Virus record (IMG/VR): IMGVR_UViG_3300035670_000884
Location: 1 to 31,747 of that record
Strand: one strand, 5' to 3'
DNA length: 31,747 nucleotides
DNA from: a virus
In this document: piece after piece, positions 1 to 31,747 of the stretch
How the letters are laid out: the number at the start of each line of letters is the position of its first letter
How positions within the stretch are numbered: position 1 is the stretch's first letter
The notes under the pieces: model-generated
The model's input: the letters and a program-made list of their open reading frames with translations, nothing else
The model's database searches: none
Told to the model about the DNA's origin: nothing
Translations under genes and position numbers: made by a program

Positions 1-156
1 TAACCAAGCAGCAAATACTTGATACTTTTGATCATATTGCTTTACTGTTTCTCTTAAATCTTGATAATATTCTGCGTCTTTACCCAAATGATTACAGATT
101 GCTAAAATATCTTCTTTTATGCCAGCTGTGATGATCCTAAAACTATACCTTTTCAT
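1..156 (-). CDS. Hypothetical protein, partial (runs off left edge)
   Basis: Open frame of 52 codons from an ATG at 156, with no stop before the window edge. The N-terminus reads MKRYSFRIITAGIKED and the rest is mixed charged/helical, without a recognised domain. A possible -10 (TATACT, about 183-178) lies upstream on the minus strand, just after the long hairpin that ends the prepilin-like gene, so this is probably a separate unit. No clear Shine-Dalgarno sequence precedes the ATG. Function unknown. Confidence 0.6.
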   Translation of the reverse strand, partial: MKRYSFRIITAGIKEDILAICNHLGKDAEYYQDLRETVKQYDQKYQVFAAWL

Positions 157-205
157 AACATTTTTATTCCATTATTTAGTATACAGTTTCCTATTTCGCA
201 TCCCA

Positions 206-253
206 AAACACAAAAACAGGGGCTGCTTTTTCAAAGCCCCTGTTTTTGTGTTT
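206..253 (-). terminator. Long bidirectional hairpin terminator
   Basis: A perfect 19-bp stem (AAACACAAAAACAGGGGCT with its complement) and a 10-nt loop. It lies downstream of the prepilin-like gene; T-rich sequence on both sides fits termination in either direction. Confidence 0.75.
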
Positions 254-317
254 GTTGGTCTGCTCCAAGGCGTTAGATAAATCTTTTTCTAAATCATAAA
301 GCAGATTTATTTGAGAA

Positions 318-1286
318 TTATCTTACAGGATTTCCAAGTTGATCAAGAATTGCTTGACCTGTCGGATAATAGGATTTACCCCAGAGGAAATTGTTTGGAT
401 TGATTGTGGTTTCAAATCTAAAGAATTTTGCGTGGCCATCAGCAAAGACATAATTGCTTCCACCTGTATGACGACCTGGTTCCATAAATCTAATATGTAA
501 TCCACCATCTGCAGCAACTGATCTACAACCAGCAGTTCCATTAGTGTTGCCAGAATCAGATGGACCACCCCAACCTTCAGCACCTTCAGCAGCAGCCTTG
601 GTAATTGCAAAGATTGGGCCTGTAGCGTCTGCCACGCTTTGCCCTGCCCACTGTCCGCCAGAAATTGTTCTCATCATAGCATTAGTAGGTCTATGTGATT
701 TATTTCTTCTTTCAGTATTAAGCTGTCCAGTACTACCCAAGAAAATACAATTCAAATGATTAGTTGCTTCTGTGATAGCAATAACATCAGCTGGAAAGTC
801 AACAGCAGCAATTGAGACAACACTTGGCGCATCTTGTGGGCCTCTTTTTCGTGGCAGAACAGCTGAATTAGGAATGTAAGAAAGCTTTGGTACTTGAGCT
901 TCACAACCAAGAGTATTTACATCTGTCCAAGGCAAGCAAGGAGGATTATCTGGTCCTACACCACCATTTCTATCAGATGGACATACCCAAACCTTATCGT
1001 TCTTCAAGTAAGGCTGTATCATTGCTGAATAATGAATATATCCACCAGCACTTCCACCATTAGTAGTAGCTGTGTTGTTCTTATATACATATGCACTAGG
1101 ATAAGTCTCATCATAGTCTTGTGTATACATCATAAGACCTAAACCAATTTGCTTCTCATTAGATAAACAAGAAGCAGAACGAGCCTTCTCACGAGCTTGC
1201 GCAAAAACAGGGAAGAGGATTGCAGCCAAAATAGCTATGATTGCAATGACAACGAGTAATTCAATTAAGGTAAATGCTTTTTTCAT
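318..1286 (-). CDS. Prepilin-like protein, N-terminal methylation motif and H-X9-DG domain
   Basis: 322 aa. The N-terminus [20 protein letters not shown] is a class III/type IV prepilin signal (cleavage expected between A4 and F5) followed by the hydrophobic helix. Next comes the [12 protein letters not shown]...[10 protein letters not shown] segment typical of the abundant pseudopilin-like proteins of Armatimonadota, Planctomycetes, Lentisphaerae and relatives. Near residues 273-284 the motif [12 protein letters not shown] matches the prepilin-associated H-X9-DG domain. The mature protein should be exported or membrane-anchored. AAAGGAAA precedes the ATG. It is oddly placed among phage-like genes: either a captured host gene or a marker of the host lineage. 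It could be a phage-encoded surface or pilus-modifying protein; that is inference. Confidence 0.9.
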
Positions 1287-1343
1287 TTTAGTTTCCTTTT
1301 AGAGTCTTGTTAATATTATTCCCCGTAATGATAATATAAATAT

Positions 1344-1368
1344 TAAGAAATAAATATAGTTTCTTAAT
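1344..1368. repeat. Inverted repeat between divergent genes
   Basis: TTAAGAAA and TTTCTTAA arms around a 9-nt AT-rich centre, lying between the prepilin-like and HAD genes. Possible operator; nothing further supports this. Confidence 0.35.
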
Positions 1369-1394
1369 AAAAGGAAGCGTATATCCTAAATCTC

Positions 1395-1400
1395 TATAAT
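1395..1400 (+). promoter_or_regulatory. -10 hexamer of leaderless HAD gene
   Basis: TATAAT ends six nt before the ATG at 1407. No good -35 is visible, as for other genes of this left region. Confidence 0.5.
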
Positions 1401-1406
1401 AAAAAT

Positions 1407-1895
1407 ATGAAATATAAGATTATAATAAAAGGCGCAAAACAAGAGAAGTATCTTTTCCTAGATATAGATGGAGTGATGAATTCTTTCGATGATTATAATA
1501 TGACAGGCGAAGAATTTCTAAAGAAAATAAACGATATATCTTTTGTAATTAGTAAAAAACAAATAGATCTCTTGAATGAAATAGTAGAAAAATATAATCC
1601 AAAAATAGTGCTGTCTTCCTATTGGCGCACAAGATATCCAATCCAAAAAGTAAATAAGATATTCAAAGAAAATGGATTCAAAGGCGCAGTAGTAGCAAAG
1701 ACAGATGAAAAGGGTGAAGAACACAGGGACAGGTGGAATCAGATAAAGAGATTTATAGATAAAAATAACGTAGAAAGCTATATAATATTAGATGATGATA
1801 GTTTGGGCAATGAAGCCAAAAATCATATAAAAACAGATTCTTATAAGGGTATCCAAAAAGAACATATAGACAAAATCAAAAGGATGTGGAAATGA
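1407..1895 (+). CDS. HAD-superfamily phosphatase-like protein (RNA-repair 'Swiss army knife' type)
   Basis: 162 aa. Motif I is FLDIDGVMNS (D19, D21: nucleophile and acid/base of HAD phosphatases). Motif II is in VLSSYWR near residue 70, and the terminal acidic motif is YIILDDDSLG near 126. This pattern, with the SxWR signature, matches the small HAD domains found in phage and bacterial RNA-repair proteins (HAD_SAK group). Expected role: phosphate removal from a nucleic-acid end or small molecule; the substrate is unknown. It is probably the first gene of a two-gene unit, since the next ORF overlaps its stop (ATGA). The ATG lies six nt after TATAAT, suggesting a leaderless mRNA. Confidence 0.8.
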   Translation: MKYKIIIKGAKQEKYLFLDIDGVMNSFDDYNMTGEEFLKKINDISFVISKKQIDLLNEIVEKYNPKIVLSSYWRTRYPIQKVNKIFKENGFKGAVVAKTDEKGEEHRDRWNQIKRFIDKNNVESYIILDDDSLGNEAKNHIKTDSYKGIQKEHIDKIKRMWK

Positions 1896-2050
1896 AAAAG
1901 AAATTATCCCCAGAACAAGAAGCCTTATTGAACAAATTCAAAGGCGCAAATAATAATGGAGCAAAATCTTCTATAGATAATAAAAATGAAAAGGCTACGA
2001 CAAATGCGCCGAAGCCTCAAATAAGAAGAAGTGGAAGTAGAGGGAAATAA
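1892..2050 (+). CDS. Small basic hypothetical protein
   Basis: 52 aa starting MKKKLSPEQEALLNKFKGAN. It has an acidic/helical start and a lysine/arginine- and serine-rich tail (RRSGSRGK). The ATG overlaps the stop of the HAD gene (ATGA), the usual sign of translational coupling. Low complexity and likely partly disordered. No family recognised. Confidence 0.6.
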   Translation: MKKKLSPEQEALLNKFKGANNNGAKSSIDNKNEKATTNAPKPQIRRSGSRGK

Positions 2051-2051
2051 T

Positions 2052-2291
2052 CTACATAGGTTGTGTCCAATCTGGGCCAGCAAGAATATCTAAAATTTCC
2101 TCATAGGTGTAATATTCTGATTTAGTGGTGAGAGATTCAACACAAGCTGGAACAACTGCACCATCCCACTTCACAAAAGTCATAGTGCCATCAACACTTC
2201 TGCGCAATGTATCAGCACTAGTCTCTAAAACCTGCGAAAAATCAATAAGTGCGATTTCATCCACACTAAAAATAACAAATGTTCTGTTCAT
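2052..2291 (-). CDS. Hypothetical protein (79 aa)
   Basis: A longer frame exists to 2390, but the start at 2291 (MNRTFVIFSVDEIAL) is preferred. TATAAG (2303-2298) lies exactly six nt upstream, as for other leaderless genes, and the longer N-terminus is low-complexity translated intergenic sequence. The protein is acidic, with FVKWDGAVVPACVESL and a C-terminal YYTYEEILDILAGPDW segment. Function unknown. It converges with the HAD operon, with only one nt between the stops. Confidence 0.65.
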   Translation of the reverse strand: MNRTFVIFSVDEIALIDFSQVLETSADTLRRSVDGTMTFVKWDGAVVPACVESLTTKSEYYTYEEILDILAGPDWTQPM

Positions 2292-2341
2292 AATACTCTT
2301 ATAAAAGAAGGTGAGATAAATCTTATTACTGTACATTAAGA

Positions 2342-2347
2342 TATAAT
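2342..2347 (+). promoter_or_regulatory. Putative -10 for 2369 operon
   Basis: TATAAT followed by CACCTTTATTTTGGA and the ATG. The CACCTT run recurs on the minus strand before the genes starting at 2291 and 4342. Confidence 0.35.
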
Positions 2348-2368
2348 CACCTTTATTTTGGAATAATA

Positions 2369-2692
2369 ATGAACAAAAGAATATTAGCATCTATAAATGA
2401 AATTTGTGAAAATTTAGAAGCTATTGGTATGCTTAAAGAAGCTAGTAATTTAACTGATGTAATGATCAAACTATCAGAAAAAGAAGAAAAACCTTATGAT
2501 AGAGCTTACGTCAAGAAAGTATTTAATAACTTAGTTGTTGTTTTAATTAGGAATAATTCTAATAAAGACATACCAGTTTCATATAATCCAAAAACTAAAG
2601 AACCTTTCAAGAATTTTGATGAAGCTTTTCAATATGCACAAAGAAAAGCATATGAAGTAGAAGATTTAACAAACAGGGAAAAATTAAAATGA
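2369..2692 (+). CDS. Hypothetical protein with N-terminal helical-hairpin module
   Basis: 107 aa. Residues 4-36 (ASINEICENLEAIGMLKEA then LTDVMIKLSE) match the N-termini of the proteins at 4415 and, more weakly, 3026: two amphipathic helices around a G-(M/L/Q)-(L/Y)-K-(E/A)-A turn. The rest differs and has no recognised fold. First gene of a three-gene operon with overlapping stops and starts (ATGA at 2689-2692). The shared N-terminal tag could be a localisation or virion-packaging module; that is inference. Confidence 0.75.
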   Translation: MNKRILASINEICENLEAIGMLKEASNLTDVMIKLSEKEEKPYDRAYVKKVFNNLVVVLIRNNSNKDIPVSYNPKTKEPFKNFDEAFQYAQRKAYEVEDLTNREKLK

Positions 2693-3033
2693 GTAAATTT
2701 ATAAAAACAGCGCTTCTTCAACAAAAAGAAAGATTAGAACAACAAGAAGTACAATTAGAAGAAGTGAGAAAAGGACAACTTTACCAATCACTTCACGATG
2801 GTCTAAGAAAAGATCATAAAGAAATTGATCCTAAAAATTTTGAAGACCTTTTCTCTTCAGTTAGAAAAGGCAACCCAAGTGATCCAATAGAGATCCAGTT
2901 ATCCAAAAAAGGTTTATATTCACACAAAAATAACGAACAAGATAAAACATTTACTGAAATTTTAGAAGAAATTGAAAAAGGTTTTCCTGAAGAAATTATA
3001 GAGATTCAATTAGAACCAAGAAGATATGAATAA
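2689..3033 (+). CDS. Hypothetical coiled-coil protein
   Basis: 114 aa, highly charged. Residues 10-35 (LQQKERLEQQEVQLEEVRKG) are a predicted coiled coil. Two imperfect repeats follow: DLFSSVRKGNPSDPIEIQLS (about 51-70) and EILEEIEKGFPEEIIEIQLE (about 90-109), both ending P-x-E-I-I/E-IQL. It overlaps the upstream gene by four nt and the downstream gene by eight. Function unknown; the operon context suggests co-expression with the flanking module proteins. Confidence 0.7.
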   Translation: MSKFIKTALLQQKERLEQQEVQLEEVRKGQLYQSLHDGLRKDHKEIDPKNFEDLFSSVRKGNPSDPIEIQLSKKGLYSHKNNEQDKTFTEILEEIEKGFPEEIIEIQLEPRRYE

Positions 3034-3484
3034 ATTAGTAAAAATAGCCCAAAAATTAGATAAAAATGGCCAATATAAAGCTGCCGATAAGATAGCTTCC
3101 ATTTTACTTATGGCAATACAATATAAACAAGATTTAGAAGATGGTATTAGGGCTTTATATAATTATTTTGATGAAAGAACACTAACAAGATTACTTAAAC
3201 AAACAAATATACTTGAAAATGATGGCGATGTATCTTCTCGCCCATTTGATTACAACCAATTGATGCAAGAACTCGGTAATATAGAACCAACATCACCAAT
3301 AGATTTACCAACAAGATCTGGAAATAATAATTATCAAAATTTAGAAGATGTGAAATCTTCCATTATGAAAACAATAGAAATTATAGATAAATTTCAAATA
3401 TCAATAGCAAACGCACATGATGTTCAAAGAGAACAACAAAAGAAAATAGAAAATTTACAGGGTGATATTATACCCGACGAGTGA
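3026..3484 (+). CDS. Hypothetical protein with N-terminal helical-hairpin module
   Basis: 152 aa. It begins MNKLVKIAQKLDKNGQYKAA, a form of the same helix-turn-helix tag seen at 2369 and 4415 (IA..LD..G.Y.AAD.I). Residues 110-148 look like a coiled coil (MKTIEIIDKFQ...REQQKKIENLQ). No enzymatic motif. Last gene of the operon; a strong hairpin terminator follows 45 nt after the stop. Confidence 0.75.
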   Translation: MNKLVKIAQKLDKNGQYKAADKIASILLMAIQYKQDLEDGIRALYNYFDERTLTRLLKQTNILENDGDVSSRPFDYNQLMQELGNIEPTSPIDLPTRSGNNNYQNLEDVKSSIMKTIEIIDKFQISIANAHDVQREQQKKIENLQGDIIPDE

Positions 3485-3697
3485 AAATAATCTACAACAA
3501 AATATAAAACTATAAATTATCGTACTGTAAAGAGCTATAGATATTCTATAGCTCTTTCTTTTTTCCCAATTATACATATGCAAATAATATGCAGAAATCC
3601 ACATTAATAAAGCATATAGGAACCATTCAACTAAATTTTCACTTCCTAATGCCCAAATGAAATAAAAATATAATTGTATGGCAAAGATAAATCTCAT
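3455..3697 (-). CDS. Possible small membrane protein
   Basis: 80 aa with two hydrophobic segments (about 4-17 and 22-42) and a third near the end. Its ATG overlaps the stop of the upstream minus gene (ATGA), supporting translation. Against it: the frame runs through the terminator hairpin at 3529-3564 and overlaps the end of the opposing gene by 30 nt. It may be real with an odd 3' end, or a chance frame. Confidence 0.4.
   Translation of the reverse strand: MRFIFAIQLYFYFIWALGSENLVEWFLYALLMWISAYYLHMYNWEKRKSYRISIALYSTIIYSFIFCCRLFSLVGYNITL
3529..3564 (+). terminator. Rho-independent terminator
   Basis: Stem AAAGAGCTATAG / CTATAGCTCTTT, 5-nt loop, then CTTTTTT. Ends the 2369-3484 operon. Confidence 0.85.
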
Positions 3698-4116
3698 TCG
3701 GAAACAATTTTCTCCGCACTAATAGTAAAATAACGACCAGAAACCTTGCCGTTCTTTACACCACGAACAACTACAAAATGCTTGTTGCTAGAAAAGAAAT
3801 CATCACAAACAATACCAAATTCTTCTTCTCCACTTCTGTCTAACCACTTCACCTTACTGTCAACCTCAAACTTATGAACTTCTACCTCTGATAATAATCT
3901 TAAAATTTCTTCTTTATGATCTTCAGATAAACTAGTAAGCTCACTAACTTTTGCCAACAAATTACTTTGAACAGCCTTGTATCCAGTGATTTCTTCATCT
4001 AAACTTTTATTCAATCGCATTAAAGATTTATTATTTTCCACAGATGACATATAAAGCCAAACAAAAATCATTGCGATAACCACTGCAATACCTAAAACAT
4101 AAATCATATCATTCAC
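3694..4116 (-). CDS. Membrane-anchored coiled-coil protein
   Basis: 140 aa. Residues 4-24 (MIYVLGIAVVIAMIFVWLYM) form one transmembrane anchor. A coiled coil follows from about 28 to 85 (NNKSLMRLNKSLDEEI...EEILRLLSEVEVHKFEV). The C-terminal 50 residues look like a small globular domain (VKWLDRSGEEEFGIV...HFVVVRGVKNGKVSGRYFTI). The overall shape recalls phage spanin- or tether-like proteins, but no lipobox or family match is visible. It overlaps the upstream gene (stop at 4109) by eight nt. Confidence 0.7.
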   Translation of the reverse strand: MNDMIYVLGIAVVIAMIFVWLYMSSVENNKSLMRLNKSLDEEITGYKAVQSNLLAKVSELTSLSEDHKEEILRLLSEVEVHKFEVDSKVKWLDRSGEEEFGIVCDDFFSSNKHFVVVRGVKNGKVSGRYFTISAEKIVSE

Positions 4117-4342
4117 CCTTCCATTCTTTTAATAACACACTTATATTTGTACCGAAACATCCTTTCCAAATTGGCGCTGGTATATCAAACACATCAAGAT
4201 CCACTTCATATATTTTTAGATAATTATCAGCACTCAAAATATAATAAAATTCCATATCTCCAAAACTTATATCTTTGCCCGGATTATTTAAAATATAATC
4301 CTTGAAATCCAATAAGTTGTTCATAGCTAATAAATAATACAT
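4109..4342 (-). CDS. Hypothetical protein (77 aa)
   Basis: The start at 4342 (MYYLLAMNNLLDF) is chosen because TATAGA ends six nt upstream. The upstream sequence CACCTTTTATAGAAGAATT also closely parallels that of the gene starting at 2291. An internal ATG at 4324 is the alternative. The protein is acidic (DISFGDMEFYYILSADNYL) with no known domain. First gene of a minus-strand operon with 3694-4116. Confidence 0.65.
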   Translation of the reverse strand: MYYLLAMNNLLDFKDYILNNPGKDISFGDMEFYYILSADNYLKIYEVDLDVFDIPAPIWKGCFGTNISVLLKEWKGE

Positions 4343-4414
4343 AATTCTTCTATAAAAGGTGAAAAATAATAAGATTTGTAAAAATATTATAACACTCCTA
4401 TATAAGGTAAGAAA

Positions 4415-5107
4415 ATGAATAAGAAAACTGTTATTGCATCCTTGAATGAAATTGCTAATGAACTCGAAAATACAGGGCTTTATAAAGAAGCAATTGAAAT
4501 TACAGATGTTATGGTGAAATTGAGCCAATTACCTTCTGGTGCCATAAGAAACCCATCTTTTCCAGGTGCATACACAATGCCAGGAAAAGTTCAGCCAAAA
4601 CAGTTGTCTCCTGATGAAAAAAGAGAAATCAATAATTTGTTAGCTAGAGCTGGACAAATTACAAATACTCAACCAACACAATTTTTTAATAAAGGCACTG
4701 GTAAAGTTGATGAAAATCCAGGATGGGATTTTATCAATAAACAAATTGATAATGATATTTTATCACCAGAAGCTTTTAAAGAGTTGAAAAGACAATGGGC
4801 TATTTTGGCAGAAAAACATTGGGCAGGAAGAAAACAACCTCAACAAACCTCTATAACAACTCCAGGTGTTCATAATGTAGTACCTGATTCTGTAAAAAAT
4901 GAAGCTTGGGAATTAGTGCAAGAAGCGCTCCAAGACGAATCTGGAAATGCTTGGACAAATTTTAAGGCAAAATTACATAGTAATCCAATTTTTGCAATGA
5001 ATCCGAATGGACAAGCATTTGCAAGAAGACTTTTTGAATATCAACTAAAAACACAAGGAAAAAATCCAAGCTTAAAACCAATTCAAGAACAATCATTAGG
5101 TAAATAA
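4415..5107 (+). CDS. Hypothetical protein with N-terminal helical-hairpin module
   Basis: 230 aa. Residues 1-38 (VIASLNEIANELENTGLYKE then EITDVMVKLSQ) are the best example of the N-terminal tag shared with 2369 and 3026. A proline- and glutamine-rich linker follows (residues 40-70, 140-160), then helical segments (WDFINKQIDNDILSPEAFKEL; NEAWELVQEALQDESGNAW). No catalytic motif. AAGGTAAG lies upstream of the ATG. Single gene with its own terminator. Possibly a virion or scaffold-type protein; inference only. Confidence 0.75.
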   Translation: MNKKTVIASLNEIANELENTGLYKEAIEITDVMVKLSQLPSGAIRNPSFPGAYTMPGKVQPKQLSPDEKREINNLLARAGQITNTQPTQFFNKGTGKVDENPGWDFINKQIDNDILSPEAFKELKRQWAILAEKHWAGRKQPQQTSITTPGVHNVVPDSVKNEAWELVQEALQDESGNAWTNFKAKLHSNPIFAMNPNGQAFARRLFEYQLKTQGKNPSLKPIQEQSLGK

Positions 5108-5115
5108 TATAGAAT

Positions 5116-5146
5116 AAAAAAAGAGGAGCTTTGCTCCTCTTTTTTT
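5116..5146. terminator. Bidirectional terminator, AAGAGGAGC family (copy 1)
   Basis: AAAAAAAGAGGAGC, TTT loop, GCTCCTCTTTTTTT. Serves 4415-5107 (+) and the converging zincin gene, whose TAA overlaps its end. Confidence 0.9.
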
Positions 5147-6185
5147 ATTCTATTACTTCTGTCTCACTTTGATCTGGAACATAAGAACTAAGATATTTCT
5201 TCAAATCAATATAGATATTTGACAAGTATTTTGCAATTTGACCTATATATTGAGGATCTAAATTATTTATCACTTGTAAATTGAATCTCGAATCAAAACT
5301 ATTATCTTGCACAATATTATTTAAATTCTGATAAAGCTCAGACTGTTTATAATTTTCTCCAACATCTTTGACGTTTATAATCATCTGAATAAGATCGTAT
5401 AATTGCTTTAAAAATATTTCTTTTCCGTTTTCTCTATACCCATAAAATGCTTCAAATGTATTAATCAAATTTCCCATGCTAAAGAAATTATCTATCTCAG
5501 CTCTAAAAGCCCTTAATTCACTAGGATTCGCCATGTATAAATCAAACTTACCTTGAATAGATTTTGATCTTTTTTGCAACTCTCTCAAGGTTTTTTCAGC
5601 CATAAGTTTAGCTTTTTTTCTTGCTTCCACCACTGTAATTTCAACATCCTGAAGAGCAATTTGTTCGTAAAATTCATCTTCTAATTTCTTAAGCATTTCT
5701 TTCAAAGCAAGTGGCTTTTGGTTGGGTAAATAATCCTTAAACAAATTTGAATGATGCTCTTCTGGATTTGAAAAAAGTTCTTTCTCTCTATTAGGTATCA
5801 AAAATTCAATAGCATGAGTGATTTCATGCTTCAATGCACTCCTGACCCAAGATAATTGTTGTATGGTTTTTTCATCAAATATAATCGATTTTGACCTATA
5901 ATCGCAATAAGCACCACCTTTGACACTTTCATTGGAAAAATCTTTATATATAAACTTGTAATCACTTAATTTATTGTTAGGAATGTTCTTAAAATTTTCT
6001 TCAAATAAATTAAAATCTATAACACGAAAAGAACCCTCACGAATATAATCAGGATACTTTTCAACATCTTCTTTTGTGAAATCTTTACTTACTATTGACG
6101 CATTTATTGCCTGATCAACATCCTGCTCAAATGTAGAACTTACAATTGACCATAATGAGCCTTGTTTCGCTATTCTATACCACAT
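5145..6185 (-). CDS. Putative zinc metallopeptidase-like protein (HEXXH)
   Basis: 346 aa. H120-E-I-T-H124 in LKHEITHAIEFL is a zincin active-site motif in a helical context. A third ligand is not obvious; the acidic/histidine stretch NPEEHHSN about 20 residues downstream is a candidate. The C-terminal half is helical. The N-terminus MWYRIAKQG parallels MRYKIKIA of the gene at 9366, and both share the same upstream sequence (TATTAT then ATATGT, six nt before ATG), so this start is well supported. Role may be processing of a phage or host protein. The stop lies inside the shared terminator. Confidence 0.75.
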   Translation of the reverse strand: MWYRIAKQGSLWSIVSSTFEQDVDQAINASIVSKDFTKEDVEKYPDYIREGSFRVIDFNLFEENFKNIPNNKLSDYKFIYKDFSNESVKGGAYCDYRSKSIIFDEKTIQQLSWVRSALKHEITHAIEFLIPNREKELFSNPEEHHSNLFKDYLPNQKPLALKEMLKKLEDEFYEQIALQDVEITVVEARKKAKLMAEKTLRELQKRSKSIQGKFDLYMANPSELRAFRAEIDNFFSMGNLINTFEAFYGYRENGKEIFLKQLYDLIQMIINVKDVGENYKQSELYQNLNNIVQDNSFDSRFNLQVINNLDPQYIGQIAKYLSNIYIDLKKYLSSYVPDQSETEVIE

Positions 6186-6191
6186 ACATAT

Positions 6192-6221
6192 ATAATACTG
6201 GAAACAACATTATTGCCCCTG
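6192..6221 (-). promoter_or_regulatory. Candidate promoter, AGGGG-N18-TATTAT type
   Basis: On the minus strand AGGGG, 18 nt, TATTAT, six nt, ATG. The same spacing occurs before 9366, with the last ~16 bp almost identical. Confidence 0.5.
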
Positions 6222-6234
6222 ATATTAGGTACAT

Positions 6235-6260
6235 AAAAAAGAGGAGCTTTGCTCCTCTTT
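6235..6260 (-). terminator. Terminator, AAGAGGAGC family (copy 2)
   Basis: AAAGAGGAGC, AAA loop, GCTCCTCTTTTTT on the minus strand, ending the endonuclease gene. Confidence 0.88.
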
Positions 6261-7404
6261 AAATATCCATTACTAATTGCTTCATTTCTTTTTTTGTATA
6301 TTTGACAAGAAAAGCATCAATCAATTCTTCAATCCTATCATAATCCCAATATGGTATTCTAAGTAAAGGAATATTGTTCGCTTTTGCCCAATCATCTTTT
6401 ATTTTGTCTCTAAACTTACAATCTTCCAAATTTTTCTGTTTTTCTTCAAGCGTAGAACCAAAACAAGGATTATAATGCCCCTCTCCATCATATTCAAATA
6501 ATAAATTTAAATCAGATAAATAAAAATCAAATTTAAGAGGATACACATTTCTAAGATCATCAAATCCTTTATAAGGAATAAATCTAATATTTTTTTCTGA
6601 TAAATATTTGGCAATTCTATTTTCCCCTTTTGATTCTTTACACACTGGACAACCTTGACCATCACCATAATGATGGTCTGGTCTCTGTGAAAAAATAAAA
6701 TTGCATTTATTACAAATTATCTTAATTTTTGTACTTTGATTTACATATTCTACTAAATCATAATTGTACTTGTTGCCATGCTTTTTTCTTGATTTTTTTA
6801 TAAATTCGTCTGTGTTAGATCTATATTTGTCTTCTGAACATTTTCTGCAACCTTGACCTCTTAAATGACTATCAGGACTTTGCAAAAAATACTTATTACA
6901 AGCTTTGCAAAATATATTGACCTTAGAAGCACAATTTATATACTTAACTAAATCATAATTATATTTGTCACCATGAACCAATATTGCTTTATGTAAAAAT
7001 TCTTCTTTATTAGATCTTAATTTATTATTAGCACAAGTTCTACACTTTTTGCCCACTAAATGCATATTGGGAGTTTGAAAAATAAACTCATTACACACAT
7101 TACATAATATTTTTACTTTTGTTAAACAATTTACATATTCTACATAATTATAACTAAATAAATCACCATGTACTTTAATTGCCTTTTCTATAAATTCTTC
7201 TTTGTTAGATCTATTTCTGTTATGTGAACATTTCAAACATCTTTTTATAAAATAAGAAGGTTGTATTTTTTCATCACCACAAATATTACATATATTTTTA
7301 TATAACTTAGAACCGTCTACATATCTCTCTTCAACTTCACAAATAATATCCTTATTATATTGCCTTGCTCTCTCTACAATTTCATCCCAAGATAATGCTG
7401 CCAT
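6259..7404 (-). CDS. Vsr/EDxHD-type endonuclease-like protein with zinc-ribbon repeats
   Basis: 381 aa. Four CxxC pairs-of-pairs (C39/C42 with C57/C60; C101/C104 with C121/C124; C166/C169 with C186/C189; C231/C234 with C252/C255) lie in about 65-residue repeats. The repeats read SNxxEFIxKA...HGxxYNYxxVxYVN...KVxIxCxxC...P..H..G..C..C. A C-terminal nuclease domain follows from E261 (ENRIAKYL), with D293 (KFDFYL), E304/D306 and H310 (FEYDGEGHY) and a late LLRIPYWDY. This layout is known in phage and giant-virus proteins related to very-short-patch-repair and EDxHD homing endonucleases. It probably cuts DNA, perhaps as a free-standing homing nuclease. TATATA lies six nt before the ATG. Confidence 0.82.
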   Translation of the reverse strand: MAALSWDEIVERARQYNKDIICEVEERYVDGSKLYKNICNICGDEKIQPSYFIKRCLKCSHNRNRSNKEEFIEKAIKVHGDLFSYNYVEYVNCLTKVKILCNVCNEFIFQTPNMHLVGKKCRTCANNKLRSNKEEFLHKAILVHGDKYNYDLVKYINCASKVNIFCKACNKYFLQSPDSHLRGQGCRKCSEDKYRSNTDEFIKKSRKKHGNKYNYDLVEYVNQSTKIKIICNKCNFIFSQRPDHHYGDGQGCPVCKESKGENRIAKYLSEKNIRFIPYKGFDDLRNVYPLKFDFYLSDLNLLFEYDGEGHYNPCFGSTLEEKQKNLEDCKFRDKIKDDWAKANNIPLLRIPYWDYDRIEELIDAFLVKYTKKEMKQLVMDI

Positions 7405-7448
7405 AAATAATATATACAGAGTCTCCCCTAAATTCTGACACTAACAAT

Positions 7449-7477
7449 AAAAAAGAGGAGCAAAGCTCCTCTTTTTT
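7449..7477. terminator. Terminator, AAGAGGAGC family (copy 3)
   Basis: AAAAAAGAGGAGC, AAA loop, GCTCCTCTTTTTT. Ends the 7476-8927 gene; its stop overlaps the T tract. Confidence 0.88.
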
Positions 7478-8927
7478 ATTTGCCTAACACCAATTTATAT
7501 TTTTTATAATTAAACGCAGCTTTATATGATATATTACTACTAATTAACTCGGGTAGATGGCCATATCCTCCATCAGCCATATTTTTTATAAATTCTTCAT
7601 TGCTCAAAACAAGATCTAACTCAGATTTATTTGTAACTTTTTGAATTATTAAATTTGAAATATAATTTATAAAATGTTTGTACATAGCGTTTATTATCAA
7701 GCTTAAGTTTTTCACATCGTTAGATTGATTTATATAACTAATTGTATTTAACAAACTCATAGCATCTTCTAAAGAAAGATCATTGTAAGTTTCAAATTCA
7801 TACCTTGCAGTAAATGGATAGTTGCAATTAAAACAACCTGGAATCAACTTAGAATTGCTTGAAATATATGATCCAAAATTTAATGTTCTACAATTTGGAC
7901 AATCAACTAAATTTTTGTCATAATTTTTTACAGCTTTTCTAACCCAATTTATAAAAAGATTATTTATATTACTGTTAGATTCTATTACAGTATCGGATTG
8001 TCTTAAAAAATCTTCGCCCAAATAAACTCGCAATAAAAGTTTATTTTTTTCAAATTCTTCAGAAGTAAATAACATTCTCAAAACTTTATCACCAAAATAC
8101 GGATATAAATTTTTCAATATTTTGTACTTTTGTATGAAATTCATTTGAGTTACATTTAAATCAGATCTAAATCTTAATTGATTTTGAAGCAATTTTGGAT
8201 CAACACCAGCATCAATCAAATCAGATATTTCTAGTAAAGTAAGTTTGATAGGAGCATCCTTACCTAATAGTTCTGTGTAATACTCTTTTTTTGTTGTTCT
8301 CGTCTCATCTTCATAACGAGCTTTTTCTTCATCTGTTAAAGAATCTGGATCAAATCTTATTTTTTCAAAAATATCTGGCATTGTGAGAATAGCTCTATTA
8401 GTAATTAATATATTCTTGGCACTCTCATGCTTTCTTAGAGCCCTATTTATTTTGCGCTGTTTCTTCTCAAAAGATTTTTCTAATGTGTAATCGCTATCAC
8501 GCTCTAATAGATGATTCTCAACCGCAATCTTTGAAATATAATCCAAAATTGAATTCTTGTAAGTTTCTTTCCACCAAGAATTCCTTTCCAACATACCCTC
8601 ATGATCAAAATTTGAGAGCTTTGCAAATGATCGATATAAATTATAAACTTTATCAGGATCATTTAAAATATCATCCAAATACCACCAAGCATCTTGCTGA
8701 TCCATATTTTGTAAAACAATAGATTTTTTATTCTTTATTACAAAATCAATTATAACTTCTCTCTCCTCATCAGATATATGAAAAAAAGAATCTGCTTTTG
8801 GATGATTTGTAAAAGCTCTGTACTCTATTGCATCAAAACCTAATTCAGTAATAATAAAATTTAATCTTCTACGAACATCCTCTATCGGCGCAATTTTTTT
8901 TTGGACTTCTAGATGCTGAAAAACCAC
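7476..8927 (-). CDS. C-terminal part of a probable frame-split polyvalent protein, zinc ribbon
   Basis: 483 aa if read from a GTG at 8927. That GTG lies inside the upstream ORF and has no Shine-Dalgarno or -10, so independent initiation is doubtful. Joining the frames at the A9 run (8902-8894 on the minus strand) by loss of one A gives one ORF from 9366 to 7476 of about 629 aa. The protein is mostly helical and charged. A zinc ribbon is seen in CPNC...CFNC (about residues 338-365). No catalytic motif recognised. Either a transcriptional/translational frameshift or a single-base error or mutation separates the two parts. Confidence 0.6.
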   Translation of the reverse strand: MVFQHLEVQKKIAPIEDVRRRLNFIITELGFDAIEYRAFTNHPKADSFFHISDEEREVIIDFVIKNKKSIVLQNMDQQDAWWYLDDILNDPDKVYNLYRSFAKLSNFDHEGMLERNSWWKETYKNSILDYISKIAVENHLLERDSDYTLEKSFEKKQRKINRALRKHESAKNILITNRAILTMPDIFEKIRFDPDSLTDEEKARYEDETRTTKKEYYTELLGKDAPIKLTLLEISDLIDAGVDPKLLQNQLRFRSDLNVTQMNFIQKYKILKNLYPYFGDKVLRMLFTSEEFEKNKLLLRVYLGEDFLRQSDTVIESNSNINNLFINWVRKAVKNYDKNLVDCPNCRTLNFGSYISSNSKLIPGCFNCNYPFTARYEFETYNDLSLEDAMSLLNTISYINQSNDVKNLSLIINAMYKHFINYISNLIIQKVTNKSELDLVLSNEEFIKNMADGGYGHLPELISSNISYKAAFNYKKYKLVLGK

Positions 8928-9366
8928 CTAATGTAAAATCATCAGGCCACCATTCAGATAATTGTCTTGCTAAAGTTTCTACTTTAAATCTACCTTCTGA
9001 ACATCTCTCGAATAATTGATTTACTTTGGCAGGATGCTTGTATTTTGATTTGTATGCATTTATAACTGCTAATAATTCCTCGTTTGTAGGATTGTCATAA
9101 TCAAATATCCTAGTTCCACGAGGCATTACTTCCTCTCGACGAATCGGAAGAAATGACTTGTATCCCCTAGAAACAACCGGATTTTGAGATGTATAATGAC
9201 CCGGACCGAAAACTTGACTTCCTAAACCAACACCACGAGCATTAGACTCATCATTGTTGTCATACATAAATATAGGCTTGTCATATTGTGAACTCGTCTG
9301 ATGAATAGTTCTCTCACCTTCCGGTTCCGTTACTTCCCTATAAGCAATTTTTATCTTATATCTCAT
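8869..9366 (-). CDS. N-terminal part of probable polyvalent protein, ADP-ribosyltransferase-like
   Basis: 165 aa as read. After the N-terminal MRYKIKIAYREV, residues 25-70 (IHQTSSQYDKPIF...GLGSQVFGPGHYTSQ...VSRGY) resemble the beta-strand/G-x-G-x-Y-(F/T)-T core of ADP-ribosyltransferase domains found in phage polyvalent proteins; the match is by pattern only. The last seven residues after PKK (NCADRGCS) are probably an artefact of the frame change at A9. TATTAT ends six nt before the ATG, in the same context as the zincin gene start. If fused with the next ORF, the whole would be a multi-domain effector delivered with or made by the phage. Confidence 0.6.
   Translation of the reverse strand: MRYKIKIAYREVTEPEGERTIHQTSSQYDKPIFMYDNNDESNARGVGLGSQVFGPGHYTSQNPVVSRGYKSFLPIRREEVMPRGTRIFDYDNPTNEELLAVINAYKSKYKHPAKVNQLFERCSEGRFKVETLARQLSEWWPDDFTLGGFSASRSPKKNCADRGCS
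8894..8902 (-). other. A9 slippery run at the frame boundary
   Basis: Nine consecutive A on the coding (minus) strand, reading CCA AAA AAA AAT in the upstream frame. One A fewer continues AAA AAA ATT GCG CCG into the downstream ORF. Homopolymers of this length are known sites of polymerase slippage. Confidence 0.6.
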
Positions 9367-9372
9367 ACATAT

Positions 9373-9402
9373 ATAATACTAGAAAAAGATTCTTCTCCCC
9401 TA
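9373..9402 (-). promoter_or_regulatory. Candidate promoter, AGGGG-N18-TATTAT type
   Basis: Minus strand TTTAGGGG, 18 nt, TATTAT, ATATGT, ATG. Equal spacing to the zincin promoter. Confidence 0.5.
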
Positions 9403-9405
9403 AAC

Positions 9406-9472
9406 TCTGATAAAACTCTGACAAAAATTATTATCAAAGAATAATAAAAACAATGTCAGAAACTTTATCAGA
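9406..9472. repeat. Nested inverted repeat
   Basis: Three successive arm pairs: TCTGATAAA/TTTATCAGA, CTGACA/TGTCAG and TTATTAT/ATAATAA, around CAAAGA. Forms a 67-nt imperfect hairpin. Confidence 0.65.
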
Positions 9473-9821
9473 ATATGGCCCAAAAACTATATACTAATAC
9501 CTGGGCAAAAAGGATGGTGATAATTTTAGGACAAGCCAAAAATTATAAGCCCCCCTCTAATCCTGGGCCAAAATCTAGGGGAGAAATTTTAATATATATA
9601 CCCTAGCAAAAAAGATACCTAATCCTGGGGCAAAACTCGAAAATTTAACCACCCCCCCACCAGTCTAGAAAATTATGGGGCAAAGGTTATGGGGCAAAAA
9701 TATGGGGCACGATTTTCTCACATATGGCCTTTTTTTCGATAGGGGGGAGCGGGAACCCAACGATTATTCTAACATACCCCCCCATGGCCTTTAAAAAGAT
9801 AGATATAATAATAGATATATC

Positions 9822-10181
9822 TTACAAACAATAACGCACTAGTGCTTCACTCATACATACTAGACTCATAGCAGCAAGACTAGTATACTTATCATCTCTA
9901 ACAATAGGATGATTCAAATAGCAAACATCTTCTCTATATAAGGTCTTCCATAAGAACAAGGCTACTTCTCTCTCTACAATAATAATAGTACCAAGCTCTC
10001 TTTTAGGTAATTCAACTACACGATCATAACGTATAGGATTGAACTGTATGCCATCTTTGATTATAGGTTCTGACTTATCACCCACTAACTTACAAGATAA
10101 ACCTTGGGGCATAATAGTCTCCCAGTTACCATCTATCATCAATGCTATAACATGATCAGTTTTATTTATTATCTTTGCCAT
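9822..10181 (-). CDS. Hypothetical protein (119 aa)
   Basis: Begins MAKIINKTDHVIALMIDGNW. It looks like a small beta-rich globular protein (WETIMPQGLSCKLV; ELGTIIIVEREVALFLW) with a helical, cysteine-containing end. No family recognised. The start is the only good ATG, with a weak GGA four nt upstream and no six-nt -10. It lies beside the GC-run region and runs away from the following small genes. Confidence 0.65.
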   Translation of the reverse strand: MAKIINKTDHVIALMIDGNWETIMPQGLSCKLVGDKSEPIIKDGIQFNPIRYDRVVELPKRELGTIIIVEREVALFLWKTLYREDVCYLNHPIVRDDKYTSLAAMSLVCMSEALVRYCL

Positions 10182-10240
10182 TTTTCCATACCATATAACT
10201 AAATACGCATAACCACATAAGCATACACAAACATAACAAA

Positions 10241-10519
10241 TTAGTTATGATGAGTAGTATATAGTTCATATTCTCCCCCTGTCTGATTGTTAGAAATTTC
10301 TATCATTTCATCCCAAGTAGCTGTATATCCTATCATACCTTGTAGCGATGTAGATATTGTTTCCCAGCTCCTACCTATTTCTTCATTTAGAAATACAGCA
10401 AGTTTTCCAGTTTTTGTTGATTTGGCGTGTTTTCCAGTTAGCGGATTAACATATATCCAAACGTTAGATATCATGTTTAGAAAATCAATAGGGAGTAAAT
10501 CTGGTTCTGAATTGTTCAT
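10241..10519 (-). CDS. Hypothetical protein (92 aa)
   Basis: The start at 10519 (MNNSEPDLLPIDFL) is preferred over 10549 because TATAAA ends six nt upstream. Central VWIYVNPLTGKHAKSTKTGK reads like a beta-hairpin with a basic loop. Function unknown. Divergent from the 10573 gene; the two control regions overlap. Confidence 0.65.
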   Translation of the reverse strand: MNNSEPDLLPIDFLNMISNVWIYVNPLTGKHAKSTKTGKLAVFLNEEIGRSWETISTSLQGMIGYTATWDEMIEISNNQTGGEYELYTTHHN

Positions 10520-10538
10520 AGTATATTTATAAAATAAC

Positions 10539-10566
10539 TTGACAGGCATATTACTAGTGATATAAT
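10539..10566 (+). promoter_or_regulatory. Promoter of leaderless 10573 gene
   Basis: TTGACA, 16 nt, TATAAT with TGA upstream (extended -10). The ATG at 10573 is six nt further on. Confidence 0.85.
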
Positions 10567-10572
10567 ATGGTC

Positions 10573-10854
10573 ATGGAAACACAGTACCTTATCCAAAAAG
10601 TCGAAGTTAGCGCACGTCATCTTCAGGGCGAGGCAAGTTCTGAAACACCTAATAGTTGGGCTAATAAAACTTTTTCTTGGGAAACAATGAATGATATTGC
10701 ACATAGAACCCTTGAAATGATTAAAAATCACTATGAGCAAAATTTTTTCAAGAAACTTGTAGTGACAATCACTTATACTATTGCTGGTGGTGATGACGTT
10801 CAGTATTGCATTGATTGTGGATTTGACGAAGAAGGCGAAATCTACTGTTCATAA
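10573..10854 (+). CDS. Hypothetical protein (93 aa)
   Basis: Start METQYLIQKVEVSARHL. An in-frame ATG at 10567 is also available, but 10573 lies exactly six nt after TATAAT and so would be the first mRNA base. A helical middle (WETMNDIAHRTLEMIKNHYE) is followed by a beta end (LVVTITYTIAGGDDVQYCID). Unknown function. A hairpin and then a promoter-like palindrome follow. Confidence 0.75.
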   Translation: METQYLIQKVEVSARHLQGEASSETPNSWANKTFSWETMNDIAHRTLEMIKNHYEQNFFKKLVVTITYTIAGGDDVQYCIDCGFDEEGEIYCS

Positions 10855-10860
10855 CTAACA

Positions 10861-10897
10861 AAGATAATTCCCAAGAAAAATTCTTGGGAATTATCTT
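10861..10897 (+). terminator. Hairpin after 10573 gene, CAAGAA/TTCTTG family
   Basis: AAGATAATTCCCAAGAA, AAA loop, perfect 17-bp stem; no long T tract after it. Confidence 0.7.
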
Positions 10898-10898
10898 T

Positions 10899-10920
10899 AG
10901 GTATGGTAAAAACCATACCT
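10899..10920 (-). repeat. Promoter-like palindrome a
   Basis: AGGTATGGT/ACCATACCT. Minus-strand TTGACA is 17 nt before central TTTTTA. Confidence 0.85.
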
Positions 10921-10941
10921 AAAAAATTTTGTCAAATAAAA

Positions 10942-10965
10942 AAAGGGGGTTTTTCAACCCCCTTT
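10942..10965 (-). terminator. Terminator of 10970 gene
   Basis: GGGGGTT/AACCCCC stem; on the minus strand followed by seven T. Confidence 0.88.
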
Positions 10966-10969
10966 CTGA

Positions 10970-11311
10970 TTACGCTTCTTCTTTGACTTCAAGCGCACGG
11001 ATGATGTACTTGATTTGGTCTACTTCTGCTTTAATTCTATTTTCATTAGCACGAGCAGTTTCCAATTGAAATTCTGCTTCACGTTTTGCAATAATCAAAT
11101 CTTGGGTCTTTTCAGAAATTTTTGCATTACGGGCTTCTGCATTGCTACCCAGTTCTTTTGGGTCTACTTCACGATAGATAAGGTTTACAGCATCTTCAAG
11201 TGCGTAAACACTCTTCTTGTAATTAATGTTTGTTTCAGCTGTCTTGTCAATCGCAGTGGTGTATTGTCCTACAGCCTTCATAAACATCGTGATAACTTCT
11301 TGCTTTGTCAT
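10970..11311 (-). CDS. Phage-type coiled-coil protein
   Basis: 113 aa, almost wholly helical. GSNAEARNAKISEKTQDLI then a long Q/E/R/A coiled coil (EAEFQLETARANENRIKAEV). The GSNA-EAR start of the coil is common in small phage proteins found near recombination genes, but function is not known. A clear Shine-Dalgarno GGAG lies eleven nt before the ATG, unlike the leaderless neighbours. Own promoter and terminator. Confidence 0.8.
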   Translation of the reverse strand: MTKQEVITMFMKAVGQYTTAIDKTAETNINYKKSVYALEDAVNLIYREVDPKELGSNAEARNAKISEKTQDLIIAKREAEFQLETARANENRIKAEVDQIKYIIRALEVKEEA

Positions 11312-11337
11312 TTCTAAACTCCTTGGTTCGATGACTA

Positions 11338-11365
11338 ATTATATCACCAACACTATACCTTGCAA
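11338..11365 (-). promoter_or_regulatory. Promoter of 10970 gene (leadered)
   Basis: Minus strand TTGCAA, 16 nt, TATAAT, then a leader with GGAG. Confidence 0.8.
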
Positions 11366-11379
11366 GTCATTTTTTAAAT

Positions 11380-11407
11380 TTGACAAGTATATATTGTGTG
11401 ATATACT
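11380..11407 (+). promoter_or_regulatory. Promoter of leaderless 11414 gene
   Basis: TTGACA, 16 nt, TATACT preceded by TGA; six nt to ATG. Confidence 0.87.
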
Positions 11408-11413
11408 ACTCTT

Positions 11414-11734
11414 ATGAACGAAGAGATATTACACAGAGCGATGCAGGTGGTTATTTATAGTGGTGGTATTGTTGCGTTTTGGCAGATTACTAAGTATATG
11501 CCAAAAGTACTGTATACGTTGCTTGAGTGCATTTCTGTTATGGCAATGAGTGTTTTATGTGTCATGCCAATTCCTATGCTACTTGAGTACATCTTAGGTG
11601 GCAATATTCACACCACAATGATATTTGCAGGAGGTCTTTGTGGTGTAGGTTTGTTAAGCGGAATTTGGATGGTTATGGTACAATCATCTAGAGCGTTACA
11701 AGGAAAGAAGCAATACCAAGATGTTATTCTCTAG
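11414..11734 (+). CDS. Small integral membrane protein
   Basis: 106 aa with three hydrophobic segments: about 11-27 (VVIYSGGIVAFW), 33-60 (LYTLLECISVMAMSVLCVMPIPMLL, broken by prolines) and 66-88 (TTMIFAGGLCGVGLLSGIWMV). Short basic C-terminus. No transporter or holin signature, though size and topology would allow a holin-like role (inference). Leaderless start. The next gene begins inside its 3' end. Confidence 0.75.
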   Translation: MNEEILHRAMQVVIYSGGIVAFWQITKYMPKVLYTLLECISVMAMSVLCVMPIPMLLEYILGGNIHTTMIFAGGLCGVGLLSGIWMVMVQSSRALQGKKQYQDVIL

Positions 11735-12065
11735 AAACGGTTTCAAGACTGTAGATAATACAGAAGAATTTGTCAAGCAAGTACTAGAATTTGGTCAAAA
11801 AGACTTAGTCTTAAGCGTAACACATAGTAATGGTGTTATTGATATAGTTGTAAGTCCAACAATGGATGCTATAGAAGCAGACATATACCATTTCCTTGAT
11901 GATGAAACAGAGTTGAAATATACTTTGCCAATAAAATCCCTCACTGCTAATTACATTTCAACTTTGAGTTTGACTAGTGCAATTCACGCATATATTTCTG
12001 AAGCGTTCAAAGTAGCAGAAATTTTCAAAAACACTATCAGACAAAGCACTGACTACGCAAAGTAA
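11721..12065 (+). CDS. Hypothetical protein (114 aa)
   Basis: MLFSRNGFKTVDNTEEFVKQ. Alpha/beta, soluble (DLVLSVTHSNGVIDIVVSPT; SAIHAYISEAFKVAEIFK). It overlaps the membrane-protein gene by 14 nt in another frame, with GGAAAG about 13 nt upstream, so it is translated from the same mRNA. Unknown function; a partner of the membrane protein by context only. Confidence 0.72.
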   Translation: MLFSRNGFKTVDNTEEFVKQVLEFGQKDLVLSVTHSNGVIDIVVSPTMDAIEADIYHFLDDETELKYTLPIKSLTANYISTLSLTSAIHAYISEAFKVAEIFKNTIRQSTDYAK

Positions 12066-12094
12066 AAAAGTTCCCCAGAAATGGGGAATTTTTT
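12064..12094 (+). terminator. Terminator of 11414-12065 unit
   Basis: AAAAAAGTTCCCC / GGGGAATTTTTT, 6-nt loop. Confidence 0.85.
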
Positions 12095-12110
12095 ATTGTG
12101 AACTATCTTT

Positions 12111-12132
12111 AGGTACGGTAAATACCGTACCT
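12111..12132 (-). repeat. Promoter-like palindrome b
   Basis: AGGTACGGTA/TACCGTACCT. Minus TTGACA-N17-TATTTA. The flank TTGTCAAATT also pairs with AATTTGACAA of the next plus promoter. Confidence 0.88.
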
Positions 12133-12161
12133 ATAAATTTTTGTCAAATTTATTTTTTAAT

Positions 12162-12189
12162 TTGACAAGTATATACATTGTGATATACT
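12162..12189 (+). promoter_or_regulatory. Promoter of 12208 gene (leadered)
   Basis: TTGACA, 16 nt, TGA-TATACT; short leader with GGAGAG. Confidence 0.87.
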
Positions 12190-12207
12190 TACCTTGGAGA
12201 GAAAACA

Positions 12208-12471
12208 ATGGAAGTTTATACAGTGAGTTTTGTCAATGCATCTGAAATCTTTGATGCGCTTGGCTTTAGTTTGGGAGATTCATTAAATTTTGTTTTAATG
12301 TACATTGCTGGTGATGACAATACAGAATTCAATTTGGTTCACAAGGGCAGTTTTTTCAACCGTCTTATTGATTGGGCTTCGAGCCAAGAGAATCCTGAAA
12401 AGATGTTATCAACTGTTGTGAGAGTCAGAGATATGCATCCTGACGCTTGGTATGTGAATCTTGAAGACTAG
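12208..12471 (+). CDS. Hypothetical protein, FVNAS family (paralogue of 17161)
   Basis: 87 aa. SFVNASEIFDALG...GDSLNFV...FNLVHKGSFFNRLIDWASS aligns with the protein at 17161 (YFVNASDVFEAIE...FINRLVKFIADCED), so the two are duplicated copies. Acidic, globular. GGAGAG seven nt before the ATG decides the start. Function unknown. Confidence 0.8.
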   Translation: MEVYTVSFVNASEIFDALGFSLGDSLNFVLMYIAGDDNTEFNLVHKGSFFNRLIDWASSQENPEKMLSTVVRVRDMHPDAWYVNLED

Positions 12472-12481
12472 CGGAAATATC

Positions 12482-12508
12482 AATCCCCAAGAATTTTTCT
12501 TGGGGATT
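12482..12508 (+). terminator. Hairpin after 12208 gene
   Basis: AATCCCCAAGAA / TTCTTGGGGATT, CAAGAA family. Confidence 0.72.
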
Positions 12509-12514
12509 ATCTTT

Positions 12515-12536
12515 AGGTATGGTTTTTACCATACCT
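12515..12536 (-). repeat. Promoter-like palindrome c
   Basis: AGGTATGGT/ACCATACCT, TTTT centre; minus TTGACA-N17-TAAAAA. Confidence 0.85.
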
Positions 12537-12578
12537 AAAAAATTTTGTCAAATAAATTTTTTTGCCTAGATCACTACC

Positions 12579-12593
12579 ACGGATCCGATCCGT
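12579..12593. repeat. GC-rich inverted repeat
   Basis: ACGGAT-CCG-ATCCGT, a lone GC-rich dyad in an AT-rich spacer 43 nt upstream of a -35; possible operator. Confidence 0.4.
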
Positions 12594-12635
12594 TGTCAAG
12601 AAAAAAACTATTTTCAGTTAATAACTAAATAAGTA

Positions 12636-12664
12636 TTGCAATGTGTTATATTATGATGTAATAT
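12636..12664 (+). promoter_or_regulatory. Promoter of leaderless 12671 gene
   Basis: TTGCAA, 17 nt, TAATAT, ACAGGT, ATG. Confidence 0.82.
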
Positions 12665-12670
12665 ACAGGT

Positions 12671-13138
12671 ATGGAAAACACTATGCACCTCTGGGAAATC
12701 AAGAATTTTCAATCAACGTCGGTCAAGTCTCTGTTTGTAGGTCGGACAGCCAACGGACAGGATTGTATTGCCTGTGCTTGGAATTCAAGCGAACTGTATG
12801 TTTTTGCATATGAAGGCATTGTCGATACCTTCCTTTGGGCTTTGGAATCCTTTCAATCTGTTGGACAGGCAATGGCATATGCTAAACTGAAAAACGGTAT
12901 GGAAGACCGTTCCTATTCCCTACCTTACCATGTAACAATGGAACAGCGTACACATAACCAACTGTACCGCTTCCAACTCCAATACCTTTACATTTTTGAA
13001 GGTACACTTGAGATTCATTCTAACCTGTGCGATGATACTCCTGAGAATGCAATTAAGAACCTTATCTCAAGAGGTGACATTGAAGCAGAAAACAGCAGAT
13101 TGATTGACATTTTTCGCAAACGTGAGGTATGCGCCTAG
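12671..13138 (+). CDS. Hypothetical protein, MENT start
   Basis: 155 aa. MENTMHLWEIKNFQS. Residues 20-55 (SLFVGRTANGQDCIACAWNS then LYVFAYEG) weakly resemble residues 20-60 of the protein at 23891 (GFGTWFNGKPFMVAQYQS then YFFVYD), so the two may be distant paralogues. Beta-rich first half, helical end. The ATG is six nt after TAATAT. The first codons are shared at DNA level with four other genes. Unknown function. Confidence 0.75.
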   Translation: MENTMHLWEIKNFQSTSVKSLFVGRTANGQDCIACAWNSSELYVFAYEGIVDTFLWALESFQSVGQAMAYAKLKNGMEDRSYSLPYHVTMEQRTHNQLYRFQLQYLYIFEGTLEIHSNLCDDTPENAIKNLISRGDIEAENSRLIDIFRKREVCA

Positions 13139-13144
13139 CTAACA

Positions 13145-13170
13145 TATCCCTTGATGAAAGTCAAGGGATA
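13145..13170 (+). terminator. Terminator, CCCTTGA family
   Basis: TATCCCTTGA / TCAAGGGATA, 6-nt loop, then AT-rich tail. Confidence 0.78.
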
Positions 13171-13189
13171 ATTATATTTATTTTTACTA

Positions 13190-13218
13190 TTGCAATGTGT
13201 TATAAAACAGGATAATAT
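13190..13218 (+). promoter_or_regulatory. Promoter of leaderless 13225 gene
   Basis: TTGCAA, 17 nt, TAATAT, ACAGGT, ATG. Confidence 0.82.
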
Positions 13219-13224
13219 ACAGGT

Positions 13225-13416
13225 ATGGAAAACACTACAATCTCCCAATTCGTAAGCGACAACGTCGAAGGCGATCCAGCCTTCAAAGGATACGTTGTAT
13301 GTGAGTTGAAGGATCTGATCAAACAGTATCCTACAATGTCCCTGTCAGAGTTGCTACAGGATGCAACAGAATCTGCCCTTGAAGAATGGGACAGAGATCA
13401 ATCCTACCAAGAGTAG
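13225..13416 (+). CDS. Small acidic hypothetical protein, MENTT start
   Basis: 63 aa. MENTTISQFVSDNVEGDPAF, then ELKDLIKQYPTMSLSELLQD and SALEEWDRDQ. Helical and acidic. Complete transcription unit of its own with promoter and terminator on either side; no palindrome precedes it. Function unknown. Confidence 0.75.
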   Translation: MENTTISQFVSDNVEGDPAFKGYVVCELKDLIKQYPTMSLSELLQDATESALEEWDRDQSYQE

Positions 13417-13424
13417 TCTGATCA

Positions 13425-13450
13425 TATTCCTTGACAAATGTCAAGGGATA
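13425..13450 (+). terminator. Terminator, CCCTTGAC family
   Basis: TATTCCTTGAC / GTCAAGGGATA, AAAT loop, T-rich tail. Confidence 0.78.
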
Positions 13451-13484
13451 ATTATTTTTTTATTTTTTTTTGCAATTCTAGTAA

Positions 13485-13506
13485 AGGCTTGGTATTTACC
13501 AAGCCT
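13485..13506 (-). repeat. Promoter-like palindrome d (variant arms)
   Basis: AGGCTTGGTA/TACCAAGCCT: three arm positions differ from the main type with matching changes on the other arm. Minus TTGCAA-N17-TAAATA. Confidence 0.85.
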
Positions 13507-13535
13507 AAAGATCTTTTGCAAATTTATTTTTTTAT

Positions 13536-13563
13536 TTGACAGGTATATACTATATGATATAAT
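13536..13563 (+). promoter_or_regulatory. Promoter of leaderless 13570 gene
   Basis: TTGACA, 16 nt, TGA-TATAAT, ACAGGT, ATG. Confidence 0.87.
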
Positions 13564-13569
13564 ACAGGT

Positions 13570-13797
13570 ATGGAAAACACTACTGCCCTTAATGGCACTC
13601 TTTGCGTCACTACTGAAGTTTGTGTCATTGAAATTGCTTTCAATGGCACAGAAAAGCAGCTGTGGAAACAAGCTGCTTCCAAGGTTCAAGAGTTGCATTC
13701 TCTTGGACTTCTCCCAATCATCCAATTCAAGGATGTGCGTGGAACTCGTCAACTTCAAATTGAAGACTGCGACATTGACATGATTTTGTCGATGTAA
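13570..13797 (+). CDS. Hypothetical protein, MENTT start
   Basis: 75 aa. MENTTALNGTLCVTTEVCVI, then a helix (TEKQLWKQAASKVQELHSLG) and two strands (PIIQFKD; RQLQIEDCDIDMI). The compact beta-alpha-beta shape would suit a small binding domain; no family identified. Two longer antisense frames over it lack initiation signals and are ignored. Confidence 0.75.
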   Translation: MENTTALNGTLCVTTEVCVIEIAFNGTEKQLWKQAASKVQELHSLGLLPIIQFKDVRGTRQLQIEDCDIDMILSM

Positions 13798-13800
13798 TAA

Positions 13801-13828
13801 ATATCCCTTGACAAATCTCAAGGGATAT
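13801..13828 (+). terminator. Terminator, CCCTTGA family
   Basis: ATATCCCTTGA / TCAAGGGATAT, then TTTATTTATTTATTTTTT. Confidence 0.82.
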
Positions 13829-13858
13829 TTATTTATTTATTTTTTGCAATTCATTCTA

Positions 13859-13879
13859 AGGTACGGTATTACCGTACCT
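13859..13879 (-). repeat. Promoter-like palindrome e
   Basis: AGGTACGGTA-T-TACCGTACCT; minus TTGACA-N17-TAATAC. Lies between convergent genes. Confidence 0.85.
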
Positions 13880-13937
13880 AAAAAATTTTGTCAAATAAAA
13901 TTATTTACTTGACAAAATTCAGGTTGTATGATAGATA

Positions 13938-14126
13938 CTACATCTCCATTGCTTTGGATTTTGCATAGTCATAAGCAGTTTTTGACGCTGCAAGTATACG
14001 GTCTGCTTCTGCTAGAGTAGATGGATTCTTGATGCTATTCTTGATGATTCTGTGAAGAATTTCCACATATGCTTTCTGCATACCGGCTTCGATGACATAG
14101 GCTGTTGATACTTGCATTTCGTTCAT
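13938..14126 (-). CDS. Small helical hypothetical protein (62 aa)
   Basis: MNEMQVSTAYVIEAGMQKAY, then HRIIKNSIKNPSTLAEADRI. All-helical. TATATT ends six nt before the ATG, so leaderless although on the opposite strand from its neighbours. It ends 23 nt after a plus-strand TTGACA whose -10 is degenerate, as if this gene had been inserted in reverse into a plus-strand promoter/gene cassette (inference). Confidence 0.75.
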   Translation of the reverse strand: MNEMQVSTAYVIEAGMQKAYVEILHRIIKNSIKNPSTLAEADRILAASKTAYDYAKSKAMEM

Positions 14127-14132
14127 ACCAAT

Positions 14133-14161
14133 AATATATCATCTGTCATATAAGATTGCAA
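14133..14161 (-). promoter_or_regulatory. Promoter of leaderless 13938 gene
   Basis: TTGCAA, 17 nt, TATATT, ATTGGT, ATG on the minus strand. Confidence 0.83.
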
Positions 14162-14197
14162 GGATTATTTAGTTTATAGTTCTTACATAAATAATTA

Positions 14198-14226
14198 TTG
14201 CAAGATTGTATATTATAGTCTATACT
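14198..14226 (+). promoter_or_regulatory. Promoter of leaderless 14233 gene
   Basis: TTGCAA, 17 nt, TATACT, ATTGGT, ATG; divergent from the promoter at 14133 and using the same ATTGGT start-point sequence. Confidence 0.85.
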
Positions 14227-14232
14227 ATTGGT

Positions 14233-14409
14233 ATGGAAAACACTACTTACCAAGTTATCGTCAAGCGTGGAACTGTCTCTTATGGCAAATTTTTCAAGGC
14301 ATTGTCTGATGCTAAATCCTACTTCTATGATGAATTTGCTGGTGGTACTTGTACTATCTATAGAATTCAAAACAATAAATCACAAGTAGTAGCTGGCTAC
14401 TCACACTAA
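14233..14409 (+). CDS. Small hypothetical protein, MENTT start
   Basis: 58 aa. An in-frame start at 14206 would lie between the -35 and -10, so 14233 (MENTTYQVIVKRGTVSYGKF) is correct. KALSDAKSYFYDEFAGGTCT and YRIQNNKSQVVAGYSH suggest a short beta-alpha-beta fold. Function unknown. Confidence 0.78.
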   Translation: MENTTYQVIVKRGTVSYGKFFKALSDAKSYFYDEFAGGTCTIYRIQNNKSQVVAGYSH

Positions 14410-14436
14410 ATAAAGGGGATTTATTCCCCTTTATTT
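14408..14436 (+). terminator. Terminator of 14233 gene
   Basis: AAATAAAGGGG / CCCCTTTATTT; overlaps the TAA. Confidence 0.82.
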
Positions 14437-14438
14437 TC

Positions 14439-14466
14439 TTGACAAGTATATAAAGAGTGATATAAT
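14439..14466 (+). promoter_or_regulatory. Promoter of leaderless 14473 gene
   Basis: TTGACA directly after the terminator, 16 nt, TGA-TATAAT, six nt, ATG. Confidence 0.87.
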
Positions 14467-14472
14467 TAAGAC

Positions 14473-14667
14473 ATGAATAAAGATACACAAGTAGAACTCA
14501 CCTTCTCAACCAACCGCTTCTGGGAACTCTCTATGTCTGACCTTGGTTATACTGAAGGTATGACCGAAGAACAGTTCAATGCAAAAATTGCAGACTTCAT
14601 CAACAATGATGATTTTGAAATAAATTATATTCCTGAAACCAATAAACTTGAAATATACGCAGAGTAG
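14473..14667 (+). CDS. Small acidic hypothetical protein (64 aa)
   Basis: MNKDTQVELTFSTNRFWELS, then MTEEQFNAKIADFINNDDFE and a terminal strand INYIPETNKLEIYAE. The look is of a small beta-alpha-beta domain. Own promoter and terminator. Function unknown. Confidence 0.75.
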   Translation: MNKDTQVELTFSTNRFWELSMSDLGYTEGMTEEQFNAKIADFINNDDFEINYIPETNKLEIYAE

Positions 14668-14677
14668 ACCTCTACCA

Positions 14678-14703
14678 TATCCCTTGACAAAAGTCAAGGG
14701 ATA
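14678..14703 (+). terminator. Terminator, CCCTTGAC family
   Basis: TATCCCTTGAC, AAAA loop, GTCAAGGGATA. Confidence 0.8.
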
Positions 14704-14736
14704 ATTATTTAAATATTTTTTTTGTAATTCATCTTA

Positions 14737-14758
14737 AGGTACGGTAAATACCGTACCT
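14737..14758 (-). repeat. Promoter-like palindrome f
   Basis: AGGTACGGTA/TACCGTACCT; minus TTGACA-N17-TATTTA. Confidence 0.87.
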
Positions 14759-14787
14759 TTAAATTTTTGTCAAATAAATTTATTTTC

Positions 14788-14815
14788 TTGCACAGTATAT
14801 AATAGATGATATACT
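14788..14815 (+). promoter_or_regulatory. Promoter of DUF3846-like gene (leadered)
   Basis: TTGCAC, 16 nt, TGA-TATACT; leader GTAAGTGAGG. Confidence 0.83.
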
Positions 14816-14837
14816 ACTCTTGTAAGTGAGGTATGAA

Positions 14838-15170
14838 ATGAATAAACTAGGACTTCCAACTATGGATATTGATGTAATGCTAGAACAGGTTGGTTCAGGC
14901 AAGTCATTTGTCATCAAACCAAATGGTGACATTGATGAATTCAAGGGTGAATTTACACTTGAAGCACTATATGAGACTTTAAATTGTGAAATGATTCAAG
15001 TGGTGAATATCAAGGATAATATGATTCTCATTTGTGATGAAGAGGCTCTATTCCAAATGTATCCTATTGTAAATATGATTGCCACAAAAATGTATCGTGA
15101 GGCATCTGGTAGTGATGAAGTAGGAATTATTGGCAGATGCATCATTTGCCAATCATCTAAACTTTCCTAA
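14838..15170 (+). CDS. DUF3846-like protein
   Basis: 110 aa from ATG 14838; GTG 14826 is inside the Shine-Dalgarno region. KPNGDIDEFKGEFTLEALYE, MIQVVNIKDNMILICDEEAL and YPIVNMIATKMY...VGIIGRCIIC follow the DUF3846 pattern (P-NG, fsLe-LQ, iE-v, NE-g, N-aAt, I-G). Members are small cytoplasmic proteins frequent in phages and conjugative elements, with no assigned biochemistry. The leader GTAAGTGAGG places it in the minority class of leadered genes. Confidence 0.72.
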   Translation: MNKLGLPTMDIDVMLEQVGSGKSFVIKPNGDIDEFKGEFTLEALYETLNCEMIQVVNIKDNMILICDEEALFQMYPIVNMIATKMYREASGSDEVGIIGRCIICQSSKLS

Positions 15171-15177
15171 TATAAAT

Positions 15178-15214
15178 AAGATAAATCTCAGGAAAAATTC
15201 TTGAGATTTATCTT
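15178..15214 (+). terminator. Hairpin after DUF3846-like gene
   Basis: AAGATAAATCTCA / TGAGATTTATCTT, 11-nt loop. Confidence 0.72.
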
Positions 15215-15215
15215 T

Positions 15216-15237
15216 AGGTCTGGTAAATACCAGACCT
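15216..15237 (-). repeat. Promoter-like palindrome g
   Basis: AGGTCTGGTA/TACCAGACCT; minus TTGACA-N17-TATTTA. Confidence 0.87.
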
Positions 15238-15266
15238 TTAAAATTTTGTCAAATTTATTTATTTTC

Positions 15267-15294
15267 TTGCATACTATATACAATATGATATACT
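15267..15294 (+). promoter_or_regulatory. Promoter of leaderless 15301 gene
   Basis: TTGCAT, 16 nt, TGA-TATACT, AACCCT, ATG. Confidence 0.85.
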
Positions 15295-15300
15295 AACCCT

Positions 15301-15555
15301 ATGAGCAAAGTATACAGAATGATTCTTGGTCAAGACCCTTTTAGCACCAGACCTATCGGCATTGAAAAATCCCTTAAAGAAGCCAAAGCCTATATCTTAA
15401 CTAGGTCTTACAATAATGATTATTGTGCCATTTATGTAGCAGATGATGAGAACCCAGCAGGTGAACTGGTAGGACGTTGGATTATCAAAAATAAGAAATT
15501 TACATCTTATGAGAAAAAACCAAAGGCAGTAGACTACAAAAAACAAATCTTTTGA
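15301..15555 (+). CDS. Hypothetical protein (84 aa)
   Basis: MSKVYRMILGQDPFSTRPIG, then SLKEAKAYILTRSYNNDYCA and YVADDENPAGELVGRWI with a lysine-rich tail. The pattern of strand, helix and strand around a D/N-rich loop is that of a small alpha/beta domain; no family assigned. The promoter of the next gene starts within its last codons (TTGACA overlaps the TGA). Confidence 0.75.
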   Translation: MSKVYRMILGQDPFSTRPIGIEKSLKEAKAYILTRSYNNDYCAIYVADDENPAGELVGRWIIKNKKFTSYEKKPKAVDYKKQIF

Positions 15556-15579
15556 CAAGTATATATAAGGTGATATACT
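15552..15579 (+). promoter_or_regulatory. Promoter of 15601 unit (leadered)
   Basis: TTGACA, 16 nt, TGA-TATACT; overlaps the preceding stop codon. Confidence 0.86.
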
Positions 15580-15600
15580 GATACTGTAAGGGAGAATGAT

Positions 15601-15972
15601 ATGGAAATTTTGATTAAAGAGAATGCGGCTAGTAATTATATGCGACGATGCTACAAGGGTACACGTCCAGATGCAGTAGGTTTGCACAATGAGGGTTTTT
15701 ATAACATTCTCAAGAATTTACAAGGCAAGTGGGTTGAGGTAGAAACCACGCATCTTTTTGCCAACCAGTTCAACACAGTACCAGTTGAGGGCATTACAGG
15801 TACAGGTGCTAGAATTGATATGGCAGATGTAGCTGAAATCAAAGATGATGTCCGCCACGGTGTATACAAGTGCGTTTGGTGCTTTGGATATGACCACAAT
15901 AAAGACGGAATATGCGATAGATGCGAACAATCAAAATATTTATCACCTTTGCTTCCAAGTATTGCAAAGTGA
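15601..15972 (+). CDS. Hypothetical zinc-ribbon protein
   Basis: 123 aa. A single zinc ribbon near the C-terminus, CVWC...DGICDRC, preceded by a beta-rich domain (GKWVEVETTHLFANQFNTVP; GTGARIDMADVAEI). AAGGGAGA seven nt before the ATG fixes the start. It is followed in the same unit by a tiny membrane peptide. Zinc binding is inferred from CxxC spacing; role unknown. Confidence 0.75.
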   Translation: MEILIKENAASNYMRRCYKGTRPDAVGLHNEGFYNILKNLQGKWVEVETTHLFANQFNTVPVEGITGTGARIDMADVAEIKDDVRHGVYKCVWCFGYDHNKDGICDRCEQSKYLSPLLPSIAK

Positions 15973-15996
15973 TATAAAAGGAGGTATTATATAGAC

Positions 15997-16092
15997 ATGA
16001 ACGCTATTGTACATTCTCTTCTCGTAGGTGCTGGTTGTTTGGTTCTTGCAGTGGGTTTGCTTTCAACCCTAACAATTAACAAACAAAAGTAA
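15997..16092 (+). CDS. Single-pass membrane micropeptide (31 aa)
   Basis: MNAIVHSLLVGAGCLVLAVG, then LLSTLTINKQK: one transmembrane helix with a short basic tail. AAGGAGG lies 13 nt upstream, one of the strongest ribosome-binding sites in the window. The stop is followed directly by the unit's hairpin. Role unknown. Confidence 0.68.
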   Translation: MNAIVHSLLVGAGCLVLAVGLLSTLTINKQK

Positions 16093-16096
16093 TAAT

Positions 16097-16135
16097 AAAG
16101 ATAAATCTCAAGAATTTTTCTTGAGATTTATCTTT
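16097..16135 (+). terminator. Hairpin after 15601 unit, CAAGAA family
   Basis: AAAGATAAATCTCAAGAA with a complementary 18-nt arm and TTT loop. Confidence 0.75.
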
Positions 16136-16157
16136 AGGTCTGGTAAAAACCAGACCT
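16136..16157 (-). repeat. Promoter-like palindrome h
   Basis: AGGTCTGGT/ACCAGACCT; minus TTGACA-N17-TTTTTA. Confidence 0.87.
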
Positions 16158-16186
16158 TTATTTTTTTGTCAAATTTATTTATTTTC

Positions 16187-16214
16187 TTGACAGATATATA
16201 CATTATGATATAAT
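16187..16214 (+). promoter_or_regulatory. Promoter of leaderless 16221 gene
   Basis: TTGACA, 16 nt, TGA-TATAAT, TACTCT, ATG. Confidence 0.87.
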
Positions 16215-16220
16215 TACTCT

Positions 16221-16445
16221 ATGAATACAACGAGCCCTTACAAAAATCAAGTGACTTTTATTGCTAGTTTCTTTGAAAGTAAAGTAAAGGAATTACGCAA
16301 AAAATATCCAAGCATCACCGTATTGCAACTTAAAACTGAGATTGTAGAGATGATGATTGCAGAGGTAGAAAACCCTATTGCCTGTCAATTCATCCGAGCC
16401 GCAAGTGATGAAGTAGATTGGGATTATATCTACAACAATATTTAA
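16221..16445 (+). CDS. Helical hypothetical protein (74 aa)
   Basis: MNTTSPYKNQVTFIASFFES, then KELRKKYPSITVLQLKTEIV and helices to the end. Resembles in layout the helical MENTT protein at 13225. The next promoter begins 10 nt after the stop with no terminator or palindrome between, so some read-through is likely. Function unknown. Confidence 0.74.
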   Translation: MNTTSPYKNQVTFIASFFESKVKELRKKYPSITVLQLKTEIVEMMIAEVENPIACQFIRAASDEVDWDYIYNNI

Positions 16446-16452
16446 AAGATGT

Positions 16453-16480
16453 TTGCATATCATATACATTGTGATATACT
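16453..16480 (+). promoter_or_regulatory. Promoter of DUF4313-like gene (leadered)
   Basis: TTGCAT, 16 nt, TGA-TATACT; leader GTAAGG. Confidence 0.85.
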
Positions 16481-16501
16481 AACTGAGTAAGGATGAAAGA
16501 T

Positions 16502-16792
16502 ATGGAAATTACAACCACTAACTACGGCGTTTGCAAAGTGAAGAAGCACAAGTATCAGACCAATGGAAACCTTGCTCTGAGCTTGGTTGATGAGAATGGT
16601 GAACCTGTTGTATACATCACCACTAACATCTTTCCTATGGCTGAAGATGAATTCTGTGCCAATTATTACAATATGGGTGCTACATTGTGGAATGACATTG
16701 TAACATCAGGTTTGTTTGAGATGACTGGTGAAAAGGTTCCATCAGGCTATTGTGAATATCCTGTTTGCAAGCTAGTCAAAGAACTAGCATAA
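16502..16792 (+). CDS. DUF4313-like protein
   Basis: 96 aa. The ATG at 16502 is chosen over 16493, which overlaps the ribosome-binding site GTAAGG. Residues 20-55 (NGNLALSLVDENGEPVVYIT then TNIFPMAEDEF) and the end (GLFEMTGEKVPSGYCEYPVC then KL) match the DUF4313 layout: NGrlal-Lvd-GEP--tlTvN, then tG--v-sG---pv-rL. The family is common in phages and integrative elements; function unknown. Confidence 0.78.
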   Translation: MEITTTNYGVCKVKKHKYQTNGNLALSLVDENGEPVVYITTNIFPMAEDEFCANYYNMGATLWNDIVTSGLFEMTGEKVPSGYCEYPVCKLVKELA

Positions 16793-16802
16793 ACTTTTCA
16801 TT

Positions 16803-16840
16803 AAAGATGAATCACAAGATTTTTCTTGGGATTTATCTTT
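16803..16840 (+). terminator. Imperfect hairpin after DUF4313-like gene
   Basis: AAAGATGAATCACAAGA against TCTTGGGATTTATCTTT with a few mismatches. Confidence 0.6.
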
Positions 16841-16861
16841 AGTTATGGTAATACCATAACT
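16841..16861 (-). repeat. Promoter-like palindrome i (variant arms)
   Basis: AGTTATGGTA-A-TACCATAACT: G-to-T in one arm matched by C-to-A in the other. Minus TTGATA-N17-TATTAC. Confidence 0.85.
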
Positions 16862-16890
16862 GTAAAAATATATCAAATTTATTTATTTTC

Positions 16891-16918
16891 TTGCATAGTA
16901 TATACAAGATGATATACT
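16891..16918 (+). promoter_or_regulatory. Promoter of 16940-17433 unit (leadered)
   Basis: TTGCAT, 16 nt, TGA-TATACT; leader GTAAGGGAG. Confidence 0.86.
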
Positions 16919-16939
16919 ATTCTTGTAAGGGAGATAGAG

Positions 16940-17161
16940 ATGACGTATCAAGATTACATTATCAAGTGCGAAGTAGCAAAGACGGTATTTAAGTGTAATG
17001 TATCATCTGCGCTTATTGTAGAGAACATATCACCAGAGATGAGATTGAAATGGATTACCGAAGACCTTGCAAAACTTGAAAAAGAGTTGGAAGAGATTGG
17101 TAAGGCTTTTGATGAACAGGATGAGGTTCGTGACCCGTTTTTAGGATTGAAGGTAAAGTAA
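16940..17161 (+). CDS. Hypothetical protein (73 aa)
   Basis: MTYQDYIIKCEVAKTVFKCN, then EMRLKWITEDLAKLEKELEE, a coiled-coil-like helix in the second half. The stop TAA overlaps the next ATG (TAATG), so it is coupled with the FVNAS-family gene. Unknown function. Confidence 0.73.
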   Translation: MTYQDYIIKCEVAKTVFKCNVSSALIVENISPEMRLKWITEDLAKLEKELEEIGKAFDEQDEVRDPFLGLKVK

Positions 17162-17433
17162 TGGCAGAAACAGTATATTTCGTAAACGCTAGCGATGTGT
17201 TTGAAGCGATAGAACTTGGTGATTTTGAACAGGCACAGTTCCTTGACCAGTTCACATATGGTGATAGTCTCACAGACTTGACTTTGATTAAAAAGCAAAC
17301 ATTTATCAATCGACTGGTCAAGTTCATCGCAGACTGTGAAGACGTGTATGAAAAAGATGTAGTGATGCAAAACTTGAAAGAGTATAACTTTGGACTCTTA
17401 GATTGCATCAAGCACGTAAACATTGAAGAATAA
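17161..17433 (+). CDS. Hypothetical protein, FVNAS family (paralogue of 12208)
   Basis: 90 aa. YFVNASDVFEAIELGDFEQA, then GDSLTDLTLIKKQTFINRLV and KFIADCEDVYEKDVV align along the length of the 12208 protein. Acidic, probably cytoplasmic. Start fixed by the one-nt overlap with the upstream stop. Duplicated copies of a small gene under separate promoters suggest cassette shuffling. Confidence 0.8.
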   Translation: MAETVYFVNASDVFEAIELGDFEQAQFLDQFTYGDSLTDLTLIKKQTFINRLVKFIADCEDVYEKDVVMQNLKEYNFGLLDCIKHVNIEE

Positions 17434-17440
17434 TCAGCTA

Positions 17441-17479
17441 CAAGCCCAGATTTATTAAGGTATAATAGATCTGGGCTTG
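17441..17479. repeat. Inverted repeat flanking a -10-like TATAAT
   Basis: CAAGCCCAGAT and ATCTGGGCTTG (11 bp, perfect) 17 nt apart, with GGTATAATAG between them. Operator around a short promoter, or a hairpin with a large loop. Confidence 0.55.
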
Positions 17480-17493
17480 CATTACTTCCTTGG

Positions 17494-17525
17494 AAAACCT
17501 CAAGAAAAATTCTTGAGGTTTTTTT
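17494..17525 (+). terminator. Terminator, CAAGAA family
   Basis: AAAACCTCAAGAA, AAA loop, TTCTTGAGGTTTT and further T. Confidence 0.87.
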
Positions 17526-17527
17526 AT

Positions 17528-17549
17528 AGGTCTGGTAATTACCAGACCT
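17528..17549 (-). repeat. Promoter-like palindrome j (perfect)
   Basis: AGGTCTGGTAA/TTACCAGACCT without a loop; minus TTGACA-N17-TAATTA. Confidence 0.9.
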
Positions 17550-17587
17550 TAAGATCTTTGTCAAAAAAATCTTTTTTTAAATAATTC

Positions 17588-17615
17588 TTGCAATGTATAC
17601 ACAGGATGATATACT
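17588..17615 (+). promoter_or_regulatory. Promoter of leaderless 17622 operon
   Basis: TTGCAA, 16 nt, TGA-TATACT, ATTGCT, ATG. Confidence 0.86.
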
Positions 17616-17621
17616 ATTGCT

Positions 17622-17822
17622 ATGAACACTACAGACAAGGTAATCGTAAGATTCAAGAGCCGTGTGCCGAAGATGCTCTACACTGCACACTACAATGGTT
17701 TGTTGCTTGCTTCTGGTCGTGACCCAATCGACTTGGGCGAATATTACGCTTGCAAGTACAACACTGAATGGATTCTACAAGACGGCAATAACTTTTACAC
17801 ACAAAGAGGAGTAAACAAGTAA
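17622..17822 (+). CDS. Hypothetical protein (66 aa)
   Basis: MNTTDKVIVRFKSRVPKMLY, then DLGEYYACKYNTEWILQDGN. Basic, aromatic-rich; may bind nucleic acid (inference from charge only). First of three overlapping genes: its TAA overlaps the next ATG. Confidence 0.73.
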   Translation: MNTTDKVIVRFKSRVPKMLYTAHYNGLLLASGRDPIDLGEYYACKYNTEWILQDGNNFYTQRGVNK

Positions 17823-18061
17823 TGGCACACTATTATCTGAACAACGGTGGTACTCGTTGGGTTTGTGATAGCAAGATTCAAGTTGTTGGAATTCACAATG
17901 GCAAGCGATACAATAAGATGCGCAAACCAATGTTCTGGGAAGCATTAGGAAACTTTGCTCGGTGCTATGTACGTGTTGGTGATAATGTTTATCGTGGCTT
18001 TACGGAAGATAACAATGGCGTGATAGAATTAAGATTGGATAAGTGTTACAGACTTAAATGA
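17822..18061 (+). CDS. Basic hypothetical protein (79 aa)
   Basis: MAHYYLNNGGTRWVCDSKIQ, then NGKRYNKMRKPMFWEALGNF. Basic and aromatic-rich, beta-type. GAGGAG lies upstream within the end of the previous gene. Similar in character to the preceding protein (short aromatic beta strands), though not clearly homologous. Function unknown. Confidence 0.73.
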   Translation: MAHYYLNNGGTRWVCDSKIQVVGIHNGKRYNKMRKPMFWEALGNFARCYVRVGDNVYRGFTEDNNGVIELRLDKCYRLK

Positions 18062-18276
18062 GCAGTTATAGAATAAAATTCCTCTCTCTTTGGTCATCAA
18101 TTATGGCTGAAGAGAGATGGCATAAGTTTGAGAGTCAAGCTTGCATTCCATCTTGTAAAGGTTGGAATGCTTGGGCACCACTTTGTGAATGTGGGAAGAA
18201 TTATTGCACATTCAAACCTTCTGGAAAAATTGAAGATATGCAAATGGTTATCGAAGCAAGACCATTAGATTTTTAA
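18058..18276 (+). CDS. Cysteine-containing hypothetical protein (72 aa)
   Basis: MSSYRIKFLSLWSSIMAEER, with C29, C33, C43, C45 and C50 (ACIPSCKGWNAWAPLCECGK and NYC) that could hold a metal. ATGA overlap with the upstream gene supports 18058; an internal Met at 16 is possible. Last gene of the operon. Confidence 0.68.
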   Translation: MSSYRIKFLSLWSSIMAEERWHKFESQACIPSCKGWNAWAPLCECGKNYCTFKPSGKIEDMQMVIEARPLDF

Positions 18277-18310
18277 AAATAATGCAAGAATTTTTCTTGC
18301 ATTATTTTTT
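18275..18310 (+). terminator. Terminator, CAAGAA family
   Basis: AAAAATAATGCAAGAA and TTCTTGCATTATTTTTT. Confidence 0.85.
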
Positions 18311-18331
18311 AGGTATGGTTTTACCATACCT
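18311..18331 (-). repeat. Promoter-like palindrome k
   Basis: AGGTATGGT/ACCATACCT; the hexamer 17 nt before the centre is degenerate (TTAATA, minus). Confidence 0.78.
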
Positions 18332-18352
18332 AAAGATTATTATTAAATAAAA

Positions 18353-18380
18353 ATATCCCTTGACTTTTGTCAAGGGATAT
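18353..18380 (-). terminator. Terminator of acidic-protein gene, CCCTTGAC family
   Basis: ATATCCCTTGAC, AAAA loop on the minus strand, GTCAAGGGATAT, then TTTTTATTT. Confidence 0.86.
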
Positions 18381-18391
18381 GGTAGTGGATT

Positions 18392-18586
18392 TTACCAGTC
18401 TCCGTCGTCGTATCCACCATAGTCTTCATCATTTCCAAAACCAGCTGAGGCAAGAGCATTATCATCCATCCAAGATTCATCCTCATATGGTTCGCAGTCT
18501 TCTTCAAAGTCTTCTTCCCAATCTCTGGGGTCAAGGTCAACGCTAGGAAAAATTCGTGCTTCCAATTCTGCTTCAGTGTAATCCAT
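18392..18586 (-). CDS. Extremely acidic protein, possible DNA mimic
   Basis: 64 aa with 25 Asp/Glu and only two basic residues (R11, R21); the tail reads NDEDYGGYDDGDW. This charge resembles DNA-mimic inhibitors of restriction or repair enzymes (for example T7 Ocr) and acidic tails of phage single-strand-binding proteins, but sequence homology to either is not visible. TAAGGAG six nt before the ATG. Promoter TTGACA-N16-TATAAT is among the best in the window, suggesting strong early expression. Confidence 0.78.
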   Translation of the reverse strand: MDYTEAELEARIFPSVDLDPRDWEEDFEEDCEPYEDESWMDDNALASAGFGNDEDYGGYDDGDW

Positions 18587-18606
18587 CTCTATCTCCTTAC
18601 ACCATC

Positions 18607-18634
18607 ATTATAACACATTGTATATACTTGTCAA
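18607..18634 (-). promoter_or_regulatory. Promoter of acidic-protein gene
   Basis: Minus strand TTGACA, 16 nt, TATAAT; leader GGTGTAAGGAG. Confidence 0.88.
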
Positions 18635-18651
18635 GAGAATACTAAGGGCTC

Positions 18652-19128
18652 TTACATTTTTTTTAGAACAAAACGTTCAATAAAAATTTGCTTTTGGCTT
18701 TCAGCCCAAAATACATCATTCAATAATAATGTTTCCTTGTAAGACAACCGTTGTTTTGTTAGAATTTTTGCTACGCTTTTAATTTCAAATTCTTTTTGTT
18801 TTTGGTAAATTTTTGCTTGTTTTTTGTTCAAGCGGATAAGCCATAGAAAAAATGTTTCTTCTTCAAAAGATAAAGTATTTTTGGTTTCTCTCGGATAAAC
18901 AGTAATTACGCTACCAGTTTCAGACAATATCATCGTATAGAACAAACTATTAAAAGAATATTCTATTTTATATGTGTTTACACCATCTCTGATTTCAGTA
19001 TTGATACACTTAGCATTTTGTGGCAAATACTTAGGTTTTGGCACATTTCGTATTTTTGACATTTCAAGCGCATGGAGACTGTAAAATAATTCTTGATTTG
19101 AAAGATTAAGCGTCTCAATAAATTTCAT
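18652..19128 (-). CDS. Hypothetical protein, S-x-G-x-V-x-TV-x-P family
   Basis: 158 aa. ELFYSLHALEMSKIRNVPKP, then YKIEYSFNSLFYTMILSETG and SVITVYPRETKN. The middle aligns with the protein at 20654 (SMTFETTVNYKKIHIAINSI then GKVMTVFP), so the two are diverged paralogues. The C-terminal half is strongly basic and helical (LNKKQAKIYQKQKEFEIK). Overall pI high; nucleic-acid binding possible. TAAGGAG lies before the ATG. Promoter -10 TATAAT at 19160-19155. Confidence 0.73.
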   Translation of the reverse strand: MKFIETLNLSNQELFYSLHALEMSKIRNVPKPKYLPQNAKCINTEIRDGVNTYKIEYSFNSLFYTMILSETGSVITVYPRETKNTLSFEEETFFLWLIRLNKKQAKIYQKQKEFEIKSVAKILTKQRLSYKETLLLNDVFWAESQKQIFIERFVLKKM

Positions 19129-19174
19129 AGCCTTTCTCCTTACTAGGATACTGTATTATAACACATATAGTATA

Positions 19175-19197
19175 AAAGCCCCAGTAATTGGGGCTTT
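19175..19197 (-). terminator. Terminator of XRE regulator gene
   Basis: AAAGCCCC / GGGGCTTT, 7-nt loop, T4 on the minus strand. Confidence 0.8.
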
Positions 19198-19199
19198 CT

Positions 19200-19406
19200 T
19201 TAGGCTTGATTTTGTTTTTGAATTTCTACTAACTCATTCAATAATTCTTCTGGATAATAGTTTAGTATATTGGCTAGTTTAACTAAATTTTGTGAAGTGG
19301 GCAGACGCTTGCCATTCAACCAATTGGAAACTTGTGGTTGTTTTACACCCATGATATCAGCAATTTGTGCCTGTGTCAACTCAGTCTCGATAGTAATTTT
19401 TTTCAT
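19200..19406 (-). CDS. XRE-family (Cro/C1-type) HTH regulator
   Basis: 68 aa. MKKITIETELTQAQIADIMG, then VKQPQVSNWLNGKRLPTSQN and LVKLANILNYYPEELL form the five-helix HTH_3 fold, with the recognition helix near QPQVSNWLNGK. No extra domain, so a Cro-size DNA-binding repressor that should act as a dimer on an inverted repeat. It is the only recognised DNA-binding regulator in the window, hence a candidate to bind the palindromes described here (inference). GGAG lies eleven nt before the ATG. Confidence 0.9.
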   Translation of the reverse strand: MKKITIETELTQAQIADIMGVKQPQVSNWLNGKRLPTSQNLVKLANILNYYPEELLNELVEIQKQNQA

Positions 19407-19438
19407 AAGTATTTCTCCAGTGATTTCTCACAACATCT

Positions 19439-19467
19439 AGTATAACACATTGCAAACAAGATGACAA
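19439..19467 (-). promoter_or_regulatory. Promoter of XRE gene
   Basis: Minus strand TTGTCA, 17 nt, TATACT. Confidence 0.65.
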
Positions 19468-19499
19468 ATATGATGAAAATTTTTTTGATGAAAATTTAA

Positions 19500-19520
19500 A
19501 GTCATGGTAATACCATGACT
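19500..19520 (+). repeat. Promoter-like palindrome l (variant arms)
   Basis: AGTCATGGTA-A-TACCATGACT; plus-strand TTGATG-N17-TAATAC. Confidence 0.82.
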
Positions 19521-19524
19521 TAAG

Positions 19525-19556
19525 AATAATCCCCAGAAATAATTCTGGGGATTATT
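19525..19556 (-). terminator. Hairpin after 19563 gene
   Basis: AATAATCCCCAGAA / TTCTGGGGATTATT. Confidence 0.78.
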
Positions 19557-19562
19557 TGTTGA

Positions 19563-19904
19563 CTAGTCGATTACATCCCAGCCAGCTGGAACAGGTGTTT
19601 TCCAGTCAAGTGTGGCATCATCAGTCCATTTTGCTGGAAGACGACCCTCAACAAAAAATGCAAAGTCACGGGATTCTTCGTCTTCAGTGTCCCAATAGAC
19701 AGCCGCTTCAAAGTAAGTACCAAAGTCATGACTCTCACGCTTGATACCAAAATAAGCGTTTTCAGGGATGTTTGTGAAACGACGTTCCAACATAGCAACA
19801 AACTTGCTAACTTCATTTCGCATTTCAGTGTAGTCAACTTCAGGGCTGACTTGAATGCATTCTTCCTCAAATGGAACTGGTCCAAGGGTCATAAAATCTC
19901 TCAT
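19563..19904 (-). CDS. Acidic hypothetical protein (113 aa)
   Basis: The start at 19904 (MRDFMTLGPVPFEEECIQVS) has TAAGGAG eight nt upstream; the longer frame to 20048 crosses the promoter. Domain-like features: VDYTEMRNEVSKFVAMLERR, then YFGIKRESHDFGTYFEAAVY and WDTEDEESRDFAFFVEGRLP, an alpha helix followed by an antiparallel sheet. Function unknown. Confidence 0.8.
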   Translation of the reverse strand: MRDFMTLGPVPFEEECIQVSPEVDYTEMRNEVSKFVAMLERRFTNIPENAYFGIKRESHDFGTYFEAAVYWDTEDEESRDFAFFVEGRLPAKWTDDATLDWKTPVPAGWDVID

Positions 19905-19924
19905 CTCAAACTCCTTACAACAAC

Positions 19925-19952
19925 AGTATAACACATTGTATATAGAATGCAA
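19925..19952 (-). promoter_or_regulatory. Promoter of 19563 gene
   Basis: Minus strand TTGCAT, 16 nt, TATACT; leader GTAAGGAG. Confidence 0.85.
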
Positions 19953-19981
19953 ATAAAAAAATAAATTTGACAAAAATTTAT

Positions 19982-20003
19982 AGGTACGGTAAATACCGTA
20001 CCT
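19982..20003 (+). repeat. Promoter-like palindrome m
   Basis: AGGTACGGTA/TACCGTACCT; plus TTGACA-N17-TAAATA. Confidence 0.87.
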
Positions 20004-20024
20004 TGAATGGATAAGCAAAAAAAT

Positions 20025-20042
20025 AGGGGAACTAGTCCCCTT
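20025..20042 (-). terminator. Terminator of 20032 gene
   Basis: AGGGGA / TCCCCT around CTAGT; on the minus strand followed by ATTTTTTT. The stop codon is in the loop. Confidence 0.8.
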
Positions 20043-20184
20043 TGTCAACTGAATCCTTGAACTTTTCGTCCATACAATCTTGGCAGCCTACGAACCACCT
20101 ATCGTTGTAGTTCCAGACTTTACCATAACCTGGTGGGACTACAACCTTGCACCAACAACATTTTTTTGCATATATGTTTCTCAT
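20032..20184 (-). CDS. Small zinc-finger-like protein (50 aa)
   Basis: MRNIYAKKCCWCKVVVPPGY, then GKVWNYNDRWFVGCQDCMDE. CCWC and CQDC form a two-pair metal site with an aromatic centre, the usual look of small phage zinc-ribbon proteins. GGAGG lies six nt before the ATG. It has its own promoter and a terminator that overlaps the stop. Likely binds zinc; partner unknown. Confidence 0.75.
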   Translation of the reverse strand: MRNIYAKKCCWCKVVVPPGYGKVWNYNDRWFVGCQDCMDEKFKDSVDKGD

Positions 20185-20200
20185 TACTTCCTCCACGTTA

Positions 20201-20229
20201 AATATACCAGATTATATATATCGTGTCAA
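20201..20229 (-). promoter_or_regulatory. Promoter of 20032 gene
   Basis: Minus strand TTGACA, 17 nt, TATATT. Confidence 0.82.
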
Positions 20230-20263
20230 GAAAAAAGCCCCATATTTCAGGGGCTTTTTTCTT
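20228..20263. terminator. Bidirectional terminator
   Basis: AAGAAAAAAGCCCC / GGGGCTTTTTTCTT, 8-nt loop; ends the 20262 gene and overlaps its stop. Confidence 0.88.
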
Positions 20264-20534
20264 AGTCCATGATATTAGCTAGTCGGTCTTCTTTGCTCTT
20301 AATTTGACCAGAGAACCAGCCTCTTGACTTTGGCTCTGTTGATTCTGTCATCTCGACCAATGACAATTGATGCTTATAAACTTCTTCTAAAGCAGAAATC
20401 TGAGTGGCAATTTCTGTAGATGCTTTGGCATTTGAGCGCAAAAGGTCGATTTGGATGTCCTTAAGCGATACAATCTGATGTCGAGTAGAGACAAGAATCT
20501 CACGAAGCCTATCCGAATTCCGTACGTTTTTCAT
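20262..20534 (-). CDS. Helical/coiled-coil hypothetical protein (90 aa)
   Basis: MKNVRNSDRLREILVSTRHQ, then a long amphipathic helix (IVSLKDIQIDLLRSNAKAST; EIATQISALEEVYKHQLSLV) and a basic tail with GWFSGQIKSKEDRL. Likely a small oligomer. GTAAGGAG precedes the ATG. Function unknown. Confidence 0.77.
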   Translation of the reverse strand: MKNVRNSDRLREILVSTRHQIVSLKDIQIDLLRSNAKASTEIATQISALEEVYKHQLSLVEMTESTEPKSRGWFSGQIKSKEDRLANIMD

Positions 20535-20554
20535 ATCAAACTCCTTACAACACT

Positions 20555-20583
20555 AATATATCAAATATGATATGTCCTGTCAA
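20555..20583 (-). promoter_or_regulatory. Promoter of 20262 gene
   Basis: Minus strand TTGACA, 17 nt, TATATT; leader GTTGTAAGGAG. Confidence 0.84.
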
Positions 20584-20653
20584 GATGAAATATATACTTG
20601 TTTTAATAATTTTCTTGTGGTACTATAAGTCATCAAAAGAAAGGTTTGGGAAG

Positions 20654-21052
20654 ATGATTTGCTACAATCCAGAATGGGAGAACCCACTTTATTGGTTTGA
20701 TAAGTTACTTACGTATTCAGACCACGCTGAACTACGTAGTATTGAGCGAGATTTGCCTAGAATAGATTTCTTGCCTATAAACTCTAAATTTCTATATCGT
20801 ACAATGAAAACTGACGTGTATTCAATGACGTTTGAGACAACAGTGAATTATAAGAAGATTCATATCGCAATCAACTCTATTGGTAAAGTTATGACGGTAT
20901 TTCCGGTGGTTGTCACCAAAGCCGATAGGTTTCAATATAAGTACAAGAATTATCTTGGGGCATTCAAACAGCCAGAAGATTACTTGCCACCAGTAATTAC
21001 ATCATTGGACTTTCAAGATGCAGAGTTTGAATATTTAGAAGGAGTGGCATGA
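20654..21052 (+). CDS. Hypothetical protein, paralogue of 18652
   Basis: 132 aa from ATG 20654 (MICYNPEWENPLYWFDKLLT). The frame is open to 20567, but that part is the promoter of the divergent gene and reads as hydrophobic AT-rich sequence. AAAGG lies 11 nt upstream. YSMTFETTVNYKKIHIAINS then IGKVMTVFPVVVTK pairs with the 18652 protein. Coupled to a 47-aa ORF by ATGA. Function unknown. Confidence 0.72.
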   Translation: MICYNPEWENPLYWFDKLLTYSDHAELRSIERDLPRIDFLPINSKFLYRTMKTDVYSMTFETTVNYKKIHIAINSIGKVMTVFPVVVTKADRFQYKYKNYLGAFKQPEDYLPPVITSLDFQDAEFEYLEGVA

Positions 21053-21192
21053 TTGGTTTAGTTAAGATTGAGTTCGGCTTTATGAACTTGTATGTTAATG
21101 GTGTTTGTGTTGTTTCTACCAGTACAATAGCTGGAATTCGACACGCAGTAAAACGATATAACTTACAAGGTTATATGATGGAAGCAGAGTGA
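21049..21192 (+). CDS. Small hypothetical protein (47 aa)
   Basis: MIGLVKIEFGFMNLYVNGVC, then VVSTSTIAGIRHAVKRYNLQ: two strands and an amphipathic basic helix. Starts inside the stop of the upstream gene (ATGA), with GGAG nine nt before it. The stop lies in the terminator hairpin. Unknown function. Confidence 0.7.
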   Translation: MIGLVKIEFGFMNLYVNGVCVVSTSTIAGIRHAVKRYNLQGYMMEAE

Positions 21193-21208
21193 AAACTCTG
21201 CTTTTTTT
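21182..21208 (+). terminator. Terminator of 20654-21192 unit
   Basis: AAGCAGAGT, GAAA loop, ACTCTGCTT and T5. Confidence 0.9.
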
Positions 21209-21225
21209 ATTTGACAAATTTTTCA

Positions 21226-21247
21226 AGGTATGGGATCTGCCATACCT
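21226..21247. repeat. Promoter-like palindrome n (two-sided)
   Basis: AGGTATGG/CCATACCT around GATCTG. A -35-like hexamer lies 17 nt away on both sides: plus TTGACA and minus TTGCAT. It stands between two convergent transcription units. Confidence 0.82.
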
Positions 21248-21260
21248 TAAATTTTTATGC

Positions 21261-21317
21261 AAAAAAATCCTCCATCTGTGTTACCAGATGGAGGTATGAG
21301 CAACAAACATGTAAGCA
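21261..21317 (-). ncRNA. Candidate small RNA (about 57 nt)
   Basis: A minus-strand promoter (21350-21323) predicts a start near 21317. The RNA ends with the perfect hairpin CCTCCATCTG / CAGATGGAGG followed by seven T, a full intrinsic terminator. The only ORF inside is nine codons (MFVAHTSIW, from 21310). Palindrome n points into its terminator just as palindromes do for protein genes, which supports a real unit. It could be a leader peptide instead. Confidence 0.5.
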
Positions 21318-21322
21318 ATACT

Positions 21323-21350
21323 AATATATCACACTTTGCATATATTACAA
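21323..21350 (-). promoter_or_regulatory. Promoter of candidate small RNA
   Basis: Minus strand TTGTAA, 16 nt, TGA-TATATT; overlaps the stop of the 21345 gene. Confidence 0.6.
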
Positions 21351-21512
21351 GTAAGAATCGCCAGAATTTTTGTCCTGGCGATTCTTGTGTTTGGTCTTTC
21401 TTGTGTATTTTGATTTGTCCTTGAAACTTGTAGGACGCATCTGACTAGCTCGCATCATTTCTGTACCTGATGCGATAGCCAATTCTTCAACAAACTTCTT
21501 GAATTTTTTCAT
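21345..21512 (-). CDS. Basic small hypothetical protein (55 aa)
   Basis: MKKFKKFVEELAIASGTEMM, then KDKSKYTRKTKHKNRQDKNS. Helical start and a lysine/arginine-rich tail that might bind nucleic acid. It starts inside the 3' end of the 21487 gene in another frame. A hairpin (21353-21386) lies within its last codons. Third gene of a minus-strand operon. Confidence 0.65.
   Translation of the reverse strand: MKKFKKFVEELAIASGTEMMRASQMRPTSFKDKSKYTRKTKHKNRQDKNSGDSYL
21353..21386 (-). repeat. Hairpin within 3' end of 21345 gene
   Basis: AAGAATCGCCAG / CTGGCGATTCTT, 10-nt loop, no T tract; may attenuate or stabilise the mRNA end. Confidence 0.6.
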
Positions 21513-21657
21513 TTTGTTTTGCCTTTTGCTCGTTATTTATAAATTGTTGATAGATATAATCTTTTTCAATATCTTGTTTATATCTATGAGCATTTTCTCT
21601 GATTACTGAGCCATGCTTAACAGCCTTCATATTTTTACCGATTCGCATTGCTTTCAT
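21487..21657 (-). CDS. Basic small hypothetical protein (56 aa)
   Basis: MKAMRIGKNMKAVKHGSVIR, then ENAHRYKQDIEKDYIYQQFI. Basic N-terminus, helical middle. Its ATG overlaps the stop of the 21654 gene (ATGA) and its end overlaps the next gene by 26 nt. Too short to assign. Confidence 0.65.
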   Translation of the reverse strand: MKAMRIGKNMKAVKHGSVIRENAHRYKQDIEKDYIYQQFINNEQKAKQNEKIQEVC

Positions 21658-21917
21658 TGTGCTACCTCAATCTTTCCGTTGTTATCTGCTTGATAGTTGA
21701 ATTTTTCTACCAGTGTTTTGTATTCATCCTGATAGATGCTATACTTGCTTCTAAATGTCCTATTGTAAGGTGTATTAGATAATCGTTTTGCCATATACTT
21801 GACAGATTCAGCACATAGACTTTGTTTCAAATCAAAGCCTGTTATATCCTCTATCAACAGTTCGTAATGATGATGATTAAACCATCGCTCTGTGTTATTC
21901 CAAAGTACCGTTCTCAT
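21654..21917 (-). CDS. Hypothetical protein, paralogue of 30843
   Basis: 87 aa. YELLIEDITGFDLKQSLCAE, then SVKYMAKRLSN and YQDEYKTLVEKFNYQADNNG align with YARLVEDITGVSL...VKQMADDLEK...EQDEFKDLVKMFRLHADAG of the 30843 protein; this copy lacks that protein's N-terminal 45 residues. The ATG is six nt after TATATT (leaderless). First gene of a three-gene operon. Confidence 0.8.
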   Translation of the reverse strand: MRTVLWNNTERWFNHHHYELLIEDITGFDLKQSLCAESVKYMAKRLSNTPYNRTFRSKYSIYQDEYKTLVEKFNYQADNNGKIEVAQ

Positions 21918-21923
21918 AGCACT

Positions 21924-21952
21924 AATATACCAAATATTATATATGTGTGCAA
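21924..21952 (-). promoter_or_regulatory. Promoter of leaderless 21654 operon
   Basis: Minus strand TTGCAC, 17 nt, TATATT, AGTGCT, ATG. Confidence 0.84.
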
Positions 21953-21967
21953 GTATAATTTTTCTGG

Positions 21968-21973
21968 TATACT
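21968..21973 (+). promoter_or_regulatory. Extended -10 of leaderless 21980 gene
   Basis: CTGG-TATACT then AACGCT and ATG; the -35 is poor and would overlap the divergent promoter. Confidence 0.65.
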
Positions 21974-21979
21974 AACGCT

Positions 21980-22222
21980 ATGGGAATATTCAGTGTGCTT
22001 GAATTAATGCAAGAAACCAAAGAAGCTGTTCTTGCTCGTGGACATAATGTTAAGAATTGGCTCGTACTAGGCAATGATTGTTATGCTCTTGAATGTGCTG
22101 ATTGTAAAATGACTTGTATGGTTAAAGAAAAACCTCAACCAAATGAGATGAAAGCAAGTGGTGAGGCTTTGGCTATGAATTGTGTTAAACCAGTGAAAGA
22201 AAAAAAGTTGAGAAAAAAATAA
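21980..22222 (+). CDS. Hypothetical CxxC protein (80 aa)
   Basis: MGIFSVLELMQETKEAVLAR, then NWLVLGNDCYALECADCKMT and CMV; cysteines at about 34, 39, 42 and 46 could bind metal. Basic low-complexity tail (KPVKEKKLRKK). Leaderless start six nt after TATACT. The last codons contain the hexamer of palindrome o. Confidence 0.74.
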   Translation: MGIFSVLELMQETKEAVLARGHNVKNWLVLGNDCYALECADCKMTCMVKEKPQPNEMKASGEALAMNCVKPVKEKKLRKK

Positions 22223-22244
22223 AGGTATGGTTTGTACCATACCT
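22223..22244 (+). repeat. Promoter-like palindrome o
   Basis: AGGTATGGT/ACCATACCT, TTGT centre; plus TTGAGA-N17-TTTGTA, the hexamer lying inside the end of the 21980 gene. Confidence 0.78.
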
Positions 22245-22246
22245 AA

Positions 22247-22282
22247 AAAATATCCTCCAGAATTTTTTCTGGAGGATATTTT
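22247..22282. terminator. Terminator between convergent genes
   Basis: AAAATATCCTCCAGAA and complement; six T on the minus strand. Confidence 0.85.
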
Positions 22283-22284
22283 AT

Positions 22285-22401
22285 TTATCGGTGATTTTTA
22301 GATACATAATCATCAATTGTTAAGGCGATTGTGAGAAATCCACATACCAAAAAAGCCAAAGGCAAAATCAAAATTGTTCCCATTAGATATATCCACTTCA
22401 T
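22285..22401 (-). CDS. Membrane micropeptide (38 aa)
   Basis: MKWIYLMGTILILPLAFLVC, then GFLTIALTIDDYVSKNHR: one long transmembrane helix and a short polar tail. The ATG lies ten nt after a TATAAT, giving a near-leaderless mRNA. The -35 (TTGTTT) is inside the terminator of the upstream gene. Role unknown. Confidence 0.65.
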   Translation of the reverse strand: MKWIYLMGTILILPLAFLVCGFLTIALTIDDYVSKNHR

Positions 22402-22411
22402 TGTTTGATTA

Positions 22412-22439
22412 ATTATACCTCATTGTATATAAAAAACAA
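22412..22439 (-). promoter_or_regulatory. Promoter of membrane micropeptide gene
   Basis: Minus strand TTGTTT, 16 nt, TATAAT. Confidence 0.6.
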
Positions 22440-22459
22440 GCCCTTTCGGGCTTGTTTTT
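22432..22459 (-). terminator. Terminator of 22458 gene
   Basis: AAAAACAAGCCC / GGGCTTGTTTTT, 4-nt loop; overlaps the stop. Confidence 0.9.
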
Positions 22460-22715
22460 AGTTATTTACTTCAAGCAGTTCATTGCCGATTGGAATGATG
22501 TGCTTCACGCCATTACGGTCAAATTCAGCCTTGTAAAGAGTGTCATAAAGAGGAGTGTTTTCCTTACGAGCATTACGATAAGCAACCTGATAAGCGGCTT
22601 GTTTGCTAGTGCCGTTCCAGATAATGCTAGAAGAATTCTTACTCTTCTCAACAACATAGTAAGTGGTTGTGCCGTCTACTGTAAGATGGCGGGTGATTTC
22701 GATATGTTTATTCAT
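22458..22715 (-). CDS. Hypothetical protein (85 aa)
   Basis: MNKHIEITRHLTVDGTTTYY, then a strand-helix-strand pattern (VVEKSKNSSSIIWNGTSKQA; AYQVAYRNARKENTPLYDTL). TAATAT ends six nt before the ATG, with TTGACT 17 nt further up. Function unknown. Confidence 0.78.
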   Translation of the reverse strand: MNKHIEITRHLTVDGTTTYYVVEKSKNSSSIIWNGTSKQAAYQVAYRNARKENTPLYDTLYKAEFDRNGVKHIIPIGNELLEVNN

Positions 22716-22721
22716 AGTTTT

Positions 22722-22750
22722 ATATTACCTCACTTATAACCAAAAGTCAA
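22722..22750 (-). promoter_or_regulatory. Promoter of leaderless 22458 gene
   Basis: Minus strand TTGACT, 17 nt, TAATAT, six nt, ATG; overlaps the stop of the 22747 gene. Confidence 0.8.
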
Positions 22751-22917
22751 AACTCTTCTTGATAATCGATACCATTGTCTTCACAATATTGGTAGATTTC
22801 TTTCTTGCGATTTTCTTTTCTTCTGAACACTTCAATTCCGCAAGAATCAAGTAGAATATAATTGTTATTCTTCTTTACAATTGTCCAAATAACGATAGGG
22901 AAATCATCTAAAAACAT
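22747..22917 (-). CDS. Small hypothetical protein (56 aa)
   Basis: MFLDDFPIVIWTIVKKNNNY, then ILLDSCGIEVFRRKENRKKE and IYQYCEDNGIDYQEEF: two strands, then a charged helix. No good Shine-Dalgarno; it follows the 22957 gene after 39 nt that include a GAGGGAT/ATCCCTC hairpin (22929-22947), so co-transcription is likely. Unknown function. Confidence 0.6.
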   Translation of the reverse strand: MFLDDFPIVIWTIVKKNNNYILLDSCGIEVFRRKENRKKEIYQYCEDNGIDYQEEF

Positions 22918-22928
22918 ATTAGAAGCTA

Positions 22929-22947
22929 GAGGGATTATTCATCCCTC
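22929..22947 (-). repeat. Intergenic hairpin without T tract
   Basis: GAGGGAT / ATCCCTC between 22957 and 22747 genes; may be a weak or partial terminator. Confidence 0.5.
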
Positions 22948-22956
22948 CATCCTTTC

Positions 22957-23268
22957 TTACATAATCTCTACTGAATCAGTTTTGCGATTTTTGTCGTAGT
23001 ACACAGTAGTCATTTTGTTTCTGTCATCAATAGTCAGTGTATCAGCAAAAACTGAACTTTCAACGTGAATTTCAGTGTAGTCAATTTCTGTTTCGTTGTC
23101 AACAACCGCCTGTACGAGATGAGGGTTCAAAACATCCCACTCATCTTTCGTGAACTTCTTGAAATTCTTTGGGTCAAGACCACATTCTTCACAAGCCTCA
23201 TTGAAAACATCTTCGTCAATCACCAGTTCGTAATTGACTTTTGCAACACCTTGAATTGAAATTTCCAT
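22957..23268 (-). CDS. Acidic hypothetical protein (103 aa)
   Basis: The start at 23268 (MEISIQGVAKVNYELVIDED) has TAAGGAG eight nt upstream; the frame to 23382 crosses the promoter. Helical first half (VFNEACEECGLDPKNFKKFT), beta second half (TEIDYTEIHVESSVFADTLT). A EIDYTEI/VDYTEM stretch is shared with the 19563 protein, too short to claim homology. Function unknown. Confidence 0.78.
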   Translation of the reverse strand: MEISIQGVAKVNYELVIDEDVFNEACEECGLDPKNFKKFTKDEWDVLNPHLVQAVVDNETEIDYTEIHVESSVFADTLTIDDRNKMTTVYYDKNRKTDSVEIM

Positions 23269-23288
23269 CTCTAACTCCTTACACGAAT

Positions 23289-23316
23289 AGTATATCAGGT
23301 ATTGTATATTGTGCAA
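23289..23316 (-). promoter_or_regulatory. Promoter of 22957 gene
   Basis: Minus strand TTGCAC, 16 nt, TGA-TATACT; leader GTGTAAGGAG. Confidence 0.84.
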
Positions 23317-23345
23317 GAAAATAAAAAAATTTGATAAAGATCTTA

Positions 23346-23367
23346 AGGTCTGGTATATACCAGACCT
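23346..23367 (+). repeat. Promoter-like palindrome p (perfect)
   Basis: AGGTCTGGTAT/ATACCAGACCT without loop; plus TTGATA-N17-TATATA, the best -10 of the set. Confidence 0.9.
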
Positions 23368-23403
23368 ATAAAAAACCCTCAAGAAAATTCTTAGAGGGTT
23401 TTT
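23368..23403. terminator. Terminator of 23391-23786 unit
   Basis: AAAAACCCTC...GAGGGTTTTT with inner AGAA/TTCT; T-rich on both strands. Confidence 0.82.
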
Positions 23404-23585
23404 GGTTGATTTGTGGTTAGCTGGAATTCAACCAGTACGGAACCTATAGACAGTTCTTTCGATGGCCTCTGTCTCCGATGTTGCCCGTGTCTCATAAAGA
23501 GAGCATAGCACCCAACCACAAAATATTTTTTAGTTCTCGTTACTGTAAGTGAATTAACGATTTCACTTATCAATTCAGGTTGCAA
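23391..23585 (-). CDS. Doubtful ORF inside a structured transcript
   Basis: 64 aa from a TTG (MQPELISEIVNSLTVTRTKK...YFVVGCYALFMRHGQHRRQR). Reasons for: the stop overlaps the terminator, as in real genes here. Reasons against: no Shine-Dalgarno or six-nt -10, unusual arginine codons (CGG, AGG) and long self-complementary segments spanning the frame. Most likely part of a non-coding RNA. Confidence 0.25.
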   Translation of the reverse strand: MQPELISEIVNSLTVTRTKKYFVVGCYALFMRHGQHRRQRPSKELSIGSVLVEFQLTTNQPKTL

Positions 23586-23786
23586 TCCATTTCAATTGAC
23601 GTATTAGCACATATACGATTACAAGTAACGTTTCACTATACTTGGATAGATTGTTTGCGTCAACCATCTCCAAGGTTTCAGTAAAAGATTGTGGATTTAA
23701 CCACTCCAAGGTTGCTACCCTTATTTGAACTACGCAATTAGTTCTAGCCGTTCTGGTCTTTTACTGTAATGCGGATACTGACCCAC
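23391..23786 (-). ncRNA. Candidate structured RNA (about 400 nt)
   Basis: A good minus promoter predicts transcription from 23786. Only an 18-codon GTG ORF (MGQYPHYSKRPERLELIA) and scattered short frames follow. Paired segments include TTTGTGGTT/AACCACAAA (about 23411-23523), AGACAG/CTGTCT, CAGTAAAAGA/TCTTTTACTG, AAGTGAA/TTCACTT and GTGG/CCAC. AACCTTGGAG occurs twice. G+C is higher than in nearby spacers. Palindrome p points into its terminator. It is not a tRNA, tmRNA or RNase P RNA as far as I can tell. Confidence 0.45.
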
Positions 23787-23792
23787 ACCAAT

Positions 23793-23821
23793 ATATTACG
23801 CCATCTCTGGGAAGAATGCAA
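23793..23821 (-). promoter_or_regulatory. Promoter of candidate structured RNA
   Basis: Minus strand TTGCAT, 17 nt, TAATAT, ATTGGT, then G. Confidence 0.72.
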
Positions 23822-23855
23822 GAACTATTTAAACTATTTTTAGATGAGAATTTTC

Positions 23856-23884
23856 TTGCAATACTATATAACAGATGATATATT
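23856..23884 (+). promoter_or_regulatory. Promoter of leaderless 23891 gene
   Basis: TTGCAA, 17 nt, TGA-TATATT, ACAGGT, ATG. Confidence 0.84.
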
Positions 23885-23890
23885 ACAGGT

Positions 23891-24271
23891 ATGGAAAACA
23901 CTACTATTCAACGGATGGAAATGACAGTCAAGATTCAAGATGTCAGCCATAAATCGTCCTGTGTCGGCTATATTGGATTTGGTACTTGGTTTAACGGTAA
24001 GCCCTTTATGGTTGCTCAATACCAATCGAACCCTACAAAGTGGTACTTTTTTGTCTATGATGTAATTACAGTTGACGAAAGATGGTTCCAAAGTTCATCT
24101 GACACATTCTCATACGGCAGACAGATTTCAGAATTGAATCCAGCCAATGGTCTTGTATCTGGTAGCACATTCACCTATAATTCTGCAAACGATACAATGG
24201 AACAAAGACTAGGGACAAGTGAATGGCTAGTGGCTTGCAACCCACCATCATTCTTGTTTGAAATCAGCTAA
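23891..24271 (+). CDS. Hypothetical protein, MENTT start
   Basis: 126 aa. MENTTIQRMEMTVKIQDVSH, then a beta-rich domain (GYIGFGTWFNGKPFMVAQYQ; KWYFFVYDVITVDERWFQSS) and a polar C-terminal part. Possible distant relative of the 12671 protein. Leaderless; begins with the shared start sequence. Function unknown. Confidence 0.75.
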   Translation: MENTTIQRMEMTVKIQDVSHKSSCVGYIGFGTWFNGKPFMVAQYQSNPTKWYFFVYDVITVDERWFQSSSDTFSYGRQISELNPANGLVSGSTFTYNSANDTMEQRLGTSEWLVACNPPSFLFEIS

Positions 24272-24279
24272 CCACTACT

Positions 24280-24312
24280 ATATCCCTTGACGAAAGTCAA
24301 GGGATATATTTT
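24280..24312 (+). terminator. Terminator, CCCTTGAC family
   Basis: ATATCCCTTGAC, GAAA loop, GTCAAGGGATAT, then ATTTTTA. Confidence 0.88.
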
Positions 24313-24330
24313 TATTTGATAAATTTTTTA

Positions 24331-24352
24331 AGGTATGGTGTTTACCATACCT
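24331..24352 (+). repeat. Promoter-like palindrome q
   Basis: AGGTATGGT/ACCATACCT; plus TTGATA-N17-TGTTTA; points into the terminator of the candidate RNA at 24357. Confidence 0.85.
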
Positions 24353-24356
24353 ACAA

Positions 24357-24387
24357 ATAAACCTCAAGAAAAATTCTTGAGGTTTAT
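24357..24387 (-). terminator. Terminator of candidate small RNA, CAAGAA family
   Basis: 14-bp stem, AAA/TTT loop. Confidence 0.75.
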
Positions 24388-24454
24388 AAGCACAAAAGGA
24401 ATATTCAGGGAGAGAAAGCTTGGTCGGCACTCTCCCTGAACTAGTGGAAAGTAC
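24357..24454 (-). ncRNA. Candidate small RNA (about 98 nt, two hairpins)
   Basis: Minus-strand promoter (24489-24461) predicts a G start at 24454. The RNA contains hairpin 1, TTCAGGGAGAG / CTCTCCCTGAA with a 15-nt loop (24404-24440). It ends in hairpin 2, ATAAACCTCAAGAA / TTCTTGAGGTTTAT (24357-24387). No ORF of note. The palindrome q follows, as after protein genes. The promoter overlaps the last codons of the 24457 gene. Confidence 0.58.
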
Positions 24455-24456
24455 AC

Positions 24457-24906
24457 CTATATATTACAGGTTAATTCCTCACCTGTCAAGACATATTGAG
24501 GAAAAAATGATTTAACATTTTGCCACCCATCTTTTTCGTAGCGGTCATAAACCCACCATTGACCACCAGAGAAAAGATATAGGTAATCTTCACAGGTAGA
24601 AAATTCACCAAGCCATTCATCCATCGAAAGAATGTAAGGTTGTGTGCCAGATTCTCCACGGTCTCTACCATAGAATACCGTTACACCATCTACAGGATTG
24701 TCAAATGAATGTGGCTCATCTGTAGCAATTTTATGTCCAAGTGAAGAGATATCACCAAGATTAATCAATTGTTTAGCTAGTTCAATTGAATCGTAGTTCT
24801 CAACCAGCGTGAGACCTACACCTTCAACATAGCCATCATAATGACAGTAAACTTGCTTTACTGAACCATCATCCAACAAAACACCGATACGACTTCTAGT
24901 TGCCAT
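24457..24906 (-). CDS. Conserved phage protein, TRSRIG / YCHYDGY family
   Basis: 149 aa. MATRSRIGVLLDDGSVKQVY, then CHYDGYVEGVGLTLVENYDS, LINLGDISSLG, PHSFDNPVDGVTVFYGRDRG and a WWVYDRY tail. This is the pattern of a widespread phage family (TRSRIG..., YCHWDGYPEGVG, LGDISSLG, YGRDRGE) with no known activity. Complete, and a good phage marker for the window. Leadered start with AGAGGA. Confidence 0.85.
   Translation of the reverse strand: MATRSRIGVLLDDGSVKQVYCHYDGYVEGVGLTLVENYDSIELAKQLINLGDISSLGHKIATDEPHSFDNPVDGVTVFYGRDRGESGTQPYILSMDEWLGEFSTCEDYLYLFSGGQWWVYDRYEKDGWQNVKSFFPQYVLTGEELTCNI
24461..24489 (-). promoter_or_regulatory. Promoter of candidate small RNA
   Basis: Minus strand TTGACA, 17 nt, TAATAT, ATAGGT, G. 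Confidence 0.75.
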
Positions 24907-24926
24907 TGCTGTATCCTCTTGCCTAT

Positions 24927-24954
24927 ATTATATCAAATGTATATAGCATGTCAA
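24927..24954 (-). promoter_or_regulatory. Promoter of 24457 gene
   Basis: Minus strand TTGACA, 16 nt, TGA-TATAAT. Confidence 0.87.
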
Positions 24955-24983
24955 GAAAATAAAAATATTTGACAAAAAAATTT

Positions 24984-25005
24984 AGGTATGGTTTTTACCA
25001 TACCT
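24984..25005 (+). repeat. Promoter-like palindrome r
   Basis: AGGTATGGT/ACCATACCT; plus TTGACA-N17-TTTTTA. It overlaps the stop codon of the 25004 gene, and no other hairpin lies after that gene, so here it may also terminate. Confidence 0.87.
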
Positions 25006-25273
25006 AAAATGGATTGTAAGAATAATTTCCTTCAAATTCAGTTTTAAATTTAAGCCAAATGTCATCGCCTAAGTTTCGTGGAATATTAAGAGTGAAGATT
25101 GTTCCAAACGCTTCACAAACTGCGTAGTATTTCTTCCCGTTCGTCCACAAGATACATTCTGCACCTTCGGGAAATGTCATTCTAATTCCAATTCTGTCTG
25201 TCAAATGGGGTTTAAGGATCTTATTATCCTTGAATTTTCCATTTTGGTATATTGCTGTAATTATTTCTTTCAT
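25004..25273 (-). CDS. Hypothetical protein (89 aa)
   Basis: MKEIITAIYQNGKFKDNKIL, then DRIGIRMTFPEGAECILWTN and GKKYYAVCEAFGTIFTLNIP: a beta-rich domain that looks like a genuine folded protein. Initiation is unclear: no Shine-Dalgarno, and the TATAAT at 25309-25304 has no good -35. A small plus-strand ORF starts 15 nt away. Function unknown. Confidence 0.72.
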   Translation of the reverse strand: MKEIITAIYQNGKFKDNKILKPHLTDRIGIRMTFPEGAECILWTNGKKYYAVCEAFGTIFTLNIPRNLGDDIWLKFKTEFEGNYSYNPF

Positions 25274-25288
25274 TGGGAGGGCTCAAAG

Positions 25289-25375
25289 ATGGCATTTTTA
25301 AGCATTATAGGCACGTTTGTTTCATTCGGCCTTGCAATTTTATTTATACTCAAAAAAGAAGCTGACCAAGATTAA
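25289..25375 (+). CDS. Possible membrane micropeptide (28 aa)
   Basis: MAFLSIIGTFVSFGLAILFI, then LKKEADQD: a single transmembrane helix with a charged tail, like the micropeptides at 15997 and 22285. GGGAGG lies seven nt upstream and an extended -10 (TGG-TATATT, 25248-25253) could serve it. Its end overlaps the terminator and stop of the converging TPR gene. Confidence 0.42.
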   Translation: MAFLSIIGTFVSFGLAILFILKKEADQD

Positions 25376-25386
25376 TTCTTGGTCAG
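25362..25386 (-). terminator. Terminator of TPR-protein operon
   Basis: CTGACCAAG / CTTGGTCAG, 7-nt loop; minus strand continues CTTCTTTTTTG. Confidence 0.82.
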
Positions 25387-25884
25387 TTCTTGTAATTTTG
25401 ATTTTGTCCAAGGGTCATTGGGAAATCTTGCTAAGGTCATCTTGCAATAACCAATGGCTCTTACTTTATCACCAGTTTTATTGCAAAGGCTAACAAGAGA
25501 ATGATGAGTGCTTTCCGGAGCATCTTTCCATCTAATTGCAGATTCATAATATCTCATAGCCAATCTTTCATCTTTTACCATTGTGCGATAAAACATACCA
25601 ATATATTCGTATGCTCTATATCCATTGGGCATAATTGAAAGATACATCTTGACAAACTTTTCTGCTTCTATCATCCAAGCTGTATCTTTCTTATTAACAG
25701 AAAGAGACCACATAAGCCAAATCATATTTTCCCAAGCATCACGATTTTTTGGGTCTAATTTGAGCATCTCTTTGTATAGAAAAATGATACGAGGATAATC
25801 ACCGTCTTTTGTATCTTTAACACCGTGCCAAAGAACATCTATTGCTTTATTCAATTGTTCTATTTTTTGCTTACGAGTTTGCAT
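25372..25884 (-). CDS. TPR-like repeat protein
   Basis: 170 aa built of helix pairs: YPRIIFLYKEMLKLDPKNRD, EAEKFVKMYLSIMPNGYRAY, RLAMRYYESAIRWKDAPEST and RAIGYCKMTLARFPNDPWTK carry tetratricopeptide-type spacing (A/Y...P). Expected role: protein-protein scaffold. It starts 14 nt inside the 25871 gene, so the two are translationally linked. Confidence 0.78.
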   Translation of the reverse strand: MQTRKQKIEQLNKAIDVLWHGVKDTKDGDYPRIIFLYKEMLKLDPKNRDAWENMIWLMWSLSVNKKDTAWMIEAEKFVKMYLSIMPNGYRAYEYIGMFYRTMVKDERLAMRYYESAIRWKDAPESTHHSLVSLCNKTGDKVRAIGYCKMTLARFPNDPWTKSKLQELTKN

Positions 25885-26203
25885 TTTCTAATTCCTCATC
25901 TGTAAGTAGATATTCTTTGAATATACTTTGCCTTACATTATGACATACATTTAAATTCTTGGCAAAATTTACCAAGATAAGTTCTCTTTGATAACCTTCA
26001 AAAATCGTTCGACGTTTCTTTTGAGATTTATCCCATTCATAAATAAAGAAGTGCATAGAATTCTTTATATCAGAAAAAGCATACTCAATCAGATAAGTGC
26101 CATCTGTATTAAGGAATGCATCAAAGCCAGAAATCACATCAGAACCTTTAAGTTCATATCCTGTACCTGTTTTTGAAAAGTATATCCATACTGTTGGTTC
26201 CAT
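25871..26203 (-). CDS. Hypothetical protein (110 aa)
   Basis: MEPTVWIYFSKTGTGYELKG, then YLIEYAFSDIKNSMHFFIYE and a helical end (FKEYLLTDEELENANS). Mixed beta/alpha. It lies three nt after the 26207 gene and overlaps the TPR gene, the middle of a three-gene operon. No family recognised. Confidence 0.75.
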   Translation of the reverse strand: MEPTVWIYFSKTGTGYELKGSDVISGFDAFLNTDGTYLIEYAFSDIKNSMHFFIYEWDKSQKKRRTIFEGYQRELILVNFAKNLNVCHNVRQSIFKEYLLTDEELENANS

Positions 26204-26206
26204 AGT

Positions 26207-26644
26207 CTAGTTTACCATGCTTTCATTGTATTTTTTCTCTAGTGATTCAATAAATCGGGCATCAAAATTTAACGATTGGAATTCTACTGGCTTTGTCCCA
26301 TCTTTGTTTTCATGATGCCCAGTAAAATAAAAGTAATCTTTGTCAATATGCAATTTCACATATTTGAATGTTTTAAATCCACTTGAATCAAATTTGCGCT
26401 TGAATACATTGGTAAATTTATTCTGTTCTATGTCAGAAATACTAACAACTCTCTTAACATTTTCAAATTTACCCTGAAGCAATTTGATATCTTCTGGGTC
26501 AAGTTTAAAAGAAATTGTATTGTCTTTAGATATCTCTGTAAGATTTTCTTTGATATCAGAGAAGAATTCTGGGTCATATTCCATAGAAAAATACCCAAAT
26601 AAAGTTGTATCGACATTAGCAGATGCTTCGAAAGAGATAATCAT
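26207..26644 (-). CDS. Hypothetical protein (145 aa)
   Basis: Start 26644 (MIISFEASANVDTTLFGYFS). TATAAT lies nine nt upstream, giving a predicted 3-nt leader. The longer frame to 26761 runs through the promoter and palindrome s. EYDPEFFSDIKENLTEISKD and a lysine/phenylalanine-rich beta second half (FKTFKYVKLHIDKDYFYFTG). First gene of the TPR operon. Unknown function. Confidence 0.74.
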   Translation of the reverse strand: MIISFEASANVDTTLFGYFSMEYDPEFFSDIKENLTEISKDNTISFKLDPEDIKLLQGKFENVKRVVSISDIEQNKFTNVFKRKFDSSGFKTFKYVKLHIDKDYFYFTGHHENKDGTKPVEFQSLNFDARFIESLEKKYNESMVN

Positions 26645-26653
26645 AACAGAGAT

Positions 26654-26682
26654 ATTATATCCTTTAATGTATGTTACTTCAA
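26654..26682 (-). promoter_or_regulatory. Promoter of 26207-25372 operon
   Basis: Minus strand TTGAAG, 17 nt, TATAAT. Confidence 0.7.
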
Positions 26683-26710
26683 GAAAAAAAATTATTGCAA
26701 AGAATTTATA

Positions 26711-26732
26711 GGTATGGTTTAGACCATACCTT
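26711..26732 (+). repeat. Promoter-like palindrome s
   Basis: AGGTATGGT/ACCATACCT, TTAG centre; plus TTGCAA-N17-TTTAGA. Confidence 0.83.
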
Positions 26733-26778
26733 AAGAATAGCTGCAAATTTTTTTGATCCATGGTGTTTTTAACTAATT

Positions 26779-26802
26779 AGCCCCCTCTGGGTAGAGGGGG
26801 CT
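26779..26802 (-). terminator. GC-rich hairpin after GHKL ATPase gene
   Basis: AGCCCCCTCT / AGAGGGGGCT, 4-nt loop. The flank TGCAAATTTTTTTGATCC recurs near 28387. Confidence 0.75.
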
Positions 26803-26810
26803 TTAGGTTC

Positions 26811-28211
26811 TTAGATGATTGTTACATCTTGACCAAGTTGTGATGTGAACTTGGCAATAATCTCTTTTGAAGTTCTCAATGATTCAGGGTCATGCAAGAA
26901 TTCTGAGAGAGTATTTTCCAATGCTTGCTTGACGTGCTTCTTATTCACTTTATTGCAAGCATATCTAGCAAATCTTTCATCAGGGGATGATGTACCGTTG
27001 CCTTTGAACGGGTCCATCTTTCTTACTGTTTTGAAGATTGATTTAGCCAGTTCATCTAACTGACTTGTAAGACTCATTTCAGTCTTGACATTATTCACGC
27101 CAAATGCTTCATCTAATTCGGAAGTCATTTCAATCTTCACACGAATCAGAGCAAATCTGGAATGACTTGTACAGAATGCATTCCATGCAGTGTTATTTTT
27201 CCAAGTAACATCTGCATCACTTTTTAATTGCTCTATGGTAGTTTCTGCAAGTTCAGTTGAAATGGGTTGCTCTTTTTTAGTCAAGTGTAATCGACCATTT
27301 CTCTCAATATATACACCAGCATTAGGTTGGGTTAGAGGACGATAATGAATATCACCACGTTGCCACAAGTAGTATGTCACTGGCACTTCAAATACTTCAT
27401 CAACACCATTTATGTTTACTGTATATGAGAAGATTTGTTTGACATACTCTGATGCACCAGAGAAAGGACTTAATGGTAAGACTTCTACTAGTTTATTGAA
27501 ATCAGTGCCAATGTAAAGTTTATCACCTTCAATCAAGAATTTTTCAAAGGTTTCACCAAAAACAGCACCAAAACTACTTTTTATGTTGAAAGGTTCGTAG
27601 TTTAATTTTCTCTTCAATTGAGAAAGGATTTCAGAGTTGACATTTTTGAAAACATTCATAGTACCATGATTAGCATGACTACCATCTTCATCAATCATGT
27701 ATGTAGTCCAATACTTACGTAAGGTTTCAATCATAGGTTCAGATGTTCCGTACTCTACTCTGTAAACCGTAGCAGTATATTCCTGTGTAATCTCAATCTT
27801 TGAAGGATTGTAATCTACAGCATGAATAACATCAGATTCAACTTTGGAAATCGTAAGTACACTACCACCAAGACGGGAGACTACATTCTTCATTCCATTT
27901 CCGAATCTCCCAAGATTGCGACGCTTCTTGTTAGCAGTCCATCGGTTGTCGCCACCATTCTTAGTAGAATAGTTATCAATGTACATCTTATGGATTTTAT
28001 CAGAAGAGATACCAGTTCCAAAGTCTAAAGAAATCAAGACAGTCTTCTTGGGATTCTCAAGGTCTGGTGCAAGAAAGAGCTTTATAACACTAGACTCACT
28101 GTCAAAGTGATTATCAAGGTTATCCTTTAGGGAGGTCAAAAGTGTATGACCTGATGCTCGCTTGCCAGCAAAGTTAGGTGCTGGGGTAATGTCACGATTT
28201 TCAATTAACAT
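26811..28211 (-). CDS. GHKL-fold ATPase (MutL/MORC/Hsp90-like), variant N-box
   Basis: 466 aa. N-box region GHTLLTSLKDNLDNHFD with the Mg-coordinating Asn at N31; G1 box D63-FGTG; lid/G2 box G101-RFGNGMKNVVSRLGG. A second domain (about 200-330) has VYIERNGRLHL, like the transducer region of MORC/MutL-type proteins; the C-terminus is helical. The position four before N31, a general-base Glu in most family members, is Ser (S27), so hydrolysis may be slow or use another residue. It has a 40-nt leader with GAGAGAAG. A second, different GHKL ATPase lies upstream on the same strand. Likely a nucleotide-driven clamp acting on DNA or proteins; target unknown. Confidence 0.85.
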   Translation of the reverse strand: MLIENRDITPAPNFAGKRASGHTLLTSLKDNLDNHFDSESSVIKLFLAPDLENPKKTVLISLDFGTGISSDKIHKMYIDNYSTKNGGDNRWTANKKRRNLGRFGNGMKNVVSRLGGSVLTISKVESDVIHAVDYNPSKIEITQEYTATVYRVEYGTSEPMIETLRKYWTTYMIDEDGSHANHGTMNVFKNVNSEILSQLKRKLNYEPFNIKSSFGAVFGETFEKFLIEGDKLYIGTDFNKLVEVLPLSPFSGASEYVKQIFSYTVNINGVDEVFEVPVTYYLWQRGDIHYRPLTQPNAGVYIERNGRLHLTKKEQPISTELAETTIEQLKSDADVTWKNNTAWNAFCTSHSRFALIRVKIEMTSELDEAFGVNNVKTEMSLTSQLDELAKSIFKTVRKMDPFKGNGTSSPDERFARYACNKVNKKHVKQALENTLSEFLHDPESLRTSKEIIAKFTSQLGQDVTII

Positions 28212-28257
28212 AGTTTGCTTCTCTCAGTTTATGTGCACTTTATGGGGTGCTGAATAT

Positions 28258-28286
28258 AATATAACATATATCAAAATGGCATGCAA
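28258..28286 (-). promoter_or_regulatory. Promoter of 26811 ATPase gene
   Basis: Minus strand TTGCAT, 17 nt, TATATT. Confidence 0.78.
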
Positions 28287-28354
28287 GTAAAAATGAAAGA
28301 AATATCAGATTCTGGAATATTTATTTTCTAAAAATATTTTTGCAAATAATTTAC

Positions 28355-28376
28355 AGGTATGGTAGTAACCATACCT
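28355..28376 (+). repeat. Promoter-like palindrome t
   Basis: AGGTATGGT/ACCATACCT, AGTA centre; plus TTGCAA-N17-TAGTAA. Confidence 0.83.
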
Positions 28377-28423
28377 TGAGTGGAACTGCAAATTTTTTTT
28401 GATCCCTAGTGTTTTTAAACAAG

Positions 28424-28451
28424 TAAGCCCCATCCTCCGGGATGGGGCTTA
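28424..28451 (-). terminator. Hairpin after Gre-like gene
   Basis: AAGCCCCATCC / GGATGGGGCTT, 4-nt loop; same downstream cassette as at 26779. Confidence 0.78.
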
Positions 28452-28454
28452 TCA

Positions 28455-28880
28455 TCACGCTTGTTGTCGTGTTCTTGGTGTGGGCGATATGTCAAGTATA
28501 GAATAGTCGTTACCATTACATGTAAAGGCTTCTCCTACTTGTGCATATTGAAGAATCTTACCTAGTGATGATTCCACACTGATGATATTCTTGTCTGGGT
28601 TTACCAAAGTACTTTCTTTGACCAGTAAAAAGTTGTAAGTAGTGAATTCATTCAGATTGCGCAACCGAATTCGCATATTAACATTACTTGGCTTAGTCGG
28701 TTTAGGATTCTGGTCTGCAATGAATACAGGCAATGGTTTTGTTTGGCGGGATGTTACAGGCTTGCGACTTGCATCTATGACATCATAGATAGTGCGGTCT
28801 TGACCTGATTTGAATGAGTCTATCTCAGCTTGAATGCGTAGATTCTGGATTTCAGTGTAGGAAAGATTCTTGATATACAT
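28455..28880 (-). CDS. GreA/GreB C-terminal-domain-like protein
   Basis: 141 aa from ATG 28880 (AAGGAT nine nt upstream). N-terminal helix (LRIQAEIDSFKSGQ), proline/lysine linker (PKPTKPSN), then residues 70-132: MRIRLRNLNEFTTYNFLLVK, ISVESSLGKILQYAQVGEAF and YSILDIS. This follows the FKBP-like C-terminal domain of Gre factors (iSv-SPlGkALlgk-vGd, yeIl-I). It lacks the Gre N-terminal coiled coil, so it may bind RNA polymerase without cleavage activity, or use the fold otherwise. It follows the 28927 ATPase in one operon with a strong hairpin between them. Confidence 0.68.
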   Translation of the reverse strand: MYIKNLSYTEIQNLRIQAEIDSFKSGQDRTIYDVIDASRKPVTSRQTKPLPVFIADQNPKPTKPSNVNMRIRLRNLNEFTTYNFLLVKESTLVNPDKNIISVESSLGKILQYAQVGEAFTCNGNDYSILDISPTPRTRQQA

Positions 28881-28893
28881 TGTTTCATCCTTT

Positions 28894-28920
28894 TTGGGGA
28901 GGAGGTTCACTCCTCCCCAA
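28894..28920 (-). repeat. Intercistronic hairpin
   Basis: TTGGGGAGGA / TCCTCCCCAA, 7-nt loop, immediately before the Gre-like gene's AAGGAT; no T tract. Could reduce or stabilise downstream expression. Confidence 0.65.
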
Positions 28921-28926
28921 TTCGGT

Positions 28927-30252
28927 CTAGTTCTCAGCCAGTGCCTTGAACTCGTAGAGTTTCTCAAGTGCTTGACGACCAGTGAGTTCGTCAACATTAA
29001 GGCTCTTCAGTTCAAAGAGGACTGGGTGTACCTTGGCAGGTCTTTGAGGAGCATCGACAGAGATTCGATTGCGTAGGTCTTCGACCTTTTGCAGTTCCTT
29101 CTCTTGACGATTCTTCTCTCGTCGGGCATTGTCTTCAGACTGATGAATGGATTGGAAGTCAGAGAGTTTGCCCTTAATCCAATTCTTCAACTCCTTGTGC
29201 AAGATGACACAATCATCCTTCTGCACATTCATATCAAAGACATAATCGTCCAAGATGCCACCCTCATAGGTAAGTACCCATCGGAAGGGGTTGTTGATTG
29301 GAGTTTTCTCGTAGATGCCAAGCATTGCACCCTTGGACAATCCTCGATTGTTGCGAACCAACAAGCCACCCTGCATAGCATCTGATGGACGTTGCAGTTT
29401 GGTGAATTCACGCTTCTTGTTAGATTGATGAATCCAAGACATTTGCAACGTAACCTTTTCATTACACTTATTACCATTGGAGTCTTTGGTAATGAAGTAT
29501 TCATAAACAGGCGATGTTTCCTTGGCATCCTCTGCCTCAAGGTAGTCATACCAGAGTACCTTGTTGCTCTTGAATTGGTTGTCAAGACCATAGGTGTAGA
29601 GGTTTACGGCATCACGCTTGTGATAGAAAACAGTAGCAAGGTGATGACGGACTTTGCGAATCATATCCAGTGCTTTATCTGGTTCAGTCTTCAACTTGGA
29701 GATGACTATCATTGTACCAGATTCGTTAGCACCAAGGTAGTTAGTTAACTTGGCACTCTCATTGCTAGTGCATAGCCGACTTGAGTTAATATGGTTATCT
29801 GAATGAGCAGAGTGTTTCATCTTCTCATCCCAGTCAATGTAAGAGTACAAGTCACCATCTTCGCCACGAGTGAAGACATCAATATGATTGCCAAGTGCCA
29901 AGCCTGATGCCAACAAGCCCATACCAAAGAATCCTGACTGGGTTTTAGTGTTGCGAACACGACCAGTGGATGCCGGAATCAACGCCTTGTGCAACTGGAA
30001 CTTGTTCATTCCCGTGCCATTATCTACGATGGAGATGGAGATAATGCTTCGTCCATCATTGCGAACTTGCTTTTCAGTGCGCTGTTCTTCAGTGAAGTAG
30101 ACATGAACATCAGTTGCCTGAGCATCAAGTCCATTATCAATAAGGTCAGCGATAGCTGATTCTACTGAGTGTCCAAGTTTACGAGTGGCATTGAGCAGAG
30201 CCAAATAGTCTGGCATATGCTTTTCAAAATCAACGAGAGTTACTTTCGACAT
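28927..30252 (-). CDS. GHKL-fold ATPase, MORC/MutL-like
   Basis: 441 aa. N-box SAIADLIDNGLDAQA (D36 at the general-base position, N40), G1 box VDNGTGM (D77), lid GFFGMGLLASGLALG (G107-G112), then a transducer-like region with GGLLVRNNRGL and a lysine/glutamate-rich coiled segment near 370-395 (EDNARREKNRQEKELQKVED). Such stand-alone GHKL proteins occur in restriction, repair and conflict settings. AAGGG precedes the ATG after a leader of about 40 nt. First gene of an operon with the Gre-like protein; a second GHKL gene follows downstream under its own promoter. Heteromeric action of the two is plausible, not shown. Confidence 0.88.
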   Translation of the reverse strand: MSKVTLVDFEKHMPDYLALLNATRKLGHSVESAIADLIDNGLDAQATDVHVYFTEEQRTEKQVRNDGRSIISISIVDNGTGMNKFQLHKALIPASTGRVRNTKTQSGFFGMGLLASGLALGNHIDVFTRGEDGDLYSYIDWDEKMKHSAHSDNHINSSRLCTSNESAKLTNYLGANESGTMIVISKLKTEPDKALDMIRKVRHHLATVFYHKRDAVNLYTYGLDNQFKSNKVLWYDYLEAEDAKETSPVYEYFITKDSNGNKCNEKVTLQMSWIHQSNKKREFTKLQRPSDAMQGGLLVRNNRGLSKGAMLGIYEKTPINNPFRWVLTYEGGILDDYVFDMNVQKDDCVILHKELKNWIKGKLSDFQSIHQSEDNARREKNRQEKELQKVEDLRNRISVDAPQRPAKVHPVLFELKSLNVDELTGRQALEKLYEFKALAEN

Positions 30253-30300
30253 TTTTCAACCCTTAATGAACTAGATTTGTTTCTGCTCATCAATGAACAT

Positions 30301-30329
30301 ATCTTACTGCATATAACGTGCTAGTGCAA
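30301..30329 (-). promoter_or_regulatory. Promoter of 28927 ATPase operon
   Basis: Minus strand TTGCAC, 17 nt, TAAGAT; weaker -10 than most. Confidence 0.6.
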
Positions 30330-30446
30330 GGAAATATGACACAAAAACCCAAAATAAATGATGTTTTTTGGGTCAAATAAAATCTGCTCATCGCACAGGT
30401 ATTCTATCACATATTATTTTTCAAAAAATACTTGACAATATTTTTA

Positions 30447-30468
30447 AGGCGTGGGAAATATCACGCCT
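30447..30468 (+). repeat. Promoter-like palindrome u (variant arms)
   Basis: AGGCGTG/CACGCCT, 8-nt centre; plus TTGACA-N17-GAAATA. Confidence 0.82.
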
Positions 30469-30494
30469 ACAGATAATTGCAAATTTTAAATAAA

Positions 30495-30526
30495 GAAACA
30501 GATGAGTGGAGGGTCTCATCTGTTTC
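30495..30526 (-). terminator. Terminator of 30589-31190 unit
   Basis: GAAACAGATGAG / CTCATCTGTTTC, 8-nt loop, then TTTATTT on the minus strand. Confidence 0.78.
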
Positions 30527-30588
30527 CGTTTGGAGGGTATCCTTGTGAAGGGATATTAACATTATACACAACATTCAACGCAGTGGGA

Positions 30589-30843
30589 CTAAATTAGAAA
30601 TTCATTATCTGTTTTTTCAGAAATTATTTTGAATGTTTCTATATAGCCATGGTATTCAGGATTACAGCAATACCATTCTTTATCTTTAGAATTAGAAAAT
30701 TCTAGTAAAGCTCCAACTAATTCAGCAAATTCTGCTTCTGTAAGGTCTAATTCTTTCAAGACCTTTGCCCGACTATCCTTATCTGTTGTTTGGTCAAGAA
30801 TATAGATAAATCGGGCTATATTTTTACGAAGATTGATAGTCAT
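30589..30843 (-). CDS. Hypothetical protein (84 aa)
   Basis: Start MTINLRKNIARFIYILDQTT at 30843, overlapping the upstream TAA (TAATG). Helical, with VLKELDLTEAEFAELVGALL and a C-terminal WYCCNPEYHGYIETF. No family recognised. Expressed with the 30843 gene. Confidence 0.74.
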   Translation of the reverse strand: MTINLRKNIARFIYILDQTTDKDSRAKVLKELDLTEAEFAELVGALLEFSNSKDKEWYCCNPEYHGYIETFKIISEKTDNEFLI

Positions 30844-31190
30844 TAGTACCAAGCAAGCAAGTAATGACCAGCATCAGCATGAAGTCTAAACATCTTCACA
30901 AGGTCTTTGAACTCATCTTGTTCAATGTCATAGTGAGTAATGTATTCTGGAATAAATTCAGTTTTTTCCAAATCATCTGCCATCTGCTTGACAGTTTCAT
31001 GTGAAATTTCAAAGGTTTCTGGGTCGCCATACAAAGAAACACCAGTGATATCTTCGACTAAACGAGCATATACTTTGCCACGGAATGACTCGTTCCCAGA
31101 GCCAGAAAAGATTCCGCAACAGATTTTGAAATCGCCTTCAATAGTTCCGGCTTCGTCTTTACTCTTCTTCCAATAGTTATCAAGTCCCAT
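30843..31190 (-). CDS. Hypothetical protein, GLDNYW family (paralogue of 21654)
   Basis: 115 aa. The start at 31190 (MGLDNYWKKSKDEAGTIEGD) has AAGGAGAAGG upstream; 31220 is inside the promoter. IEGDFKICCGIFSGSGNESF then RGKVYARLVEDITGVSL form one part; VKQMADDLEK...YDIEQDEFKDLVKMFRLHAD is shared with the 21654 protein. Unknown function, acidic, cytoplasmic. Confidence 0.82.
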   Translation of the reverse strand: MGLDNYWKKSKDEAGTIEGDFKICCGIFSGSGNESFRGKVYARLVEDITGVSLYGDPETFEISHETVKQMADDLEKTEFIPEYITHYDIEQDEFKDLVKMFRLHADAGHYLLAWY

Positions 31191-31208
31191 ATCCTTCTCC
31201 TTGACTAT

Positions 31209-31237
31209 ATAATAACGCATATATTTAAGATTGTCAA
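31209..31237 (-). promoter_or_regulatory. Promoter of 30589-31190 unit
   Basis: Minus strand TTGACA, 17 nt, TATTAT. Confidence 0.8.
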
Positions 31238-31241
31238 ATAA

Positions 31242-31273
31242 AAATATCCCTCTTAGTTAAAAGAGGGATATTT
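31242..31273 (-). terminator. Terminator upstream of the 31209 promoter
   Basis: AAATATCCCTCTT / AAGAGGGATATTT, then TTATTT; ends minus-strand transcription from further right. Confidence 0.85.
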
Positions 31274-31404
31274 GTTGGTTTACTAGATTATTGACTTAAG
31301 GGCAATATACCTATCAACATCTGGATGGTAAAACAGAAATTTTCTTTTTTACTCCGTGAGAACCAAACTAATTACATATTACCAAATAAATAAGAATTTA
31401 CCTG

Positions 31405-31605
31405 CTAACTAATAACAGCAAAATCATAACCATTTGACCAGGCCTTAAACTTGGTTTTGACATCAGGATCTGTAATAATATCTAAAATCTTATTAACATT
31501 TACTTCACTGGCCATAAATGAATTCTTACTAATGACATCCTTGACAGCTTGATATGTCTTGTCATCATACTTCTTACGCAAATTGGAAAGATGAATCTTT
31601 TTCAA
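31405..31605 (-). CDS. Hypothetical protein (66 aa)
   Basis: From a TTG at 31605 (MKKIHLSNLRKKYDDKTYQA), with AGGGT eight nt upstream. Basic helix, then VKDVISKNSFMASEVNVNKI and KFKAWSNGYDFAVIS. The rare start codon lowers confidence. Function unknown. Confidence 0.55.
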   Translation of the reverse strand: MKKIHLSNLRKKYDDKTYQAVKDVISKNSFMASEVNVNKILDIITDPDVKTKFKAWSNGYDFAVIS

Positions 31606-31676
31606 TTGATTACCCTGAAAATATATTTAGCATTTCTGCTGATATTATTTTAGAATTTTTCTTGCTATTTGTCAAT

Positions 31677-31697
31677 AGGTGTGTGAATTACACACCT
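31677..31697 (-). repeat. Promoter-like palindrome v (variant arms)
   Basis: AGGTGTGT/ACACACCT; minus TTGACA-N17-AATTCA. The only copy whose implied direction is the same as the gene it faces. Confidence 0.8.
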
Positions 31698-31727
31698 AAA
31701 AAATATTGTCAAATATTTTTTAAGGTT

Positions 31728-31747
31728 GGAGGGGATTTCTCCCCTCC
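31728..31747. terminator. Hairpin at right edge
   Basis: GGAGGGGA / TCCCCTCC around TTTC; cut by the window end. Confidence 0.55.

Follow-up and report, generated by a model that had tools for sequence, protein, structure and literature searches.

Prokaryotic MORC and paraMORC ATPases belong to restriction–modification operons (PMC2292703), and the S5 motif of the MORC family is GhXhhpXXRhl (Iyer 2008). VcSduA (paraMORC3) has a C-terminal PD-(D/E)XK nuclease (DUF4263) (PMC12137116), while MzaB is the MORC-type ATPase of the MZA anti-phage system. Among phage GHKL ATPases, RIIA appears in a list of jumbo-phage counter-defence genes that are poorly understood (PMC7824862). On the transcription side, the globular domain of GreB binds with high affinity to the β′ rim helices of RNA polymerase, and HelD has both an NTPase and an arm that resembles Gre (PMC7749165). 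We found no literature description of a GHKL ATPase paired with a Gre-like protein, in agreement with an earlier note on the DNA studied here, which had called such a pairing unfamiliar.

Three minus-strand genes in an uncultured phage

The window (the whole stretch of DNA analysed) is a complete 31,747-bp IMG/VR virus record. It comes from a large, uncultured virus of bacteria, whose family comprises jumbo phages with contigs of up to 358 kb. The three open reading frames proposed in the earlier note are real and all lie on the minus strand, where they read in the order A, Gre-like gene, B. These genes and the nearby elements are:

28927..30252, minus strand: A, 441-aa MORC/MzaB-like GHKL–S5 ATPase (HATPase_c_3 and MzaB profiles; boxes aligned over 50 relatives)
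28896..28918, minus strand: hairpin GGGGAGGAG-loop-CTCCTCCCC in the A/Gre spacer, without a U-tract (RNA fold −23.2 kcal/mol, z about −5)
28455..28880, minus strand: Gre-like protein, 141 aa (PF01272 1.2e-4, Gre profile 22.7 bits, alignment with the copy in relative G022)
28424..28451, minus strand: terminator-like hairpin closing the A–Gre unit (12 pairs, then CTTGTTT; fold −22.9 kcal/mol)
28355..28376, no strand assigned: palindrome AGGTATGGT-N4-ACCATACCT before B, one copy of a repeat at many gene junctions of the window
26811..28211, minus strand: B, 466-aa MORC-like GHKL ATPase with N-box D30...N34 and its own upstream region (HATPase_c_3; homologue in relative G007; AF2 model)
26777..26801, minus strand: hairpin GCCCCCTCTACCCAGAGGGGGC after B (fold −21.5 kcal/mol, z −5.1)

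Relatives were reached through sequences other than the three genes, since A, B or the Gre-like protein alone as query against viral contigs, annotated phages and genomes returned nothing close. The intergenic palindrome led to G007, a 358-kb phage contig, and more loci of the same phage family were reached from flanking genes. These kin records are mostly fragments, and gene absences given below refer mainly to the junctions read.

A and B are distinct MORC-like ATPases

The assignment of A and B as GHKL ATPases held, with matches to Pfam HATPase_c_3 of 4.8e-18 for A and 2.9e-6 for B. Both have complete ATP-binding boxes (N-box acid and Asn, DxGxG, GxxGxG and GT), which places them in the GHKL superfamily. 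In an alignment over 50 relatives, the boxes of A are N-box D36...N40, D77xGxG81, G107xxGxG112 and G179T180, and K345 is its S5-domain lysine, invariant in a 7-sequence alignment (A6). The nearest NCBIfam match of A is MzaB (8.8e-16), which is under the equivalog cut-off (bit score 57 versus 850). B had been said to carry Ser in place of the general base (S27 before N31), but the 50-relative alignment revealed a register error of three residues: the N-box is D30...N34, and its acid is Asp in 49 of the 50 aligned relatives; the exception is the G007 homologue of B, with Glu. The S5 segments of A (GGLLVRNNRGL), B (GVYIERNGRLH) and the G007 homologue (GVYFYRDGRLH) are close to the MORC motif, and none is a strict match. 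B was modelled with AF2 from 12 sequences (pTM 0.69), and the best PDB matches of the model were MORC3, MORC4 and MORC2 (E about 1e-12). The MORC-type GHKL and S5 fold of B is read from this AF2 model, and the alignment behind it held MORC-like relatives, so that the fold match is not fully independent.

A and B are not close copies, as had been noted; BLAST aligned just 69 residues at 25% identity. In a tree of 128 sequences, the two A copies (support 1.0) and the two B copies (0.998) formed separate lineages. The nearest relatives of A outside its own pair were phage ATPases within replication operons (node support 0.80–0.83), which points to a role in DNA replication as much as to a role in conflict. 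One such MORC-like ATPase (locus L015, 5953–7581) lies in the annotated gene order DNA polymerase A, unknown, gp32-type single-strand binding protein, ATPase, Dam-type methylase and UvsX-like recombinase, and comparable loci (L018, L020, L021 and L025) have a like gene order. We also considered a C-terminal WNxxHPF motif as the mark of a missing domain and dropped it, as it is present in only 18 of the 128 relatives.

The middle protein carries a Gre-like C-terminal domain

The Gre C-terminal-like domain that the earlier note saw in the middle protein was upheld by sequence profiles, whereas a length of 180 aa was not. A start at 28997 (180 aa) would overlap A, and the alignment of the two relatives begins at the ATG at 28880, which is preceded by AAAAAGGA and gives a 141-aa protein without overlap. 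Against the Pfam GreA_GreB C-terminal domain (PF01272) the protein scored 1.9e-4 with the original start and 1.2e-4 with the corrected start, both under the Pfam gathering cut-off. A Gre factor profile built here gave 22.7 bits, whereas the highest score among 2000 shuffles of the sequence was 7.2 bits. When the two phage Gre-like copies were compared with this profile by hhalign, the probability was 94.7%, and NCBIfam also detected the Gre C-terminal domain. The protein therefore has, by sequence profile and below the Pfam gathering score, the FKBP-like C-terminal domain of Gre factors. AF2 on the single sequence produced no fold (pLDDT 35.5), and the assignment thus rests on the profiles.

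The profile match begins at position 70 of 145, and the Gre C-terminal loop reads IS-x-x-S-x-x-GK-x-L. Where the Gre loop has S-P, the window copy has S-S, and the G022 copy keeps S-P. An N-terminal helix-like segment, E-I-x-N-x-RIQA-x-I-x-SF, is common to both copies. The N-terminal coiled coil and acidic tip of Gre factors are absent from the middle protein, as is the ENxEY-type region. The G022 protein had a weak PADLOC match to PDC-M22A (0.003). Separately, short Gre-like genes, several of them in tandem, occur in a Phycisphaerae genome (G011 contig 2, 9460–11851; L154, L165, L167 and L168).

A and the Gre-like gene form a conserved unit that excludes B

In G022, a relative within the phage family, a 448-aa homologue of A is followed after 46 nt by a Gre-like gene, at a different site from that in the window. 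Identities to the window copies are 38–40% for A and 30% for the Gre-like protein, where other shared proteins have a median identity of about 60%. The A–Gre gap is 46 nt in the window as well, and both spacers contain a strong G-rich hairpin, GGGGAGGA...TCCTCCCC, without a U-tract (−23.2 kcal/mol in the window, −26.3 kcal/mol in G022; z about −5). The GGGGAGGAG stem occurs without mismatch at no other place in the window. The short gap and the hairpin lacking a U-tract support the co-transcription of A and the Gre-like gene that had been suggested.

Two copies of the pair are known, from 2 of the kin contigs that were searched; they belong to a single phage family and occupy different sites. 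At about 120 more distant A-like loci in viral contigs and genomes, there was no Gre-like neighbour within 5–6 kb. Since the pair is kept in two relatives at two sites with a 46-nt hairpin spacer, A and the Gre-like protein are a conserved two-gene unit in this family of jumbo phages.

Of the expected co-occurrence of all three families, the A–Gre part stood (window and G022) and B as a member did not. G007 holds a B homologue alone at the junction occupied in the window, without A–Gre, and B was not found alongside A–Gre in G022. In the window, B is set apart from the pair by the terminator-like hairpin. B is therefore a separate accessory MORC-like ATPase gene outside the A–Gre unit. The G007 homologue is full length and about 29–32% identical to B, compared with a median of 74% for other proteins. 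About 10 kb from it, G007 encodes a 718-aa RIIA-like GHKL protein (L064, 2601–4757).

The genes lie in a variable region

The junction between orthologues of an 87-aa and a 184-aa protein spans 3827 nt in the window, where it holds A–Gre–B, and 1734 nt in G007, where it holds the B homologue only. At the same junction, other relatives have 54 (L066), 75 (L068), 81 (L173), 81 (L174), 132 (L176), 129 (L175) and 3 nt (L171). In G022, the interval next to the A–Gre–B site contains an EcoRI-type restriction endonuclease gene (L175, 6317–7159; PF02963, 5e-20), and in L177 a ResIII-type helicase gene with its neighbours stands before the same 110-aa gene. The junction lengths, together with the endonuclease and helicase genes in relatives, indicate that the region is variable and carries conflict-type genes; these surroundings suit a conflict gene.

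The palindrome before B belongs to a hairpin-forming repeat, AGGT..GGT-N4-ACC..ACCT, which is present in at least 16 copies at gene junctions between 10899 and 28376 of the window. Changes in its arms are compensatory (99.3% of cells paired, with 9 two-sided changes where shuffles expect none), and the palindrome is present in relatives too. A promoter-like 44-nt element, TTGACA/TTGCAT...TATATA...TGATATACT (family D8), occurs at 11 sites between 11377 and 23897, before many small genes. The window also encodes a pilin-like DUF1559 protein with an N-terminal methylation motif (318–1286), which is 83% identical in G022 (L190, 15709–16686) and is thus a conserved phage gene. As DUF1559 is a family typical of Planctomycetes and their allies, the gene is a possible hint at a host in this group.

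A possible transcription-directed clamp and its alternatives

Our leading reading, to which we give a probability of roughly 40%, is that A is a clamp brought to RNA polymerase by a Gre-like adaptor and used in conflict with the host or with other phages, with B as a parallel conflict ATPase. A would dimerise and act as an ATP-driven DNA clamp of the MORC/MutL type, and it would do so without the nuclease or helicase partners that its bacterial relatives have. The Gre-like protein would use its Gre C-terminal domain to dock on RNA polymerase, as we infer from the globular domain of GreB, which does so (PMC7749165), and its conserved N-terminal segment to bind A. The adaptor could thereby deliver the clamp to a transcribing or stalled polymerase. 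By closing on the DNA in an ATP-gated manner, the clamp would then block, evict or silence transcription. The silenced target would most likely be competing DNA, of the host or of a rival phage. The effect would resemble that of HelD, in which an NTPase is joined to a Gre-like polymerase-binding part, but split over two proteins. B would probably act in parallel, with a similar clamp action.

The variable region favours this conflict role, whereas the nearest outside clade of A favours replication. A and the Gre-like protein might instead work in replication, recombination or repair of the phage's own DNA, as a MutL/MORC clamp whose Gre partner clears or marks polymerase at fork collisions. 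The phage ATPases of the nearest clade of A have a gp32-type single-strand binding protein on one side and a Dam-type methylase with a UvsX-like recombinase on the other, with a DNA polymerase A gene nearby, but node support for this clade is moderate. A–Gre itself is away from replication genes, and its occurrence resembles that of accessory genes, in 2 kin contigs of those searched and at differing sites; we consider a replication role unlikely. The strong divergence of B between relatives (29–32% against a median of 74%) is what an arms race would give, and it would suit counter-defence, in which A and B, as pared-down MORC/MzaB-like subunits, form inactive complexes with a host MORC-type restriction system such as MZA and so poison it or act as a sponge for it. 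The resemblance of A to MzaB (8.8e-16; 1.6e-22 for the G022 copy), without the associated nucleases, fits this too. However, the catalytic boxes are all intact, which a decoy would not need, and the Gre partner is left unexplained; we think such a function distinctly improbable. Most doubtful is a single three-gene complex in which A and B would pair as a heterodimeric GHKL clamp served by the Gre-like protein as adaptor. A, the Gre-like gene and B are adjacent on the same strand, and both ATPases are intact and of one broad class, yet G007 has B without A–Gre, G022 has A–Gre without B, and a terminator-like hairpin lies between them.

Returning to the adaptor and clamp, the more specific proposal that a Gre-domain adaptor steers a MORC-type clamp to RNA polymerase for transcription-guided silencing of competing DNA is a tentative one, which we consider unlikely.

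Comparison with known systems

A aligns with MzaB along the GHKL and S5 domains (58 bits in PADLOC for the G022 copy), and both have Asp as the N-box base, but the MzaB model has 480 positions compared with 441 aa for A, and the C-terminus of A is different. True MZA loci (L003–L005) were compared, and none of the neighbouring ORFs tested beside A, the Gre-like gene and B was a Z1, PD-(D/E)XK or AIPR gene. Since no nuclease, helicase or Z1/AIPR gene accompanies A–Gre–B among these ORFs, the locus is neither an MZA system nor a MORC restriction operon. Like the prokaryotic MORC and paraMORC proteins (PMC2292703), A and B combine a four-box GHKL ATPase with an S5 domain and have a mobile, patchy distribution. 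They only approximate the strict MORC S5 motif, as does the G007 homologue, and the A unit has a Gre-like partner in place of a helicase, endonuclease or methylase. Neither A nor B has a Pfam nuclease match, in contrast to VcSduA/paraMORC3. RIIA shares the GHKL ATPase, which forms its N-terminus, but reaches about 700 aa through a large, variable C-terminal part, compared with 441 aa for A and 466 aa for B; this size difference and the separate RIIA-like gene that G007 has besides the B homologue rule out a RIIA identity.

The middle protein shares with GreA and GreB the C-terminal domain with its IS..S..GK.L loop. Unlike them, it has neither the N-terminal coiled coil nor the acidic tip, and no transcript cleavage is therefore expected. 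HelD (PMC7749165), which recycles RNA polymerase, is alike in idea only, as an NTPase with a Gre-like polymerase-binding part; its NTPase is of the UvrD type, in one chain and without homology to A. Prokaryotic MORC-type ATPases are known mainly next to the helicases and nucleases of restriction systems, and eukaryotic MORCs act in the context of transcription. A MORC-type ATPase whose only conserved partner resembles an RNA polymerase docking domain offers a minimal, testable link between MORC proteins and transcription, which, if true, would give prokaryotes a counterpart comparable to eukaryotic MORC-based silencing.
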